Part shown: positions 1-64,000 of the stretch, piece after piece
How positions within the stretch are numbered: the first letter of the stretch is position 1
Layout of the letters: every line of letters starts with the position of its first letter
Assembly (NCBI RefSeq): GCF_021049245.1
Contig: NZ_CP088020.1
Coordinates: forward strand, 186,001-250,000
Reading direction: 5' to 3'
Length of the DNA stretch: 64,000 nucleotides
From: Radiobacillus kanasensis
GTDB lineage: Bacteria > Bacillota > Bacilli > Bacillales > Amphibacillaceae
The notes under the pieces: generated by a model
What the model was told of the DNA's origin: nothing
What the model saw: only the letters and a program-made list of their open reading frames with translations
Databases searched by the model: none
Translations under genes and position numbers: made by a program

Positions 1-61
1 TACAGTTGAACTGAATAAGTAAACCTGTTTCTTGAAACTTTTTTAATAAATCCTCCTTCAT
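1..61 (-). CDS. Possible N-terminus of a leftward gene, cut by window edge
   Basis: Read leftward from an ATG at position 61, the frame stays open to the window edge and gives 20 residues beginning MKEDLLKKFQETG, an amphipathic, protein-like composition. No good ribosome binding site precedes this ATG; an AAGGAGG lies just inside the reading frame, so the real start could be elsewhere. The product cannot be identified. It would be divergent from the PTS operon. Confidence 0.3.
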   Translation of the reverse strand, partial: MKEDLLKKFQETGLLIQFNC

Positions 62-135
62 GTATGGAAGTAGTGGAGTTAGACTTTTTATCCTCTGTGG
101 TCTACACGTAACAAAAATTAGATATTGAAAATAGC

Positions 136-152
136 GCTGACCCTTAGTCAGC
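136..152. promoter_or_regulatory. Short inverted repeat upstream of PTS operon
   Basis: GCTGA, a 7-base spacer and TCAGC form a perfect 5-bp inverted repeat in the leader or promoter region of the galactitol-type operon. It could be an operator half-site pair or a small hairpin. There is no family match, so this is only a candidate. Confidence 0.25.
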
Positions 153-234
153 ATAGGGTTTTACGACGTGGACAATCATTGGAGCGGTCACAGTAAATCA
201 CAGCGTTGTACAATATGCCACACAACATTCTGTG

Positions 235-250
235 ATGAAAACGCATACAA
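235..250 (+). promoter_or_regulatory. cre site (CcpA operator)
   Basis: The 16-mer ATGAAAACGCATACAA matches the Bacillus cre consensus WTGNAARCGNWWNCAW at every position. It lies 51 bases before the GTG start of the PRD regulator, a place where CcpA binding would repress or roadblock transcription of the operon. This fits carbon catabolite control of a secondary sugar-alcohol PTS. Confidence 0.8.
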
Positions 251-300
251 AACCTATTGTGTCGATGTTAGAATAAAAATTGTAAGAGAGGTGATGGGTT

Positions 301-2355
301 GTGCAACTGGATGCACGAAGTACAAATCTCCTAAACTCACTCGTTGGGAATCCTAGGATTAGGAGTAAAGATTTAGAAAAGAGGTACTCCTTAACTCGTC
401 GACAATTAAGTTATAGTTTCGGCAAAATGAATGAATGGCTCATTTATAAGAACCTTCCTACAATCGAAAGAACACGACAAGGCTTGTTTATCGTTGATCC
501 AGTACTTTCAAAAATGTTTTTGAACAAAGAACGAAATGATTTAGTGGAATCGGATATTTTAACAGAAAACGAAAGAGTTTACTTAATTATCCTGAAGTTA
601 CTAAGTAGCAAGGAAGAGCTTTCACTCATCCATTTCACATCAGAGTTAAAAGTAAGTAAAAATACTATTTTAAGTGATATGAAGGTAGCACAAGAATATG
701 TGGAGGATTATCAGCTAGCAATTAGGTATTCAAGACGGGAAGGCTACTTAATTGAAGGAAATGAGTTTATTTTAAGAAAGCTGTTAATCAATGCGTGTAA
801 CAAAGTATTGGATCTCAACAACGGTAAAAAGAAAATTTGTGAGTTGACAGAAATAACAGAAGAGGAAATTTCGGAATTGAAAGTAAGGTTAGAAAATGTG
901 GAATGCAAATTGAATTTAAAGTTTACCGATGAAAAAATGGAAACCATGCCTTATATCATCTCTCTTATTTTTCGAAGGATTAAACAAGGTAACAAAATGA
1001 ACCCATTCAATATCCACTATAATGAGCTATCTAATACAAAAGAGTATAAAGCCACAGAAGAATTACTATATGATTTTAGAAATATTCCATTAGAGGAACG
1101 TTTATTTATCACTTTGCACCTTTTAACAACTAGTGTTCATTGGTCAGAGTTTCTAACTGAGGATAGCATACCAGATTTGAAGGACGCGTTAGATAAAATG
1201 GTGTCTTTATTTGAGAGGACAGCGTGTGTTTCTCTACAGGATAAAGAGCAATTACTAAATAAGTTGTTGTTGCATGTAAAGCCTGCTTACTACCGAATTA
1301 AGTATAAACTTACCGAGTTTATAGATGTGCAGGAAACGGTTAGTAAAGAATTCAAGGAATTACATCATCTTGTTAGAAAATCAACGCGTCCATTAGCCGA
1401 ATTGATTGGAGAAGAAATACCAGAAAGTGAAACTACTTATTTAACAATGTTAATAGGTGGTTGGATGACCATGCATGGAGAGAGCATTCAACAAAAGATA
1501 AAAGCGATAGTCGTTTGCCCAAAAGGTGTATCTGTTTCGAGGCTAATGTTCAGCGCATTAAAGGAGATCTTCCCCGAATTTATATTTTTGGACTCTTTGT
1601 CGATTCGAGAATTTCATGAGTATAGCCTTGACTACGATATTGTATTTTCACCAATCTTATTGGAAACAGACAAAAAAGTATTTGTGGCAAATCCTTTCCT
1701 TGAAAAAGAAGAGAAATCAAGGTTGAGAAGACAGGTGATGTTGGAGTTACATGGATTTGTGTCACCGGATTTAAATGTTGAGGAGTTAATCAACATTATA
1801 GAAAAATACGCCACTATTGATAATAAAAAGTCGCTAACAAGTGAAATTCATGGTTATTTGGGCCATGACCTTGAATTAGAGGAAAAAGAGAAATTAGAAA
1901 TTCCTAATCCCAGTTTATTTGATTTAATAACGGAAGATCATATTCTTTTGGAGCATTCTGTATCGAGTTGGGAAGAAGCAATACGCATAGGTGCATCCCC
2001 GATTGTCCAAACGAAGAGTATAACCCCGGGGTATGTGGATGCAATGGTTAAGCATTGTAAAGAGGACCCATATATCATAATAGGTCAAAATTTGGCCATA
2101 CCACATGCTTCTCCAGAAGATGGAGTAAATAAGGTTTCTATGAGTTTACTTCGTCTAGAACAAGGTGTTGAATTTGCTAGTGATTACTCTATTAATATAG
2201 TGATTGTAATCTCTGCTACAGATAAACATAAACACTTAAGAGCACTCATGCAATTAATGAAGCTTGCATCTAGTAAAAAAGATATGAAAGGGATTACTCA
2301 ATCAAATTCAGAAAAAGAGATTCGAGAAATAATTAGAAAGTATGCAGATGAATAA
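301..2355 (+). CDS. PRD-containing PTS transcriptional activator (BglG/LicR/MtlR type)
   Basis: A 684-residue multidomain regulator. The N-terminal ~130 residues carry helix-turn-helix segments. Two PTS regulation domains follow at roughly 190-400. An EIIB-like domain has its cysteine at 406 in the context VVCPKGVSVS, and a C-terminal EIIA-like domain (about 540-684) has its phosphorylatable histidine at 602 in IPHASPEDG. Proteins of this build activate PTS operons and are tuned by HPr- and EIIB-dependent phosphorylation. The GTG start is preceded by AGAGGTG. It is the first gene of the cluster, so it probably controls the galactitol-type PTS that follows. Confidence 0.88.
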   Translation: MQLDARSTNLLNSLVGNPRIRSKDLEKRYSLTRRQLSYSFGKMNEWLIYKNLPTIERTRQGLFIVDPVLSKMFLNKERNDLVESDILTENERVYLIILKLLSSKEELSLIHFTSELKVSKNTILSDMKVAQEYVEDYQLAIRYSRREGYLIEGNEFILRKLLINACNKVLDLNNGKKKICELTEITEEEISELKVRLENVECKLNLKFTDEKMETMPYIISLIFRRIKQGNKMNPFNIHYNELSNTKEYKATEELLYDFRNIPLEERLFITLHLLTTSVHWSEFLTEDSIPDLKDALDKMVSLFERTACVSLQDKEQLLNKLLLHVKPAYYRIKYKLTEFIDVQETVSKEFKELHHLVRKSTRPLAELIGEEIPESETTYLTMLIGGWMTMHGESIQQKIKAIVVCPKGVSVSRLMFSALKEIFPEFIFLDSLSIREFHEYSLDYDIVFSPILLETDKKVFVANPFLEKEEKSRLRRQVMLELHGFVSPDLNVEELINIIEKYATIDNKKSLTSEIHGYLGHDLELEEKEKLEIPNPSLFDLITEDHILLEHSVSSWEEAIRIGASPIVQTKSITPGYVDAMVKHCKEDPYIIIGQNLAIPHASPEDGVNKVSMSLLRLEQGVEFASDYSINIVIVISATDKHKHLRALMQLMKLASSKKDMKGITQSNSEKEIREIIRKYADE

Positions 2356-2423
2356 TAGAAATCCATATTATAAGTTTTACAGAAACAAAGAAATAGAGAA
2401 AAATTATGTTAAGGGTGACAACT

Positions 2424-2906
2424 ATGAGTTCGTTTAGCTTTGATGAATCACTGATTCTAACTGATATCGACGTTAGTAGTAAAGAAGAAGTTATAGCCTT
2501 ATTGGCTAATAATTTGTGTGAAAAGGGGTTTGTGAAAGAAAGCTATGTAGCAGCTGTCCTTAAAAGAGAACAAACCTATGCAACAGGACTGCCAACCAAT
2601 GGTTGTTCCGTTGCAATCCCGCACACAGATATCGAGCATGTTAACAAAAGGGCCATTAGCCTTGGGATAATCAAGGAGACAGTTGACTTCGGCATAATGG
2701 GAGAACAGGAAGATACGACCCCGGTTAAACTAGTGTTTATGCTAGCTACGGATGAAGAGCATTCACAGCTGTCTTTATTACAACGATTAATGCTAGTTTT
2801 TCAGGATAAAGAACTACTGCTTTTATTATCTACTGAAAAAGATAAAACAAAAATAAAAGAAATAATAGAAGAAAACTTACAACTTTCTCTGAAAGGGGGT
2901 GAATAA
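2424..2906 (+). CDS. gatA: PTS EIIA component, galactitol/fructose-type
   Basis: A small cytoplasmic EIIA of the mannitol/fructose superfamily, 160 residues. The active histidine is residue 67 in the context VAIPHTDIEHV, where phosphate is received from HPr. An in-frame ATG exists at 2406, but AAGGGTGAC sits 4-12 bases before the ATG at 2424, so the later start is chosen. It is followed immediately by EIIB and then EIIC, giving a complete galactitol-type permease. The sugar assignment rests on similarity of all three subunits to Gat proteins; a related polyol remains possible. Confidence 0.85.
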   Translation: MSSFSFDESLILTDIDVSSKEEVIALLANNLCEKGFVKESYVAAVLKREQTYATGLPTNGCSVAIPHTDIEHVNKRAISLGIIKETVDFGIMGEQEDTTPVKLVFMLATDEEHSQLSLLQRLMLVFQDKELLLLLSTEKDKTKIKEIIEENLQLSLKGGE

Positions 2907-2907
2907 C

Positions 2908-3195
2908 GTGGCGAAAAAGAAACAAGTCTTAGTAGCCTGTGGAGCAGGTGTTGCAACATCTACTGTTGTAAACGGTGCTATCGAAGAAATGGCGAAAGAA
3001 AATAATCTTAACATTGATCTCGTACAAATCAAAATTGCGGAAGTTGGCGGATATGTCGAAACAGCTGATTTACTAGTAACAACTGCAATGACCAAAAAAG
3101 AGTATCCATTCCCTGTCATTAATGCACGTTCATTCTTAACAGGTATAGGTACGGAAGATACAAAAAAGCAGATTTTAGATGAGCTTCAAAAGTAA
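2908..3195 (+). CDS. gatB: PTS EIIB component, galactitol-type
   Basis: A protein of about 95 residues with the phosphocysteine loop VACGAGVATST near the N-terminus (Cys11), typical of GatB-family EIIB. It passes phosphate from EIIA to the incoming sugar. A GTG at 2899 is in frame, but the GAAAGGGGGTG ribosome binding site covers it and points to the GTG at 2908. The start lies one base beyond the gatA stop codon, implying coupled translation. Confidence 0.86.
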   Translation: MAKKKQVLVACGAGVATSTVVNGAIEEMAKENNLNIDLVQIKIAEVGGYVETADLLVTTAMTKKEYPFPVINARSFLTGIGTEDTKKQILDELQK

Positions 3196-3213
3196 ATCTA
3201 TTAAAGGAGTCTA

Positions 3214-3244
3214 CCTCAGTTTTTCAATAACAGAAAAACTGGGG
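3214..3244 (+). other. Intra-operon RNA hairpin between EIIB and EIIC
   Basis: CCTCAGTTTTTC (3214-3225) pairs over 12 bp, with one G-U, with GAAAAACTGGGG (3233-3244) across a 7-base loop. No U-run follows, so it is unlikely to terminate. Such stems often stabilise or mark processing ends that set subunit ratios. Confidence 0.5.
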
Positions 3245-3274
3245 CTGCATTTAACATGAAGGGGGTAAGAAAGT

Positions 3275-4534
3275 ATGCAAGGTTTTGTAGACGTTGTCCG
3301 AGGGTTCTTGGATTTAGGTGCGACAGTTATCCTTCCTGTAGCCATTTTTCTTTTAGGATTAATATTTGGTCAAAAGCCAGGTAAAGCCTTTCGTTCAGGT
3401 TTAACGATTGGTGTAGCCTTTGTCGGTATCTTTTTAGTGGTGGACCTACTTGTAAATAATTTAGGGCCGGCAGCTCAAGGTATGGTAGATAGATTGGGAG
3501 TGGAGTTAACGGTCATTGACGTAGGTTGGCCAGCAACATCATCTATTGCATGGGCTTCAATTGTAGCTGCGTTTATCATTCCATTAGGTTTAATAGTAAA
3601 TGTTATTATGCTTTTAACAAAGACAACGAAAACAATGAATGTAGATATATGGAATTATTGGCATTATACCTTTATGGCGGCTATGATCTATGCAATTTCT
3701 GACAGTATTATTCAAGGTTTAATTGGGGCAGTTATCTTCCAAATTGTTTGTCTTAAAGTTGCGGATTGGACAGCACCGATGGTTAATGATTTCTATGAAA
3801 TGCCAGGTGTTTCTGTAGCAACAGGTAGCACTATTTCTTATGCACCCGGCATCTTTTTAGTGAAAGGACTTCAAAAAATCCCTGGAGTGAAAAACTGGAA
3901 TGCAGATCCAGATACTATCCAGAAACGATTTGGTATTTTCGGTGAATCCATTTTCATAGGATTAGCGCTTGGTGCGATTATCGGTATCTTAGCTGGATAT
4001 GGTGTTGGGGATGTCATTGAAATTGGTATGGCAATGGCTGCTGTAATGGTGTTAATGCCACGTATGGTTAAGATTTTAATGGAAGGTCTAATGCCTGTTT
4101 CAGAGTCTGCACGCCAATGGTTAAATAAACGCTTTGGAGACAGAGAAATTCATATCGGTCTAGATGCAGCGGTATTACTAGGGCACCCATCTGTTATATC
4201 AACAGCATTAATTCTTGTGCCTATCACCGTGTTACTAGCCGTTATTCTACCTGGAAATGCCTTACTGCCTTTTGGTGACTTAGCAACAATTCCGTTCATT
4301 GTTGCCTTTATTGTCGGTGCAGCTAAGGGTAATATCGTTCACTCTGTCATTGTAGGTACGGTCATGATTGCTATCTCCTTATACATTGCAACAGATGTAG
4401 CGCCACTATTTACGGAGATGGCTAATAATGCTGATTTTGACATGCCAGAAGGATCAGCTACTATCTCAAGTATTGACCAAGGTGGGAATATCGTAAACTA
4501 TATAATTTACAAAATATTCGATCTATTTAACTAA
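3275..4534 (+). CDS. gatC: PTS EIIC component, galactitol-type permease
   Basis: A 419-residue, very hydrophobic protein with about 10 membrane-spanning segments. It begins MQGFVDVVRGFLDLGATV, as GatC-family permeases do, and has conserved polar loops such as NYWHYTFMAA and GHPSVISTA. It forms the transmembrane channel that moves and phosphorylates the substrate together with the upstream EIIA and EIIB. The start is ATG 3275, preceded by AAGGGGGT. Full family length with no sign of damage. Confidence 0.88.
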   Translation: MQGFVDVVRGFLDLGATVILPVAIFLLGLIFGQKPGKAFRSGLTIGVAFVGIFLVVDLLVNNLGPAAQGMVDRLGVELTVIDVGWPATSSIAWASIVAAFIIPLGLIVNVIMLLTKTTKTMNVDIWNYWHYTFMAAMIYAISDSIIQGLIGAVIFQIVCLKVADWTAPMVNDFYEMPGVSVATGSTISYAPGIFLVKGLQKIPGVKNWNADPDTIQKRFGIFGESIFIGLALGAIIGILAGYGVGDVIEIGMAMAAVMVLMPRMVKILMEGLMPVSESARQWLNKRFGDREIHIGLDAAVLLGHPSVISTALILVPITVLLAVILPGNALLPFGDLATIPFIVAFIVGAAKGNIVHSVIVGTVMIAISLYIATDVAPLFTEMANNADFDMPEGSATISSIDQGGNIVNYIIYKIFDLFN

Positions 4535-4578
4535 TTTTCTAACATATTTATGAAATTTTTTGGAGAAATGACAAGTTG

Positions 4579-4608
4579 CCCAGCTTAGTCGAAATCCATT
4601 AGGCTGGG
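4579..4608 (+). other. Hairpin between gatC and dehydrogenase gene
   Basis: CCCAGCTTA (4579-4587) pairs with TAGGCTGGG (4600-4608), 9 bp with one G-U. It is not followed by a U-run. It may be a weak or processed operon hairpin limiting read-through into the dehydrogenase genes. Confidence 0.4.
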
Positions 4609-4665
4609 TACCCTAATTATAAGGTATTTGCTAACAAAAGTGAAGTCATAAGGGGGTACATTCTA

Positions 4666-5697
4666 ATGAAAGCTCTAGTCAAAACAGAACTCGGATTTGG
4701 AAACCTAGAGATTCTAGATGTAGAGGAACCTAAGGTTGGTAAAGACCAGGTCAAAATATTAGTAAAATATGCTGGGATTTGCGGATCTGATGTTCATACG
4801 TATGAAGGGAATTATAAAGTGGCAACTCCTGTCACTTTGGGGCATGAATTTTCAGGAGTAGTAGTTGAAGTTGGGGAATATGTAACGGAATTTAAAATAG
4901 GAGATCGAGTAACATCAGAAACAACATTTGAAATCTGTGGAGAATGCGAGTATTGCGCAACAAAGGACTACAATTTATGTAACAACAGAAAAGGATTAGG
5001 TTCCCAGCAAAATGGCGGTTTTACGAAATATTTAGTCGCGCGTAAGGAAAGTGTCCATAAATTACCTGATCATGTTGATTACCAATCTGCGGCAATGACA
5101 GAGCCCTTAGCATGCACGTACCATGCAGCGGAAAAAACAAGTATTAACAAAGGGGATGTTGTTGTTGTTTTAGGACCTGGACCAATCGGTTTACTAATGG
5201 CACAAGTGGCAAAAAGCCGAGGAGCAAAAGTAATTATTACAGGCTTGGATCATGATCAAGTTCGGTTAAATAAAGCAGAGGAACTCGGAATTGACCTTGC
5301 TGTGAATATCCAACAGCAAGATGTAAAAGGATTAGTAAATGAATTAACAAATGGTTATGGTGCGAATGTGGTATTTGAATGTTCAGGTGCAGTACCAGCT
5401 GTGAAAATGGGCTTAGATCTGTTAAGAAAAAAGGGGCAATATGTGCAAGTAGGTATATTTGCGAATGCTGAAATTCTGGTGAACTTTGAAAATATTATTC
5501 AAAAAGAAATTAGAGTAGTTGGAAGCAGAAGCCAAAAATCAAGTGATTGGGATCCATCCCTAGCATTAATGAACGAGAATCTTGTGAATACGGAAAAACT
5601 GGTAACTCATGAGTTTGATATCACACAGTGGGATGATGCTTACAATAAAATTAAAAGTGGGGAAGCAATAAAAGTACTTTTAACGACTTCTGAATAG
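4666..5697 (+). CDS. Zinc-dependent polyol/alcohol dehydrogenase (MDR family)
   Basis: A 343-residue medium-chain dehydrogenase. The catalytic-zinc motif CGSDVHTYEG is followed by GHEFSG. The structural-zinc cluster is CGECEYCATKDYNLC, and the nucleotide-binding turn is VLGPGPIGLL. The family oxidises sugar alcohols or their phosphates with NAD(P). Its position downstream of the galactitol-type PTS suggests it oxidises the imported polyol phosphate, or a second substrate, beside the better GatD candidate at 6175. RBS AAGGGGGT precedes ATG 4666. Sorbitol or threonine dehydrogenase-like activity cannot be excluded. Confidence 0.83.
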   Translation: MKALVKTELGFGNLEILDVEEPKVGKDQVKILVKYAGICGSDVHTYEGNYKVATPVTLGHEFSGVVVEVGEYVTEFKIGDRVTSETTFEICGECEYCATKDYNLCNNRKGLGSQQNGGFTKYLVARKESVHKLPDHVDYQSAAMTEPLACTYHAAEKTSINKGDVVVVLGPGPIGLLMAQVAKSRGAKVIITGLDHDQVRLNKAEELGIDLAVNIQQQDVKGLVNELTNGYGANVVFECSGAVPAVKMGLDLLRKKGQYVQVGIFANAEILVNFENIIQKEIRVVGSRSQKSSDWDPSLALMNENLVNTEKLVTHEFDITQWDDAYNKIKSGEAIKVLLTTSE

Positions 5698-5700
5698 TAC

Positions 5701-5880
5701 ATGAAGAAGACTTTTGAAGCATGCAGCAATAAAGGATGTCAAAAAACATTCTGCTAGGCTGCGAAAAATGATGCTATAGCTATTGTAAGAAACCTATTAA
5801 TCTTAGGTGGTTCCCATGAGAATCTCAATGAAGTAATCATGGTGGATTTAGCTTACGGTTTATCAGTGATTAGAAAGTAA
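5701..5880 (+). pseudogene. Possible decayed short ORF with in-frame stop
   Basis: From ATG 5701, 18 codons are followed by TAG (5755-5757). The same frame then continues for 40 codons of protein-like sequence (AAKNDAIAIVRNLLILGG...) up to TAA at 5878-5880. It may be a nonsense-interrupted small gene or a C-terminal remnant of a deleted operon member. I do not recognise the product. Confidence 0.3.
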
Positions 5881-5892
5881 GGGTGATAGATA

Positions 5893-6039
5893 ATGGTAGA
5901 AGCATTTTTAGATTATGCATTAGGACCACATGGAAGATTTCTAAGTGAATTTTATACTAACAACCAAAATTTTATCAATGCTACAGTTATTGTCATTGCA
6001 CTTGGAAGCTTTCTTATTAAAAAGAGGAGAACGACGTAA
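5893..6039 (+). CDS. Tiny single-pass membrane protein between two dehydrogenases
   Basis: A 48-codon ORF with ATG at 5893 preceded by AGGGTGAT. The product starts MVEAFLDYALGPHGRFL, has a predicted membrane helix near residues 28-43 (FINATVIVIALGSFLI), and ends in a basic tail KKRRTT (positive-inside anchor). It matches nothing I can name. Its place within the polyol operon suggests an accessory to the permease, but that is inference. Confidence 0.5.
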   Translation: MVEAFLDYALGPHGRFLSEFYTNNQNFINATVIVIALGSFLIKKRRTT

Positions 6040-6174
6040 TATACCTAGATTTCAAACGGAAGAACTTTTTTCACCTAAATAAAAAGGGTTACATGGGGAG
6101 TAGATAGCCTTCATTCTGCGTACCAACCTTATAATAGAACGAATGACTGAAAATCTGTGAAAGGATGTATCTAC

Positions 6175-7227
6175 ATGAAATCCTTAAAACTCTACGGAAA
6201 AAGAGATATAAGATTTGAAGAAGCTCTAAAGCCAACTATTGAAGAGGAAGATGAAGTAGTCATTAAAGTGAAAGCAGTTGGTATTTGTGGATCAGATTTG
6301 TCCAGGTACTTAAAGCTAGGACCATATATAGAGGGAATGATATTTGGTCACGAATTCTCTGGAGAAGTCGTAGAAGTTGGATCAAATGTGGAAAATGTAA
6401 AAGTGGGTGACCGCGTAGCTGGGTGTCCAGCATTATATTGTGGAAAGTGTGAAAGCTGTAAAAAATCAGAGTATGCAAGGTGCGATAAACTAACCGTAAT
6501 AGGTGCACGACACCCAGGTGCCTACGCAGAGTATGTCAAGCTGCCTTCCGAAAATGTAGTGGTTCTTCCTGAAAATGTAGACTATGAAACAGCTGCGTTA
6601 GTTGAACCATCTGCGGTTGTTGTTCATGGATTCTATAAAATGGATATGCAGCCTGGTGATGAAGTTGCTGTTATGGGTTGTGGGAATATTGGATTACTTG
6701 CCATACAGTGGGCCAAAGTTTTCGGTGCAAAGAAGGTTTATGCGATTGACATAGATCCGAAGAAATTAGATATGGCTAAAGGGGTTGGGGCGGATGAACT
6801 TATAAATCCTAAGGAAGTTTCAGCCCATGAACAAATCTTGGGATTGACCAATGGCAGAGGAGTCGATGTAGCCATTGAATCAGCTGGATCCCCAATTACT
6901 TCTGCACAGGTACTTGCTCTTCCTAAAAAGGGAGGTCAAGTGGTCTTCTTAGGAATTCCATATGGAGATGTGAACATTGAAAGGTTTTATTTTGAAAAAG
7001 TGGTTAGAAATGAATTACAAGTAATTGGAGCATGGAATGCAGTTTCAGCACCTTTTCCAGGACCTGAATGGACAACAACTGTTCATTATATGAGTACAGG
7101 ACAAATCAATGTAAAGCCTTTAATTACGCATAGATTAAGGCTAGAGGAAGGACCAGAAACGTTTGAAAGTATCATAGAAAGAAAAGAATTTTTCGGAAAG
7201 GTTATTTTCCAACCCGAAGTAAGCTGA
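6175..7227 (+). CDS. gatD: Galactitol-1-phosphate 5-dehydrogenase-like zinc enzyme
   Basis: A 350-residue zinc MDR enzyme. The catalytic-zinc segment is ICGSDLSRYLKLG...GHEFSG, the structural cysteines are CGKCESCKKSEYARC, and the Rossmann loop is VMGCGNIGLLAIQ. The C-terminal run GAWNAVSAPFPGPEW parallels the GSWMNYSSPWPGQEW block of E. coli GatD, which oxidises galactitol-1-phosphate to tagatose-6-phosphate. A GTG at 6157 is in frame, but AAAGGATG at 6160-6168 directs initiation to ATG 6175. No tagatose-6-phosphate kinase or aldolase is seen in this window. Confidence 0.8.
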   Translation: MKSLKLYGKRDIRFEEALKPTIEEEDEVVIKVKAVGICGSDLSRYLKLGPYIEGMIFGHEFSGEVVEVGSNVENVKVGDRVAGCPALYCGKCESCKKSEYARCDKLTVIGARHPGAYAEYVKLPSENVVVLPENVDYETAALVEPSAVVVHGFYKMDMQPGDEVAVMGCGNIGLLAIQWAKVFGAKKVYAIDIDPKKLDMAKGVGADELINPKEVSAHEQILGLTNGRGVDVAIESAGSPITSAQVLALPKKGGQVVFLGIPYGDVNIERFYFEKVVRNELQVIGAWNAVSAPFPGPEWTTTVHYMSTGQINVKPLITHRLRLEEGPETFESIIERKEFFGKVIFQPEVS

Positions 7228-7260
7228 AAGCTAAGTCCTAACTAAAATAGAATGGTTGTA

Positions 7261-7309
7261 GTAGTGGGTTATTACATCCATATTGGATACTCGAGATAAC
7301 TACTTTTTT
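7261..7309 (+). terminator. Probable rho-independent terminator of gat-type operon
   Basis: GTAG and TTAT (7261-7272, with a bulge) pair with ATAACTAC (7296-7303). An inner ATCCA/TGGAT stem is present, and the structure is followed directly by six T residues. It sits 33 bases after the gatD stop. Confidence 0.6.
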
Positions 7310-7319
7310 AAAAGTTATA

Positions 7320-7357
7320 AGAATGATTCGTTTCGAGATTAGGAAACGAATCATTCT
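7320..7357. terminator. Strong perfect hairpin after the operon
   Basis: A perfect 15-bp inverted repeat (7320-7334 with 7343-7357) with an 8-base loop lies just beyond the first terminator. The T-run is poor on both strands. It may be a back-up terminator or an RNA-stabilising end. Confidence 0.5.
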
Positions 7358-7481
7358 GGTTTCAATCTATAATAAGGTGCGTATTTGTACGGAAGTCCAT
7401 TTTAACCGTTAACACGCGGTTATATAAGAAAGTGTAACTTTTTTGGTTGCTTCTTAAATTATTTCTATCTGTTTACTTGTA

Positions 7482-7526
7482 ATTGTCTGTTTACTAGACA
7501 ATCTAGTGCCTAAGTTGATACTAGAT
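7482..7526. repeat. Two abutting perfect inverted repeats
   Basis: ATTGTCT (7482-7488) with AGACAAT (7496-7502), then ATCTAGT (7501-7507) with ACTAGAT (7520-7526). The two dyads share bases. The interval 7358-7575 has no credible ORF. These dyads lie downstream of the leftward gene ending at 7576. Confidence 0.4.
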
Positions 7527-7575
7527 TAACTACTATTTTCAGCATAGAATCAATAAGAATATCCAATTGTTATTA

Positions 7576-7863
7576 TTAAGATTCTATAGTTGTTCGGTCA
7601 ACAAAGTTCTGATTCTCTTTTATGATCATTCTTGAAAGACGTCTTCCTGCTCTCTTAAAGAAGAATTCATCAGCGAACTCTTGTGAATCAATTTGAGATA
7701 GATGGTTGATCACTCCATTTTTTTTATCATATTCAATTCGTCCCATTAAATCTTCATTTGGTCCATATTGATACACTACCCTTTCTTCATCCTCAAACTC
7801 CTTCAACATTAAAACAAAAACTGCCATGTATCTTGACTCCTCATAGTTTTTCAAAAATCCCAC
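7576..7863 (-). CDS. Small hypothetical protein, possible immunity-type protein
   Basis: A 95-residue acidic, soluble protein starting MGFLKNYEESRYMAVF. I recognise no family. It is the last leftward ORF of the toxin locus at 7.5-11 kb, where strings of small acidic proteins commonly encode immunity functions. The residues before MAVFVLMLKEFEDEERVV may not belong to it: the upstream 300 bases on this strand are decayed coding sequence, so the N-terminus could be a fusion onto a remnant. Function unproven. Confidence 0.45.
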   Translation of the reverse strand: MGFLKNYEESRYMAVFVLMLKEFEDEERVVYQYGPNEDLMGRIEYDKKNGVINHLSQIDSQEFADEFFFKRAGRRLSRMIIKENQNFVDRTTIES

Positions 7864-7879
7864 GGCCTTTAAGGCTCTA

Positions 7880-8180
7880 TCGTCATGTCATAAGCTGTTC
7901 TATATCAGTCTGGAATACACTTTCAAATTTTGATTCAGCAATATAGTATCACCATCCGCGGGATCCTCTGTTAAGGCACATTTTCCACAAACTATCCAGT
8001 TTTCCTTATATCTTCATTAGATTAATTTTCAGGAAACCAAGCTTAGCTATTACCCATTCTAATTGTGGTACTTTTTGAGTATCAATCCAACCAATCTCAT
8101 ACGTTAACTTACCATCATGCCCACCTAAAAAATGGCATTGAGCCAATTAAGCCCGAACTAACAAACAATCTATTTTTATT
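7880..8180 (-). pseudogene. Decayed coding remnant in toxin locus
   Basis: Leftward reading gives protein-like stretches in changing frames: YEIGWIDTQKVPQLEWVIA around 8030-8110, then WIVCGKCALTEDPADGD around 7945-8005. Stops and frameshifts lie between them. This pattern fits a former gene of about 100 codons that has collected indels. No intact ORF remains. Confidence 0.45.
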
Positions 8181-8185
8181 GAAGA

Positions 8186-8455
8186 CTATAAACTGGTATA
8201 TACGACCGACCCTAACGGTATATCTGTGGGTTTTATTGATTTACCAAGACATATGCCTACCATTTTTTTATCAGTGGGTGAATTAGATACTTGAACTGAA
8301 ACAACTTTTAATCCTAACTCTTTGTACTCAGGTGTCCGAACAACAATATTGTCTCCAATCCTGTTTAATGAAGCGAGAACGGGATTAAGTCCAACTATAA
8401 TAATTCCATATTATTTGGATTCAAACACATCTTCAACATCCATTATCTTTTGCAT
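8186..8455 (-). pseudogene. EF-Tu domain 2-like beta-barrel gene with premature stop
   Basis: A very good ribosome binding site (AAAGGAGGTATCCA) precedes the ATG at 8455. The frame reads MQKIMDVEDVFESK, then TAA at 8411-8413, then 74 more codons of coherent protein (GIIIVGLNPVLASLNRIGD...VGICLG) to a stop at 8186-8188. The pattern of DVF, G-x-I-x-x-G and GD residues resembles the small beta-barrel of EF-Tu domain 2. One nonsense change or local indel inactivates it. Probably a former immunity-like or accessory gene. Confidence 0.55.
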
Positions 8456-8650
8456 TGGATACCTCCTTTTCATCTACTTTGGATGAATAATACATCCTTG
8501 ACATCTCAAACACGAAGCACACCATTTCTGAATCTTGTAATTGCATCCCTAAGTAACGGCATTCTTTCAGTTGATGTTAAATCAGGAGCAAATCTAGCCG
8601 CCCTAATACTTCAAAAATCATGCGGCATTTAACAATAAATATCTTAAAGT

Positions 8651-8682
8651 AAAAAACCTTGAAAGCATAATGCCAATCAAGG
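8651..8682 (-). terminator. Rho-independent terminator of toxin-immunity operon
   Basis: On the minus strand CCTTGA and TCAAGG enclose a GCATTATGC core and are followed by TTTTTT (complement of 8651-8656). It lies 10 bases after the stop of the helical-repeat protein gene. Confidence 0.6.
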
Positions 8683-8691
8683 GTAGTTTGT

Positions 8692-9054
8692 TTACAAATA
8701 TAAATAAGGTTTCTCCTCAATAAGTTTTTGCAAAACGCTTTGCTTCTCAGGCTCTAATTTTTCAAAAAGTTCTGAGAACCTCTTAATAGAATTTTCAGTT
8801 TCTAACCAACTTAATGCTGCTAAAGCGAAATGGGCATTATTATATAATCCTATTACTTTAGGTTCTTTCTCCATCAGCCTTGCTAGATTAACTAATTTTT
8901 CGATAACAATTTCATCATGCATTTGCATACGAACAATTTGAAAAATAGCATTTGCTTTAATTAGAATATTTGTATCGTCTAATAAAAAAATTAATTCATC
9001 TTTGGAAATATCATTATTCTTTATGCTGTTAATTATCTGTTGCACGTTATTCAT
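8692..9054 (-). CDS. Helical-repeat (HEAT-like) putative immunity protein
   Basis: A 120-residue acidic, mostly helical protein with alternating amphipathic helices (DDTNILIKANAIFQIVRM, NNAHFALAALSWL), as in HEAT/ARM-type repeats. The ATG at 9054 is preceded by GGGGAGGT and begins three bases after the toxin stop, so the two are translationally linked. Location directly downstream of a polymorphic toxin is the classic place for the cognate immunity gene; the pairing is inferred, not shown. Confidence 0.6.
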   Translation of the reverse strand: MNNVQQIINSIKNNDISKDELIFLLDDTNILIKANAIFQIVRMQMHDEIVIEKLVNLARLMEKEPKVIGLYNNAHFALAALSWLETENSIKRFSELFEKLEPEKQSVLQKLIEEKPYLYL

Positions 9055-9057
9055 ATT

Positions 9058-10173
9058 TTACCTCCCCAGTATTTCATTTCTTCTAGTTCTCATTTCTTGT
9101 AAGATAAATCTGCCCGCACCGTAATCACGAATTTCCCTGGCTAATTGTATCTCTTCCATATATCCTCTGTATTCAAGACGCCAAAATAAATCACTATCTG
9201 CAATCACCCTCATTCCTGGATGACCTAAATCAAAATCGTCCAGCATATGTCTGTATTCATGTCGGACTGCTCCAATTGAAGCATCGGGGTCAAGAATCAA
9301 TCTTCCAGGATTTCCGAATGATGGTTCATAAGCAAGTGTACCTCTACGAAAATCAACTTGTACTCCCACTTCCTCTGCATGCCTTAAAATATCATTATAC
9401 TCGTCAGCATGCGAATTAGAGGCTGAACCTAGATTCTTACGAAGAGCATCACCATAAGTATTAAGCCTACTATTACCAGTACCCTTAGCCCCATCACCAA
9501 CAACTCGAACCCCGCCAGGTTCCTTAACAACTTTAGCACCTTTCGCTAATTTTACCGCTTTATCGACACCTTTGGTACCCACTAGGGCAAGACCTATTTC
9601 TCCAAATGCTTGTCCAAACCAATGAGCACGGCTTTCGGCGTCGCCGTTGATGACATCGTTTTTCCATGATTCAGAAATGGAATTCCATATACTTTTGCTC
9701 GTTTCCACGGGATGATTGACGAAATAAACGAGACCGTTGATTGTTTCGATAGGGTGAGTGACCACATGCCACAGTCCTTTTACTGTGGAAACAACCGCAT
9801 CTGCTAGGCCATCTACGAACCCTGTAACGGAATCGGATACCACTTCAAATCCCTCTTTTATTCTATCCCAGATGGATTTCTTCTCGGGTTTCTTAAGCTC
9901 TAGGGCATTCACTTTTTGATCTGCTTTTATGTACAGTTCCAAGGAGTGTTCAAGAAAGTGGTTTAATTCTTTCACTTGAACCTCTAATTCACGTATTTGT
10001 TGTAACGCCTCATCCAAACGGGGGCCGATGTTTCTTCTCTGAATTATTTCGGAATCTATCTGATAGCGAATCGATGCTAAGTCATTCTCTGCCCTTCTTA
10101 ATTGAGAGGTGATCCTTTTTAGGTCGTAATCGACATGCTTAACACGGTTTACTTTAATATCAATCTGCGACAA
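9058..10173 (-). CDS. Polymorphic toxin, LXG/T7SS-like, metalloprotease-like C-terminus
   Basis: 371 residues. Residues 1-95 are coiled-coil helices as in T7SS-exported LXG/WXG effectors. About 100-215 is the pre-toxin region with repeated HPIET/HPVET segments, SESWKNDVINGDAESRAHW and VGTKGVDKA, typical of Bacillus LXG toxins. The C-terminal domain (about 235-371) holds HEYRH at 305-309, a match to the HExxH zincin motif, with acidic candidates for a third ligand at 334-347. Predicted action: zinc peptidase acting on target cells. The start is TTG 10173 after AAAGGAGG. Export route and activity are inferred. Confidence 0.68.
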   Translation of the reverse strand: MSQIDIKVNRVKHVDYDLKRITSQLRRAENDLASIRYQIDSEIIQRRNIGPRLDEALQQIRELEVQVKELNHFLEHSLELYIKADQKVNALELKKPEKKSIWDRIKEGFEVVSDSVTGFVDGLADAVVSTVKGLWHVVTHPIETINGLVYFVNHPVETSKSIWNSISESWKNDVINGDAESRAHWFGQAFGEIGLALVGTKGVDKAVKLAKGAKVVKEPGGVRVVGDGAKGTGNSRLNTYGDALRKNLGSASNSHADEYNDILRHAEEVGVQVDFRRGTLAYEPSFGNPGRLILDPDASIGAVRHEYRHMLDDFDLGHPGMRVIADSDLFWRLEYRGYMEEIQLAREIRDYGAGRFILQEMRTRRNEILGR

Positions 10174-10190
10174 ATAGGTTGTCCTCCTTT

Positions 10191-10961
10191 CTAATGAAAC
10201 ATAGACCTTAATGAATCTAACGGATCACGCTCGTAGAACGGCTCCGTCTGTTCAACCATCGAGGTAGCTAGCGGTAGGGATTCATCAAGAACCATCCACT
10301 CAAATAGTGGTTGAAACGGTACATGTTGATTGACTTTTTTGGAGATACTATGGATTAACTCCATAGCTTGTTGTCTATCCGATTCATCTATCTCTAACCC
10401 TATTAAGGGATAGGCTTGTTCATTTGTTGAAGGATTGTAGATGTGGGTGATATAAGCCTTTTTAATAGAAGGATAGTCTTGAAGATAAGATGATATGGCA
10501 TCTAAGGTAGTGTCCGAGACAGCTGTGGTTTGTTCTGTCATAAGCTGCTTTTTCTCTGTATCGCTTAAGTTCTCAAAAAAGTGATGAACAATTCTTCCGT
10601 CCCTCAGCGTTTCAAGCTCCTCTGGAATGATTTTCTTACTCAGGTCAAAACCCGGATTTAGGACCCAAGGTTTGTCCACTTCAATAGCATCTAATAGCAT
10701 TTGTGTAGGTATTTTCACATAGGTGAAATCCGACCCGAGGATAGAGTGGAACTTTTCCCAGCAAGAATATACGGGAAGGATAAGTTCCCCTTCGATTTCA
10801 ATATATTTCAGATCTAAAGTAAGTTCTTCTTTTGGGTCTGAAGCTACTTTTCCTATTACGACTAATTCAAGTTCCAAAAATGCCTTGTAAAAATGGTAGC
10901 GCTTGGTTGGCTCTTCCACGGCTAATTGCAGGATTTCATCAAAAGGATCTTTAAATTCCAT
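10191..10961 (-). CDS. SseB-like protein encoded upstream of toxin
   Basis: 256 residues resembling the SseB family: an N-terminal SseB domain (PVYSCWEKFHSILGSDFTYVKIP) and a C-terminal SseB_C-type domain containing YITHIYNPSTNEQAYPLIGLEI. ATG 10961 is used because AAAGGAG precedes it; an upstream in-frame ATG at 10994 has no RBS. It is 17 bases ahead of the toxin gene in the same direction. SseB-domain proteins recur beside LXG toxins, which suggests a chaperone or targeting role, but none is demonstrated. Confidence 0.65.
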   Translation of the reverse strand: MEFKDPFDEILQLAVEEPTKRYHFYKAFLELELVVIGKVASDPKEELTLDLKYIEIEGELILPVYSCWEKFHSILGSDFTYVKIPTQMLLDAIEVDKPWVLNPGFDLSKKIIPEELETLRDGRIVHHFFENLSDTEKKQLMTEQTTAVSDTTLDAISSYLQDYPSIKKAYITHIYNPSTNEQAYPLIGLEIDESDRQQAMELIHSISKKVNQHVPFQPLFEWMVLDESLPLATSMVEQTEPFYERDPLDSLRSMFH

Positions 10962-11085
10962 TATTTTTGCTCCTTTATTAAGACTTCTATCCATTATTAT
11001 CCATTAAATGTGAAGGAATGAAAATCCAACCTTTTTCTTATTTACGGGACAAAAGTAGGGGCTATTGTTTATCGTAAAGGTGCAT

Positions 11086-11105
11086 TTTAGGTAATTTTAC
11101 CTAAA
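11086..11105. promoter_or_regulatory. 20-bp perfect palindrome, DtxR/SirR-like operator candidate
   Basis: TTTAGGTAA TT TTACCTAAA is a perfect dyad 17 bases upstream of a TATAAT (11122-11127). The half site TTAGGT/ACCTAA resembles operators of DtxR/SirR-type metalloregulators. It lies between the leftward toxin locus and the rightward GNAT pseudogene. The binding protein is unknown. Confidence 0.5.
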
Positions 11106-11210
11106 TAAATGTTGCATTTGCTATAATGAAGGAAGAGAAACACCTGTGAGACATAACTTCATTCTATGATCTAGAAGGAAATTTACGTTTTTTAGGGAAG
11201 GTATTAATAG

Positions 11211-11695
11211 GTGAAAATGATGGAGATTAATTTAGAAAAGGCTACGGTGCACGATGCCGAAGCTATTTTCGAGATACAGGTTCAAGCTTTTATACCATTG
11301 TTGGAGAAATATAAGGATGAGAAAACGAATCCAGCTTTAGAAACGGTAGAAAGAGTAAAGGAAAGAATTCTTCGTCCTAATGGGGCTTTCTTTAAAATCG
11401 TTTTGGATAGCCAACTAGTAGGAGCTATATGTGTGTATAAGAGGAGAAGCGATATTGGATTAATCCGATGTTTGTTCATCCTAACCAGCAAGGTAAAGGA
11501 GTTGCCCAACAGGCAATACGACAGGTGGAGGGGCTTTTCGTAGATGCAATAAGCTGGGAACTGGCTACGATAAAGGAAGAAGTCCGGAACTGTTACTTAT
11601 ATGAAAAACTAGGTTTTGAAAGAACAGGAGTAGAAAGATCATTAAATGAACATGCGACTCTAGTATATTATAAAAAAGAAATGGCTCAGAATTAG
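11211..11695 (+). pseudogene. GNAT N-acetyltransferase, frameshifted
   Basis: The N-terminal half (to about codon 77) and the C-terminal half, which carries the acetyl-CoA motif HPNQQGKGVAQQAI and YEKLGFERTG, are in different frames. They rejoin if one A is restored in the AA at 11439-11440, giving VYKEEKRYWINPMFVHP. The intact protein would be about 161 residues, a normal single-domain GNAT. The lesion is a one-base contraction of a short A run, so a sequencing artefact is possible. Promoter TATAAT at 11122; the dyad at 11086 overlaps it. Confidence 0.75.
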
Positions 11696-11740
11696 AGATA
11701 CATATTGTCGCTAAATGATGATGAAAAGGTGGAATATAAA

Positions 11741-12523
11741 TTGGATACAGTTAAACATAACCAAGCTGCTTGGGATAAAAAAGTGAACGATGGGGCGGTT
11801 TATACGAAACCAGTTAGTGGGGAAGAGGTAGCCAAAAGTAAACAGGGGAATTGGTCGATTAACTTAACTCCTACAAAGACTGTTCCTCAGAATTGGTTTC
11901 CAAATTCCTTAAAGGGTCTAAAAGTCTTATGCCTTGCTTCTGGTGGCGGTCAACAAGGCCCAGTGCTGGCTGCAGCTGGAGCAGACGTGACGGTTGTTGA
12001 TATTTCACAAAAGCAATTAGATCAGGACGAACTTGTTGCAAAGCGCGATGGTTTATCTTTGCAGACGATCCAAGGAAGCATGTCGAACCTTCATTTTTTC
12101 GAAGATGGGACATTCGATATGGTCATTCATCCCGTAGCTAATCTTTTTGTAGAGGATGTAAAACCAGTGTGGCAGGAAGCCGCAAGAGTATTAAAAGAAA
12201 ATGGTTCTCTTTTATCTGGGTTTGCGAACCCGCTTTTGTTCATTTTCGATGATGAACAAGAAATGCGGGGGAACTTGGAAGTTAAGCATTCTATTCCATT
12301 TTCTACGCTTGATCCTATGAATGAAGCGGAACGAGAAAATCATATAGCTGCTCATGAGACGATTGAATATGGTCATACATTAGAGGATCAAATTCAAGGG
12401 CAAATAGAAGCTGGATTTATGATTGCTGGTTTTTACGAAGATAATTTTGGTGGGAGTCGTGAGTTAGACCCTTATATAAATACGTTTATGGTGACGCGTG
12501 CTATTAAGAGAAGTGATATATAA
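11741..12523 (+). CDS. Class I SAM-dependent methyltransferase
   Basis: 260 residues with the Rossmann SAM-binding glycine loop VLCLASGGGQQGPVLAAAG, an acidic residue in VTVVDIS, and the downstream FDMVIHPVANLFVED motif IV region typical of Methyltransf_11/25 proteins. It starts at TTG 11741 (AAAGGTGG is 8-15 bases upstream) rather than the TTG at 11705 that lacks an RBS. The N-terminal NQAAWDKKV and NWSINLTP pattern marks a common Bacillus subfamily whose substrate is not known. It closely follows the GNAT pseudogene, perhaps as an operon. Confidence 0.8.
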   Translation: MDTVKHNQAAWDKKVNDGAVYTKPVSGEEVAKSKQGNWSINLTPTKTVPQNWFPNSLKGLKVLCLASGGGQQGPVLAAAGADVTVVDISQKQLDQDELVAKRDGLSLQTIQGSMSNLHFFEDGTFDMVIHPVANLFVEDVKPVWQEAARVLKENGSLLSGFANPLLFIFDDEQEMRGNLEVKHSIPFSTLDPMNEAERENHIAAHETIEYGHTLEDQIQGQIEAGFMIAGFYEDNFGGSRELDPYINTFMVTRAIKRSDI

Positions 12524-12565
12524 TTTGTTTCTTGCTATCAATCTAAAATACGAGGAGGAGTCGTC

Positions 12566-13087
12566 ATGGATGAAAGGTATCCTATTGGACAATTTGAACA
12601 TCAAGGGGAAATCACCAAAGGCGATATTGAACAATGGTTAAAGGAAGTAGAGGAGCTTCCGAAGCAAATAAAAGATGTCGTACAGTACATGAGTGAAGAG
12701 CAGCTAGATACACCATATCGTGATGGCGGCTGGTCGGTGCGTCAAGTTGTTCATCATGTAGCGGATAGTCATATGAATAGCTTTATTCGTTTCAAACTGG
12801 CTTTGACAGAAGAGAATCCAACCATCAAGCCATATGAAGAAGCGGAATGGGCAGAGCAAGCTGATTATCAGTTGCCTGTAGCGTTTTCTTTAGCAACAAT
12901 AGAAGCCATTCATAAACGAACGGTTCATCTATTGCAAAGTATAGGTTTTGATGAATTTGAAAAAACATTCATTCATCCAGAGTCTGGCAAACAAACATTG
13001 TCAAAGTATTTAGGGTTTTACAACTGGCATGGTAGACACCATTTAGCTCATATCACACAATTAGTTGAAAAGATGGATTGGAAGTAA
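12566..13087 (+). CDS. yfiT: YfiT/BstA-type DinB-like metal-dependent transferase or hydrolase
   Basis: 173 residues matching B. subtilis YfiT: RYPIGQFEHQGEI near the N-terminus, GWSVRQVVHHVADSHMNS carrying a metal-ligand histidine, and a C-terminal WHGRHHLAHITQL with two more. It is a four-helix DinB/YfiT fold with a His3 metal site. The family overlaps with bacillithiol S-transferases. RBS GAGGAG is upstream of ATG 12566. Probably a bacillithiol-linked detoxification enzyme; exact substrate unknown. Confidence 0.82.
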   Translation: MDERYPIGQFEHQGEITKGDIEQWLKEVEELPKQIKDVVQYMSEEQLDTPYRDGGWSVRQVVHHVADSHMNSFIRFKLALTEENPTIKPYEEAEWAEQADYQLPVAFSLATIEAIHKRTVHLLQSIGFDEFEKTFIHPESGKQTLSKYLGFYNWHGRHHLAHITQLVEKMDWK

Positions 13088-13091
13088 TGAA

Positions 13092-13120
13092 AAAGACATG
13101 GCTGAGATGGCCATGTCTTT
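13092..13120. terminator. Bidirectional rho-independent terminator
   Basis: AAAGACATGGC and GCCATGTCTTT form a perfect 11-bp stem with a 7-base loop. Read on the minus strand it ends in TTTTT. It separates convergent yfiT and the aldo-keto reductase gene. Confidence 0.8.
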
Positions 13121-13127
13121 GTTAGTT

Positions 13128-14060
13128 CTATCTAAAAATATGATCAATCTCTTCAATCTCTGCTTGTGTGAGGGAAACATCCAATGTTTTTAGATTGTTT
13201 AATACTTGGTCGGCGCGCTTTGCTCCAGGGATGACAGCATCTACCCCGTCACGAGTTAAATACCAAGCAAGGACAACATGGGCCACTTCTGTACCTTTTG
13301 CATCAGCAATTTTTCTCACTTGATCAACTTTCGCAAGATTGTCCTTAAAAGTTGCACCTTGGAAATGTGGCATGTTTTTGCGAAGATCATCAAATGTCAT
13401 ATGTTCCGTATATTTCCCGGCTAGTAATCCTGAAGCAAGAGGGAAGTACGGGATAAACGAAATATTATGCTCCGAAACATAAGGAAGAAGATCCTTTTCC
13501 GCCTCTCTTTGCAATAAGTTATACTCGCCTTGGAATACATCCACATAGCCATCCTTGTTGGCATCTTTCAACTGTTCTAAGGAGAAGTTGGATACTCCAA
13601 TGGCTCTGATTTTTCCTTGTTCTTTCAATCGGCTTAATGCACCAACTGCTTCTGCTTTCAGAGTATCCTTGTCTGGAAAATGAATGTAATACAAATCGAT
13701 ATAGTCTGTTTGCAGTCTCTTTAAGCTATCCTCCACGGACTTCGTAAGAAATTCTGGTGAGTTGTCCATCACGACTTCGCCATCTACAAATTTATGAGCT
13801 CCTTTTGTTGCAAGAATCGCTTCTTTCCGCTTACCTTCTTCTTTCATAACCTCGCCGATTAATTCTTCGGAACGCTCAGGACCATATATAAAAGCTGTGT
13901 CTAAAAAGTTGATACCATGATTTAAAGCGGTTCGTACAAGGTCTTTGCCAGCCTCTTCATCTAGGTTTGGATACAAGTTGTGCCCACCAACCGCATTTGT
14001 TCCTAAGCCTATGGGATTTACATAAAGTTCAGATTTACCTAACTGAACGTGCTTCGTCAT
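13128..14060 (-). CDS. Aldo-keto reductase
   Basis: 310 residues forming a TIM-barrel NADPH-dependent oxidoreductase. Visible family features are [19 protein letters not shown] (catalytic Asp and Tyr), the lysine in LATKGAHK, histidine in [21 protein letters not shown], and the coenzyme-binding [13 protein letters not shown] near the C-terminus. Closest in look to Bacillus YhdN/IolS-type general stress reductases (AKR11). ATG 14060 is preceded by AAGGAGTGATT. Substrate unknown; monocistronic between a terminator and a divergent gene. Confidence 0.88.
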
Positions 14061-14206
14061 GTTAAATCACTCCTTATCATTCTAGTCGAATGGTTCCATC
14101 ATAAATGAGATTTGAAATTTTTTCCTGTAATATGCTTGGTTCTTCTGTAAATCTAATTGAATCAAAGTGATATAATAATCCCATTACTAGGAAGAGGCGG
14201 GGTAAT

Positions 14207-14938
14207 ATGGAGTCCTCAATCAAACTTGCTATTATGACAGATATTCATGGGAATGATGCTGCCTAGGAGGCGGTCTTAAAGGATATAGACAATCAGCAGG
14301 ATATAAATCATATCTATTGTTTAGGCGACTTAATTGGAATTGGCTATCAAACTAATGAAGTGCTGCAACGTCTTACTAGAAGAGAGGATGTCATCTATGT
14401 AAGGGGAAACCATGATCAAGCGATTTTAGATATTATAGAGCAAAGAGAGCCAGAAAGTAATGGCGAGGAACTAGAACACCATGAATGGATTGCTAAGAAT
14501 CTGGAAAAATCCTATCATCCCTTTCTAGCTCAATTACCCATGCAAAGATCTGCCAGCTATAATGAGAAGAAGTTTTTGTTTAGGCATTATCACATGGAGG
14601 CCAATGAGACATTTCTCCCGATCGATCAAGAGCCTTCTGCTTTAAAATTAGACAGTATATATCAAACTGAAGGGGCGGATGTTGTTTGTTTTGGACATCA
14701 TCACATTCTTCATCATTTTAAATCAAACCAAAACCAAAGACTTTACTTAAATCCAGGAGCACTAGGTTGTGGGCATCAATCCATAGCACCATACGCGTTA
14801 ATGACAATTGTACCAACTGGAGAGATCGACGTTTGTGTGAAGGAAATTTCTTATGACTCTCAGGAATTTTTAAAAGGATTTGAAGTGCTACAAGTCCCTG
14901 CTAGAGATTCTATCCTAAAAATATTTTACGGGATATAA
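14207..14938 (+). pseudogene. Calcineurin-like metallophosphoesterase with in-frame stop
   Basis: ATG 14207 opens a YfcE/YvnB-like phosphoesterase frame: IMTDIHGNDAA, then TAG at 14264-14266 where the family usually has Leu (the ALEAVL position), then EAVLKDI, CLGDLIGIGYQTNE, VRGNHDQAI, GHHHILHHF and LNPGALG, covering all metal-binding blocks. Total length about 243 codons with a single nonsense codon. An internal ATG at 14360 gives a 192-residue fragment lacking the first metal motif, so it would be inactive. Either a recent pseudogene or a sequence error. Confidence 0.8.
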
Positions 14939-14941
14939 ATA

Positions 14942-14964
14942 AAGCCATCCGGTTACCAGAACGG
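14942..14964. terminator. Hairpin between convergent genes
   Basis: GCCATCCGG pairs imperfectly with CCAGAACGGC. On the minus strand it is followed by TTTATTT. It lies downstream of the leftward phosphatase gene. Confidence 0.4.
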
Positions 14965-14980
14965 CAAATTTATGATCCTA

Positions 14981-15565
14981 TCATAAGTGTGTTGAGCTAT
15001 TGGAGAAAAGGATAGATCTTCCTGTTTCCTTGTACTCTAGTAGGTGAATGCCAGTGTCATCCGTTTTGAAAAAAATGTCATGATTGCAAGGCAGTCCTAG
15101 AAAGCTTTCTATAATTCTAGAAATCATTCCTCCATGGGACACGATGGCAATACGCTTGTATTCGGTGCTATTCTTCTTCATATAAGAAAATGCTTGCTCT
15201 CCTCTTGCTCGGAATTCAATAGCCGATTCACCTGTTAATCCAAACTTTTCATGTGGGTGTAACCCCCATGGGAACGGTACTTCGTCTAAAGGTTGACCAG
15301 CTAGATCCCCGTTATCATGTTCGCGTAACTCCGTTAAGTATGTAATGGGGCATCCTATTAAATCTGCTAAAATATCGGCAGTCTTCCTTGCTCTTTTTTG
15401 TGTACTAGCCCAAATAAAGTCAGGAGGAAACTCCTTCAATACTCTTTTTGCCATTCGATTCACTTGATCTATTCCTTCTTCCGTCAACGGATAATCAGCA
15501 CTTCCTTCATGGACATTCAACAAGTCTGCTTCTGATTGACCATGGCGAATGAGTAAAATTTGCAT
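14981..15565 (-). CDS. Histidine phosphatase family (phosphoglycerate mutase-like)
   Basis: 194 residues. The catalytic phospho-histidine is in LLIRHGQSEAD. The conserved WASTQKRARKTADIL arginine motif, the ELREHDNGDLAG acid region and the second histidine in AIVSHGGMISRII are all present. The branch contains many small-molecule phosphatases (YhfR/PhoE-like), so a true mutase role is unlikely. RBS AAGGAGGAGA precedes ATG 15565. Stand-alone gene. Confidence 0.87.
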   Translation of the reverse strand: MQILLIRHGQSEADLLNVHEGSADYPLTEEGIDQVNRMAKRVLKEFPPDFIWASTQKRARKTADILADLIGCPITYLTELREHDNGDLAGQPLDEVPFPWGLHPHEKFGLTGESAIEFRARGEQAFSYMKKNSTEYKRIAIVSHGGMISRIIESFLGLPCNHDIFFKTDDTGIHLLEYKETGRSILFSNSSTHL

Positions 15566-15694
15566 GCCGTCTCCTCCTTTGTATGAATCAGGCTATATAT
15601 ATTCTATTTTTATTTTAAAAATTCCTTCACTTTATGTTTCAAGACCTCCATTTTTGATATAGTAAAATCGAACGTATATTCGAGGGGGCTTGCT

Positions 15695-16165
15695 ATGAAT
15701 TCATTTGTACATCATGCTTTACATCAAATTAATATTGCAGTGGATACTACTTCACAAATGTTAGATAAGCTAGAGGAACAGGATCTAAAGATAAGACCCA
15801 CCGAGAGTAAGTTTTCTGTAGGAGAATTAGCAGCACATCTTTCTATGATTTGCGAAGCGGATTTTCAAATATCTAACGGAGCATCTTCAGAAGAGATGGA
15901 TACCTTCTATAATCGAGCAGAGCCAACTACCATCAAGGATATAAAAGATACCCTTCTACATAGTTATGATGTTTTGAAAAAGGGATATGAGAACCTATCA
16001 GAGAGTCGGTTGCAAGAAGAAGTAACTTCGCATTGGGGTGTTACTTATACCCGTTATGAATGGCTGCTAGAGATTATTGCCCATCTATATCATCACCGTG
16101 GACAGTTACATGCAATGCTCGTACATCATCTAAGTAAAGACCCAGGAATTCCATTATTTGAATAG
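15695..16165 (+). CDS. DinB-family protein
   Basis: 156 residues in the DinB four-helix fold. Metal-ligand histidines are visible in GELAAHLSM and the C-terminal AHLYHHRGQLHAML. These proteins are non-haem metal enzymes, several of them bacillithiol- or mycothiol-dependent transferases. It is the second DinB-like protein within 3 kb. The start follows GAGGGGG. It is 17 bases ahead of the LOG gene and probably co-transcribed. Confidence 0.8.
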   Translation: MNSFVHHALHQINIAVDTTSQMLDKLEEQDLKIRPTESKFSVGELAAHLSMICEADFQISNGASSEEMDTFYNRAEPTTIKDIKDTLLHSYDVLKKGYENLSESRLQEEVTSHWGVTYTRYEWLLEIIAHLYHHRGQLHAMLVHHLSKDPGIPLFE

Positions 16166-16182
16166 GACAGAGGAGGATAAAC

Positions 16183-16752
16183 ATGAAACGTATTGCCGTA
16201 TTTTGTGGATCAAGTAAAGGGGCTTCAGACGAATATATGAAAGCTGCGGAACAGCTCGGAAAAGACCTAGTGGAGCGGGATATTGCCTTAGTATATGGAG
16301 GAGCTAGTGTAGGGGTAATGGGTACTGTGGCGAATTCAGTTTTACAGAACGGAGGACAAGCCATAGGTATTATGCCTCGTTTTTTAGATGAACGTGAGAT
16401 TTCACATAAAGCGTTAACAGACCTAATTATTGTGGAAACGATGCATGAAAGAAAAGCGAAAATGGCGGAGATGGTCGATGGTTTTATCGCTTTACCAGGT
16501 GGGGCTGGGACAATGGAAGAATTTTTTGAGGCATTAACCTGGGCTCAAATTGGTCTTCATCAAAAACCATGCGGACTGTTAAACACGAACCAATATTATA
16601 GTCCATTGGTTGATTTCTTTACGCATATGGTGAATGAGCAATTTATGCAGCAACGATATAAAGAAATGGTTATGGTAGAGGAGAATAGTGGAAAGCTATT
16701 AGATAGATTCGAAAGGTATGTAGCTCCCGGCCTGAAGACGTACGAACGCTGA
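16183..16752 (+). CDS. LOG family nucleotide 5'-monophosphate phosphoribohydrolase
   Basis: 189 residues of the TIGR00730/LOG family (B. subtilis YvdD-like): VFCGSSKGASDEYM at the N-terminus, LVYGGASVGVMG, ERKAKMAEMVDGFIALPGG and the signature PGGAGTMEE. Members cleave cytokinin riboside or purine monophosphates to a base plus ribose-5-phosphate. RBS GGAGGA precedes ATG 16183. The physiological role in Bacillus is unsettled. Confidence 0.88.
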   Translation: MKRIAVFCGSSKGASDEYMKAAEQLGKDLVERDIALVYGGASVGVMGTVANSVLQNGGQAIGIMPRFLDEREISHKALTDLIIVETMHERKAKMAEMVDGFIALPGGAGTMEEFFEALTWAQIGLHQKPCGLLNTNQYYSPLVDFFTHMVNEQFMQQRYKEMVMVEENSGKLLDRFERYVAPGLKTYER

Positions 16753-16907
16753 TGAATTGACCACTTCATTTATCCGTGTTATATTTATCTCGAATTAAAG
16801 ATAATTTTCATTGCTGAAAAAATACTAAGCACCGATATATAAAACCGAACGTGATATTGCGTCTCGGAAAATCATCAGGAAAAACTTCAATAATGGAGGG
16901 ATATAAC

Positions 16908-17885
16908 GTGAACGAACTAAAGGGAATCCACCATGTCACAGCCATTACGAGTAGTGCGGAAAAGAACTATGAATTTTTCACATATATTTTAGGAATGCGT
17001 CTCATCAAAAAAACGGTTAATCAAGATGACATCCAGACGTATCACTTGTTCTTTGCGGATGACACAGGGAGTCCAGGAACAGATATGACCTTTTTTGATT
17101 TCCCGGGAATTCCGAAGGGTACGCACGGGACGAATGAAATCTATCGAACAGGTTTCCGAGTTCCTAGTGATGAAGCGTTAGAATATTGGGTGAAACGGTT
17201 TGATCGTTTAGATGTAAAGCATGGCGGTATTAAAGAACAATTTGGTAAAAAGACGTTATCTTTTGAGGATTTCGATGAACAACAATATCAATTGGTTTCC
17301 GATGAAAACAACGAGGGTGTGGAATCCGGAACGCCGTGGCAAAAGGGACCGGTTCCACTGGAATATGCGATTACTGGACTTGGGCCATTATTGATCAGAA
17401 TTCAAAACTTTGACTTCTTTAAAGAAATGCTGGAAAAAGTGTTATTGTTTAAGGAAACGGATAAAGATGGCTCCTTGCACCTTTTCGAAGTGGGAGAGGG
17501 CGGGAACGGAGCATCTGTCATTGTCGAGCATAATGTCATGCTACCGGAAGCACGACAAGGTTTTGGAACAGTACACCATGCGGCATTCCGAATTGATGAC
17601 CGGAAAACGTTAGATGAATGGGATGAGCGTATGAGAGGCTTTGGATTCCAAACATCTGGATTTGTCGATCGATTCTTCTTTAAATCGCTTTATTCTCGGG
17701 TTGCTCCACAAATATTATTTGAATTTGCAACTGACGGACCTGGCTTTATGGGTGATGAACCTTATGAAACATTAGGAGAAAAGTTATCCTTACCACCATT
17801 CTTAGAATCGAAGCGTGAGCAAATCGAAAGTATGGTTCGGCCGATTGATACCGTACGGAGTACTATGGATTTAAAAAAAGAATAA
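16908..17885 (+). CDS. Ring-cleaving dioxygenase, MhqO/MhqA type (VOC superfamily)
   Basis: 325 residues with two glyoxalase-like VOC modules. The first begins LKGIHHVTAITSSAEKNYEFF and continues LGMRLIKKTVNQDD; the second has FGTVHHAAFRIDD. Iron ligands His-His-Glu are consistent with GIHHVTA, VHHAAFR and FEFATD. The family helps detoxify quinones and catechols in Bacillus. GTG 16908 is chosen because TGGAGGG lies 6-12 bases upstream; an upstream in-frame ATG at 16851 has no RBS. Monocistronic with its own terminator. Confidence 0.85.
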   Translation: MNELKGIHHVTAITSSAEKNYEFFTYILGMRLIKKTVNQDDIQTYHLFFADDTGSPGTDMTFFDFPGIPKGTHGTNEIYRTGFRVPSDEALEYWVKRFDRLDVKHGGIKEQFGKKTLSFEDFDEQQYQLVSDENNEGVESGTPWQKGPVPLEYAITGLGPLLIRIQNFDFFKEMLEKVLLFKETDKDGSLHLFEVGEGGNGASVIVEHNVMLPEARQGFGTVHHAAFRIDDRKTLDEWDERMRGFGFQTSGFVDRFFFKSLYSRVAPQILFEFATDGPGFMGDEPYETLGEKLSLPPFLESKREQIESMVRPIDTVRSTMDLKKE

Positions 17886-17889
17886 AAAT

Positions 17890-17926
17890 AAATCCCAGTG
17901 AGTGGACTTTTTCACTGGGATTTTCT
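17890..17926 (+). terminator. Rho-independent terminator
   Basis: AATCCCAGTGA (17891-17901) pairs perfectly with TCACTGGGATT (17912-17922), followed by TTTCTC. Confidence 0.85.
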
Positions 17927-17938
17927 CATTATAGTGCG

Positions 17939-18519
17939 TGTTCAAAAAGGAGGATAAAAAGCTCAGGAGCACTTACTTTTATAAACATCCATGGATGTAA
18001 GTATAAGTGCGACTAAGGCTCTTCCTCACTCCGTTCGCAGGTCGCCAAGTCTTCTTTAATATTCAAGGCGGCGCAGCTTCGAGTACAAGCTCGTTGCTTC
18101 GGAAGCATAAACATCGCACGCAGAAAAAGTGTTTTTCTTTTTCAAGTACCGGACTTGTACAGGATGTGCTGACTTCTGCGTTGTGCACAAATGTTTTCGG
18201 TGGGGCGAGTAACCGCAGTCCCAGGACATGCACGACTTTAGCAGAAGATCCACTATTCCTTTTAGATACATGAGATGAGGAAGGCCACTTCTGCGAAGTA
18301 ACTTCCTTGCTGCCTTGCACCGAGGAATTTAACTTCCTCGAAAGTGCTAGAAGACGCAGGTGCACCGGTTTTTGAGAAGCAAGTCAACGCAGAAGTTCAA
18401 AGTGATTTTTACACTATCATAAATATAGTTTTTTGGGTGATAGTATAAGTTCAACTAAGGCTTAACCTGCGCTGTTCGGCTTGGTTTCACCAAGTTTCCT
18501 TTACCGGACTTTTTGAACA
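17939..18519. repeat. Non-coding structured element with terminal inverted repeats
   Basis: TGTTCAAAAAG at 17939-17949 is the exact inverse of CTTTTTGAACA at 18509-18519. Inside each end is a related module: a hairpin (ACTTAC...GTAAGT at 17970-18009; CACTATCA...TGATAGT near 18410-18446), then TATAAGTGCGACTAAGGCT or TATAAGTTCAACTAAGGCT. The ORFs inside have no coding character. The architecture suggests a MITE-like or IS-derived non-autonomous element common in Bacillaceae. It ends 5 bases from the stop of the Spo0M-like gene. Confidence 0.6.
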
Positions 18520-18524
18520 TCCTC

Positions 18525-18920
18525 TTATAGCGATTGTTTTTTAATTACGATTTCATCACTATCCATGCACTTTACATCATCAGAAAACACGACTTTTGTA
18601 TGAAGCGAGTATTTAACCTCTGAAGAAGTTGGTTCTAACTCTGCAGGAATCTGATAGGAGAAAGGAATTTCCTGCTGCTCCCCGGTATTAATCGTTTTGG
18701 ATGTAAGCAAAGTTTGGACGGGCTCAATAAATTCTGGTTTCTTACCGGGACATTCTCTTACGAGGTCGCATTCTAGGCGTTTTAATTTGCTGCTTACCCA
18801 ACCACCTTTTAACTCGAAAACACCATTTAAGTGGTCTCCGTGCTTTAACTCGTTTGCCTCCAGCTTTAGGTCTACTTTTGCAGATCCTACCTTCATCATA
18901 TTGAGTACTTTGTTTATCAA
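18525..18920 (-). CDS. Spo0M-like arrestin-fold protein, single domain
   Basis: 131 residues from TTG 18920, which is preceded by GAGAGGT; an in-frame ATG at 18962 lies in the terminator hairpin region and has no RBS. NKVLNMMKVGSAKVDLKLE followed by GDHLNGVFELKGGW and KYSLHTKVVF align in pattern with the N-terminal arrestin-like half of Spo0M, a sporulation-control protein of about 258 residues. The second half is missing and the structured element begins right after the stop. It lies behind a Mn-riboswitch and terminator. It may be a genuine half-size paralogue or a truncation. Confidence 0.72.
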   Translation of the reverse strand: MINKVLNMMKVGSAKVDLKLEANELKHGDHLNGVFELKGGWVSSKLKRLECDLVRECPGKKPEFIEPVQTLLTSKTINTGEQQEIPFSYQIPAELEPTSSEVKYSLHTKVVFSDDVKCMDSDEIVIKKQSL

Positions 18921-18960
18921 CGTATATGACCTCTCGTTTCTGTTTGGAATGTTAACCAAC

Positions 18961-18989
18961 AAAAAACCTTCACCAGTTCATGGTAAAGG
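18961..18989 (-). terminator. Riboswitch expression-platform terminator
   Basis: On the minus strand CCTTTACCA and TGGTGAAGG (one G-U) form a 9-bp stem with a 5-base loop followed by TTTTTTG. It lies between the yybP-ykoY aptamer and the Spo0M-like start codon. Confidence 0.8.
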
Positions 18990-19011
18990 TCATAATCTAT
19001 CCCCTCAACCG

Positions 19012-19112
19012 GTTTGGCAAAGGTCTCGCAAACAACTAAAATCGTTGCCAGTTTAGCCGGTGGTTTTACCCACGTCTTGTCGACATAACTGTTAGCTACT
19101 CCCCTTTGGAGC
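19012..19112 (-). ncRNA. yybP-ykoY (manganese) riboswitch aptamer
   Basis: The minus-strand RNA contains the hallmark 5' segment CAAAGGGGAGTAGC, the inner loop ACCGGCTAAAC, and the closing GCGAGACCTTTG, which pairs with CAAAGG to form P1. These are the most conserved blocks of the yybP-ykoY class, which senses Mn2+ and usually turns transcription on. It is followed by a terminator and then the Spo0M-like gene, an unexpected regulon member. The match was made by eye. Confidence 0.82.
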
Positions 19113-19138
19113 TTGGCTTAGTCTTATGTTGTGTCTAT

Positions 19139-19167
19139 AGAATAATATAGCTTCCTTGTAGGGTCAA
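19139..19167 (-). promoter_or_regulatory. Sigma-A promoter for riboswitch transcript
   Basis: On the minus strand TTGACC, a 17-base spacer and TATTCT lie about 30 bases before the aptamer. Confidence 0.55.
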
Positions 19168-19176
19168 CTATAATTT

Positions 19177-19875
19177 TTAAAAGAGTCTAACCCAACCTGG
19201 GACTTCCATGGAACAAAGTAAACTTAGCTCTTTCTCTCTAGGGGTTGCATAGGATGTCATATGTTTCAATTCGTCATCTACCACAGCTGGGTGTGTCATA
19301 ACCTCGACGGAATCTACCTCTAAAGAGCTTAGTTCCGCAAACAGATGACCATTAACACCATCACCATAAAAGCTATCCCAAAGGGTATCCGTCATCGCTA
19401 ATTCTGGGTAATCTTTTAATGTTTCTACATAACGGACGGGCACTCCGTATTTTCTGGCCAACTTTATAACAACAGCCTGTAGAATTTGCCAACCATGCAC
19501 GTGATGATGACTATCAATATGACTCAAAGGCAAACCAGTTTCCAAAAATGCTTCAATTTGAGCCGTCCACTCCCTTTCGACTTGATCCACATTAGGAGAG
19601 TCAGAGGGGTCAAAGGTGCTTGTGAATCGGAAAAGCCCATTCTCGTCCACAAGGTCGTCAACATTCTTTAGTAAAGGCTTCCCCCACGTTAGCACAAGGT
19701 GAATTCCTACTTTTAAAGATGGGTTATTTTTTGCTTGTTCAACCGCATAGGCAAGGGCTTTTCCGTTCATCATCATGGTTGTGGATGTCACCATCCCTTT
19801 TTGATGGGAGAGAATAATTCCATCTGTGATCCCTTTCGTTAATCCAAAGTCATCTGCATTAATCCTTACTTTCAT
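19177..19875 (-). CDS. chbG: ChbG/YdjC-family carbohydrate deacetylase
   Basis: 232 residues. The metal-binding motif INADDFGLTKGI at the N-terminus, GIHLVLTWGKPLL, and HIDSHHHVHGWQ mark the YdjC/ChbG family, whose studied members remove an acetyl group from chitobiose or its 6-phosphate, or chitooligosaccharides. It overlaps the GntR gene by 17 bases in one leftward transcript, divergent from a cellobiose-type PTS and GH4 glucosidase. This suggests that the imported disaccharide may be N,N'-diacetylchitobiose rather than cellobiose. No upstream deacetylation partner was seen. Confidence 0.84.
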   Translation of the reverse strand: MKVRINADDFGLTKGITDGIILSHQKGMVTSTTMMMNGKALAYAVEQAKNNPSLKVGIHLVLTWGKPLLKNVDDLVDENGLFRFTSTFDPSDSPNVDQVEREWTAQIEAFLETGLPLSHIDSHHHVHGWQILQAVVIKLARKYGVPVRYVETLKDYPELAMTDTLWDSFYGDGVNGHLFAELSSLEVDSVEVMTHPAVVDDELKHMTSYATPREKELSLLCSMEVPGWVRLF

Positions 19876-20605
19876 CCTTTTCCCTCCATGGATAATTCCG
19901 CTCGATCACAAAGTTTGTTTTATCTCCTCGGAAGTAAGAGCGAGAATACTCTATTTTTTTCCCTTCAATGGACTCTGCGATGGTTTCAATATAAAAACAC
20001 GGTAAGCCGGGTTCACAATTAAGGTGTTTACTGATTCGCTCATCTGCTAGAGTGATCTCAATATGCTCGACTGTTTTAGCAATGTGTACATCAAATTCGC
20101 TTTTTAGTGTCGTGTATAAAGATGTTTCTGCGTGTTTCTTTGTAATGCCAGGCGCAATGCTCCAAGGAATATAGGAAATTTCATACTGTGTCGTTTCTTC
20201 GCTAGCTTTTCGAATCCGTTCAATTCGTTGAATAGGATCATTAAGGCTTACATCTAGAGATTGCTGCACCCATTCATTAGCGGGAAGAACTTCTAAGTTT
20301 ACTAAAGTTATTTCTGCGCGCTTCCCTTGAACGGCGATTTGTTCACTATAGGTCTCGACTGTGCTTGATAATGTTTGCTTCACTTTTTGTTCGGCAACAT
20401 ACGTGCCCTTTCCTTGCTGTCGTACTAAATAACCTTCCAGGGTCAACTGGTGTAAGGCAGCACGAACTGTCGTCCTGCTTACTTCAAACTCCTCACAGAG
20501 CTTTAATTCAGTTGGGATTTGTTCACCTTTTTGATACACCCCTGTCTTTATTCGGTTAATCATTTCTTCTTTAATATATGCATGAAGCGACTGGGTTTTC
20601 TCCAT
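19859..20605 (-). CDS. GntR/HutC-family transcriptional regulator
   Basis: 248 residues. An N-terminal winged HTH (HAYIKEEMINRIKTGVY...TELKLCEEFEVSRTTVRAAL) is followed by a UTRA effector domain with RIERIRKASEE and CFYIETIAE, as in NagR/YvoA and TreR. ATG 20605 follows GGAGGAGAA; the upstream ATG at 20668 lacks an RBS. It probably represses both its own gene and the divergent GH4-PTS operon. The likely effector is a sugar phosphate such as the PTS product. Confidence 0.84.
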   Translation of the reverse strand: MEKTQSLHAYIKEEMINRIKTGVYQKGEQIPTELKLCEEFEVSRTTVRAALHQLTLEGYLVRQQGKGTYVAEQKVKQTLSSTVETYSEQIAVQGKRAEITLVNLEVLPANEWVQQSLDVSLNDPIQRIERIRKASEETTQYEISYIPWSIAPGITKKHAETSLYTTLKSEFDVHIAKTVEHIEITLADERISKHLNCEPGLPCFYIETIAESIEGKKIEYSRSYFRGDKTNFVIERNYPWREKDESKD

Positions 20606-20674
20606 GGTAGTTCTCCTCCAATGGTTTGATACATAAAGTGTACAAAAAAGTGGTGATAATAACAACAAATTTAA

Positions 20675-20686
20675 TTGTTATAACAA
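20675..20686. promoter_or_regulatory. Palindromic operator candidate in divergent intergene
   Basis: TTGTTATAACAA is a perfect 12-bp dyad. TGTATGATACA, a second dyad, is near 20731-20741. Both lie between the GntR gene and the GH4-PTS operon, where a repressor would act. Confidence 0.45.
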
Positions 20687-20810
20687 ATTTTTATTTTAAT
20701 TCGTTATATTGTATAGACATCAATAAATTTGTATGATACATTTTAAGTAACTTAAGAAGACAAAGGCGCAAACATAAGAGGACGAAAGGTCCTTTATTAC
20801 ATAAAAAATA

Positions 20811-20824
20811 ATTAAGCGCTTTCA
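20811..20824 (+). promoter_or_regulatory. cre-like site before GH4-PTS operon
   Basis: ATTAAGCGCTTTCA fits 12 of 14 consensus cre positions and lies 24 bases upstream of the start codon, a roadblock position for CcpA. Confidence 0.6.
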
Positions 20825-20847
20825 TATGTCTTGGGGAGGATGCCATA

Positions 20848-22197
20848 ATGAGTGTTAAAGTAGTAATTGTTGGAGGAGGCTCTAGCTATACTCCTGAATT
20901 AATCGAAGGAATTCTCAATCGCCATTCGAGTTTTCCGGTATCGGAAATCGTGCTTGTGGATATTGAAGAAGGAAAGGAAAAACTTGAAATTGTAGGAAAG
21001 CTTGCTTCCAGGATGGTTCAATCATCAGGAAAACCTATTAAACTATCATGGACACTAAATCGAAGAGAAGCATTTGTAGGTGCTGATTTTATAGCAACTC
21101 AGATTCGAGTCGGAGGACTCAAAGCGAGAGCTGCTGATGAGAGAATTCCGTTGAGTCACGGTTTTATAGGGCAAGAAACGAATGGGGCAGGGGGGTTGTT
21201 CAAAGCATTAAGAACGATTCCCGTATTATTAGAGCTAGCGAAGGATGTGCATGAGATTTGTCCGAATGCTTGGATTATTAATTTTACGAATCCAGCTGGC
21301 ATAGTTACAGAAGCGCTGCTAAAGCATTCCCCACATAAGAAGATTATCGGGGTTTGTAACATTCCGTATAATATGAAGCATTCGATTGCGGAGATTCTAG
21401 AAGTACTTCCAGAAGCTGTTCGAATAGAATTTATCGGAATGAACCACTTTGTGTTTGGTCAAAAAGTGCTTGTGGATGGCATGGATCGGACAGAAGAGGT
21501 ATTAGACAAGTTATGTGATGATCGGTTTGATTACTCTCCGGCAAACATTGTGAACCTAGGTTGGTCAAAGACATTTATTCAGTCAACACGATTGCTTCCC
21601 AACCCATACCACCAGTATTACTTTCAAACACGTGATGTTCTAGATAAAGATCTTAAAGCATTTCATGAAAATGGCACAAGAGCCGAAGTTGTACAGACTC
21701 TAGAAAAATCACTGTTTGAAATCTATAAAAACCCTAGTCTATCAGAAAAGCCAAAAGAATTAGAAAAAAGAGGAGGGGCGTTTTATAGTGATGTTGCTTG
21801 TAGCTTGATGGACTCGATTCATAACAACAAAGGGGATATTCAGACCGTTAACACGAGCAACAATGGGGCGATATCTGACTTACCAGATGAGGCTGTCATT
21901 GAAGTCAATTGTGTGATTACAAAGGATGGACCGAAGCCAATAGCTGTTGGCTCATTGCCAGGTACAGTAAAAGGAATCACTTTACAGATGAAGGCTTTTG
22001 AAGAACTAGTTATTCGGGCCGCTATTTCAGGAAATTACAACGATGCATATACAGCTCTAGTCATGAACCCGTTAGTGGCGGATGAAAAAAGGAGTAAAGA
22101 CGTTTTGGATGAGTTGTTAGAAGCTCATAAGGATCATTTACCACAATTTTATGGGGGGCAAGAAAATGGAAAACAAGTACATGCAAAAGTTTATTGA
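20848..22197 (+). CDS. Family 4 glycosidase, 6-phospho-beta-glucosidase
   Basis: 449 residues of the NAD- and Mn-dependent GH4 family (LicH/CelF/ChbF type). The Rossmann start is VVIVGGGSSYTPELIEGIL. GQETNGAGGL, INFTNPAGIVTEALL and GVCNIPYNMK carry the metal-binding region, with FIGMNHFVFG near it. It hydrolyses imported phosphorylated disaccharides in the cytoplasm. With a ChbG-like deacetylase next door, a chitobiose-6-phosphate substrate is as likely as cellobiose-6-phosphate. RBS GGGGAGGA. First gene of a PTS operon. Confidence 0.88.
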   Translation: MSVKVVIVGGGSSYTPELIEGILNRHSSFPVSEIVLVDIEEGKEKLEIVGKLASRMVQSSGKPIKLSWTLNRREAFVGADFIATQIRVGGLKARAADERIPLSHGFIGQETNGAGGLFKALRTIPVLLELAKDVHEICPNAWIINFTNPAGIVTEALLKHSPHKKIIGVCNIPYNMKHSIAEILEVLPEAVRIEFIGMNHFVFGQKVLVDGMDRTEEVLDKLCDDRFDYSPANIVNLGWSKTFIQSTRLLPNPYHQYYFQTRDVLDKDLKAFHENGTRAEVVQTLEKSLFEIYKNPSLSEKPKELEKRGGAFYSDVACSLMDSIHNNKGDIQTVNTSNNGAISDLPDEAVIEVNCVITKDGPKPIAVGSLPGTVKGITLQMKAFEELVIRAAISGNYNDAYTALVMNPLVADEKRSKDVLDELLEAHKDHLPQFYGGQENGKQVHAKVY

Positions 22198-23494
22198 AAT
22201 CGCTGGTCGAATTGGTTCGCAACGTCACTTAGTTGCGATTCGGGATGGATTTGTAGCGATTATGCCATTAATCATTATCGGTTCATTAGCCGTCCTTATT
22301 AACAACTTCCCAGCATTTGGAGCCTTTGATATTGTCGGTTGGATGAACGGCATTTTTGGAGATGGGAACTGGCAGCTTGTTGGTGGGACGATATGGAATG
22401 GTAGTTTCGCCGTCTTAGGCTTGTTAGTCGCTTTTTCTGTCGCCTACAACCTTGCGAAGTCTTATGATGTAGATGGATTATCAGCAGGTTTAATCTCTGC
22501 GGCCTCGTACATTATGCTCGTTCCGGTGACGGAGGATTGGGGACTTAATTTCGCTTGGTTAGGAGCACAAGGTTTATTCGTCGCTTTGATATTGTCAATT
22601 GCTACTACAGAATTGTTTAGAGTACTTATTCAATCAAAATTCACGATTAAAATGCCAGAAGGAGTTCCAGAAGGGGTAGCAAGATCCTTTAGAGCACTTA
22701 TTCCTGCATCTTTTATCTTGCTACTAGTCGGTTTGTTCCAGGCATTAATGACTGTATTTGCAGAACAAAGTATCTTTGAGGTAATCTTTACTGTTATTCA
22801 AGAGCCATTACAAGGTCTTGGAAACACGTTGCCGGCAGCTATAATTGTGGCATTCTTAAATCATCTACTTTGGTTCTTTGGCTTACACGGAACGAACATT
22901 ATTGGCTCAGTTATAGAACCTCTATATTTACCTTTAATCGAAGAAAACTTACGCTTGTTCCAAGAAGGAACGTCCGCGTTTGACGTACCTTATACCGTTA
23001 CGAAACCGTTCCTGGATTCCTTCGTCTTCATGGGAGGATCTGGAACGACAATTGCGCTACTTATGGCAATCTTTATAGTGGTGAGGGGTCATCAAAGGCA
23101 TCCATATCGTGAGGTTGCGAAGCTATCGGCACCTGCTGGATTATTCAATATTAATGAGCCAGTTATCTTTGGTCTTCCGATCGTGCTAAATCCAATCATG
23201 CTGATTCCGTTTATACTCGTTCCGGTTACCTTGACGGTTGTATCCTATATTGCTCTATCGACTGGACTTGTTCCGAAGACAGTAGCGATTATCCCTTGGA
23301 CCACGCCACCTATTCTGAGTGGATATTTGGTAACAGGAGGAAGCTGGAGAGGAATTGCTTTACAAATTGTGAACCTAGGAATTGCGGTAGCCCTATATGT
23401 TCCATTCGTTATGGCAGGGGTTCGCTCCCTAAATAAAGACATGAAAGGAACGGATTCTAATGATCACAACCAAGATCGAGACGCTGTCGTTTAA
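22166..23494 (+). CDS. PTS lactose/cellobiose-family EIIC
   Basis: 443 residues and about 10 membrane helices. It begins MENKYMQKFIEIAGRIGSQRHLVAIRDGFVAIMPLIIIG, an N-terminus shared by CelB/LicC/ChbC. FNINEPVIFGLPIVLNP is the conserved substrate-loop motif. ATG 22166 is chosen because GGGGGGC precedes it; the gene overlaps the GH4 gene by 32 bases. It forms the membrane channel with the EIIA and EIIB encoded downstream. Confidence 0.87.
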   Translation: MENKYMQKFIEIAGRIGSQRHLVAIRDGFVAIMPLIIIGSLAVLINNFPAFGAFDIVGWMNGIFGDGNWQLVGGTIWNGSFAVLGLLVAFSVAYNLAKSYDVDGLSAGLISAASYIMLVPVTEDWGLNFAWLGAQGLFVALILSIATTELFRVLIQSKFTIKMPEGVPEGVARSFRALIPASFILLLVGLFQALMTVFAEQSIFEVIFTVIQEPLQGLGNTLPAAIIVAFLNHLLWFFGLHGTNIIGSVIEPLYLPLIEENLRLFQEGTSAFDVPYTVTKPFLDSFVFMGGSGTTIALLMAIFIVVRGHQRHPYREVAKLSAPAGLFNINEPVIFGLPIVLNPIMLIPFILVPVTLTVVSYIALSTGLVPKTVAIIPWTTPPILSGYLVTGGSWRGIALQIVNLGIAVALYVPFVMAGVRSLNKDMKGTDSNDHNQDRDAVV

Positions 23495-23789
23495 TATTAT
23501 TCTTCATGCTGGTAATGCAAGATCAAGTTCCATGGAGGCCATCGCTTTAGCAAAAGAGTACGAATTTGAGACAGCTCGTAAAAAAATAGAAGAAGCAAAT
23601 GAAGAATTTGCCGAGGCACATCATGTACAAACACAGTTATTACAAGAAGAAGCAGAAGGAAAGAAAAATGAAGTATCTGTTATTTTGGTCCATGCTCAGG
23701 ATCATCTCATGACCGCGATGACCGTGAAGGATTTAGCGAATGAAATGATTGAGATGTACGAAAAAATAAGAAAAGTGGAGGGACTATAG
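23460..23789 (+). CDS. PTS lactose/cellobiose-family EIIA
   Basis: 109 residues of the trimeric helical EIIA type. Characteristic motifs are LHAGNARSSSMEAI and the active-site VHAQDHLMTAMTVKDLA, whose histidine takes phosphate from HPr. It overlaps the EIIC gene by 35 bases and abuts EIIB, so subunits are translated in a coupled way. The ATG lies within the EIIC tail with a weak RBS. Confidence 0.86.
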   Translation: MITTKIETLSFNIILHAGNARSSSMEAIALAKEYEFETARKKIEEANEEFAEAHHVQTQLLQEEAEGKKNEVSVILVHAQDHLMTAMTVKDLANEMIEMYEKIRKVEGL

Positions 23790-24092
23790 GTGAAGATATT
23801 ATTAGTTTGTTCCGCTGGCATGTCTACCTCGATGCTCGTAAATAAAATGAGAAAAGAGGCAGACAACAGAGGCTTAAATGCTACCATAAATGCAGTATCC
23901 GAATCGGAATTGAAGAATAGTTTAGATGGGTTGGACGTTGTATTAATTGGTCCACAGGTCCGTTATTTAGAGAAAAAAATTAGAGAACAGCTAGAACCAC
24001 AAGGCATTAAAGTAGATATCATAAACCAAATGGCTTATGGGATGATGCAAGGGGACAAAGTGTTGGATCAAGCACTGGCATTAGCTGAATAA
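23790..24092 (+). CDS. PTS lactose/cellobiose-family EIIB
   Basis: 100 residues with the P-loop-like phosphocysteine motif LLVCSAGMSTSMLV (Cys7). It is the last subunit of the operon, starting at GTG 23790 immediately after the EIIA stop. The gene order GH4-EIIC-EIIA-EIIB differs from the licBCAH order of B. subtilis. Confidence 0.87.
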   Translation: MKILLVCSAGMSTSMLVNKMRKEADNRGLNATINAVSESELKNSLDGLDVVLIGPQVRYLEKKIREQLEPQGIKVDIINQMAYGMMQGDKVLDQALALAE

Positions 24093-24101
24093 TTGTAAAC
24101 G

Positions 24102-24130
24102 GGGGGAGGCTATGGTAGCCTCCCCCTATT
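24102..24130. terminator. Rho-independent terminator of GH4-PTS operon
   Basis: GGGGGAGGCTA (24102-24112) and TAGCCTCCCCC (24116-24126) form a perfect 11-bp stem with a 3-base loop, followed by TATTTCTTATTTT. Confidence 0.88.
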
Positions 24131-24132
24131 TC

Positions 24133-24615
24133 TTATTTTGGAATTGTAGTAGTGATATATTGATCGCCTAATCTTAATTTTGCAATGTACATGATTTGTC
24201 CAAGATGCTCCGAATAGTGATTGGTACACCGCATGAGCACCTCTAGAACGGAAACCTCTTTTCCGTTTACAACTGTTTTTCGTTGTAAATCCTCTTCATT
24301 TAAACCCTGAACAGCCTCTGTAAATGTAGAAAAGCTCGCTCCTAAAGTTTGAATGATCTCATCCTTTTTCATTTGAATAGTGTGGTTGAACTCTTTGTCA
24401 CGGTCTCTTCGGTCTGGGAGACCTAAAATTTGTGCTTCCACTCGTTGATGTATGTTTCCGTCAATATGTATGACTAAATTCCCTATGCTATTACTTTCCT
24501 TGTTCGGTCTCCAGTTTATATCTTCTTCGTCTAGTTGATCGATGACTTTTCTCATTCTATTCTGAATCTCATCCATTTTATTTTGTAAAAAAGAAAGAAC
24601 TACTTGATGCTCCAT
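24133..24615 (-). CDS. DinB-like protein, DUF1572 family
   Basis: 160 residues of the DinB/DUF1572 type. Markers are INWRPNKESNSIGNLVIHIDGNI (metal-ligand histidine) and NHYSEHLGQIMYIAKL at the C-terminus (two further histidines). It is the third member of the DinB superfamily in this window and convergent with the PTS operon. RBS GAGGAG precedes ATG 24615. Likely a thiol-transferase-type or metal enzyme of unknown substrate. Confidence 0.82.
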   Translation of the reverse strand: MEHQVVLSFLQNKMDEIQNRMRKVIDQLDEEDINWRPNKESNSIGNLVIHIDGNIHQRVEAQILGLPDRRDRDKEFNHTIQMKKDEIIQTLGASFSTFTEAVQGLNEEDLQRKTVVNGKEVSVLEVLMRCTNHYSEHLGQIMYIAKLRLGDQYITTTIPK

Positions 24616-24703
24616 TTATACTCCTCCTCTTACAAAAACTCCTTTTACCTATAGATATACCAGATAACGTTTAAAATAACCACAAAAGAGAAAACATTTT
24701 CTG

Positions 24704-24763
24704 TTGACAGGACATGTATATACAAGATACAATGAAAACGCAATCACGCCTTGTATATACAAG
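24704..24763 (+). promoter_or_regulatory. tre promoter with two TreR operators
   Basis: TTGACA (24704-24709) and TACAAT (24728-24733) form a sigma-A promoter. The spacer contains ATGTATATACAAG (24714-24726). A perfect 14-bp dyad, CTTGTATATACAAG, lies at 24750-24763. Both match the B. subtilis TreR operator core TTGTATATACAA. Two sites around the start allow looping or cooperative repression relieved by trehalose-6-phosphate. Confidence 0.85.
24732..24747 (+). promoter_or_regulatory. cre site in tre promoter
   Basis: ATGAAAACGCAATCAC matches the cre consensus at 15 of 16 positions and lies between the two TreR operators, overlapping the last bases of the -10. Confidence 0.75.
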
Positions 24764-24833
24764 TGGTGGTGAATGGAATTATTTATTCATGAGAAACTAA
24801 CCTTACGAAGAACGAAGAAAAGGAGAATATGCG

Positions 24834-26270
24834 ATGAGCAAATTTACAGATCCGGCGAAACAGTTGTTAGAGCATGTCGGTGGTAGTGAAAATATTTCTG
24901 TCGTGACACACTGTGCGACAAGAATGCGCTTCGTTTTAAACGATCCAAAGAAAGCGGATGCAGAAAAAATCGAAGATATTGATCTAGTCAAAGGGACGTT
25001 TACCAATGCAGGACAATTCCAAGTTATCATAGGGAATGAGGTATCATCTTTTTATAATGAATTTACAAAAATGGCAGGGGTAAGTGATACGTCCAAGGAT
25101 GAAGCTAAAGTTGCAGCAAAGCAAAATATGAATCCGCTACAACGATTAATTTCTCACTTGGCAGATATTTTCACCCCATTAATTCCAGCGCTAGTTGTTG
25201 GGGGTCTTATTTTAGGGTTTAGAAACGTCATCGGAAGTATTGGAATGTTCGGACCTGAAAATGAAAAAACGCTAGTAGATATTTCACAATTCTGGGCGGG
25301 GGCTCATTCCTTCCTATGGTTAATTGGGGAAGCCATTTTCCACTTTCTACCGGTCGGGATCACATGGGCGATATCTAGAAAAATGGGTACCACTCAAATT
25401 CTTGGTATTGTATTAGGGATTACCTTAGTGTCTCCACAGCTACTTAACGCGTATGGCGTTGCAGGAGCAGAAGATATTCCGGTTTGGGATTTCGGATTTG
25501 CAACGGTTGATATGATCGGGTATCAAGCACAAGTAATTCCAGCAATTTTAGCAGGTTTCGTTTTAGCTTATTTAGAAATTTGGTTACGTAAAGTGATTCC
25601 GAATGTTGTATCGATGATTTTTGTTCCATTCTTTGCTTTAATTCCAGCAGTACTCATAGCACACGTTGTGCTTGGACCGATTGGTTGGACAATTGGTACT
25701 TGGATTTCGGATGTAGTGTATTCTGGCTTAACCTCCGCATTTGGTTGGTTATTCGCAGCCATCTTTGGCTTTGCCTACGCACCGCTTGTTATTACGGGGT
25801 TACACCATATGACTAATGCGATAGACTTACAGCTTATGAGTGAGTTTAATGGTACGAACTTATGGCCAATGATTGCCTTGTCTAACATAGCGCAAGGTTC
25901 TGCTGTAATGGCGATGATTTTCTTGAATAAAAATGATGAAAAAGAAAAACAAGTTTCTGTTCCTGCCGCTATCTCTTGTTATTTAGGTGTAACGGAGCCG
26001 GCAATGTTTGGGATAAACCTGAAATACGTGTTCCCATTCTTTGCAGCAATGATTGGTTCAGCTATTGCAGCGATAATCTCAGTAGGTAGTGACGTTTTTG
26101 CAAACTCCATTGGGGTTGGAGGAATCCCAGGATTCCTATCGATTCAATTCCAAGACTGGCCAATGTTCTTCCTAGCCATGGCAGTTGCTGTCGTTGTACC
26201 GATTGTCTTAACGATGACTTTTGCTCGTATGAGCTGGGGAAGAAAAGCTTATAAAAGCTTAGGAAAATAA
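24834..26270 (+). CDS. treP: PTS trehalose-specific EIIBC
   Basis: 478 residues. The N-terminal EIIB domain (about 1-80) carries the phosphocysteine in SVVTHCATRMRFVL. A membrane EIIC of about 10 helices follows, with the glucose-family motif GVTEPAMFGINLKY and GLHHMTNAIDLQL. It imports trehalose as trehalose-6-phosphate, using an EIIA supplied in trans since none is attached. RBS AAAAGGAG precedes ATG 24834. First gene of treP-treA-treR, behind TreR and CcpA sites. Confidence 0.92.
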   Translation: MSKFTDPAKQLLEHVGGSENISVVTHCATRMRFVLNDPKKADAEKIEDIDLVKGTFTNAGQFQVIIGNEVSSFYNEFTKMAGVSDTSKDEAKVAAKQNMNPLQRLISHLADIFTPLIPALVVGGLILGFRNVIGSIGMFGPENEKTLVDISQFWAGAHSFLWLIGEAIFHFLPVGITWAISRKMGTTQILGIVLGITLVSPQLLNAYGVAGAEDIPVWDFGFATVDMIGYQAQVIPAILAGFVLAYLEIWLRKVIPNVVSMIFVPFFALIPAVLIAHVVLGPIGWTIGTWISDVVYSGLTSAFGWLFAAIFGFAYAPLVITGLHHMTNAIDLQLMSEFNGTNLWPMIALSNIAQGSAVMAMIFLNKNDEKEKQVSVPAAISCYLGVTEPAMFGINLKYVFPFFAAMIGSAIAAIISVGSDVFANSIGVGGIPGFLSIQFQDWPMFFLAMAVAVVVPIVLTMTFARMSWGRKAYKSLGK

Positions 26271-26274
26271 TGAT

Positions 26275-26302
26275 AATAGGGAGAGTAACTCTCCCTATTT
26301 AC
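26275..26302 (+). terminator. Intercistronic hairpin after treP
   Basis: AATAGGGAGAG and CTCTCCCTATT form a perfect 11-bp stem with a TAA loop, followed by TTACTT. The weak T-run suggests partial termination, lowering treA/treR relative to treP. Confidence 0.6.
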
Positions 26303-26377
26303 TTATACAACAGGGAGAGCAACCATAGACATATTGGTTGCTTTTCGACTTTAGAACATAACAGTAGGTGATGAAAT

Positions 26378-28051
26378 ATGACACAACCGTGGTGGAAACA
26401 ATCCGTTGTTTATCAGATTTATCCAAAAAGCTTTAACGATACAACCGGAAACGGAGTAGGGGATATTCAAGGTATCCTTCAGAAATTGGATTACTTAAAA
26501 GAACTTGGTGTGGATGTTCTTTGGCTAACACCGATTTATGAATCTCCACAAAAAGATAATGGCTATGACATTAGCAATTATTTTGATATTCACCCAGAAT
26601 ACGGAACCATGAAAGACTTTGAACAATTATTAGACGAGGCACATCAACGAGATATAAAAATCATTATGGATATTGTGGTAAATCACACTTCAACCGAGCA
26701 TGAATGGTTCCAAAAATCGAGAAGCTCAAAAGATAATGATTATCGAAATTTCTACATCTGGATGGATCCTGTAGATGGGAAAGAACCAACGAACTGGCAG
26801 TCCAAATTCGGCGGCAATGCCTGGAAATATGATGAAGAAACGGAGCAATATTATCTTCACTTATTTGATGTAACCCAAGCGGATCTGAATTGGGAAAATG
26901 ATCAGGTGCGTAAGGCTGTCTATGACATGATGAAGTTTTGGTTGGATAAAGGCGTAGATGGCTTCCGTCTAGATGTTATTAATTTAATTTCTAAAAATCA
27001 GGAATTTCCTAATGATGATTCAGGAGATGGTCGTAAATTTTATACAGATGGACCGAGAATTCATGAGTATTTACACGAAATGAATCAACAGGTGTTTTCC
27101 AAATATGACATGATGACTGTAGGAGAAATGTCATCTACAACGATTGATCATTGTATCGAATACACAAATCCAGAACGACAAGAATTAGATATGACCTTTA
27201 ACTTCCATCATTTGAAGGTAGATTATCCGAATGGTGAGAAATGGACGAAGGCGGACTTTGACTTCCGTGAATTGAAGGAAATCCTGTCTACCTGGCAAGT
27301 GGAAATGCATAATGGCGGGGGCTGGAATGCTCTTTTCTGGTGTAACCATGACCAACCAAGAGTGGTGTCTCGATTCGGAGATGACGGAAAATACCATAAA
27401 GAGTCAGCCAAAATGTTAGCTACAACGATCCATTTCATGCAAGGAACCCCTTATATATACCAGGGGGAAGAGTTCGGTATGACTAATCCGAACTTTGAAA
27501 GCATTGAAGAATACCGAGATGTGGAGTCGCTAAATACTTTCGATGGGAAGAAAAAAGATGGGATGTCGGAAAAAGAGATCCTTGAAATCTTAAAGCAGAA
27601 ATCCCGGGATAACTCCAGAACACCTGTTCAGTGGGATAGTAGTAAAAATGCCGGTTTCACAAGTGGAACTCCTTGGATTGACACAGCAAAAAACTATAAA
27701 GAAATTAACGCAAAAAAAGCCATAGCTGATAAAGACTCTATTTTCTATCACTACCAAGATTTAATCCGTTTGAGGAAGCAATATGATATCATGGTACATG
27801 GCGATTATGAGTTGATTTTAAAAGAACATGATGATATTTTTGCTTATAGAAGACGTTGGCAGGATGAAGAGCTTCTTGTCATCAATAACTTTTACGGCAA
27901 GGAGTCAAGGTTTGAATTGCCAACTCATATGGATATTGGTGGTTATAAGCAAAAACAGATTATATCCAATTACGAGGATTCAGCTGCTAAACTCGACGCT
28001 AAAATGACATTGCGGCCATATGAGTCTGTCGTTTATCATTTAAAAAAGTAG
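26378..28051 (+). CDS. treA: Trehalose-6-phosphate hydrolase (phosphotrehalase, GH13)
   Basis: 557 residues. N-terminal WWKQSVVYQIYPKSFNDTTGNGVGD is the GH13_29 signature. The catalytic (beta/alpha)8 motifs are seen in order: DIVVNHTS, DGFRLDVINLIS with the nucleophile Asp, GEMSS with the acid Glu, and CNHDQPR with the third Asp. It splits trehalose-6-phosphate into glucose and glucose-6-phosphate in the cytoplasm. Usual length, and in the usual position between treP and treR. Confidence 0.93.
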   Translation: MTQPWWKQSVVYQIYPKSFNDTTGNGVGDIQGILQKLDYLKELGVDVLWLTPIYESPQKDNGYDISNYFDIHPEYGTMKDFEQLLDEAHQRDIKIIMDIVVNHTSTEHEWFQKSRSSKDNDYRNFYIWMDPVDGKEPTNWQSKFGGNAWKYDEETEQYYLHLFDVTQADLNWENDQVRKAVYDMMKFWLDKGVDGFRLDVINLISKNQEFPNDDSGDGRKFYTDGPRIHEYLHEMNQQVFSKYDMMTVGEMSSTTIDHCIEYTNPERQELDMTFNFHHLKVDYPNGEKWTKADFDFRELKEILSTWQVEMHNGGGWNALFWCNHDQPRVVSRFGDDGKYHKESAKMLATTIHFMQGTPYIYQGEEFGMTNPNFESIEEYRDVESLNTFDGKKKDGMSEKEILEILKQKSRDNSRTPVQWDSSKNAGFTSGTPWIDTAKNYKEINAKKAIADKDSIFYHYQDLIRLRKQYDIMVHGDYELILKEHDDIFAYRRRWQDEELLVINNFYGKESRFELPTHMDIGGYKQKQIISNYEDSAAKLDAKMTLRPYESVVYHLKK

Positions 28052-28064
28052 AAGAGGGCTTACC

Positions 28065-28778
28065 ATGAATAATAAGTATTTAACGATCTATAATGAAATC
28101 GCACAACAAATTGAACAGCAGATTTTCGAGCCTGGGAGCCTGCTTCCATCGGAAAATGAGTTAAAGGATCGTTATGATACGTCTAGAGAGACTATTCGGA
28201 AAGCTTTAAATTTACTTTCGCAAAATGGTTTTATCCAGAAAGTGAGAGGTAAGGGATCGATTGTGATTGATCGAAGTAAATTTGATTTTCCAGTCTCCGG
28301 TTTGGTCAGTTTTAAAGAACTTGCACAGAAAATGGATGGGAAAGCAAAAACGATTGTGAATGAGCTTTCCATAGAAAAACCAGACGGTTATATAAAGAAA
28401 CAGTTGAACTTATCAGGAAACGATGAGGTATGGAAAATTGTAAGAACTCGAGAAATTGGTGGGGACAAAATCATATTGGATAAGGATTTCCTCGTACAAC
28501 AGCATGTACCGACGATTACAAAAGAGATATGTGAGGATTCTATTTACAACTACATTGAAAATGATTTAAATCTATCCATTAGCTTTGCCAAGAAAGAAAT
28601 TATAGTGGAAGAACCGACAGAAGAGGATCGAGAGCTTTTGGACTTAGAAGGCTTTCACAATATTGTCATCATCAAAAACTATGTGTATTTGGATGATGCG
28701 AGTCTGTTTCAATATACAGAATCGAGGCATAGACCAGACAAGTTTCGGTTTGTGGACTTTGCTAGAAGAAATGTGTAA
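28065..28778 (+). CDS. treR: Trehalose operon repressor TreR (GntR family)
   Basis: 237 residues. The winged HTH has IAQQIEQQIFEPGSLLPSE and YDTSRETIRKALNLL. The UTRA effector domain follows, with DEVWKIVRTREIGGDKIILDKDFL. It binds the TTGTATATACAA-type operators found upstream of treP and releases on trehalose-6-phosphate. RBS AAGAGGG precedes ATG 28065. Distal gene of the operon, so it autoregulates. Confidence 0.91.
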   Translation: MNNKYLTIYNEIAQQIEQQIFEPGSLLPSENELKDRYDTSRETIRKALNLLSQNGFIQKVRGKGSIVIDRSKFDFPVSGLVSFKELAQKMDGKAKTIVNELSIEKPDGYIKKQLNLSGNDEVWKIVRTREIGGDKIILDKDFLVQQHVPTITKEICEDSIYNYIENDLNLSISFAKKEIIVEEPTEEDRELLDLEGFHNIVIIKNYVYLDDASLFQYTESRHRPDKFRFVDFARRNV

Positions 28779-28783
28779 TTATA

Positions 28784-28820
28784 AACCCCTTTTTCACTGC
28801 GGTGGAGGAGGGGTTATTTA
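28784..28820 (+). terminator. Terminator of tre operon
   Basis: AACCCCT (28784-28790) and AGGGGTT (28809-28815), with a partly paired CAC/GTG interior, are followed by ATTTAAT. Confidence 0.6.
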
Positions 28821-28844
28821 ATCGGGAAATCTAGTCTGAAGGCC

Positions 28845-29024
28845 CTAATGAAGGCTTCTTTTCTTCTTTTTCTCCATTTCCAGTTTCCCTTTCTCTTCCA
28901 ATAGAACGAGATGTGGAATATACTTCTTCTTTTCATCTATATCGGTTGCTGAATTAAATTGCATGGCTAATTTTTTATATCGAACTTGTTCATCTGGGGT
29001 TAAGCCAGCAAAAAATTCCTCCAT
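28845..29024 (-). CDS. Small charged hypothetical protein, 59 aa
   Basis: ATG 29024 has an excellent RBS (AAAGGAGGCGTAAT) and the ORF runs 59 codons to TAG at 28845. The product begins MEEFFAGLTPDEQVRYK, is very rich in Glu and Lys, and ends KKKKRSLH. It is probably helical and cytoplasmic. I recognise no function. Small acidic-basic proteins of this kind are common and usually unnamed in Bacillaceae. Confidence 0.6.
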   Translation of the reverse strand: MEEFFAGLTPDEQVRYKKLAMQFNSATDIDEKKKYIPHLVLLEEKGKLEMEKKKKRSLH

Positions 29025-29096
29025 ATTACGCCTCCTTTCTAGTTGTCTCTATTAGTACTATAGACAGGATTTCCAGCCTTCAAACTAGGCTAGAGT

Positions 29097-29122
29097 AGAA
29101 AAAGGATCGGACTAATCCGACC
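29097..29122 (-). terminator. Terminator of ECF/PHP operon
   Basis: On the minus strand GGTCGGAT and TCCGATCC form a stem with a TAGT-type loop, followed by TTTTTC. Confidence 0.75.
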
Positions 29123-29132
29123 CCCTTGCAAA

Positions 29133-29909
29133 CTACCGCATAGATAAAGGCTGTTTTGCCTCTAGTTGCTTTTTCAAAAGCTCTTTCACGACAATGGCTG
29201 CTCGCACTTTAAGAGACAAATCCTGTGACACGGTAACATTATAGGTGCGATTATGAATGCAACGCTTAAGGTCATCCACGTTTTGGCAATCTTCCTCAAA
29301 TTCATTGTAGACACAACCATATTGGAAAAATTGGTGTGTATCACTTCCACCAACAACAGGACGAGAGAGTCGTTCCGAGAATTCTCTCATCTTGCTTTGG
29401 TAGTGTTGTACTCCCTGTGCATATAAATCCTTTCCATTTAGATCAAACGCATCTAGTTGGTTGAGCTGTTCGTCTTTTAAATGGTAAAGAGGTGTACTTT
29501 CACGAAAAGGATGTGCACCGATTTTTAAAAGATTGTAAGGGGCTGTCATCTTCATTAGTTCATCAAACGGTACAAAGGATTCCTTCTCGGTATGAGCATC
29601 GAGAGCCTCGCGTACTTGCAATATATCCAATCGATCCCCGATAAGGAGAATGTGTCCCGTTTCTTTAATATCTACTTCCATCCCGGGAAATAATTTAAGG
29701 CCGTTAATGTCATAATAGCCATGTTCATACGTATAGGTTTCTTCTAAATAATCATAAATATCTGTGAAGCGACTTGTATTAAAGTGCTCCGTCATAGCGA
29801 GTGCAGTTAGCCCATTATCTTTTGCTTCTTTCATCATTTCTTTAAAATAGTCAGGCATGAAGGTAGATTTTTTAGAAATTTTCACATGACTATGGAAATC
29901 TATATTCAT
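29133..29909 (-). CDS. PHP-domain metal-dependent phosphoesterase
   Basis: 258 residues with a PHP active-site pattern: IDFHSHVKIS at the N-terminus (H-x-H), ALAMTEHFN, FPGMEVDI, LKIGAHPFRES and VVGGSDTHQFF near the C-terminus. PHP proteins are tri-metal phosphatases or nucleases acting on small phosphate esters. It is the last gene of an operon with an ECF transporter and opposite an RpiR/SIS regulator. This suggests it dephosphorylates or processes the imported compound or its phosphate. The substrate is unknown. Confidence 0.82.
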   Translation of the reverse strand: MNIDFHSHVKISKKSTFMPDYFKEMMKEAKDNGLTALAMTEHFNTSRFTDIYDYLEETYTYEHGYYDINGLKLFPGMEVDIKETGHILLIGDRLDILQVREALDAHTEKESFVPFDELMKMTAPYNLLKIGAHPFRESTPLYHLKDEQLNQLDAFDLNGKDLYAQGVQHYQSKMREFSERLSRPVVGGSDTHQFFQYGCVYNEFEEDCQNVDDLKRCIHNRTYNVTVSQDLSLKVRAAIVVKELLKKQLEAKQPLSMR

Positions 29910-29925
29910 TTTATTTTCCTCCTTG

Positions 29926-30747
29926 TTAGCTTATTAAGAATCCCATTGCAAATACGCCAATTACATATATTGTGGATATTGCTAGAAAGGCATAATCCCT
30001 TTTTCCCATCTTCATATGAGCGAGTTTAATCTTTTTTACTTCGGGATGATTAAACCCATAAAGACTTCCTTTGGTTTCGAGGGCTTCCACCGTTGTTCGA
30101 GCTCTTTTTGATGTACTTAAAAGAAGCGGATAAAAGGATAAGACAGCCAGCTTAACAAAATAGAGAATGGATCTTATGTATAGGAATCCTCGTTTTTCTG
30201 GCGCTTTTCCTCTTAACCGAAAGGATAAAAAGACGTGATGATACTCCTCCAATAAGCTAGGGAGCATTCGATAGCCATAGGCAATGCTAAAAGAAACCTG
30301 CCCTGGTACCCCAATCTTTAGTAATCCATTACTAAGCTTATCTGGGTCCATCGAACAAAACACCGTAATACTAGCTAAAGAGATGATAGATAGTTTTAAC
30401 GTTAATAGCAGGAGCGGAAGAATTACGCTTCCATCCCCACCGAAAAACCACGATGCCAGTAATAGATAGCCGCCTTGTCCAAGTAGGCCGAGACAAAGGA
30501 TAAATAGGATAAGCGGACTTACTTTGATAGATATCGTAGTCCAAACCATGAACAGGAACAAACCGAATAAAATGATCTCGTTATGAAGAAACCAAGGTGC
30601 GAGACCGAAAAATAAATACCAGATAAATAGAGTTCTAGGATCTAGCCTTGCTAGAAACGTATCTCCGTTTCCATATGCTGTATGGAGGAGCTCTATCTTC
30701 ATCTGTTCAACGGAAAGCTTATCCGATAGTTTGCGGGTGTATTCCAT
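29926..30747 (-). CDS. ECF transporter T component (EcfT/CbiQ family)
   Basis: 273 residues with five or six membrane segments. It has the two coupling-helix signatures of T components in the C-terminal half: FRLRGKAPEKRG and SKRARTTVEALETKG (variants of the Ala-Arg-Gly motifs) that dock onto the ATPases. The ATG at 30747 has AAAGGAG upstream and lies 29 bases inside the ATPase gene. It transmits ATP hydrolysis to the S component encoded at the head of the operon. Confidence 0.86.
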   Translation of the reverse strand: MEYTRKLSDKLSVEQMKIELLHTAYGNGDTFLARLDPRTLFIWYLFFGLAPWFLHNEIILFGLFLFMVWTTISIKVSPLILFILCLGLLGQGGYLLLASWFFGGDGSVILPLLLLTLKLSIISLASITVFCSMDPDKLSNGLLKIGVPGQVSFSIAYGYRMLPSLLEEYHHVFLSFRLRGKAPEKRGFLYIRSILYFVKLAVLSFYPLLLSTSKRARTTVEALETKGSLYGFNHPEVKKIKLAHMKMGKRDYAFLAISTIYVIGVFAMGFLIS

Positions 30748-32437
30748 GTGACGACTCCTTTCCCTGCATCACTTTAACGAAATCATCAACGGTGTATGCG
30801 AGAGGGGACAGGTTTAAATGTTTACTAAGCTGTAAAATCTGCGGTGCTCTTAAACCAGCCAAATCTAGTAATGCTTGGTTTTGAAAAACGGATTCCCGGT
30901 CGCCGTCGTGGATGATTTCCCCTTCATGGAGAACGATGATACGATTCGCCCACTCTGCTACTAATTGCATGTCATGCGTGGCGATAACGACAGATTCTAC
31001 TTGTTCTTTTAGGGATCCAATTAATCTCGTAATATGTTTTCTCGTTGCAATGTCCAAGTTCGCGGTTGGTTCATCAAGCAAAATAACGGATGGATTCATT
31101 GCGACTCCAATCGCTAGTGATGCCCTGCGCTGTTGCCCGCCACTCATCAACCGACTGTCTCTGTCTTGTAAATGGGTTAAATCATAGGCTTCTAGAATTC
31201 GATCCACTATGTTTTGATAACCTGAAATTTTTCGAGACTTCAAGAAAAACTCCACATCTTTTCGTACGGAATCTTCAATAAACATTTCCTCTGGGTTCTG
31301 ATAAATGTAGGTTACAAGGTCTGCCAATTGCTCCGGACTTTGTTTTCTTGTATCCAGATTCTTGACCAACACTTGCCCGGTTTCCGGCTTGGCAAGACCG
31401 GTAATGAGACGCATGAGAGATGATTTCCCTGCCCCGTTATTGCCAACTAGTGCAATAAGATCCCCTTTATGGATGTTTAGGTTCAAATCTTTTAGAACTG
31501 TTTTTCTTGATCGATTTATCGTTTTATAAGAAAAGCTTACATTCTCCATTTGGATAATAGATTTTCTTGGTTGGGATAAAGGTATCGAAGGCAAAGATGT
31601 CACTGCAGTCCTTTCCGAGAAATAAGGGATAGCCTCTTCTAGATGAATAGGCAACTGCTCCTTATTCAATGGATCTATCGAATAGGCTGCTTGTGTCACT
31701 TGGGGAGGATAGATTTGTCGAGCCATTAATTGCTCAACCTCTCTCAATCCATCCGCCGTTTCCTTCTTCCATATGACCTGGCCATCCTCCATTAACACAA
31801 TATGCTTACAATAATCGGCGATAAATTCTGTATGATGTTCGATGACAATAATTGTTTTTCCATACTCTTCGTTGAGCATTTTTAAGATACGATAAGTCTC
31901 TTCCGCATGAGCTGGATCCAGTTGCGCAACGGGCTCATCGATAATAAGGACATCTGGATCCAAGGATAAAACACCGGCAAGGGCGAGCAAATGCTTTTGC
32001 CCGCCACTTAATTGCCAGATAAATTCCTCATCATGACTGTGAAGTCCAACTAAGTTTAATGCTTGTTTGCCTTTTTGTTTGTAGTCGGGATGCCCATAAT
32101 TTAAGGGGGCAAAGCTTGCGTCATCAAGCACACGAGGACTGACAAGTTGGTTTTCAAAGTCTTGATAGACGTAGCCAACGTTTTGGGATAGTTCTGCTAC
32201 TTTGTGTTCCGTTGTTAGTAAGTCATTGACTGTGACTGTTCCAAAGAAATCCCCTACATAGTATTGTGGAATTAATCCATTAAAAAGCTTGCATAGCGTA
32301 GACTTTCCACTCCCATTGCTTCCCATGATGGCGATAAAGTCTCCCTTATCAATCGTAAGAGAGACATTTCGCAATACAGGCTTTTCTCCTCCGGGATATT
32401 GAAAGGAGACATTCTCAATCACAAGCTGTTCGATCAT
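30719..32437 (-). CDS. Fused double ATPase of ECF transporter
   Basis: 572 residues containing two complete ABC modules. Module 1 has Walker A GSNGSGKST, signature LSGGQKHLLALAG, and Walker B VLIIDEP. Module 2 (from about 290) has GNNGAGKSS, MSGGQQRRASLAIG and VILLDEP. YkoD-like fusion of A1 and A2 replaces the usual two genes. The start overlaps the S-component stop by 4 bases (ATGA). A dedicated (group I) ECF system is implied, since all subunits lie together. Confidence 0.88.
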   Translation of the reverse strand: MIEQLVIENVSFQYPGGEKPVLRNVSLTIDKGDFIAIMGSNGSGKSTLCKLFNGLIPQYYVGDFFGTVTVNDLLTTEHKVAELSQNVGYVYQDFENQLVSPRVLDDASFAPLNYGHPDYKQKGKQALNLVGLHSHDEEFIWQLSGGQKHLLALAGVLSLDPDVLIIDEPVAQLDPAHAEETYRILKMLNEEYGKTIIVIEHHTEFIADYCKHIVLMEDGQVIWKKETADGLREVEQLMARQIYPPQVTQAAYSIDPLNKEQLPIHLEEAIPYFSERTAVTSLPSIPLSQPRKSIIQMENVSFSYKTINRSRKTVLKDLNLNIHKGDLIALVGNNGAGKSSLMRLITGLAKPETGQVLVKNLDTRKQSPEQLADLVTYIYQNPEEMFIEDSVRKDVEFFLKSRKISGYQNIVDRILEAYDLTHLQDRDSRLMSGGQQRRASLAIGVAMNPSVILLDEPTANLDIATRKHITRLIGSLKEQVESVVIATHDMQLVAEWANRIIVLHEGEIIHDGDRESVFQNQALLDLAGLRAPQILQLSKHLNLSPLAYTVDDFVKVMQGKESSHGIHPQTIG

Positions 32438-33315
32438 GACGGGATCCTCTGATCTTCATCGTTATCGGAATTGTTTTGTTTCACTCGCAGCATGATGATG
32501 ATCGTAATTGCCGCAACCAAAGCCGCAGCACCGATGCTAACCCATATAAACCAGTCTCCGAACATTTCAAGGAAATCTGCTTCCCACTCTAGGTTGAAAT
32601 CCGTTTCCGATAAGTATTCAAAAAGGAAGGCACTGCATGCTAAGAGAACAGCGATGATGATTAATCTTGGGGCAAGCACTTCTTTCGTGGAGTATTTAAT
32701 CGTGTTGTCACGTGGCTTCATGCCAAGTAATGGCTCAATTTTTCCATAAAGGCGAGGTACTAAGTATAAAGTTGGAAGTAAAGCAAAGAGAATACCGGAA
32801 AATAAAATATCGTTAAAGAAGGCAAATCCTTCTATAACAACGACGCTTTCCGCTAATCCAGGTACGGTTTCTAATTCCTCGACTCCTATCCAGACTTTAG
32901 CGATGTCTACTGTACAGCTAATGAATTGGTGAATCGCGACGCCGAGAATAGCGGCAGTTGCCACTTGCCTCTTATTTCGCGGATTGCTAACCAGGGACCC
33001 GGCAATAAACATGGCTAAGGAAAAACCAATGAATTTCTCCAGTTCACCAAAGCCGCCGAACTGACCGAGCATGATTTCGCCAAAGATGACTTCCCCTAGC
33101 GCAGCACCAATCGCCGCATACAGTGGATGGAATAAGATACAAAGGGTTAAAGGGATAAATGCAAAATACTCGATGGAAAACTCTACAGGTCCAAGATGAA
33201 ATGCGGGAACAAGTTCGGTAATCATGTTAGATAATCCGTATAAAGACATCGACAAAATAAATACCATCATCTTTTGAGATTGTGTTAAAACATATCTCTC
33301 TTTTAATTCGTTCAA
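32434..33315 (-). CDS. Putative ECF transporter S component, unknown ligand
   Basis: 293 residues with six or seven hydrophobic helices. It starts at TTG 33315, with AAGGAGG eight bases upstream; the in-frame ATG at 33348 has no RBS. The GPVEFSIEYFAFIPLTLCILF and HPLYAAIGAALGEVIFG segments look like an S-unit core, while a C-terminal extension adds one more helix and a charged tail. I cannot match it to the riboflavin, biotin, thiamine, folate or cobalt classes. Long for an S component. Confidence 0.72.
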   Translation of the reverse strand: MNELKERYVLTQSQKMMVFILSMSLYGLSNMITELVPAFHLGPVEFSIEYFAFIPLTLCILFHPLYAAIGAALGEVIFGEIMLGQFGGFGELEKFIGFSLAMFIAGSLVSNPRNKRQVATAAILGVAIHQFISCTVDIAKVWIGVEELETVPGLAESVVVIEGFAFFNDILFSGILFALLPTLYLVPRLYGKIEPLLGMKPRDNTIKYSTKEVLAPRLIIIAVLLACSAFLFEYLSETDFNLEWEADFLEMFGDWFIWVSIGAAALVAAITIIIMLRVKQNNSDNDEDQRIPS

Positions 33316-33410
33316 GTCTATTACCTCCTTATTTTTAACTACCTCCATTGTAAAAAATCAATATTAATCTCCTATGTTGTCCAAGTAAAACTGCTGTAAA
33401 TTTTGTATCA

Positions 33411-33433
33411 TTTTTTAACATTTTGTAAAAAAA
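33411..33433. promoter_or_regulatory. Inverted repeat operator candidate between ECF operon and RpiR gene
   Basis: TTTTTTA-ACATTTTGT-AAAAAAA is a 23-base near-dyad (TTTTTTxAC...GTxAAAAAA) in the divergent promoter region. It is a plausible binding site for the adjacent RpiR-type regulator. Confidence 0.4.
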
Positions 33434-33498
33434 CTTACACACATATAGGTTTGAGATTCCTTATGTGCTATGCTCCAGTTAAAACGGGGGGATTTTGT

Positions 33499-34332
33499 AT
33501 GTTACATGTGAAATGGGATACCACGCTATTGTCTCCGAGTCAATATCAAATCGCCGACTACATCCAAAAGCATACTCAACAAGTGCTACTATCAACCGAG
33601 CAGGATATCGCAGATGCGGTTCAAGTCAGTATTGCATCAGTATCAAGATTTTGGAAGGTGGTTGGTTATCAAAACTTCAAAGACTTTAAACAAAAGATGC
33701 GTGCCCAATTAGAAGTCTCACCGGCTGGGAAAATGGAAAGTATTATGGGCAGGGGAGAAGGAGAAGAGTTACAACACCACATCCTGGATTTATCAGTTAC
33801 ACATCTATATAAGACGATGCAACAGTTTTCTAGTCAATCGTTCCGCCAAGCGGTCAACTTTTTGACCGAAAGTAAGAGGGTGAGAATCTATTGTCCCGGT
33901 CCATCAGAAGGACTAGGTTCCCTGCTTCAGTATCGGTTAGGGAGATTTGGTCTTGATATTCGGGTGATGGAGAAGAGTGGAAGTGAATTATTCGAAGAGC
34001 TCATTCATTTGGAAAAAGAAGCGGTCGTGGTGCTATTTGGATTCGTGCGCTTGCTTCCGGAGGCGCGAGTTATTTTGGATTACGCAAAAAGGATCGGATA
34101 CAAAACCATCATTATTACCGATCAGCTTATTGCGGAGTTTTCTACACAGGCTAACTGTGTGTTGTTTGCAAGTCGAGGGGAAATAAGAGAGTTTCACTCC
34201 ATGGTCGCGCCCACTTTTCTTATTGAAAACTTGATTATTGCAGTTGGAATGGAAAATAAAGAAAAGAACTTGAAAAGCTTAGAGATGTTAAGTGAGGTTA
34301 GAAAGCGATATGGGAAAGAGTTGCCTCGTTAG
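33499..34332 (+). CDS. MurR/RpiR-family regulator with SIS domain
   Basis: 277 residues. The N-terminal HTH_6 (LLSPSQYQIADYIQ...STEQDIADAVQVSIASVSRFWKVVGY) is followed by a SIS sugar-phosphate-binding domain from about 120 (VRIYCPGPSEGLGSLLQYRL, KTIIITDQLIAEF). ATG 33499 is used because GGGGGGAT precedes it; the upstream ATG at 33403 has no RBS. It is divergent from the ECF/PHP operon and probably regulates it. The SIS domain implies a phosphosugar effector. Confidence 0.84.
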   Translation: MLHVKWDTTLLSPSQYQIADYIQKHTQQVLLSTEQDIADAVQVSIASVSRFWKVVGYQNFKDFKQKMRAQLEVSPAGKMESIMGRGEGEELQHHILDLSVTHLYKTMQQFSSQSFRQAVNFLTESKRVRIYCPGPSEGLGSLLQYRLGRFGLDIRVMEKSGSELFEELIHLEKEAVVVLFGFVRLLPEARVILDYAKRIGYKTIIITDQLIAEFSTQANCVLFASRGEIREFHSMVAPTFLIENLIIAVGMENKEKNLKSLEMLSEVRKRYGKELPR

Positions 34333-34471
34333 TGTAAACGAAAATAGCTAAGTAAATGTCGATATTTGCCTATAAAAGCCACATACTACTCAAAACAAGC
34401 ATGCCAAATAACCTTTCGTTTTATGCTGTAATGCTTTTGTTGTGCTATTTAAACTATGGTTCCTATATGTG

Positions 34472-34765
34472 TTATATGGTTTGCTCTTTTTTCTTAAAGA
34501 TACCAATTAACAACATAATAAGTCCTATAATGAAAATGATCGGGAAAAGTATTAGGATTGTTCCTGGTATTGCCCATCCATTCTCTACAATTGATGCATA
34601 TGTTAAACCGATCGCAAAAGATAAGAACGGTGAAATGGCCAACATAAGAGCTACGCCCCAAACCATGTATTTTCTTTTATTGGACTTGCCTGCGCTGAGT
34701 TGATAAGCTACAAGTGCTCCTATCAGGGCAATTCCATATCCTACAGCAAATGCCACTTTAATCAT
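34472..34765 (-). CDS. Small integral membrane protein, hypothetical
   Basis: 97 residues with three hydrophobic helices (VAFAVGYGIALIGALVAY; MVWGVALMLAISPFLSFAIG; ILILFPIIFIIGLIMLLIGIF) and a KKKEQTI tail. AAAGGA abuts the ATG at 34765, so the GTG three codons later (34756) may be the true start. No family recognised. Leftward, about 50 bases downstream of the interrupted RDD gene; the two may have shared a transcript. Confidence 0.55.
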   Translation of the reverse strand: MIKVAFAVGYGIALIGALVAYQLSAGKSNKRKYMVWGVALMLAISPFLSFAIGLTYASIVENGWAIPGTILILFPIIFIIGLIMLLIGIFKKKEQTI

Positions 34766-34820
34766 TCCTTTCTCTAGTATATTTTCATATTATACCCTTA
34801 TAAAGTATTCTGCTCTTTCT

Positions 34821-35341
34821 TTAGATCTTAACCACATGAGTTTTCGCCACTATATCGTATAGAGATTGTTTCTTTTTCGTGAAAATGGCTGTCAATATGT
34901 ATGCGAATATAAGTGCATAGATGAGTCCGCCAAGCAGATAGTAGGTGAACGGTACTTCACCATCACCTAAATAAATAAATAAATAAATCGATAAACAAGG
35001 AAATGTGACAACTCCCAAGGTAATATCTTTAGTATGGTTCGAATAGTTACATGCATCATGGATAATGCTTCTCCGTTTTTTCCAACCACTCGTATTCCGG
35101 TTTTCCTTTTTCCAAAGGACTGTTTACCAATGTTCGAATCGCTAATGATAAAATATAGTGAAATAGGAAAAGTCACCAATAAGAAACCAGTAAACTGAGC
35201 TACTATTAGGGAGCCATTGAAGAATCCCTGTAAGGATGGAAATAGAAATACGGTGAAGATAAAGAGTACGACTAAATAAAAGAGAATAAGGATGTAATCA
35301 ATCATGAAAGCTTTAAAGCGGAGTAAAAATGAAGCATTCAT
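34821..35341 (-). pseudogene. RDD-family membrane protein, off-frame at AAAT repeat
   Basis: The ATG at 35341 (GAGG upstream) opens LLRFKAFMIDYILILFYL, the RDD-family start. The domain's GKQSFGKRKTGIRVV follows. After VYRFIYLFI the frame ends in TAG at 34967-34969, while the rest (LGDGEVPFTYYLLGG...KKKQSLYDIVAKT) continues in another frame. The switch point is a five-copy AAAT (minus strand TTTA) tract. Six or three copies would restore one ORF of about 170 residues. It is either phase-variable, recently inactivated, or a sequencing error. Confidence 0.78.
34969..34988. repeat. Tetranucleotide repeat (AAAT)5 inside RDD gene
   Basis: Five uninterrupted AAAT units lie within the RDD reading frame. 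Copy numbers of 3 or 6 keep the frame; five shifts it. Slipped-strand mispairing at such tracts causes reversible switching in other bacteria. Confidence 0.85.
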
Positions 35342-35406
35342 TCACAAAACCTCTTTTCGTTTGGAATTGTAATTTTACTAACACTTTTATTTATTTTGCG
35401 GACTAA

Positions 35407-36225
35407 TTAATTTGTTAGAGGATACAAAGGATATTCCCATTGATGTGTACATTCTTCCAACATATAATACCCTCTTTCTTCATTCGGCACGAGACGAGAG
35501 CATTGCTGTGTAGGTATTGCCCCTTCACCGTTATTATTGGATACATCAATCCAGCTTTGATCATACTCCTTATCATAGCGGATTTTTAAACGGTTTCCAT
35601 TTATCGTAATGGTATGACCGTTGTCTTTATTTTTCACTTTATCGATGAAAGCTTCGATATCTGTTGCACTTACAGATTGAGAAAGGTTCAAGTGTACATC
35701 CTTCATTCCTTGCGAAGTCGGAAAACGAACGGTATTACCACTGATCCATTCTTCATTACCTAAACCTAGAACTCCTTCTGCCCCCAACCCAGTCGGATGT
35801 TCCGTGCCACCTATCATTAATGTAATGGATTGGTCATTAAGATGCTTACCAATAAAGCCAAACGTTGTCTTGTAAAAATTATAAAAATAGGTTGTTTCAC
35901 CTAACGTAGCATGCCGATATTCAATGACAAGTGAATGATGACTATTAGGAGAATCAATTTTTGCATAGCTATTATCTGCTAATAAAACCATAAATCCATG
36001 TGCCATAAAAAGAAGAATACCTAGTATTAAACCGGTGATGGACCATACTTTATGGTATCGAGAAGAGCGAAAGCCGATTACGGATAGAACGATAATATTA
36101 ATCCCCAAAGGAATCAGATATCCTGTTGGTTTCAATAAAAGAATGAAATAGTCTGTAACATGCATGATGATAAGTATCAAGTCTATTACACCTAACAGAA
36201 TTAGTAACCATTTAGTTTTCGTCAT
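35407..36225 (-). CDS. Hypothetical membrane-anchored protein
   Basis: 272 residues. Three N-terminal helices span about 1-85 (WLLILLGVIDLILIIMHV; TGYLIPLGINIIVLSVIGF; VWSITGLILGILLFMAHGF). An extracellular or cytosolic beta-rich domain follows, with no motif I can name; QQCSRLVPNEERGYYMLEEC may hold a disulphide pair. RBS GGGGAA precedes ATG 36225. Possibly DUF5412-like. No operon partner is evident except the downstream RDD gene. Confidence 0.6.
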   Translation of the reverse strand: MTKTKWLLILLGVIDLILIIMHVTDYFILLLKPTGYLIPLGINIIVLSVIGFRSSRYHKVWSITGLILGILLFMAHGFMVLLADNSYAKIDSPNSHHSLVIEYRHATLGETTYFYNFYKTTFGFIGKHLNDQSITLMIGGTEHPTGLGAEGVLGLGNEEWISGNTVRFPTSQGMKDVHLNLSQSVSATDIEAFIDKVKNKDNGHTITINGNRLKIRYDKEYDQSWIDVSNNNGEGAIPTQQCSRLVPNEERGYYMLEECTHQWEYPLYPLTN

Positions 36226-36262
36226 CGTAGATTCCCCATTCCAGAAGGTTGATTCAAAGACC

Positions 36263-36937
36263 TTAAGTTAAATAGCTTAGCAATCTATCAAAAGAATGGA
36301 TCTCGGCATATGGTTTTATATCGGTATCATTCTTATTCATATAAGGATTAAACCATATGCCCTTCATATCTGCATTTTGACAACCACCAATATCCTTTTC
36401 TATGTCATCTCCAACGAATAATGCGTCTTCCAGTTGCACATTAAGCTTATTTAATGCTAATTCAAATATACGTTTGTCAGGTTTACTAAAACCCACTTCT
36501 TCAGAAATAAGTATTGTATCAAAACAACTATTTAAATTTGTGTTCATTATTTTAGCTTTTTGTCTCTGAGTGGAGCCGTTTGTTATAATTGCGACTTTAA
36601 CTTGCCTCTTTATAGCATTCACGGTGTCTATGGTATTTTGGTTTATAGAAAAACAGTGAGGAAAATGATTATTCCAAAAATCTTGAATGTAACTGCGTGG
36701 CAACCTATATTTTGGTGGATATTCATCAAAAAAAGATTCCAAAACTTTTGTTTTATCACTGTAGCCATAGCTTGTATTATCGTGTTCTTTAAACTTTTGC
36801 AACATTTTACTTTTTGTAGAGTGTTTAACATTCTCATAACACTTTTCTAAAATTATTAAAAACATGTTATCTACTGCATGATTCCTATCGAGTAAGGTAT
36901 CATCTAAATCAAATAGCATTGCTTTATAACCGTTCAA
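36263..36937 (-). CDS. HAD-superfamily hydrolase (YjjG-like nucleotidase/phosphatase)
   Basis: 224 residues with the four HAD motifs: I MLFDLDDTLLDRNH (nucleophile Asp), II AIITNGSTQRQ, III lysine in EEVGFSKPDKRIF, IV LFVGDDIEKDIGG. The helical cap between I and II fits the YjjG/YfnB class, which acts on pyrimidine nucleotides or sugar phosphates. The start is TTG 36937 with GAAAGG upstream; no ATG is available nearby. Confidence 0.85.
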   Translation of the reverse strand: MNGYKAMLFDLDDTLLDRNHAVDNMFLIILEKCYENVKHSTKSKMLQKFKEHDNTSYGYSDKTKVLESFFDEYPPKYRLPRSYIQDFWNNHFPHCFSINQNTIDTVNAIKRQVKVAIITNGSTQRQKAKIMNTNLNSCFDTILISEEVGFSKPDKRIFELALNKLNVQLEDALFVGDDIEKDIGGCQNADMKGIWFNPYMNKNDTDIKPYAEIHSFDRLLSYLT

Positions 36938-37032
36938 ATAACTTCACAACCTTTCTCACATTATAGAAATAATCCCAAGTGAAATCTGGTTGATTACCTC
37001 TGGCTTTTCAACTACTGTACGGTGACCAGCGC

Positions 37033-37494
37033 CTATATGTTAAGCTTCAATCCTTCATGTGTAGGCTGAAATCCTAAACGAGTATAAAAGCGCAAAGCAT
37101 CCTCTCGCGTTTTATCGGTCGTTAATTGCACGATCTGACATTTTCGTTCTTTGGCGCGTTCAATCGCCCACTTTATTAGGAGACTCCCAATCCCATTGCC
37201 TCGGTGATCGGAAGAAGTTCTTACCCCTTCGATTGTCGCTCGCCAGCTCCCTTGGTGGGTGAGGTAGGGAGTGAATGTTATTTGGGCAACACCAATTACC
37301 TCTTGCCCTAAACAGCCCACGATTAACTCATTGTTCGGATCTGAATCAATCGCCTGAAACGCTTCATCATAGGAAGGTGGTAATGGATCAGCATAATGCT
37401 CTCGTTGACTCCCTAAAGGATCGTTCGCCAGCATCTTTACAATCTGCGAAACATCATCCATTGTTGCTGTCCGAAAGTGTATCGGTCTATCCAT
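37033..37494 (-). CDS. GNAT N-acetyltransferase
   Basis: 153 residues. The acetyl-CoA signature is VRTSSDHRGNGIGSLLIKWAIE (R/Q-x-x-G-x-G/A pattern RGNGIG), and the C-terminal LRFYTRLGFQPTHEGLKL is typical of the fold. ATG 37494 is used because AGAGGTG precedes it; the ATG nine bases upstream is covered by the RBS. Substrate unknown; it is divergent from fosB. Confidence 0.83.
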   Translation of the reverse strand: MDRPIHFRTATMDDVSQIVKMLANDPLGSQREHYADPLPPSYDEAFQAIDSDPNNELIVGCLGQEVIGVAQITFTPYLTHQGSWRATIEGVRTSSDHRGNGIGSLLIKWAIERAKERKCQIVQLTTDKTREDALRFYTRLGFQPTHEGLKLNI

Positions 37495-37650
37495 ACATTT
37501 CACCTCTTATCTTTATAAACTTTTTCAACAATCTTTTAGAGCTAAATCCAATGTAAAACCTTTCCATATGCTTTACTGTTTTCATTATAAACGAAAATGG
37601 CTATTCGTAGGTAAAAGTTTCAGGTAAAGTGACGGTAGGAGGGATAAAAC

Positions 37651-38073
37651 ATGATCAAAGGACTCAATCATTTACTTTTTTCCGTATCGGATTTGGATGC
37701 GTCCATTGCTTTCTATCAAAATGTGTTAGGTGCTAAGCTGCTAGTGAAAGGTCGAACCACTGCTTATTTTGACCTGCAAGGGATGTGGCTAGCTCTGAAT
37801 GTGGAAAAAGATATACCGAGAAAGGAAATCCATGAATCTTATACGCACATTGCCTTTTCCATTGAAGAAAAGGATTTTGAAGCAGCTCGTGAAAAGCTGA
37901 AACTGAATCAAGTCAACATTTTGGCGGGACGTGAGCGGGATGAGCGTGATAAAAAATCTATCTACTTTACCGATCCGGATGGCCATAAGTTTGAGCTCCA
38001 TACAGGTACGTTGCAGGACCGTTTGGATTACTATAAAGCAGATAAAGGGCATATGGAGTTCTATGAAGAATAA
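37651..38073 (+). CDS. fosB: FosB-type bacillithiol transferase, fosfomycin resistance
   Basis: 140 residues, nearly motif-for-motif Fos[19 protein letters not shown] (metal His7), [26 protein letters not shown] (second His), [25 protein letters not shown] (metal Glu and the K/S anion loop), [10 protein letters not shown]. It opens the fosfomycin epoxide with bacillithiol. RBS AGGAGG. Presence of FosB implies bacillithiol synthesis in the host, consistent with the nearby DinB-like proteins. Intact and full length. Confidence 0.93.
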
Positions 38074-38080
38074 AAGAGTA

Positions 38081-38176
38081 AGCGCCCGGGTTTAGCTGGC
38101 CTTCCTTCCTCGCGAACCGATGTTAACTTATCGTACGGAGGTGAGGGAAGTCTCGCTAGTTGCTGGGCGCTGGAGC
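38081..38176. repeat. Palindromic intergenic repeat (AGCGCCC...GGGCGCT)
   Basis: AGCGCCCGGGTTTAGC at 38081-38096 faces GCTAGTTGCTGGGCGCT (to about 38171), with an inner CTTCCTTCCTC / GAGGGAAG arm. The outer stem, the following GGAGCTGGACGTGGC and the local GC-richness are typical of dispersed intergenic repeats in Bacillaceae. No ORF is seen. It lies in the convergent gap between fosB and the thiamine operon. Confidence 0.6.
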
Positions 38177-38236
38177 TGGACGTGGCTATTGCAGTATGTT
38201 ATCCACACCAGGGAAATTTTATAATTTACAATGCAA

Positions 38237-38269
38237 TAAAAAAAGCCAGGCGAATCAATCCGCCTGACT
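38237..38269 (-). terminator. Terminator of thiamine-precursor operon
   Basis: On the minus strand AGTCAGGCG and CGCCTGGCT form a 9-bp stem with one G-U, followed by TTTTTTT. The stop codon of the TatD-like gene is at its edge. Confidence 0.85.
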
Positions 38270-39041
38270 ACAAAGAATAAAACAATTTCGTGTTTTGATA
38301 GATTTGTTGATACACGTCGTGGAGTGGAACCTGCTTTAGTTGGGCGATCTGTTGTATCACGTGGTGAATCATTTTCGGATGAGTCCTTTGATTTTGAAAG
38401 GGCCCTTCAAAGGCCCACGGTCCATCTGTTTCGACCATCATTTGATCAAGAGGATACTTTTGGATTAAGCTCTGAATCTCGGTCTCATATAAGCTATCTG
38501 GCGTGAAGGATACATAATACCCGTTTTCTATCATCCGTTCCACCGTTTTCAAATCTCCCTTAAACCAATGAAAGTGAGCCTTTTGCACGTTATGTTTTTC
38601 TAAAAGCTCACAAACGATAGGGGCGTGTTCATAAACCGCGTGTAATATAATAGGCTTTCGGATTTGAGAAGCAATCACAATCATTCGTTCTAGAAACTGA
38701 ATGTAAGGATCCAAGGAAATACTTGGGTTTGTTTGCTGCATATAATAAGGGAGACCAACCTCGCCAATAGCAACCATAGAGCCTAACTCATAAAGAAGGA
38801 ACTTCTCCAGTTCTAGCTGTTCTTCTTTACTCGGAAGCGCTTGTTCAGGATGATGACCATATGCTGGCTTAATTCGGTAATCCTTCTGATGAAGTTCTAG
38901 GTTCCTTTTACAGGAAGAAAGTGAATAGGATACAGCGATAAGGGATTCCACATCGTTCTTCTCCAAATCGGCCAATAGACCTTCCCGTTCTTCTTCTTTA
39001 TACATGTCGAAATGAATATGAGCATCAATAATAGTTTTCAT
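38268..39041 (-). CDS. TatD-family metal-dependent hydrolase in thi operon
   Basis: 257 residues with the TatD pattern IIDAHIHFDMY, YGHHPEQALP, VAIGEVGLPYY, IILHAVYEHAP, HFHWFKGD and MMVETDGPWAF, the metal-binding residues of the amidohydrolase-like barrel. TatD proteins are often DNases, but this branch is found beside thiamine-precursor (ThiXYZ) transporters and may process an imported pyrimidine derivative. It overlaps the ATPase gene by 4 bases, so it belongs to the TPP-riboswitch operon. Confidence 0.82.
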   Translation of the reverse strand: MKTIIDAHIHFDMYKEEEREGLLADLEKNDVESLIAVSYSLSSCKRNLELHQKDYRIKPAYGHHPEQALPSKEEQLELEKFLLYELGSMVAIGEVGLPYYMQQTNPSISLDPYIQFLERMIVIASQIRKPIILHAVYEHAPIVCELLEKHNVQKAHFHWFKGDLKTVERMIENGYYVSFTPDSLYETEIQSLIQKYPLDQMMVETDGPWAFEGPFQNQRTHPKMIHHVIQQIAQLKQVPLHDVYQQIYQNTKLFYSL

Positions 39042-39775
39042 AATGACTCACTCAGTTCTGCATAGATTTGTTTTTTACAGGCTAGGAAGTCTTCCTCTAA
39101 TAATAAGTCTGGTTTCCGGGGACGAGAAAATGGAATGATAAATTCCTTTTTCACGGTTGCAGGCTTGTTAGATAATACAATGACTCGATCCGATAAAAAG
39201 ATAGCTTCATCGATATTATGAGTGACGAATAATATGGCTTTCTGCTGCTCCTGCCACAAATCTATGAGCCATGTTTGCATATCTAATCTTGTAAACTCAT
39301 CGAGTGCAGAAAAAGGTTCATCCAAGCAAATGATAGATTGAGGACTTAATAGACTTCGAACAAAAGCAACTCGCTGTTTCATCCCACCGGACAGCTCGTG
39401 TGGATAAACGTTCTCATATCCTTTTAATCCAGCTCGATTTAACATCTCTATCGCCTCTATTTCCTTATCTTCTCCGGCGATTTCCGCAGCTAGTGTGACA
39501 TTCTTTAAAACCGTTCGCCAAGGAAATAAGGATGGCGATTGCGGCATGTAGCTTATTTTTCCCTTCTTGTTGGTAACCTTTTCTCCGTTAATGTGAAAAT
39601 CTCCAGAGTTCGGCTGCATTAGGCCACCTATTAAGTGGAACAATGTACTCTTCCCACTTCCGGATGGCCCTAAAATCGAGACGAATTCTCCCTGTCTTAC
39701 TGAAAAATGAAGATCTTCTAATACAGAAGTTTCCCCGAAGGATTTGAATATGTGCTCTACATCTAATGCATTCAT
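39038..39775 (-). CDS. thiZ: ThiZ-like ABC transporter ATPase
   Basis: 245 residues. Walker A GPSGSGKST, signature LSGGMKQR, Walker B IICLDEPFSALDE and the H-loop FVTHNIDEAI are all present, a nitrate/taurine/HMP-type ATPase. An in-frame ATG lies upstream at 39805, but AAAGGAGAAGGAGAA directs initiation to ATG 39775, giving a 4-base overlap with the permease stop. It powers uptake of a thiamine pyrimidine precursor. Confidence 0.86.
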   Translation of the reverse strand: MNALDVEHIFKSFGETSVLEDLHFSVRQGEFVSILGPSGSGKSTLFHLIGGLMQPNSGDFHINGEKVTNKKGKISYMPQSPSLFPWRTVLKNVTLAAEIAGEDKEIEAIEMLNRAGLKGYENVYPHELSGGMKQRVAFVRSLLSPQSIICLDEPFSALDEFTRLDMQTWLIDLWQEQQKAILFVTHNIDEAIFLSDRVIVLSNKPATVKKEFIIPFSRPRKPDLLLEEDFLACKKQIYAELSESL

Positions 39776-40542
39776 TTTTCTTCTCCTTCTCCTTTCGTCT
39801 TCCATCTAATGAGTCGACGTTCGACCCCTACAATCAAAGTAAAAAATAATAAGCACAGAACAATGATGTATAGGATGGCTACAAATACGCGGTCAGTTCG
39901 AAAGGAAGAAGAGGCTAACGTCATAAACACACCAATTCCATGATTTCCACCAAGCCATTCTGATATGACTGCACCCATTACACTGTAAGTGGCTGCGATC
40001 TTTAATCCAGAAAAGATGGAAGGAAGTGCATGAGGCCATTCTAGTTTGCGGAAAATCTGCCCCTTGCTTGCCCCTGCCATTAGCATGTAATGCTTGAGTT
40101 CATCGTTGGTTTGTCGGAATCCATCCATTGTTGCGATGGCGATAGGGAAGAAGCAAAATAAAGTGATGACAATCACCTTTGGCAAAATCCCGAAGCCAAA
40201 CCAAATGACTAGCAACGGCGCTAAGACAATCGTAGGAATGTTTTGCGAAATAATCATGAGTGGATAGACGGTTTCCCTTACTTTGGGCATCAAATGAAGA
40301 ACCGTTGCTACACCCAATCCGATACTGGAACCACATGCAAATCCGATGAGCGTTAAACGGATTGTCGCAAGTAGGTGACCTTGAAATTCTGGCCAAGAAG
40401 CGATAACCTCGCCTCCAATCTGAATAGGGGAAGGGAGTAACCAGGCTGGGATCTCCAGCCAACGGCTACTTACCTCCCATATTAAAAGTAGAAGCAGGAT
40501 TAGCGTGATAGGTCGCCATCCTTTTTTCACCCAATGATTCAT
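39772..40542 (-). CDS. thiX: ThiX-like ABC transporter permease
   Basis: 256 residues with six membrane helices. The BPD_transp_1 EAA loop is YMLMAGASKGQIFRKLEWPHALPSIFSGL. LAPLLVIWFGFGILPKVIV and the PSPIQIGGEVIASW periplasmic start are typical of ThiX/SsuC-type permeases. Fully overlapped into its operon (ATGA with neighbours). Confidence 0.86.
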   Translation of the reverse strand: MNHWVKKGWRPITLILLLLLIWEVSSRWLEIPAWLLPSPIQIGGEVIASWPEFQGHLLATIRLTLIGFACGSSIGLGVATVLHLMPKVRETVYPLMIISQNIPTIVLAPLLVIWFGFGILPKVIVITLFCFFPIAIATMDGFRQTNDELKHYMLMAGASKGQIFRKLEWPHALPSIFSGLKIAATYSVMGAVISEWLGGNHGIGVFMTLASSSFRTDRVFVAILYIIVLCLLFFTLIVGVERRLIRWKTKGEGEEK

Positions 40543-40829
40543 CTATATTTCTCCGTTAAAGTGTCCATAGAAGCGCCGTCCGGCTTATACAGTACTTTAA
40601 TTTGCGAGATAATACTCGGACTTCCTAGTTCAATCATTCTTTCATTCATCTTTTCGACGATGGCAAATAGCTCATAAAGTTCCCCTTCCATCGTCGTCTC
40701 AAGCGGATGCACTTCATACCTGACACTGGCTTGGTCAATGATGGCAATCGCTTCATCTACAAAAGGAATGACATCTTCACCGTTTTTGGTCTTCGGTATA
40801 ATTTGAATACTTAATAGTGCGTTTGCCAT
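40539..40829 (-). CDS. Thiamine-binding MTH1187/YkoF-family protein
   Basis: 96 residues of the MTH1187/DUF77 ferredoxin-like fold: LSIQIIPKTKNGEDVIPFVDEAIAII, YEVHPLETTMEGELYELF and SQIKVLYKPDG. Members, like the YkoF domains, bind thiamine or its hydroxymethylpyrimidine. The ATG overlaps the stop of the binding-protein gene by one base. Within a TPP-riboswitch operon it probably holds the cytosolic precursor. Confidence 0.85.
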   Translation of the reverse strand: MANALLSIQIIPKTKNGEDVIPFVDEAIAIIDQASVRYEVHPLETTMEGELYELFAIVEKMNERMIELGSPSIISQIKVLYKPDGASMDTLTEKYR

Positions 40830-41842
40830 TATTGATCCTCCTTCGGTAAAAATTCATTCGTAAAGGCTGCTTCTGCATCAAGTTCTTTTTCAAGTAACTG
40901 ATTGTCGACCATCCAGCTTGCGTAGTTCTCCCAAACTTCCAGCTTTTGAACACCCCATTGCTCGGCATCATCTTGATATTTCGGGGATAGCCATTTTTGA
41001 CTAGCTTTTACGAGCTCTGGATCGAGGTCTGGTACTGCATCGATCAAAATATCTGCAGCTTCTTCTGGATTTTCGATTGCATATTGATAGCCTTTAGATG
41101 CAGCCGAAACAAATGCTTTTACCGTTTCTGGATCTTCTTTAATCTTCGCTTCACTTGTCATAAGAACTGGCGTATAGTAATCGAGTTTATCGGTATAATC
41201 CGTTAAATACATCATGTTCAGTTCTTGCCCACGAAGTTCTGCTTCCACACCAGTCCATGCATAGTAAATCCAAGCAAAATCAATATCTCTTTCCACAGCA
41301 GTAAAGAAATCGGAGTTCCCCATATTGACGATGTTTACTTTATTCACATCTGCATCCTCTTGTTTCATCAACGAATCAATGACCGCTTTTTCGACGGGAT
41401 CGCCCCAACCTCCGTAAGTTTTACCTTCAAAATCAGCAGGGGAGTCAATGTTCTTATCTTTCGGTGATGCAAAGCCAGACGTGTTATGTTGAATAATGGC
41501 TGCGATGGAGACAAGAGGTACATCTTGTACGCGTGCTTGTGTTAAGCTTTCTTGTGCACCAATTCCAAAATCTGCTTGTCCAGAAGCGACGAGCTGATTC
41601 GCTCCAGCTTCCCCAGGTAAAACGATTTCTACGTCCAAGCCCTGTTCTTTAAAATAGCCTTTTTCCTGTGCGACATATAGGCCAGTGTGATTCGTATTTG
41701 GCGTCCAGTCTAGCATCATTTTGACTTTCTTAAGCTCTTTCGTATTAGTTTCTTTGCTAGAAGCGGTATCGTCACTTTCTTCCCCACAAGCAGTTAATAG
41801 AACAACAAGTAAGGTGCATAAAACGAACATCCATTTTTTCAT
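40829..41842 (-). CDS. thiY: ThiY-like thiamine pyrimidine precursor-binding lipoprotein
   Basis: 337 residues. The signal sequence MKKWMFVLCTLLVVLLTAC ends in a lipobox (LTAC), so Cys19 is lipidated at the outer face. The NMT1/THI5-like core starts VKMMLDWTPNTNHTGLYVAQ and has DFGIGAQESLTQARV and DFAWIYYAWTG. ThiY binds formylaminopyrimidine or HMP. First gene after the TPP riboswitch and terminator. Confidence 0.9.
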   Translation of the reverse strand: MKKWMFVLCTLLVVLLTACGEESDDTASSKETNTKELKKVKMMLDWTPNTNHTGLYVAQEKGYFKEQGLDVEIVLPGEAGANQLVASGQADFGIGAQESLTQARVQDVPLVSIAAIIQHNTSGFASPKDKNIDSPADFEGKTYGGWGDPVEKAVIDSLMKQEDADVNKVNIVNMGNSDFFTAVERDIDFAWIYYAWTGVEAELRGQELNMMYLTDYTDKLDYYTPVLMTSEAKIKEDPETVKAFVSAASKGYQYAIENPEEAADILIDAVPDLDPELVKASQKWLSPKYQDDAEQWGVQKLEVWENYASWMVDNQLLEKELDAEAAFTNEFLPKEDQ

Positions 41843-41921
41843 TTTCTTCGTTCCTCCTCATGATAGAAATCGTTATACCAATTTCCCATGATTCGGCTAA
41901 GCCAGTTCGCGTTTGATTTGG

Positions 41922-41960
41922 ATAAATAAAAATGCGCCAAAGGCTAGAGCCTTGGCGCAT
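41922..41960 (-). terminator. TPP riboswitch terminator
   Basis: On the minus strand ATGCGCCAAG and CTTTGGCGCAT pair around CTCTAG and are followed by TTTTTATTT. It lies between the aptamer and thiY, the expected expression platform. Confidence 0.88.
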
Positions 41961-41995
41961 GTAAACATTAAGATACACATAACGTGTTTGCTTAT

Positions 41996-42091
41996 CCATG
42001 TTCCCTACGCTGGTCTCAACCAGATCAGGTTCTAAGGGTCCGTATCTTAAGGATACAATCTCAACCAGCAAACACTGGTCCCCCCACAAGT
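41996..42091 (-). ncRNA. TPP (THI-box) riboswitch
   Basis: The minus-strand RNA has the thi-box blocks in order: GGGGGGACC, GCTGGTTGAGATTG (usual CTGAGA, here GTTGAGA), ACCCTTAGAACCTGATCTGG, GAGACCAGCGTAGGGAA. These form the P1-P5 arms that grip thiamine pyrophosphate. With the following terminator it turns off the thiYXZ-type operon when TPP is abundant. Confidence 0.95.
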
Positions 42092-42158
42092 CGTTTTCTA
42101 TTTGATTGGTTAACGTTTCGTACTAACTGTGCCATAGTTTTGTTATTTTTTCAAGCTA

Positions 42159-42701
42159 TTAATGAACTTCAATTGGAATGGTTTGGACGTCTTTTCCATT
42201 TTCCACAACCGTTACATCCACCATTCCTTCTTCCTCGAAAACAAAAGAATCCACTTGATAAATGAACTGAATTCCATGTTCTTTTACTAAATCCTTTGCT
42301 TCTTGAGCCAGGGTGACTCCTTCTATTACGGTCGATTTCTCAGAGGGGTAGTCCACACGTAATTCAACATCTTCACCCAGGTTTATATCATTCCAAAACA
42401 CGAGGTGAAAACTTGTCTCTTCTTTATTCTTGATAAGCTGTGGTGCATAATAACCGGCTTCTCCAATGTCACCGAAAACTGTATATTCTTTACCTTGTAC
42501 TTGAATGTCTAAAAACGGAGGTTGATAGGTAGCCATGTAATATACTCCGTAGGATATAGCAAGGATTGCTGCTGTAGAAAGGCCTATAAGTAGCCGTTTA
42601 AAACCCTTGTTGGAAAAGCTACTCATAAAGTGGGATTGTGGCGCTTTTTTATCGGTAATAAAGAGGATAAAAACAATAATGAGCAAAACGAAGCCTAACA
42701 C
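42159..42701 (-). CDS. Hypothetical membrane-anchored protein with beta-domain
   Basis: 180 residues. Two N-terminal helices (MLGFVLLIIVFILFIT; LLIGLSTAAILAISYGVYY) are followed by an outside beta-rich domain (VQGKEYTVFGDIGEAGYYAP...VDVTVVENG) somewhat like FixH/YtkA-type domains. The start is uncertain: GTG 42701 has no close RBS, while AAAGGA lies about 22 bases upstream. No function recognised. Divergent from the P450 gene. Confidence 0.5.
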   Translation of the reverse strand: MLGFVLLIIVFILFITDKKAPQSHFMSSFSNKGFKRLLIGLSTAAILAISYGVYYMATYQPPFLDIQVQGKEYTVFGDIGEAGYYAPQLIKNKEETSFHLVFWNDINLGEDVELRVDYPSEKSTVIEGVTLAQEAKDLVKEHGIQFIYQVDSFVFEEEGMVDVTVVENGKDVQTIPIEVH

Positions 42702-42819
42702 TACATAAGTCAGGAGCCATCATTCCTTTCGTTTCTTTATATAAAAATAGTAACATAAAAAATGGTTGAATTTTACAAAAATAAAGAAAAATTTTTACAT
42801 ATTCTTGGATGAATTTTAA

Positions 42820-44136
<1,317 letters not shown>

Positions 44137-44212
44137 GGTCAGTCTCTAGACGGTTGTCTCTGTGCTAAAGAGTTTTATAATAGAGTTAGAAAGGATTCTA
44201 GGGGGTGGCGGT

Positions 44213-44311
44213 ATGGTAAATGGATTACATTTGCCGAAATGTGCAGCGTCTCATGCAAAGCCTGCTATTGGAAAAGGCGATACTTTGCATGAGGTAGATC
44301 GTTTCTTTTAA
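44213..44311 (+). CDS. Possible 32-residue ORF
   Basis: ATG 44213 follows GGGGGTGG and the frame runs 32 codons to TAA. It begins MVNGLHLPKCAASHAK. The RBS is good but the product is unrecognised and too short to judge. The gap 44137-44392 holds nothing else convincing. Confidence 0.25.
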   Translation: MVNGLHLPKCAASHAKPAIGKGDTLHEVDRFF

Positions 44312-44392
44312 ATCGCCTCATAACAAAATCATTTCTGATAGGTCGGCTTTGCACCTTACTTTGTAGTTAAAAAAGATAAGGGGCTGGCAGAA

Positions 44393-44656
44393 ATGAAGCA
44401 AGTGAAAGCAACAACGATATTACCGAAACATTTACTAATGGAAATACAAAAATATGTGGATGGAGAACTGCTTTATATTCCGAGACGGTCGGATAAACAT
44501 CGAGAGTGGGGATCCTGTTCGGGAGGTCGCCAACTAATTGACGAACGGAATAGGGAGATTCGTCAATCTTTCCGTAAAGGAAAGCCGATCGATCAATTAG
44601 CAGAGTCCTATTGCCTTTCTCCGGAAACGATTAAGAAAATTGTTTATACGAAGTAA
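44393..44656 (+). CDS. Mor/CD3324-type small HTH protein
   Basis: 87 residues: ILPKHLLMEIQKYVDGELLYIPRR, then REWGSCSGGRQLIDERNREI, then IDQLAESYCLSPETIKKIVY, a helix-turn-helix resembling the Mor transcription activator family and the CD3324 group. Probably a small DNA-binding regulator of unknown target. GGGGCTGG is its RBS. It has its own terminator. Confidence 0.72.
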   Translation: MKQVKATTILPKHLLMEIQKYVDGELLYIPRRSDKHREWGSCSGGRQLIDERNREIRQSFRKGKPIDQLAESYCLSPETIKKIVYTK

Positions 44657-44657
44657 T

Positions 44658-44696
44658 GAAGAGCATTGGTGGTCCTATCCATCAGTGCTCTTTCCT
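44658..44696 (+). terminator. Rho-independent terminator
   Basis: AAGAGCATTGGTGG pairs with CCATCAGTGCTCTTT through a 6-base loop, with G-U pairs, followed by TTTCC. Confidence 0.65.
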
Positions 44697-44791
44697 ATAT
44701 GGCGAAATTGTTTATAAATTATTTTCCCCATTTTAATCAGCTGTGATTTTCGATAAAGTAAGAATGAACGTCAGAAAGGAGTTAGGTAGTC

Positions 44792-45445
44792 ATGGAAGCA
44801 TTCATTCAAAACCATCAGTTTAATTATATAAAACAGCAAGTCCAATCGGTCGTACATGGGCATTCAACAGCCAATGATAAAGGGGTACTTGCTGCCGTGA
44901 AATCGATGGCGTTGGAACGTTCAACACAATTATTTAATGACATAAATGACGAACAAAGACAGCTGTTGGAACCAATCGGAAGTATTGTTCATAAGGAAGA
45001 AGGGGACCAGTTTTTATCTACTTTAAAGCCTTACGTGATCCCTTTTCAAAAGGTAAGTGCACAAACACTGAAAAAGCTTTTCCCTAAAGTGAAAAAACTG
45101 AAAACACCTAGTTTGGATGATGTAGATTGGAAAAGCATTTCTTATTTAGGATGGAACGATTCTGGATCCGAAAAGAAATTTCTAGTTGTTGATGATCTGG
45201 AAAAAGGGAAATTAGTTGGATTGCAGGGCACCTATAAGCCTCTCCCCAATCAAAAAGGGATTTGTGTCATTTGTAATCATTTCGAAGAAGTCGGCCTGTT
45301 CGTGGCTCATGTGAAAGGGAGTGCGCAAGGTATGTTTACTCGAAAAGGGAATTATATATGTCAGAATACAGAGGCTTGTAATGAACGAATTACATCTTTA
45401 GATAAGCTACATGATTTTGTGAATCGAGTACAACAGAAAGAATAA
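44792..45445 (+). CDS. FusB/FusC-family EF-G-binding protein
   Basis: 217 residues. A helical N-terminal domain (1-130) is followed by the treble-clef zinc domain with cysteines in GICVICNHFEE and NYICQNTEACNERI, the four-Cys zinc-binding FBP_C feature. FusB proteins bind EF-G and free it from ribosomes stalled by fusidic acid. Chromosomal Bacillus homologues of uncertain activity are common, so resistance should not be assumed. RBS AAAGGAG. Confidence 0.85.
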   Translation: MEAFIQNHQFNYIKQQVQSVVHGHSTANDKGVLAAVKSMALERSTQLFNDINDEQRQLLEPIGSIVHKEEGDQFLSTLKPYVIPFQKVSAQTLKKLFPKVKKLKTPSLDDVDWKSISYLGWNDSGSEKKFLVVDDLEKGKLVGLQGTYKPLPNQKGICVICNHFEEVGLFVAHVKGSAQGMFTRKGNYICQNTEACNERITSLDKLHDFVNRVQQKE

Positions 45446-45472
45446 AAGAAGCCACTGCTTATTGAGAGGTAA

Positions 45473-45532
45473 AGTAGTTCAGTTTTGGAGTACAAGGTAC
45501 AATTTGTACTGCTTAATTGAACTGCTTTTTTG
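45473..45532 (+). terminator. Long-stem terminator after FusB-like gene
   Basis: AGTAGTTCAGTT (45473-45484) pairs, with G-U, with AATTGAACTGCT (45515-45526), plus an inner AGTACAA/TTTGTACT arm, followed by TTTTTTG. Confidence 0.8.
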
Positions 45533-45676
45533 TGTAAATACGCAACTGAAAATGCTAGGCTAATTAGCATTAAGTATTGCCCCCCTAAACGATAAATATA
45601 GTACCAACACCAATTTGTTCATTGTTTTTTGTTGTAAATGCAATAAAGATGGAGTAAAGTTAATGTATGCGATTTA

Positions 45677-45692
45677 TGTTGCATTTGCAACA
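45677..45692. promoter_or_regulatory. Probable MarR operator
   Basis: TGTTGCATTTGCAACA is a perfect 16-base inverted repeat (6+ bp halves GTTGCA/TGCAAC) 23 bases upstream of the MarR start codon. A related imperfect copy, TTGTTGTAAATGCAATAA, lies near 45628-45645. The layout fits autorepression. Confidence 0.6.
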
Positions 45693-45715
45693 AAATACGA
45701 ACGAAGGAGTTAATT

Positions 45716-46168
45716 ATGAAAGAAATACTTCGTGAAATTGGAATGATAGCCAGGTCATTAGATTCTATAAGTAATATAGAATTTAAAGAATATGATCTTA
45801 CAAAAGGGCAGTATTTGTACCTCGTGAGAATTTGTGAAAACCCGGGAATTATTCAAGAAAAGTTAGCTGAGATGATAAAAGTAGATCGAACAACGGCAGC
45901 TCGTGCTGTAAAACAACTTGAAATAAATGGATTTGTTGAGAAGAAAGAAGATAAACATAACAAAAAAATTAAAATGCTCTTTCCAACGGAGAAAGGGAAA
46001 AATGTTTATCCTTTTATAATAAGAGAAAATGAGTATTCCAATATCGTTGCATTAGAGGGATTGTCGGAAATAGAAGTAGACACCATTTTCAATCTTCTTC
46101 AAAGAGTAAGAAAAAATATAGAAAAAGACTGGGAGTTTGTAAAAAAGGGAAACAAGAGAAATTATTGA
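45716..46168 (+). CDS. MarR-family transcriptional regulator
   Basis: 150 residues with the winged-helix signature: LTKGQYLYLVRICENPGIIQEKLAEMIKVDRTTAARAVKQLEINGFVEKK followed by the wing DKHNKKIKMLFPTEKG. It is the first gene of marR-paiA-paiB, so it most likely represses its own operon at the TGTTGCA dyad. The ligand is unknown; polyamine is suggested by paiA. RBS GAAGGAG. Confidence 0.86.
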   Translation: MKEILREIGMIARSLDSISNIEFKEYDLTKGQYLYLVRICENPGIIQEKLAEMIKVDRTTAARAVKQLEINGFVEKKEDKHNKKIKMLFPTEKGKNVYPFIIRENEYSNIVALEGLSEIEVDTIFNLLQRVRKNIEKDWEFVKKGNKRNY

Positions 46169-46193
46169 TTATATAAAGGGGAGACATATTTAA

Positions 46194-46712
<519 letters not shown>

Positions 46713-46735
46713 GTTTTATGAAAGGAGGGGTTATT

Positions 46736-47347
46736 ATGTATATTCCTAAGCATTTTAAAGTTACAGACTTTGATGAAATCAGAGAATTTATCGAGAGGAA
46801 CTCATTTGGAACCATTGTTACGACAAAAGATGGTAAACCTATTGCTACTCATTTACCGTTGGAGTTCCATAAACAAGGAGATGATTACTATATAACTGGA
46901 CATATGGCTTATGCGAACCCTCAATGGAGGACGTTCGAGGATGATAATGAAAACGTCCTTGTAATGTATCAAGGTCCACATGCTTACATTTCATCATCTT
47001 GGTATAAGTCAGAAAATGTACCAACCTGGAATTATCAATCTGTCCATATATATGGAACAGCAAGTATTATGAGTGAACAAGAATTGCAAGAAGATCTTAT
47101 ATTACTATTACAAAAATATGAACAACATCGTAAGAATCCAGCTTTGTGGGAGAACCTTTCTTCACAAACTAAAAAGCAAATCAAAGGTATTGTTGGATTT
47201 AAAATTAAAATGAAAGAAGTTCAAGCTGCTTATAAATTAAGTCAAAATCGAAATGAAGATGACTATTACAACATCATTGATAATCTATATGAGGAAGAAG
47301 ATTTAAATTCTAAGGCATTAGCAGAAGTGATGAAAGACAAAGAGTGA
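46736..47347 (+). CDS. paiB: PaiB-type FMN-binding protein
   Basis: 203 residues of the FMN-binding split-barrel PaiB family: MYIPKHFKVTDFDEI, FGTIVTTKDGKPIATHLPLEF, GHMAYANPQWRTF, HAYISSSWYKSENVPTWNYQSVHIYG. In B. subtilis paiAB affects sporulation and degradative enzyme expression. ATG 46736 is preferred because AAAGGAGGGG precedes it. The co-expressed pair with MarR suggests a polyamine stress operon. Confidence 0.9.
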   Translation: MYIPKHFKVTDFDEIREFIERNSFGTIVTTKDGKPIATHLPLEFHKQGDDYYITGHMAYANPQWRTFEDDNENVLVMYQGPHAYISSSWYKSENVPTWNYQSVHIYGTASIMSEQELQEDLILLLQKYEQHRKNPALWENLSSQTKKQIKGIVGFKIKMKEVQAAYKLSQNRNEDDYYNIIDNLYEEEDLNSKALAEVMKDKE

Positions 47348-47437
47348 TTTGGTTGATTGACAATAACCTGAGTGTGAGAAAGTGTACTTAAAGTACAAGC
47401 AGCAATTACTTTCATAATGGCAGGATAGTAGCAAAAG

Positions 47438-47474
47438 AAAGAGCATTTTCCGATAGGGAATTTGCTCTTTTTTG
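47438..47474 (+). terminator. Terminator of marR-paiAB operon
   Basis: AAAGAGCATTTTCC pairs with GGGAATTTGCTCTTT, followed by TTTTTG. Confidence 0.75.
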
Positions 47475-47558
47475 TAGTCTAGCTTGCAAAGGTTTCATTT
47501 TGCACCTCAAAACTGAACGATTTAAATGTTGAGGTCATACTTTTAGTCGTTATGTAAC

Positions 47559-47574
47559 CTTACAAAACTGTAAG
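47559..47574 (+). promoter_or_regulatory. BceR-type operator
   Basis: CTTACA-AAAC-TGTAAG is a perfect 6+4+6 dyad fitting the BceR consensus TnACA-N4-TGTAA. It lies 78 bases before the BceA-like start codon, the expected distance for an activator site. Confidence 0.75.
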
Positions 47575-47651
47575 ACAAATGAAAGGATATTCAATAGGGA
47601 TTAGAGACCTTCATCGATACACTAGATGTAGATTAGATTGGAGGTTTGAAC

Positions 47652-48416
47652 ATGAATCAAACAGTAGTGAACGTTCAAAATGTGAAAAAAGTATTTGGAA
47701 AGCGGAATGAAAACCAATTCCATGGCCTTAAAGGGGTTTCCTTTCAAATAAAAGAAGGGGAGTTTGTCGGAGTTATGGGTCCATCAGGAGCAGGGAAGAC
47801 AACTCTCCTTAACGTTGTTTCAACGTTGGATCAAGCAACAGGTGGTTCGATAGAAATTGCAGGGACAAATATTACAAATATGAAGCAAAGTCACCTTTCA
47901 GACTTTCGCTCCCAAAAACTAGGATTTATTTTTCAGGATTTTAACTTACTAGAGAATTTAACGATATATGAAAATATTGCACTTCCTTTATCGCTGCAAG
48001 GAGTTCCATCACGTCAAATCAAGCCTAGTGTTCAGGAGGTAGCGAAGAAACTTGGGATTGAAAGTATTTTGGAAAAGTATCCAGCTACCGTTTCTGGTGG
48101 TCAAAAGCAACGTGCAGCCGCAGCGCGTGCTCTTGTACACGAGCCGGCGATTATTTTGGCGGATGAACCAACTGGTGCACTAGATTCTAAAAATGCGAAG
48201 AGTTTAATGGAAGCGATGGCTCATTTAAATCATCATCATAACGTATCCATCATGCTAGTCACGCATGATCCGTTTAGTGCTAGTTATTGTGATCGCATCC
48301 TGTTTATTCAAGACGGGGAGTTATATAAAGAAATCCATCGTGAAGGTACCCGCAGTGAATTCCATCAATCCATTTTACAGGTCTTAGCGGAATTCGCCTC
48401 TGCGGAAGCGGAATAA
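47652..48416 (+). CDS. BceA-type ABC transporter ATPase
   Basis: 254 residues. Walker A GPSGAGKTT, signature VSGGQKQRAAAARAL, Walker B IILADEPTGALDS, H-loop LVTHDPFSASYC. This is the LolD/MacB-like ATPase type that pairs with BceB permeases to remove peptide antibiotics such as bacitracin from lipid II-cycle intermediates. ATG 47652 follows TGGAGG; the TTG at 47646 is not used. It is directly ahead of the permease gene. Confidence 0.88.
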   Translation: MNQTVVNVQNVKKVFGKRNENQFHGLKGVSFQIKEGEFVGVMGPSGAGKTTLLNVVSTLDQATGGSIEIAGTNITNMKQSHLSDFRSQKLGFIFQDFNLLENLTIYENIALPLSLQGVPSRQIKPSVQEVAKKLGIESILEKYPATVSGGQKQRAAAARALVHEPAIILADEPTGALDSKNAKSLMEAMAHLNHHHNVSIMLVTHDPFSASYCDRILFIQDGELYKEIHREGTRSEFHQSILQVLAEFASAEAE

Positions 48417-48429
48417 GGAGGGCGTATTA

Positions 48430-50292
48430 ATGTTAGTAAAATTGTCTCTCGCTAGTATGAGAAAAATGTTTAAAGACTATCTCGTCCTCTTGTTTGGTTT
48501 AACCATTTCGATTTCAATTTTTTATATGTTTGAAACCCTTGCACAAAATAAAGCGTTTATTGAATCGAATTCCATAATAGGATCGATTGTGTTTGTTTTC
48601 CATGTTGGAACGTTCATATTAGGGACGATAACCGTGTTTTACATTTTCTACGCCACTTCCTTTATTTTGTCTCTACGGCAAAAGGAGATGGGAATGTATT
48701 TAACCTTGGGGGCGAAGAAGAGCAAGGTAGCCCAGCTAATGTTTTTTGAAACGTTCGTGATCGGACTAGTTTCTTTACTAGTTGGACTAGGAATTGGGGT
48801 GGGTCTGTCCCAGGTTATTGCAGATTTATTGATGAAGCAACTTGATTTTTCCGGGGATGGATTTGAACCCTTCTATATGTCCTCAATAGTCACAACCGTT
48901 ATTTTTTATGCCGTATTGTTTTTCGTTACATCGATGACGAATGGGTTAAAAATAGCTAGAAAATCTGTATTAGATTTAATTCATGCAGGACAAAAAAGTG
49001 ACACGATTGTTGCAACTAAAAAGCGAACCTTTTGGAGTGTATTCTTATCTATCGTTCTATTAGGAATAGGCTACTACGCTATGATCAATATGGGTCAGTT
49101 AGCGCAAATGGGATTAATCATTGCAACAGCGACAATTATTCCCGGAACGTACTTGTTGTTTATTTCCTTATTGCCTTACTTGATGAAACGACTTAAGGGA
49201 ATGCGAGCACTTAATGAAAAAGGGATTAATTCATTCACCTTCGCTCAGTTAAGATTTAGAATTCATCAACTAACGAAGGTATTGGGAACCGTGGCGATGC
49301 TAGTTGCACTTGGGCTCGGTGCTATGACTGCCAGTCTATCCTTTTATAACAATATGGAGAAACAAGCAGGTCTTTTTCATAGTAACGATTTATATATTCA
49401 TCAACCTACGGAGCAAGATTTGGCTTTATTAAAGGAAATGGATGTAACCAAGAAGAGTGAATATCGCTATAAGCTAAATGAAGACGGAGTGTATTTCTTA
49501 AAAAGTGATTTACTTAAGGATCCACCGTCTGTGAAACAGTTTGATCCGACCATGGCAGAGATGCCGGAGTCTAAAACAATTTCTATTGCGCTTCCAGCAG
49601 AGAAATATGCAGAGAGTTCTTCTCAGGACATGAAAAAAATACCAAAAGAATGGTTAATGGCTTTTAACATGGAAATGGGCGTAGATGCGCAGATGTTTCC
49701 TAAGAGACCCTTATATATCTTTGGTGAAGAGGAATATGCATCTATACAGGGAACGGAAGAGCAAGTTTTATTAATTCAACTAACCGACTTTTCTGATCAC
49801 CTCATGCAAATGGAAAAGATTGAAGAGGGACAGAAACAAATCATTAAGGAACAAACAGGTTCCATTCCAGAAACACTAGGAACTAAATATGCAAATTATC
49901 TAGGCTTCAAAGCTATTGCCAATGGTACGATATTCATGGGGGTTTTCTTAGGTATTGCCTTCCTAATGATGATGGCTAGTGTCCTCATGTTTAAGCTTCT
50001 TTCTGGAGCACCAGTAGATATTCAAAGATACAATATGCTAAGAAAGATAGGGGTAAGAAGATCATTATTAAGTAAGTCCATTTACAAAGAGTTATTTCTT
50101 ATCTTTCTATTTCCGGCAATTGTTGGGTTGATCCACGTAATTGTCGGAATGCAGATGTTTTCCTTTATTTTAGTGGAGCCTTACACAAAAATTTGGTTAC
50201 CATTAAGCTTGTTTATCGTCATCTACTTCGGTATTTACTACCTTCTAACCGTACAGTTATATAAGCGAATTGTCTTGCCGAGGGAAGGGTAA
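48430..50292 (+). CDS. BceB-type permease (FtsX family)
   Basis: 620 residues and ten membrane helices in the BceB layout: MLVKLSLASMRKMFKDYLVLLFGL N-terminus, two FtsX regions, and a large extracellular loop of about 200 residues (roughly 310-500) that usually binds the peptide. It ends with a helix pair. Partner histidine kinase and regulator (BceS/BceR) are not adjacent. RBS AAGGAGGG. Substrate unknown; bacitracin-like or lantibiotic-type peptides are the family norm. Confidence 0.86.
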   Translation: MLVKLSLASMRKMFKDYLVLLFGLTISISIFYMFETLAQNKAFIESNSIIGSIVFVFHVGTFILGTITVFYIFYATSFILSLRQKEMGMYLTLGAKKSKVAQLMFFETFVIGLVSLLVGLGIGVGLSQVIADLLMKQLDFSGDGFEPFYMSSIVTTVIFYAVLFFVTSMTNGLKIARKSVLDLIHAGQKSDTIVATKKRTFWSVFLSIVLLGIGYYAMINMGQLAQMGLIIATATIIPGTYLLFISLLPYLMKRLKGMRALNEKGINSFTFAQLRFRIHQLTKVLGTVAMLVALGLGAMTASLSFYNNMEKQAGLFHSNDLYIHQPTEQDLALLKEMDVTKKSEYRYKLNEDGVYFLKSDLLKDPPSVKQFDPTMAEMPESKTISIALPAEKYAESSSQDMKKIPKEWLMAFNMEMGVDAQMFPKRPLYIFGEEEYASIQGTEEQVLLIQLTDFSDHLMQMEKIEEGQKQIIKEQTGSIPETLGTKYANYLGFKAIANGTIFMGVFLGIAFLMMMASVLMFKLLSGAPVDIQRYNMLRKIGVRRSLLSKSIYKELFLIFLFPAIVGLIHVIVGMQMFSFILVEPYTKIWLPLSLFIVIYFGIYYLLTVQLYKRIVLPREG

Positions 50293-50294
50293 TA

Positions 50295-50333
50295 CAAAGA
50301 ATCGTCCATTGATTGGGCGATTCTTGTTTTTTT
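50295..50333 (+). terminator. Terminator of BceAB-type operon
   Basis: CAAAGAATCGTCC pairs with GGGCGATTCTTG, followed by a run of eight T-rich bases (TTTTTTT). Confidence 0.85.
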
Positions 50334-50347
50334 AAGTAGAAGTACCT

Positions 50348-50365
50348 ATATGACATTTATCATAT
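50348..50365 (+). promoter_or_regulatory. DesR-type operator candidate
   Basis: ATATGA-N6-TCATAT is a perfect 18-base inverted repeat about 80 bases upstream of the desaturase start. The TCAT/ATGA halves resemble DesR target sites upstream of des in B. subtilis. Confidence 0.5.
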
Positions 50366-50443
50366 AAACGAGTGACGATTATGACTTCTATAGCTTGTTT
50401 AATTTCTTTACGATAGAGGTATCATAACCTCTAGGAGGCACGT

Positions 50444-51499
50444 ATGAGTAAACAAAAACAAGCTGAATTAAGAAAAAATGTAGCTCCATATGCACAATCG
50501 AATACAAAAGCAAGTGTAATTCAAGTATTAAATACAATCCCGCCATTCTTTATCATATGGTTTCTAGCCTACCAAAGTCTATCTATTTCCATTTGGTTAA
50601 CGTTAGCCCTATCTATTATCGCGGCTGGGTTTGTCGTTCGGATCTTCATCATTTTCCATGATTGTACCCATCAATCCTTTTTCAAGGATAAAAAAGCAAA
50701 TCGAATTTTGGGAACGGTTACGGGTATCATCACCCATTTTGCCTTTGAAAAGTGGAAAAGAAGTCACTCTATTCACCATGCGACGAGTAGTAACTTAGAT
50801 AAGCGTGGTACAGGGGATGTTTGGGTGATGACGTTAGACGAATATATCGAAGCATCCTTCTGGGGGAGACTCAAATACCGTCTTTACCGTAATCCATTAG
50901 TTATGTTCGGTTTAGGTCCTCTCTATTTGTTCCTCATATCGAATCGATTCAATCGAAAGGGAGCAAATAAAAAGGAGCGTTGGAACACGTATCTGATAAA
51001 TGGGGTTATCGCACTTAGTTACGCAGTCTTGATTTACCTGATCGGATGGTTCCCATTTGTATTAATTCAAGGAACTATACTCTTTGTCTCTGGGGCACTA
51101 GGAATCTGGTTATTTTACGTTCAGCATCAATTTGAAGATTCCTACTTCGAAAATGAAGACGAGTGGGATTATGTTAAAGCAGCCGTTGACGGGAGTTCTT
51201 ATTATAAACTACCTAAAGTGATGCAGTGGCTAACAGGAAGTATAGGATTCCATCACGTTCATCACTTAGCACCTAGGGTCCCGAACTATCATTTGGAAAA
51301 AGCGCATGAATCTACTCCACCGTTACAGCAAGCAACCACCATTACGTTGGTATCAAGCTTGAAATCGATTAGGTTCCGCCTTTATGATGAAAAGTCGAAA
51401 ACGTTCCTAAGCTTTAAGGAAGCAAAGCGGGAAATCGCAAAATCTCGAACTAGTGTATCCGCATTAGCGAAAAGTCCGAGATTACAGGATAATAAGTAA
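50444..51499 (+). CDS. des: Acyl-lipid fatty acid desaturase
   Basis: 351 residues, membrane-bound di-iron desaturase. Histidine boxes are seen in order: HDCTHQSFF, HSIHHATSSN and HHVHHLAPRVPN. Hydrophobic helices lie before and between them. It introduces a double bond into membrane phospholipid acyl chains, restoring fluidity in the cold. It is followed by desK and desR, the standard operon. RBS AGGAGG. Confidence 0.92.
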   Translation: MSKQKQAELRKNVAPYAQSNTKASVIQVLNTIPPFFIIWFLAYQSLSISIWLTLALSIIAAGFVVRIFIIFHDCTHQSFFKDKKANRILGTVTGIITHFAFEKWKRSHSIHHATSSNLDKRGTGDVWVMTLDEYIEASFWGRLKYRLYRNPLVMFGLGPLYLFLISNRFNRKGANKKERWNTYLINGVIALSYAVLIYLIGWFPFVLIQGTILFVSGALGIWLFYVQHQFEDSYFENEDEWDYVKAAVDGSSYYKLPKVMQWLTGSIGFHHVHHLAPRVPNYHLEKAHESTPPLQQATTITLVSSLKSIRFRLYDEKSKTFLSFKEAKREIAKSRTSVSALAKSPRLQDNK

Positions 51500-51501
51500 A
51501 C

Positions 51502-51540
51502 AGAAAACCTCTTCCTTATCGAAGAGGTTTTCTCTATTCT
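51502..51540 (+). terminator. Terminator between des and desK
   Basis: AGAAAACCTCTTC and GAAGAGGTTTTCT form a perfect 13-bp stem with a 6-base loop. It partly isolates the enzyme gene from its sensors. Confidence 0.85.
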
Positions 51541-51579
51541 TTTGATATAATTTAGATATAAACGTTGATGGAGGTCCTT

Positions 51580-52719
51580 ATGCAGCATTGGTACCATATT
51601 TTTCCGAAAAATACGGGATTAAGCTTATATGTCTGGTTAATATTTTGTATTCTTCCTTTTTATTTTATCTTTCGCTCTTCCCATTTAATGGAGATTATAT
51701 TTGGCATTGTTATGATTGTGTTGTTTTTTGTTTCTTATCGTCTTTCGTTTTTGTCCCGAGGAAAAGGGAGCTTAGTGTACATCTGTGTTGGCATGGAAAT
51801 GGTCATAAGTATAGTGATGACCTTGCTTTTCGGTTACATTTATTTCTCATTATTTCTTGCTTTTTTTATTGGGAATATCCAGAGCAAATCAGGCTTTATA
51901 TCGCTTTATGTTGTGCATTTAGTATTAACAATTGCAGCTATCGCCTATGGTTTTATTACCGATACAGATGCTTTCCTGACGCAATTCCCTTTTCTAATTA
52001 TCAGTTTGATCGGAATTATCCTAATACCTGTGAATATGTTTAATCGGGTAAAAAGGGAGAAATTAGAGGGAGAACTGGAGCAAGCTAACCAAAGGATATC
52101 GGAACTAATGGTTTTAGAAGAAAGGCAACGAATTGCACGAGATTTGCATGATACGCTTGGGCAAAAGCTATCCCTAATCGGGTTGAAGAGTGAATTAGCA
52201 AGTAAATTAATCCATACAAAGCCAGAAACATCAGAAAATGAGTTGAAAGACATCCATCAAACGGCACGGACAGCTTTAAAAGAAGTAAGAGAACTAGTAT
52301 CTGATATGAGGGGTGCAAGACTAGTAGAAGAGCTCGTTCGAGTAAAGCAGATTCTAATAGCTGCCGACATTCAAACTCATATGGATGGGTTTCAGGATCT
52401 CCAGCAACCAGATACGTTAATTGAAAATGTGCTTAGCATGTGTTTAAAAGAAGCTGTTACAAATGTAGTAAAGCATAGCCAAGCAGACCATTGTTATATC
52501 TCGATTCAGGAATCAACGGAACATATTGAACTTGTGATACGTGATGACGGCGTTGGATTTACGCCTGACTCTATTCAAACGGGAAATGGATTAGTAGGAA
52601 TGAGAGAGCGATTAGAGTTTGTGAATGGAACCATAGATTTATTATCTTCAGACGGAACGATTCTTAAAATTCGTATTCCGAACGTTATAAAACAAAGGAA
52701 TCAGGAGGAGCCTGTATGA
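51580..52719 (+). CDS. desK: DesK thermosensor histidine kinase
   Basis: 379 residues. An N-terminal cluster of five hydrophobic helices (about 1-150) senses membrane thickness. A coiled-coil linker (about 155-180) precedes the HisKA_3 site ERQRIARDLHDTLGQKLSLIGLK with phospho-His190. The HATPase_c domain has VTNVVKHSQAD and IRDDGVGFTPD. The kinase/phosphatase switches on cold and passes phosphate to DesR. ATG 51580 uses GGAGG; the upstream TTG at 51565 is ignored. Its stop overlaps the desR ATG. Confidence 0.9.
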   Translation: MQHWYHIFPKNTGLSLYVWLIFCILPFYFIFRSSHLMEIIFGIVMIVLFFVSYRLSFLSRGKGSLVYICVGMEMVISIVMTLLFGYIYFSLFLAFFIGNIQSKSGFISLYVVHLVLTIAAIAYGFITDTDAFLTQFPFLIISLIGIILIPVNMFNRVKREKLEGELEQANQRISELMVLEERQRIARDLHDTLGQKLSLIGLKSELASKLIHTKPETSENELKDIHQTARTALKEVRELVSDMRGARLVEELVRVKQILIAADIQTHMDGFQDLQQPDTLIENVLSMCLKEAVTNVVKHSQADHCYISIQESTEHIELVIRDDGVGFTPDSIQTGNGLVGMRERLEFVNGTIDLLSSDGTILKIRIPNVIKQRNQEEPV

Positions 52720-53318
52720 TTAAAATTGTCATTGTAGAGGATCAACGGATGCTGCTTGGCGCCTTAGGATCTCTTCTAGATTTAGAGGAGGATATGGAGG
52801 TCGTTGGAAAGGCTCGTGACGGTGGGGAAGCCGTTCGATTAGTTCAATCCATTAATCCAGACGTTTGCGTGATGGATATTGAAATGCCGATAAAAAGTGG
52901 ACTGGATGCTGCAGAGGAGCTAAAGGATCATCCTTGCAAAACGGTTATTCTTACTACCTTTGCTCGACCCGGTTACTTTGAACGAGCACGGAAAGCTGCG
53001 GTCAGTGGATATCTCCTTAAGGACAGTCCAAGTGAGGAGCTGGCAAACTCAATCCGTTCCATTATGGACGGAAGGCGAATTTATGCCCCAGAATTAGTGG
53101 ACATGATGTATGGAAGTGAAGAGAATCCTTTAACGGAAAGAGAAGAACAAGTTATTATGCTGATGGCGGACGGAAAAAATACGAAAGAAATTTCCAAGGA
53201 ATTATTCATTACGCCAGGTACAGTAAGAAATTATATTTCGGTTATTTTGGATAAACTCGATGTAAGCAATCGAATTGAAGCAGTAAAGCGTTTTAAGGAA
53301 AAGGGCTGGTTTAAGTAG
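52716..53318 (+). CDS. desR: DesR response regulator (NarL/LuxR type)
   Basis: 200 residues. Receiver domain: IVIVEDQRMLLG acid pocket, phospho-acceptor Asp54 in CVMDIEMPIKSG, ILTTFARPGY and Lys in YLLKDSPSEE. The C-terminal LuxR HTH is LTEREEQVIMLMADGKNTKEISKELFITPGTVRNYISVILDKL. It activates des by binding upstream. Starts within the desK stop (ATGA overlap). The 295 bases after it (53319-53613) show only uncoded AT-rich sequence with no ORF I trust. Confidence 0.92.
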   Translation: MIKIVIVEDQRMLLGALGSLLDLEEDMEVVGKARDGGEAVRLVQSINPDVCVMDIEMPIKSGLDAAEELKDHPCKTVILTTFARPGYFERARKAAVSGYLLKDSPSEELANSIRSIMDGRRIYAPELVDMMYGSEENPLTEREEQVIMLMADGKNTKEISKELFITPGTVRNYISVILDKLDVSNRIEAVKRFKEKGWFK

Positions 53319-54885
53319 AATAGAATTCAGTATTGCATTTTTCGGCGTTACTTATTTCTTTGGGTGTGTAAACCTAAGCCAAATTTTTCATAGAATGGTT
53401 TAAGGAAGAGAACTATCATTTTGATATTGCCATTCCGTTCTGTAATGTATTGTTTGAAAAGTTCCTCATTCATGTTTTAAAGCTCTTTATTCATAGATTG
53501 AAAGATTTAATCAGAACTATGTATATAAATGGATGTAAAAAAATGTATCTATTAATTTATATAAAAATGGATTATATTTAACATAGAAACTAGAGATAAA
53601 AGAGGAAATAGTTATGAAAAAAATTGGTTTTTCCTTACTAGGTCTATTCCTGTTTAGCATCCTATTTACGTCTATTGTACATGCTGAATCTTCAACTGAA
53701 AGAGTTATTGTTATATATAAAAATGTTATAGATAAAGAAGCATTCACAAAAGTAGAGGGAGAAATCGATCAAGTTTACCCTAATTTTAATATGATTACAG
53801 GGGAAGTACCTGAGCAATTAATTCCTATACTTGAAAAAGATAAAGATGTATTGCGTGTTGAAATTGATCAGAAAGTTGTAATAGCTGGCCAACTTCCAGA
53901 TTGGGGCATCTATAAAACGAAGGCAGCAGAAGCCCATACCACTAATCTAACTGGAAAAGGGATTAAAATTGCAGTCTTAGATACTGGTATTGCCCCACAC
54001 TCAGATTTAGTGGTTTCAGCTGGTGTGTCCTTTACGTCTTATACGGACTCCTATTATGATGATAACGGGCATGGGACACATGTAGCCGGTATTATAGGAT
54101 CAAAAGATAATAACATAGGTACTTTAGGGGTTGCTCCAGATTCTAGCCTGTACGCGGTAAAAGTATTGGGGAAAGATGGAACAGGTCATGTATCCGATAT
54201 TATTGCGGGGATTAACTGGTCTATCTCCAACAAAATGGATCTTATTAATTTAAGCTTAGGTACTTCAGCAGATTCCTTGGCATTAAGACAAGCGATTGAT
54301 GAAGCATATTCAAATGGGATTCTTGTTGTGGCTGCTGGTGGGAATAATGGTAATGCAGATGGAACCGGCAATACGGTGGAGTTCCCTGCAAAATACCAGA
54401 ATGTCATTGGAGTTTCTGCTACAGACTCTTCTAATAAACGAGGGGCGTTTTCAGCCACTGGTTCGGAAATTGAAATAGCTGCACCCGGTGTATCCATACT
54501 AAGTACCTATATAAATAATGAATATGTACAAATGAGTGGTACCTCGATGGCTACTCCCTATGTAACAGGTACATTGGCGTTATGGAAACAAGCAAATCCT
54601 GACTTAGATTACGTAAAAATTCGACAACAGTTAGAAATTTCTGCAATAGATTTAGGAATAACGGGAAGAGATAGCTTTTTTGGCTTTGGACTTGTACAAG
54701 CTCCCAAGAGTATTGCGTTGGATGCAGAAAATATAACCGTAGATAAACCTAGTCCACAAAATATTCAAACACCAATTACGTTAACCGCTCATGCTTCTGG
54801 GGGAGCAGAAAAGTTATATAAAGTTTATGTCTATGATGGAACAGAGTGGAAACTGCTCCAGGATTACTCTTCTTCGAATCAATAT

Positions 54886-55553
54886 ATTTGGACACCTACT
54901 AAACCTGGAACCTATAAGTTTAGCGTTCATGTAAAACAAGAAGGCTCTGTTAATGCTTATGATGATTATGTGACATTAGATTATAAAATTACGACTGCAC
55001 CTGTACAAGTACAATCCATTGATGTGGATAAGGGAGTCCACAACCTGCTGGAGTCCCAATCACATTGACTACAAATGCAACAGGTGGAACAGAGAAGCTT
55101 TATAAAGTGAATGTTTATGATGGAAAAACATGGCGTGTATTGCAGAATTATTCGACTTCTAATACGTTTAAGTGGATACCGAGTCGCGCAGGAGATTATA
55201 AGTTTAGTATTCATGTCAAAGACAAAAATTCTAGCAAAGCCTATGACGATTATGGAGTTCTTTATTATCAAGTGTCGGAGCCTGTTAAGGTAAATAGCTT
55301 AACGGTGGACAAAGCTAGTCCACAGGTGGCAGGAACTGACGTTACATTGAAAGCGAATGTAACCCAAACAACAGACATCTTATATGCATTTCACGTCTAT
55401 GACGGGACAGCCTGGAAAGTGCTGAAAGATTATAGTACATCCGATCAATTTACTTGGACCCCTGAAAGCGGGGAGTATAAAGTAGTCGTTCACGTTAAAC
55501 ATAAAGATTCTGTAAACAAATATGATAGTTATGCATATATCAATTATTCTGTT
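54886..55553 (+). repeat. Direct repeat copy 1 within protease gene
   Basis: This 668-bp stretch, covering the end of repeat 1 and all of repeats 2-3, is nearly identical to 55734-56402. The offset is 848 bp, about three protein repeats. Copy 1 lacks one G at 55032-55034. Confidence 0.85.
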
Positions 55554-55733
55554 TTAAAAGGACCAGTAGCTTTAACACAGATAGAAACAGATAGACAAAG
55601 CCCACAACTAGTTAATGCATCTATAACATTAACAGCTCAGGCAATTGGATTAGGAAATAAATTGTATGCTTTCTATGTGTTTGATGGAACAGACTGGAAG
55701 CAATTAAGAGAATATAATCTCTCGAATTCTTTT

Positions 55734-56402
55734 ATTTGGACACCTACTAAACCTGGAACCTATAAGTTTAGCGTTCATGTAAAACAAGAAGGCTCTGTTA
55801 ATGCCTATGATGATTATATGACATTAGATTATAAAATTACGACTGCACCTGTACAAGTACAATCCATTGATGTGGATAAGGGGAGTCCGCAACCTGCTGG
55901 AGTCCCAATCACATTGACTACAAATGCAACAGGTGGAACAGAGAAGCTTTATAAAGTGAATGTTTATGATGGAAAAACATGGCGTGTATTACAGAATTAT
56001 TCGACTTCTAATACGCTTAAGTGGATACCGAGTCGCGCAGGAGATTATAAGTTTAGTATTCATGTCAAAGACAAAAATTCTAGCAAAGCTTATGACGATT
56101 ATGGAGTTCTTTATTATCAAGTGTCGGAGCCTGTTAAGGTAAATAGCTTAACGGTGGACAAAGCTAGTCCACAGGTGGCAGGAACTGACGTTACATTGAA
56201 AGCGAATGTAACCCAAACAACAGACATCTTATATGCTTTTCACGTCTATGACGGGACAGCCTGGAAAGTGCTGAGAGATTATAGTACATCCGATCAGTTT
56301 ACTTGGACCCCTGAAAGTGGGGAGTATAAAGTAGTCGTTCACGTTAAACATAAAGATTCTGTAAACAAATATGATAGTTATGCATATATTAATTATTCAG
56401 TG
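55734..56402 (+). repeat. Direct repeat copy 2 within protease gene
   Basis: Second copy of the 54886 block with the full GGGG run. Very few base differences separate the copies, indicating recent duplication or gene conversion. Confidence 0.85.
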
Positions 56403-56414
56403 AAAATCCAGTAA

Positions 56415-56713
56415 CAATGTCATATGGGATGGAAATCCTTAGCTATCAACTACTACCACTACGATACTCACTTTACAGGTAGTTGCGGGAAAAATATATG
56501 CTTTTATAATGTGACGCATTGGAGCCTATCATTACAGATCCGAACTATACAGTAGAGTCATCCAATTCATCTAACTCCAGAATTTCGTATAGGTGAGTAG
56601 TTCTTGAACTTTTCTTAAGGAATCGATTTGAAAATGAATTCCCTAGAGAAGGTTTTGTTGTTATCGTACAACCTTATGAAGAAGTGTATATATTTAGTAG
56701 CACATCCTCAGAA
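56415..56713 (+). other. Gap after protease with weak coding remnant
   Basis: No intact gene. A frame around 56590-56710 reads VVLELFLRNRFENEFPREGF and VVIVQPYEEVYIFSSTSSE, protein-like but without start or RBS and closed upstream by TGA. It may be the tail of a decayed gene. Confidence 0.3.
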
Positions 56714-56740
56714 AAAAGGAGCTTCGGCTTCTTTTTTATT
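56714..56740 (+). terminator. UUCG-loop terminator
   Basis: AAGGAGC-TTCG-GCTTCTT forms a 7-bp stem with a stable UUCG tetraloop and is followed by TTTTTATTT. Confidence 0.8.
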
Positions 56741-56807
56741 TATTTTCAACATTCAAGTTAATCCAATAGATTAAATCATAAAAATCGTGTACTCTTTATA
56801 GATATGA

Positions 56808-58268
56808 ATGAAAGAATTTCTAACAAAAAGAATGGGGAATGAGAAAGTGGCAACACCAACATATAACCGAACAACAATTGTCGCACTGTTACTCGCGGGA
56901 GCTTTTATTGCAATCTTAAACCAAACGTTAATGATCACGGCTATCCCGCCGATTATGGATGAAATGGGTATAACGGCCAATAGTGCTCAGTGGCTTACTA
57001 CGGTATTCATGCTCGTAAACGGAATTATGATTCCAGTTAGTGCTTTTCTATTAGAACGTTTCACGACCAGACAGCTCTTTATAACAGCAATGAGTGTCTT
57101 TGCCTTCGGAACGCTTGTAGCAGGATTGGCACCTAACTTTGAAATTTTATTACTTGGACGCGTGATTCAATCTAGTGGTGCTGGAGTTATGCTACCACTT
57201 ATGCAAACTGTATTTTTAATGATATTCCCGGTTAATAAACGGGGAGCTGCTATGGGATTAGTCGGTCTCGTTATATCATTCGCACCGGCAATTGGTCCAG
57301 CGCTATCAGGTTGGGTCACTTCCAATTATTCATGGCGTGTTTTATTCTTTATTATTCTTCCAATCACAATTATCGATATCATCGTAGCTGTTATAGCTTT
57401 GAAAAATGTCACCGAAGTAACAAAACCAAAAGTTGATGTTCTTTCGATTATTTTATCTTCCTTTGGATTTGGTGGGTTGCTTTACGGATTTACATCGGCA
57501 GGTAATGAAGGCTGGGGCAGCATGATTACAATTCTATCTTTAGGGATTGGAGTCTTAGCGTTGATCGTATTCATTTTAAGACAACTTCGACTCGAGCATC
57601 CTATGTTAGAGTTTCGGGTGTTTACGATTTCTATTTTTCCGATTGCGGTGGCCATTGGAATGATTACCTTTATGGGACTAATTGGAGTGGAAACGCTCAT
57701 TCCTTTATATATGCAAGATATCAGGGACTTTACCGCTTTTGAGGCTGGTATTGCTTTATTACCGGGTGCTTTAATAACAGGTCTCATGTCCCCAATAACA
57801 GGTCGTATTTTTGACAGAGTTGGAGCAAAGTGGTTGGTTATTACAGGACTTTCGATTATTACAGTCTCTTCGTTCCTGTTTACGGATTTGGGACCTAATA
57901 CGTCCTTAACTTACATTACAGTCATGTACAGTATTCGAATGTTTGGGTTATCTATGGTGATGATGCCGATTGCGACTGCAGGATTGAATCAGCTACCAAA
58001 ACGATTGATTGCCCATGGTGCAGCAATGGATAACACGATGAAACAAATTGCAGCATCTATAGGGACTGCCATACTCGTAACCGTGATGACGAACACAGGG
58101 GAAGCAGCTGCCGATCGCCCGGAAATTAGTTTTCCAGAAATCTATGGTGTAAATATCGCTTTTATTGTCGTGACAGCTCTTTCTCTTTTAGGCGTTATCC
58201 TTGCGTTCTTTATTAAAAAGTCTAAACCGGCGGAAGAGGAAGATACGAAGGTTGTTTTAAAAGGATAG
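56808..58268 (+). CDS. DHA2-type 14-TMS MFS drug transporter
   Basis: 486 residues with 14 hydrophobic helices of the EmrB/QacA (LmrB) class. ALLLAGAFIAILNQTLMITAIPPI and WLTTVFMLVNGIMIPVSAFL are the first helices. The motif C-type region is GLVISFAPAIGPALSGWV. A proton-driven exporter of drugs, lincosamides or metabolites. ATG 56808 lacks a strong RBS; an internal ATG at 56832 or GTG at 56847 may be used. Own terminator follows. Confidence 0.85.
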   Translation: MKEFLTKRMGNEKVATPTYNRTTIVALLLAGAFIAILNQTLMITAIPPIMDEMGITANSAQWLTTVFMLVNGIMIPVSAFLLERFTTRQLFITAMSVFAFGTLVAGLAPNFEILLLGRVIQSSGAGVMLPLMQTVFLMIFPVNKRGAAMGLVGLVISFAPAIGPALSGWVTSNYSWRVLFFIILPITIIDIIVAVIALKNVTEVTKPKVDVLSIILSSFGFGGLLYGFTSAGNEGWGSMITILSLGIGVLALIVFILRQLRLEHPMLEFRVFTISIFPIAVAIGMITFMGLIGVETLIPLYMQDIRDFTAFEAGIALLPGALITGLMSPITGRIFDRVGAKWLVITGLSIITVSSFLFTDLGPNTSLTYITVMYSIRMFGLSMVMMPIATAGLNQLPKRLIAHGAAMDNTMKQIAASIGTAILVTVMTNTGEAAADRPEISFPEIYGVNIAFIVVTALSLLGVILAFFIKKSKPAEEEDTKVVLKG

Positions 58269-58276
58269 GGAGTATG

Positions 58277-58306
58277 AAGGTTGTGCTAACTTGCACAACC
58301 TTTTTT
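58277..58306 (+). terminator. Terminator of MFS gene
   Basis: AAGGTTGTGC (58277-58286) pairs perfectly with GCACAACCTT (58293-58302), followed by TTTTC. Confidence 0.88.
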
Positions 58307-58389
58307 CTATAATAAGGTGCATACCGTTTTCGATTAGACATTACCATTAAATAAGCGTTACTATTTATATAGATTAGGGGGTAATGAAC

Positions 58390-58596
58390 ATGAGTGAAAA
58401 TCAAAAGGTGACCATCCAGATTAGAGATAATGGTTCAATGCTCGTTAAAGGGGATGTCGAGTTACTGGATGCGGAAGGAAACAAATTCGAAACGAAGCCA
58501 GCGTTTTCCCTTTGCCGCTGTGGACATTCTAAGAATAAACCATTTTGTGATGGAACCCATAAGCAAATTGGGTTTGAGAGTAGTCCGAGAGCATAA
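58390..58596 (+). CDS. CDGSH iron-sulfur domain protein
   Basis: 68 residues. The 2Fe-2S signature CRCGHSKNKPFCDGTH carries three cysteines and one histidine as in mitoNEET-type proteins. The N-terminal half is a beta sandwich-like segment. ATG 58390 is spaced correctly from AGGGGG; the ATG six bases earlier is too close. Likely an electron-transfer or cluster-transfer protein. Convergent with the chemoreceptor gene. Confidence 0.88.
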   Translation: MSENQKVTIQIRDNGSMLVKGDVELLDAEGNKFETKPAFSLCRCGHSKNKPFCDGTHKQIGFESSPRA

Positions 58597-58637
58597 AGAA
58601 AAGCCTTCACACAACAATTGTGTGAAGGCTTTTCTTT
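58595..58637. terminator. Bidirectional terminator
   Basis: AAAGAAAAGCCTTCACACA and TGTGTGAAGGCTTTTCTTT form a perfect 19-bp stem between convergent genes, with U-rich ends both ways. Confidence 0.9.
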
Positions 58638-60117
58638 AATTTACAGATTGCTTATTCATTTTAATAACTTCTTGGACTGTCTCGTTTAATAGTTCGGATA
58701 AGTTTTCGTTGCTGTTCGTCAATCCGTCTACTGTCGCACTCATTTGTTCAAGGCTAGCTGATGCCTCTTGAATAATGGCTGCCAAGTCATTGGTAGAGTT
58801 CTCAACTTCATTAGATTGTCCTTGTACCTGTTGGGACAAGTGAGTAAATCCTTCTAAACCCTTGTTTAACATCTTTAATGTTTCGGTCATTGTATTGAAA
58901 TAACCAGAAACCTCTTTTGTGGAAGCAACGCTGACTTCAATAGTTTCTCCGCTTTGCTCCATTTTTTCAATCGCTTCTTTATTACTGCTATTTAATTCAG
59001 AAAGATTTTGGGTGATCTTTTGCGTTGTTTGGCCGGTAACATCAGCAAGCTTTCTGATCTCCTCCGCGACTACAGCAAATCCTTTTCCTGCCTCGCCAGC
59101 ACGTGCTGCTTCAATCGAAGCATTTAAAGCGAGCAAATTCGTTTGTTCTGTTATATCTCTAATGGTATCAGCAAACTGGTTCGTCTCTGATATCTTCTCT
59201 GTTAATACGGTAAATGACTGACTTAAGGATTGAATAATCGTTTGAAGATGATGAATATTTTCCGTTAAATTATTCACCTTGTCTTGACCATCTTCCGCAT
59301 TGCTCTTTATTTCATTAGACCCCTCGTATAGCTTAATAGAATCCGTGTACACTTCTTCCATATTGTTCTTCGTTTCATTCGTATTTTGAGAGATTCCTAC
59401 GATTTGTTCAGATTGCGATTGACTCCCCGCTGATATTTCATTGATCGCGTAAGCCATTTCTTTTTGAGCATAGACGTTTTTTTGAAATTGCTCATTAATT
59501 GTTTCCATGTTGGAAAGGATGGAAGCAACCTTTTCCTCAAGATAAGCTTTTTGTTGTTCCTTTTGATTAGAATTTTCCTCTAATTCTAGTAGGAAAGTTC
59601 GAACGTTTTTCTTTTGGTTTTCAGAAAGTCGAATAATGACAAAAAAGATAATCCCGATTAAAACGTACACTAATAAATACGTGCTTAACAATCCTTGAAT
59701 CAATTCTTTGTCGGCTGTTGCGGTAAAATGATTAATAAATAGCACAATTAACCCTAACAAATAACCTTGTAAAAAGATTTTAATATTCAGATGTACAGCA
59801 GAAAACACAGTCAAAAATAAAAGGATTAACATTAGTCGGACACTACTATCATCAAAAACAACTGATATGATAGAAAATAGATAAATAACAGCAATCATTA
59901 CGTAGGGTAACACAGTTGGCTTTTTTAAAATACGTTGAAAAAGGAAATAAAGGACGACTAATGATAGTACATCTGCGGAGTATATATATGTACTAAACGT
60001 GTTTTGTTGAACAATTGCCAATCCAAGTCCCGCTACTGTTGAAACGAGTATGGTGATGAACATAAGTGTATTCTTTCTCATCAAGTCCTTTAATTGCATT
60101 TCTTGTACGCTGTTCAC
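58636..60117 (-). CDS. Methyl-accepting chemotaxis-type protein
   Basis: 493 residues. An N-terminal region of about six hydrophobic helices (to about 185) acts as a membrane-embedded sensor instead of the usual extracellular one. A long coiled-coil signalling domain follows with the MCP hairpin core [44 protein letters not shown] 60117 is chosen, with GGGGG upstream; the ATG at 60165 has no RBS. No HAMP is evident. The ligand is unknown. Confidence 0.84.
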
Positions 60118-60375
60118 TTGGTTTCCCCCTAGCTGAAAAACTTTATATCCTTCCGCTGAGGGCAAATTGCAAGTTTAGAATGTTAGGTGCTTTTATGGAT
60201 GCCTACGCGCAGAGAGTATAAAATTTTGTAGAATATTGTAGAATAATATAATTATAAGTTGTTTTCAAGCATTTTACAATTGGATTTTGTTTTTTGATGC
60301 TGGTAATAATTAACACAAAATGAGGAGCTATTGACTAGATAAAACAAATGTGATTATGAAAGGAGAAATAGCTTT

Positions 60376-61287
60376 ATGAAAATAGGAGTCATTGGAATTG
60401 GTGATATCGCTCAAAAAGCGTATCTACCTATACTCGCGCAGACAAAAGGGATAGAGGTGTGTATGTGTACCAGAAATAAAAAAACATTACACGACTTAAG
60501 AGAAAGGTATCGTTTTACTTATTCGTGTCAGCAAGTGGATCAGCTGATTAGTCAAGGTATTCATGCAGCTTTCGTTCATTCTTCTACAGCATCCCACGAA
60601 GCTATTATCGATCAACTACTCGATCACGATATCCACGTTTATGTGGATAAGCCGATTACATACAATGGTTCTTCATCTAAACGTCTAATCGAAAAGGCGC
60701 AAAGAAAAGGGCTTGTCCTTATGGTTGGTTTTAATAGAAGATATGCTCCACCTTATCAATCTCTAGGAGAAATCCCCAATCCTAATATGATTCTTATGAA
60801 GAAAAATCGAGGGCACCATGCTGTGGGTTCACGGACCTTTATCTTTGATGACTTTATTCATGTAATTGATACGGTTTTGCATCTTTTTCCTTATCAGATT
60901 GAGGAAACACAAATCTCGGGTAAATTGGTAGAGGATGACTTACATTCGGTTGTAATACAGCTTCAGGCTATAGAAGGAATTGCAATTGGTATTATGAATC
61001 GAGAGGCAGGAACAACAGAGGAACGATTGGAAGTAATGAATGAAGAGGAGACGAGAATTGTTGAAAATGTGAGTGAAGTGTTCTCCCACCAAAATAAATC
61101 CATTCAAAAATATCCTGTAGATGATTGGGAACCGACATTACACAAGCGAGGGTTTTATGCGATTGTAGAATCATTTCTTGCTTCTGTACGAAAAGAAAAA
61201 GGTACGTACATTGGATATGAAAAAGATTTGAAAAGCCATCTACTTGCGGAAAAAATTGTTAATCGCTTAGAAAAGAAAGATAAGTAA
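60376..61287 (+). CDS. Gfo/Idh/MocA-family oxidoreductase
   Basis: 303 residues. The Rossmann start is KIGVIGIGDIAQKAYLP, the nucleotide-sugar family motif VYVDKPITYN (usually EKP, here DKP) positions the catalytic Lys, and VGFNRRYAPPY follows. The C-terminal beta-sheet dimer domain has DDFIHVIDTVLHLFP. YceM/MviM-like; it oxidises or reduces a sugar or cyclitol with NAD(P). RBS AAAGGAGA. No operon partner. The substrate is unknown. Confidence 0.83.
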   Translation: MKIGVIGIGDIAQKAYLPILAQTKGIEVCMCTRNKKTLHDLRERYRFTYSCQQVDQLISQGIHAAFVHSSTASHEAIIDQLLDHDIHVYVDKPITYNGSSSKRLIEKAQRKGLVLMVGFNRRYAPPYQSLGEIPNPNMILMKKNRGHHAVGSRTFIFDDFIHVIDTVLHLFPYQIEETQISGKLVEDDLHSVVIQLQAIEGIAIGIMNREAGTTEERLEVMNEEETRIVENVSEVFSHQNKSIQKYPVDDWEPTLHKRGFYAIVESFLASVRKEKGTYIGYEKDLKSHLLAEKIVNRLEKKDK

Positions 61288-61304
61288 GCAGGTTAAATAA
61301 GCAA

Positions 61305-61349
61305 AGAGGTCCTTAAATACCAAAAAACTCCACCGTTGGAAGAACCTCT
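61305..61349. repeat. Inverted repeat AGAGGTCCTT...AAGAACCTCT
   Basis: Ten-base arms with one mismatch, 45 bases overall, lie in the gap before the Amt gene. On the minus strand CTTCCAACGGTGGAG plus TTTTTT looks terminator-like. Could be an IS end or a hairpin; unresolved. Confidence 0.4.
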
Positions 61350-61421
61350 CTACGTCAGTGTTGGAAGCGATACCACTCCGAATCCCTTCTCCCTGTAAGG
61401 GTTTGGTTTAAAAAATTACCT

Positions 61422-61438
61422 TGTAAGATTATCTAACA
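61422..61438 (+). promoter_or_regulatory. TnrA/GlnR box
   Basis: TGTAAGATTATCTAACA matches TGTNAN7TNACA at every fixed position. It lies 88 bases upstream of the Amt start, the usual place for TnrA activation of nrgA in B. subtilis under nitrogen limitation. Confidence 0.82.
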
Positions 61439-61525
61439 AAGTAATTGTGTGAATATTTCGATACTGATAAAGTTCCATATAACAAGTGATGTTAACTGAT
61501 GTCACATAGAGGGGGAGAAAATTAT

Positions 61526-62794
61526 ATGGAAATAGCACTAATGGATAATTTATGGGTTATGGTTGGTACGGTCCTCGTTTTCCTTATGCTAGGTGGATTT
61601 ATTTTACTGGAGGCCGGTTCGACGAGGATGAAAAACGCTGGTCACATTGCTGGAAAAACAATCTTCACGGCTGGTATTGGGGCAGTTGTTTTCTGGGCAG
61701 TTGGCTACGGATTGATTTACGGATCTGATGGTGCCTTTATCGGTTGGGGTAGCTTCTTTTACGGGGATGCATCTTTCTCTGGGGAAGGCTTAGCACCTGG
61801 CGTAGACATTATGTTCCAAATGGTATTTGCATTAGTGGCTTTAACAATTGCATTTGGCGGGTTTGCAGAACGTGCTAAATTATCAGCGTATGTTGTATTT
61901 GCGGTATTATTCTCGGTATTCGTGTATCCAGTAGTTGCACACTGGATCTGGGGCGGCGGCTGGTTAGCTGGTCACGGGAAACAGGATTTTGCCGGGTCTA
62001 CGGTTGTTCACTTAACGGGTGCAATGGCTGCATTAGCTGCAACGATTATCTTGAAGCCTCGTATTGGGAAGTTTAACAAAGATGGTTCTTCCAATGAAAT
62101 TGCGGGACATAACCAAGTATTTACAGCATTAGGGGTACTGCTTCTTTGGGTAGGTTGGTTTGGATTTAACGGTGGTAGTACGTTCGGTGTTGCGGATGCT
62201 TTCTTTGGATTTGTATCACTTAATACGATGTTAGGTGCTGCAGCTGGTGCGATTGCTGCTATGTTTGTTGCTTGGGCAGTTAGTGGAAAAGCAGATGTTC
62301 CATCGATGTTGAATGGTGCGTTAGCTGGTCTTGTTGCCATTACTGCACCTGCTGGATTCGTGGAACCTTGGGCAGCCGTCGTTATTGGTCTAGTTGGTGG
62401 TATTATCGTTGTCTTCAGTATGAAAGCTTTTGATAAAGCGAAAATTGATGATCCAATCTTTGCACTTTCTGTTCACGGTACAGTTGGGGTGTGGGGTACA
62501 CTTGCAAATGGACTATTTGCCGTACCAGCATTTTCATCTGAAATCGACTGGGGGAAACCGGGTCTCTTCTACGGTGGTGGGTTTGAGCAATTAGGTGTTC
62601 AAGCACTTGGTGTTGCCGCGAGTGGTCTATACGCTTTTGTTGTCTCTTTCATCATCTTAAAAGGGATGGACATGGTGATGGGAGGACTTCGTGTATCGGA
62701 AGAAGAAGAAATTATCGGTTTAGATTTAAGTGAACACGGTGGTTACGGTTATCCAGAAAACATTCCGCATCCAAACGATAAAAAGGGTGCTTAA
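61526..62794 (+). CDS. amt: Ammonium transporter (Amt/NrgA)
   Basis: 422 residues and about 11 membrane helices. Key Amt features: GGFILLEAGSTRMKNAGHI, WGSFFYGDASFSGEG, FAERAKLSAYVVFAVLFSVFVYPVVAHWIWGGGWL with pore residues, DFAGSTVVHLTGAMAALAA with a pore His, and FALSVHGTVGVWGTLANGLFA with the second. It conducts ammonium. GGGGGAGAAA precedes ATG 61526; the ATG at 61499 is rejected. No glnK (PII) gene follows, unlike nrgAB. Confidence 0.93.
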   Translation: MEIALMDNLWVMVGTVLVFLMLGGFILLEAGSTRMKNAGHIAGKTIFTAGIGAVVFWAVGYGLIYGSDGAFIGWGSFFYGDASFSGEGLAPGVDIMFQMVFALVALTIAFGGFAERAKLSAYVVFAVLFSVFVYPVVAHWIWGGGWLAGHGKQDFAGSTVVHLTGAMAALAATIILKPRIGKFNKDGSSNEIAGHNQVFTALGVLLLWVGWFGFNGGSTFGVADAFFGFVSLNTMLGAAAGAIAAMFVAWAVSGKADVPSMLNGALAGLVAITAPAGFVEPWAAVVIGLVGGIIVVFSMKAFDKAKIDDPIFALSVHGTVGVWGTLANGLFAVPAFSSEIDWGKPGLFYGGGFEQLGVQALGVAASGLYAFVVSFIILKGMDMVMGGLRVSEEEEIIGLDLSEHGGYGYPENIPHPNDKKGA

Positions 62795-62913
62795 TGTATA
62801 ACGGTGGAACGAATGGTATTGTCTATAAGTCTAGAAGATTTCTATGAACGTCTCGTCAAACTTTAGAGGCATAGCCTAGTTGAATTGTGCAAATAAGAAT
62901 TATATTTTTATTG

Positions 62914-62984
62914 CGAAAGCCTTGCTTTTCCTTATACTTAGGTTGGAGAATCTGAATATTAGTATAGGAGAAACAAGGCTTTCG
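62914..62984. repeat. Long imperfect inverted repeat upstream of DUF294 gene
   Basis: CGAAAGCCTTGCTTTTCCTTATAC (62914-62937) is mirrored by GTATAGGAGAAACAAGGCTTTCG (62962-62984); the outer 11 bp are perfect. The loop is about 24 bases. It ends just before a short ORF and lacks a T-run, so attenuation or an IS-remnant origin is open. Confidence 0.6.
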
Positions 62985-63037
62985 TATGGATGGCTTGGAA
63001 TTGCTCCAAGGCGTTGATCCAGACCAAGGGGTTGGAA

Positions 63038-64000
63038 ATGGTGAGTAGGTACAAAGCAATTAAAAAGTGGCGCTATGAAAAAATGAAAGACGTGTGCACT
63101 AACCATTTTGAATTAAATGCGCTGCATGATGAAGTGATGAAACGGACGGTTCATGAATCGATAAGAAAAGTAGAAGGAGAGTGGGGCTGTGCTCCTGCTC
63201 CCTTTGCTTTCTTTTTAATGGGAAGTGCTGGCAGGTTCGAACAGTCTATTTGGAGTGACCAAGACCACGGTATTATCTATCAAGGGGAGATGAAGCATCA
63301 ATCTTATTTTCTGGCACTAGGAGAAGAAATAAAGAACGGTTTGGTTGAAGTAGGATACGAGGAATGTGACGGGAAGGTTATGTCTTCAAATCCGTTATGG
63401 TGTCAATCGCGTATAGATTGGAAAGGACAGATAATGAGTTGGTTAGAGGAAGCAAGCTGGCAATCTTTGCGTCACTTTTCAACTTTCTTTGATTCACGTG
63501 TACTAATCGGTAGTGATGATTATTTAGAGGAGTTAAAGCAATGTGCATTTTTAATCATTAGGGAAAATCCTCGGCTCTATAAACGGTTTATCGATAACGT
63601 TGATTTTATAAAAAAAGGAGTAGGTGTATTCGGCCAACTTCTGCCGGAACTTCACGGGGAACAATCAGGGAGTATTCATTTAAAGAAAACGGTCTTTTTC
63701 CCATACGTAAACGCTTTGCGATTATTGGCTTTAAAAGAAGAGATAACTAGTCCATCTACTTTATCTAGATTTGAAACGTTACCGGAGCAAATGTATGTTT
63801 TGATCGGAAAGTATGAACAAGATTTTATGAAACTACTAGCATTCAGACTTCGATCACGCAAAGATGCGAGGAATTATAAGGAAGTCCACCACATTCCGCT
63901 TCATACGTTAACGAAAGAAGAAAAGCATGAATTAAAGCTATTGATGAAAACAGGTTATAAGCTTTTTTCAGAGACGAAAGCGATTCTAGAAAAAGAGTGT
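63038..64000 (+). CDS. DUF294-type nucleotidyltransferase, C-terminus cut by window
   Basis: At least 321 residues from ATG 63038, running off the window. The nucleotidyltransferase motif FFLMGSAGRFEQSIWSDQDHGII fits the GS-x-GR-x-EQ-x4-DQD pattern of DUF294, followed by the alpha-helical substrate-binding part (DUF294_C-like: YVNALRLLALKEEI). Related to GlnD-type enzymes. The RBS AAGGGG precedes the ATG, which overlaps the stop of a 20-codon ORF at 62986. Placed after amt, a role in nitrogen or nucleotide signalling is possible but unproven. Confidence 0.75.
   Translation, partial: MVSRYKAIKKWRYEKMKDVCTNHFELNALHDEVMKRTVHESIRKVEGEWGCAPAPFAFFLMGSAGRFEQSIWSDQDHGIIYQGEMKHQSYFLALGEEIKNGLVEVGYEECDGKVMSSNPLWCQSRIDWKGQIMSWLEEASWQSLRHFSTFFDSRVLIGSDDYLEELKQCAFLIIRENPRLYKRFIDNVDFIKKGVGVFGQLLPELHGEQSGSIHLKKTVFFPYVNALRLLALKEEITSPSTLSRFETLPEQMYVLIGKYEQDFMKLLAFRLRSRKDARNYKEVHHIPLHTLTKEEKHELKLLMKTGYKLFSETKAILEKEC

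Follow-up and report, generated by a model that had tools for sequence, protein, structure and literature searches.

As listed in Table 1, the minus strand of the window (the whole stretch of 64,000 nucleotides of Radiobacillus kanasensis DNA that was analysed) carries a yybP-ykoY-type aptamer followed by an intrinsic terminator, a ribosome-binding site and a gene for a half-length Spo0M-like protein, with a sigma-A-type promoter-like site upstream. This arrangement is confirmed: an earlier sequence-only reading had described an aptamer and a terminator leading into such a gene, and the parts that it named were all found, on the minus strand. The promoter that it had also named stands in part, for a site is present but is a consensus match only (score 9/12), and 4 such sites occur in 900 bases against 2.0 expected from shuffles. 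Terminator-like sites numbered 2 in the 900-base stretch scanned, versus 1.0 expected. The TTG at 18920, behind GAGAGGT, is a more likely start codon than the first in-frame TTG, at 18962.

Table 1. Features of the leader and gene in the window, in order of transcription
Feature	Position	Strand	Basis or detail
Sigma-A-type promoter-like site	19139..19167	-	TTGACC (19167-19162), 17 nt, TATTCT (19144-19139); consensus match only
yybP-ykoY (Mn2+) aptamer, 99 nt, without P2 hairpin	19015..19113	-	R2 and R1 covariance models
Segment 1, CAAAGG, 5' strand of switch helix P1	19103..19108	-	sequence
Adenosine in GTCGACA, corresponding to Mn-sensing A41 in L. lactis	19078	-	sequence position
Segment 2, CCTTTGCC, 3' strand of P1	19016..19023	-	sequence
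Segment 3, GGTTGAGG, predicted alternative partner of segment 2 (without Mn) and of segment 4 (with Mn)	19003..19010	-	folds
Intrinsic terminator, made up of segments 4 and 5 and a T tract	18961..18991	-	11-pair stem, T-rich tail; folded
Ribosome-binding site GAGAGGT	18929..18935	-	seen in sequence
Half-length Spo0M-like (single arrestin lobe) gene, 131 aa, TTG start	18525..18920	-	PF07070

The sequence blocks GGGGAGTAGC, CACCGGCT and GAGACCTTTG are all present on the minus strand, and the L1 loop (GGGGAGUAG) together with an L3 containing the Mn-sensing A and CGGC has the letters of the yybP-ykoY class as given in the consulted part of PMC6754395. The sequence-only reading had named a covariance-model score as the way to check the aptamer, and here the outcome was divided: Rfam's RF00080 stayed below its threshold, whereas an independent model, R2, scored 50.9 bits. 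R2 was made from 15 aptamers above the Rfam cut-off from other genomes, none of them Spo0M-linked, and its match, at 19111-19015 of the minus strand, was the only one in the 64-kb window up to an E-value of 10 (E = 3.8e-10, the E-values of our models being rough). A second model, R1, comprises 13 family aptamers and a hand-named structure of 26 pairs; it gave 99.1 bits, a value to be read with the window's own sequence being part of the model. Of the 26 pairs, 24 form in the window. Across the 13 leaders 96.2% of cells were paired and both partners had changed in five of the pairs; none of 500 shuffles scored as high on any of five covariation measures, and slid versions of the structure were at most 44.4% paired. 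The leaders thus have the covarying helices of the yybP-ykoY class (P1, P3.1, P3.2 and P4, with P1 as the switch helix), save that P1.2 and P4 are uninformative on covariation because they never vary. The structure of R2 covaries as well.

RF00080 found no match at this site of the window at its gathering threshold; with loose filters the score was only 11.2 bits, the cut-off being 45. We dropped it as a test of identity, since this genome's own TerC leader is also under the cut-off (30.3 bits, and no match with stricter filters), which makes the model a poor yardstick. Over the order, it matched at E ≤ 0.001 in 138 of 199 genomes and exceeded its cut-off in just 46; many yybP-ykoY members without P2 score under that cut-off. 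What sets the window's aptamer apart from the R2 members is that no P2 hairpin intervenes between AGTAGC and P3; the genome's TerC leader (L001) has none either. A strict pattern search, tried as a survey method, retrieved 4 of 159 family genomes only, as the letters of the blocks differ between genomes (CCGGTT in Terribacillus), and was replaced by the covariance models.

According to the part of PMC6754395 consulted, Mn2+ is contacted by N7 of an invariant L3 adenosine (A41 in L. lactis, A48 in Xanthomonas). Among the matches listed in our order-level survey (see below), there are 77 Spo0M-linked aptamers, and all 77 have the same L1 block, GGGGAGTAGC, and keep the adenosine within GTCG[TA]CA (GTCGTCA in 66, GTCGACA in 11). 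The L3 3' strand is TCGGC in 46, CCGGC in 27 and CCGGT in 2; the remaining 2 gave other letters, perhaps because the simple pattern hit a wrong place there. The sequence of the pocket gives little indication of a changed ligand, and Mn is the predicted one. A review (PMC7266159, in the part seen) mentions diverse yybP-linked genes that are not consistent with Mn sensing, and notes that some yybP-motif variants may have an altered specificity, which could explain this diversity. On such grounds, and given the missing P2 and low Rfam score, the aptamer might sense another divalent ion or signal and the gene would then not be a Mn target; we judge this quite unlikely, considering the unchanged adenosine and L1 (among the matches listed), the P2-less aptamer that also precedes TerC in the same genome, and the three-way-junction member of Streptococcus, which the accessible text of PMC9495176 describes as binding Mn and Ca.

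How the leader may act is suggested by its alternative pairings. In L. lactis, Mn2+ stabilises P1.1, the 3' strand of which otherwise enters the terminator (PMC11087558, part of the text), and the ykoY leader of H. halodurans has been predicted to act as an ON switch too (PMC10898510, likewise in part). In the window, five segments can be delimited (1, CAAAGG; 2, ACCUUUGCC; 3, GGUUGAGGG; 4, ACCUUUACC; 5, GGUGAAGGU plus the U tract), of which the 1:2 (P1) and 3:4 pairings are mutually exclusive with the 2:3 and 4:5 (terminator) pairings. All pairings are possible in 23 of 23 leaders (those of 20 named loci, of the window, and of L003 and L106), with median energies of -6.1 (1:2), -11.1 (2:3), -11.5 (3:4) and -11.6 (4:5) kcal/mol, against a shuffled 3:4 median of -4.2; the test is biased, because the segments were located by motif patterns, which favours pairing. 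The 3:4 energy lies below the 5% shuffle value in 22 of the 23, the exception being the window itself (-7.8 versus -8.3), where this pairing is the weakest of all. The pairing pattern suggests a Mn-ON antitermination switch. High Mn2+ would stabilise P1 and free segment 3 for segment 4; the 3:4 pairing would block the terminator and the gene would be transcribed. Without Mn2+, the 2:3 and 4:5 pairings would form and transcription would stop. The leader shares its L1 and L3 motifs, P1 switch helix and terminator platform with the yybP-ykoY leader of ykoY/meeY (TerC) in Bacillaceae, and differs from it in that the aptamer has no P2 and lies before a half-arrestin gene, not a transporter gene.

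The protein matches PF07070 (Spo0M) with 57.4 bits against a cut-off of 23, over positions 2-135 of the 213 of the profile (scanned as 132 residues from 18923), which bears out its earlier description as half-length Spo0M-like. With 131 aa it is not the two-lobe protein of about 250 aa that Spo0M is, and was classed as a half-length relative; the NCBIfam models matched none of the four half-length proteins tested. A truncation artefact was considered and rejected, as all 32 named loci give proteins of 126-138 aa (with start codons chosen by script). The nearest other database protein, from Radiobacillus deserti, is 84% identical, and an 85% identical copy occurs in one further Radiobacillus genome searched. 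The predicted structure (pLDDT 87.2, pTM 0.78) had Spo0M (5cl2) as its top PDB match (TM 0.75 on the query), followed by beta-arrestin, the N-lobe of ARRDC3, translocon-TRAP chains and VPS26, and also by unrelated beta-sandwich proteins; the modelled fold is that of the arrestin N-lobe beta-sandwich. At the N-terminus, ahead of the lobe, there is a helix of about 12 residues (modelled with low confidence at residues 4-9), and its hydrophobic moment is above that of shuffles (median 0.45 versus 0.31, 110 proteins). The protein has no membrane spans.

Its closest characterized counterpart is Spo0M of B. subtilis (PDB 5cl2), with the N-terminal lobe of which it shares 22-24% identity (profile E 8.3e-12); it differs from that protein by the lack of a second lobe (131 versus 252 aa), by its riboswitch control and by its place in the tree. 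There, a branch with a support of 100/100 and a long-branch warning separates 35 half-length proteins from the N-domains of 7 full-length Spo0M. The aptamer label requires four changes on the protein tree, so that aptamers must have been gained or lost more than once. A separate full-length Spo0M is encoded elsewhere in the genome.

The sequence-only reading would have been refuted if no related genome had the arrangement; the pair is in fact common. Among 32 named loci of close relatives, an aptamer lies upstream of the half-length gene in 20 by both models (R1, 96.2-111.9 bits; R2, 51.7-63.6 bits), 11 are without one (for one of them only 178 nt of contig are available upstream) and 1 has a remnant. 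The named genera with the pair are Halobacillus, Thalassobacillus, Sediminibacillus, Aquibacillus (1 of 4 species), Terribacillus (one record of which is named Virgibacillus sp.) and Jeotgalibacillus; for Radiobacillus, the evidence comes from the window and from the one additional genome searched. At order level, 77 of 110 half-length loci among the matches listed are preceded by an aptamer according to R2, with scores from 50.6 bits upwards, and none was counted at the other 33 (L331, at 27.1 bits, was left out of the aptamer count). These 110 loci are 30 plus a further 80 of the best-ranked matches when 397 genomes were searched with a profile, the profile (A5) having been built mostly from aptamer-linked proteins. 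Among the same matches, the aptamer is on the strand of the gene in 76 of 76 loci with a parsed ORF, at a median of 236 nt upstream of the match; L255, where an aptamer lies upstream and no ORF was parsed, belongs to the 77 and not to the 76. The named and order-level sets overlap and contain close relatives, so that these counts are not independent events. The surveys led us to reject the idea of a single odd case. The half-length protein can also exist without the aptamer, since 11 named loci (and the remnant) and 33 order-level ones have none counted. Around full-length Spo0M genes, R1, the only model used there, found an aptamer at 0 of 14 loci (with flanks of mostly 1500 bases).

Several loci showed variants of this arrangement. 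The remnant, in Aquibacillus salsiterrae (L041:2787-2868), is decayed, with a changed L1 (R1, 27.4 bits; R2, 22.0 bits), and was not counted; aptamer regulation of the half-length gene has apparently been lost in this species. In Domibacillus the aptamer is absent at this gene and present before a second half-length paralogue in 3 of 3 genomes searched (PF07070, 80 bits for two of the three), with a different leader that has, by eye, two tandem terminators. L255 has two aptamers (325-423 and 2258-2356), one of them past the half-length gene and presumably ahead of the gene that follows. Tandem RF00080 matches lie upstream of a single half-length Spo0M gene at G177:C3:427020-427105 and 427537-427616. 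In Halobacillus (L046 and L048), short open frames occur between leader and gene.

The genes that follow the pair are often those of transporters. In the named set, where the next gene was taken as the first non-overlapping ORF of at least 90 aa, terC comes next and in the same direction in 10 of the 20 aptamer loci (13-28 nt after the stop codon in nine, 301 nt in one), a CNNM/CorC gene comes next in 7 (after 150-178 nt), and 3 have neither, one of them, L048 (H. alkaliphilus), being near a contig end. Pfam confirmed two of the TerC and two of the CNNM neighbours. In the order-level set, with the next gene taken as the longest ORF that began no more than 350 nt away, terC is next in 29 of 76 aptamer-bearing versus 0 of 33 aptamer-less loci, and CNNM in 2 versus 1, among the matches listed. 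While TerC or CNNM follows in 17 of the 20 named aptamer loci, no transporter gene comes directly after the pair in the window or in R. deserti: the window's gene stands alone, and the genome's TerC is encoded elsewhere, with its own aptamer leader. TrkH-type genes appear at two loci, as a TrkH-family potassium transporter gene overlapping the start of the half-length gene in the aptamer-less B. wudalianchiensis and, by eye, as a TrkH-like gene after the half-length gene at one Domibacillus locus. A DUF1232 (YkvA-like) gene seems to follow the pair in about seven order-level loci (L279, L290, L295, L303, L310, L313 and L320, mostly by eye; a 60-residue piece of one such neighbour matched DUF1232 below the cut-off), and an EcsC-like gene does so in about three, one piece again matching below the cut-off.

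Taken over 113 aptamer loci, the next gene codes for TerC in 71, for a half-length Spo0M in 15 and for a P-type ATPase in 13; HtpX and CNNM account for 3 each, and in 8 it is something else or was not found. This tally, like the family survey, favours the Spo0M-linked subtype because R1 was built mostly from Spo0M-linked leaders. The 113 are 30 family-survey loci, 80 further places that were picked, and L001, L036 and L039; five have no ORF. The three genomes with an aptamer before htpX, which codes for an M48 membrane protease, are those of L114 and L116 (both with the aptamer near 1501-1597; a Pfam check supports HtpX at L114) and L170, two of these aptamers being of the window-like, high-scoring subtype. 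In Aquibacillus kalidii an aptamer (L237:1503-1601; R2, 75.3 bits) precedes ftsH, and in L157 and L182 one stands, by eye, before a CaCA-type cation exchanger-like gene. At L228:1501-1600, in Bacillus wudalianchiensis, the aptamer is followed by a very short basic reading frame, which we take to resemble the FbpB family, and by a secreted-looking protein.

TerC being the commonest target of these aptamers and the next gene in half of the named aptamer loci, the riboswitch could have been inherited from a terC operon, with the half-length gene as an inserted passenger that was sometimes left behind and has no role in Mn physiology; the solitary genes of Radiobacillus, Sediminibacillus and A. 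koreensis would fit such a history. We hold it to be rather unlikely, however, for the pair persists without TerC (which is next in only the 29 of 76 loci mentioned above, among the matches listed), CNNM replaces TerC in Terribacillus and Thalassobacillus, and the second Domibacillus paralogue has an aptamer within a different leader.

A link between Mn2+ and sporulation or the cytoskeleton was what the sequence-only reading had seen in a Spo0M-type target, and this part of it does not hold up well. The proteins do belong to PF07070, databases call them sporulation or sporulation-control proteins, and in B. subtilis Spo0M influences sporulation, with FtsZ and FloA co-purifying with it (PMC5325327, as far as the part seen goes). 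The half-length proteins nevertheless form their own, fully supported group in the tree and have one lobe only; a full-length Spo0M is present elsewhere, R1 found no aptamer at full-length loci (0/14), and the neighbours are often transporters, TerC and CNNM among them. The sporulation reading is weak, and Mn control of sporulation through a truncated Spo0M seems very unlikely.

We consider it likely, on balance, that at this locus a Mn2+ ON-riboswitch controls a single-lobe protein of arrestin fold that works with cation transporters. The protein is placed near Mn/Mg transport rather than sporulation because the following gene is often TerC or CNNM; judging from gene order and fold, it is more likely to assist Mn/Mg transporters from the membrane side, and to be induced when Mn is in excess, than to be a sporulation factor. 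It would serve as a membrane-side adaptor or scaffold tuning CNNM or TerC (which acts in Mn export and in the metalation of secreted proteins) under Mn excess. The ftsH and htpX genes carry a yybP-ykoY aptamer in a few relatives. Because of these regulon neighbours and of the co-purification of Spo0M with FloA and FtsZ, a Mn-controlled group for membrane and secretion quality control, with the half-length protein as its scaffold, is plausible. A more specific version, to which we give a small chance, is that the Mn-induced single-lobe arrestin binds TerC or CNNM and hands them to, or shields them from, FtsH or HtpX, as a bacterial counterpart of the arrestin-related trafficking adaptors. The alpha-arrestins of eukaryotes (ARRDC3 and TXNIP, in their N-lobes), which are adaptors in transporter trafficking, have the same N-lobe fold, and half-length genes often lie beside transporter genes. 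To our knowledge, the PY motifs and ubiquitin system of the alpha-arrestin pathway are not known from these bacteria, and a likeness in role is speculation by analogy.

Our literature searches, which did not extend to the founding papers (Dambach 2015, Price 2015), found no paper with yybP-ykoY (or yybP) and Spo0M together, and none with yybP-ykoY and arrestin or Spo0M among the matches listed. Searched together, Spo0M and manganese gave no riboswitch study, by titles; manganese riboswitch and HtpX gave nothing, and yybP-ykoY with htpX only the TerC paper and its preprint. The association of aptamer and Spo0M may have been listed earlier, and if YybP of B. subtilis is a half-length Spo0M, part of it has been visible since the motif was named. 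With the pair, the Mn riboswitch regulon gains a protein of arrestin fold, and a testable function is at hand for a large, little studied protein family of the Bacillales, named for sporulation in databases, yet pointed towards manganese by its control and its neighbours. It also offers a possible partner for TerC, whose Mn loading of secreted enzymes is only partly understood.

Three other RNA elements were detected on the minus strand of the window: a Bacillaceae-1 RNA match just downstream of the half-length gene (18156-18257, 39.6 bits), a match to the Listeria sRNA rli30 family, here outside Listeria (6424-6539, 60.9 bits against a cut-off of 41), and a TPP riboswitch (41985-42095, 70.8 bits).
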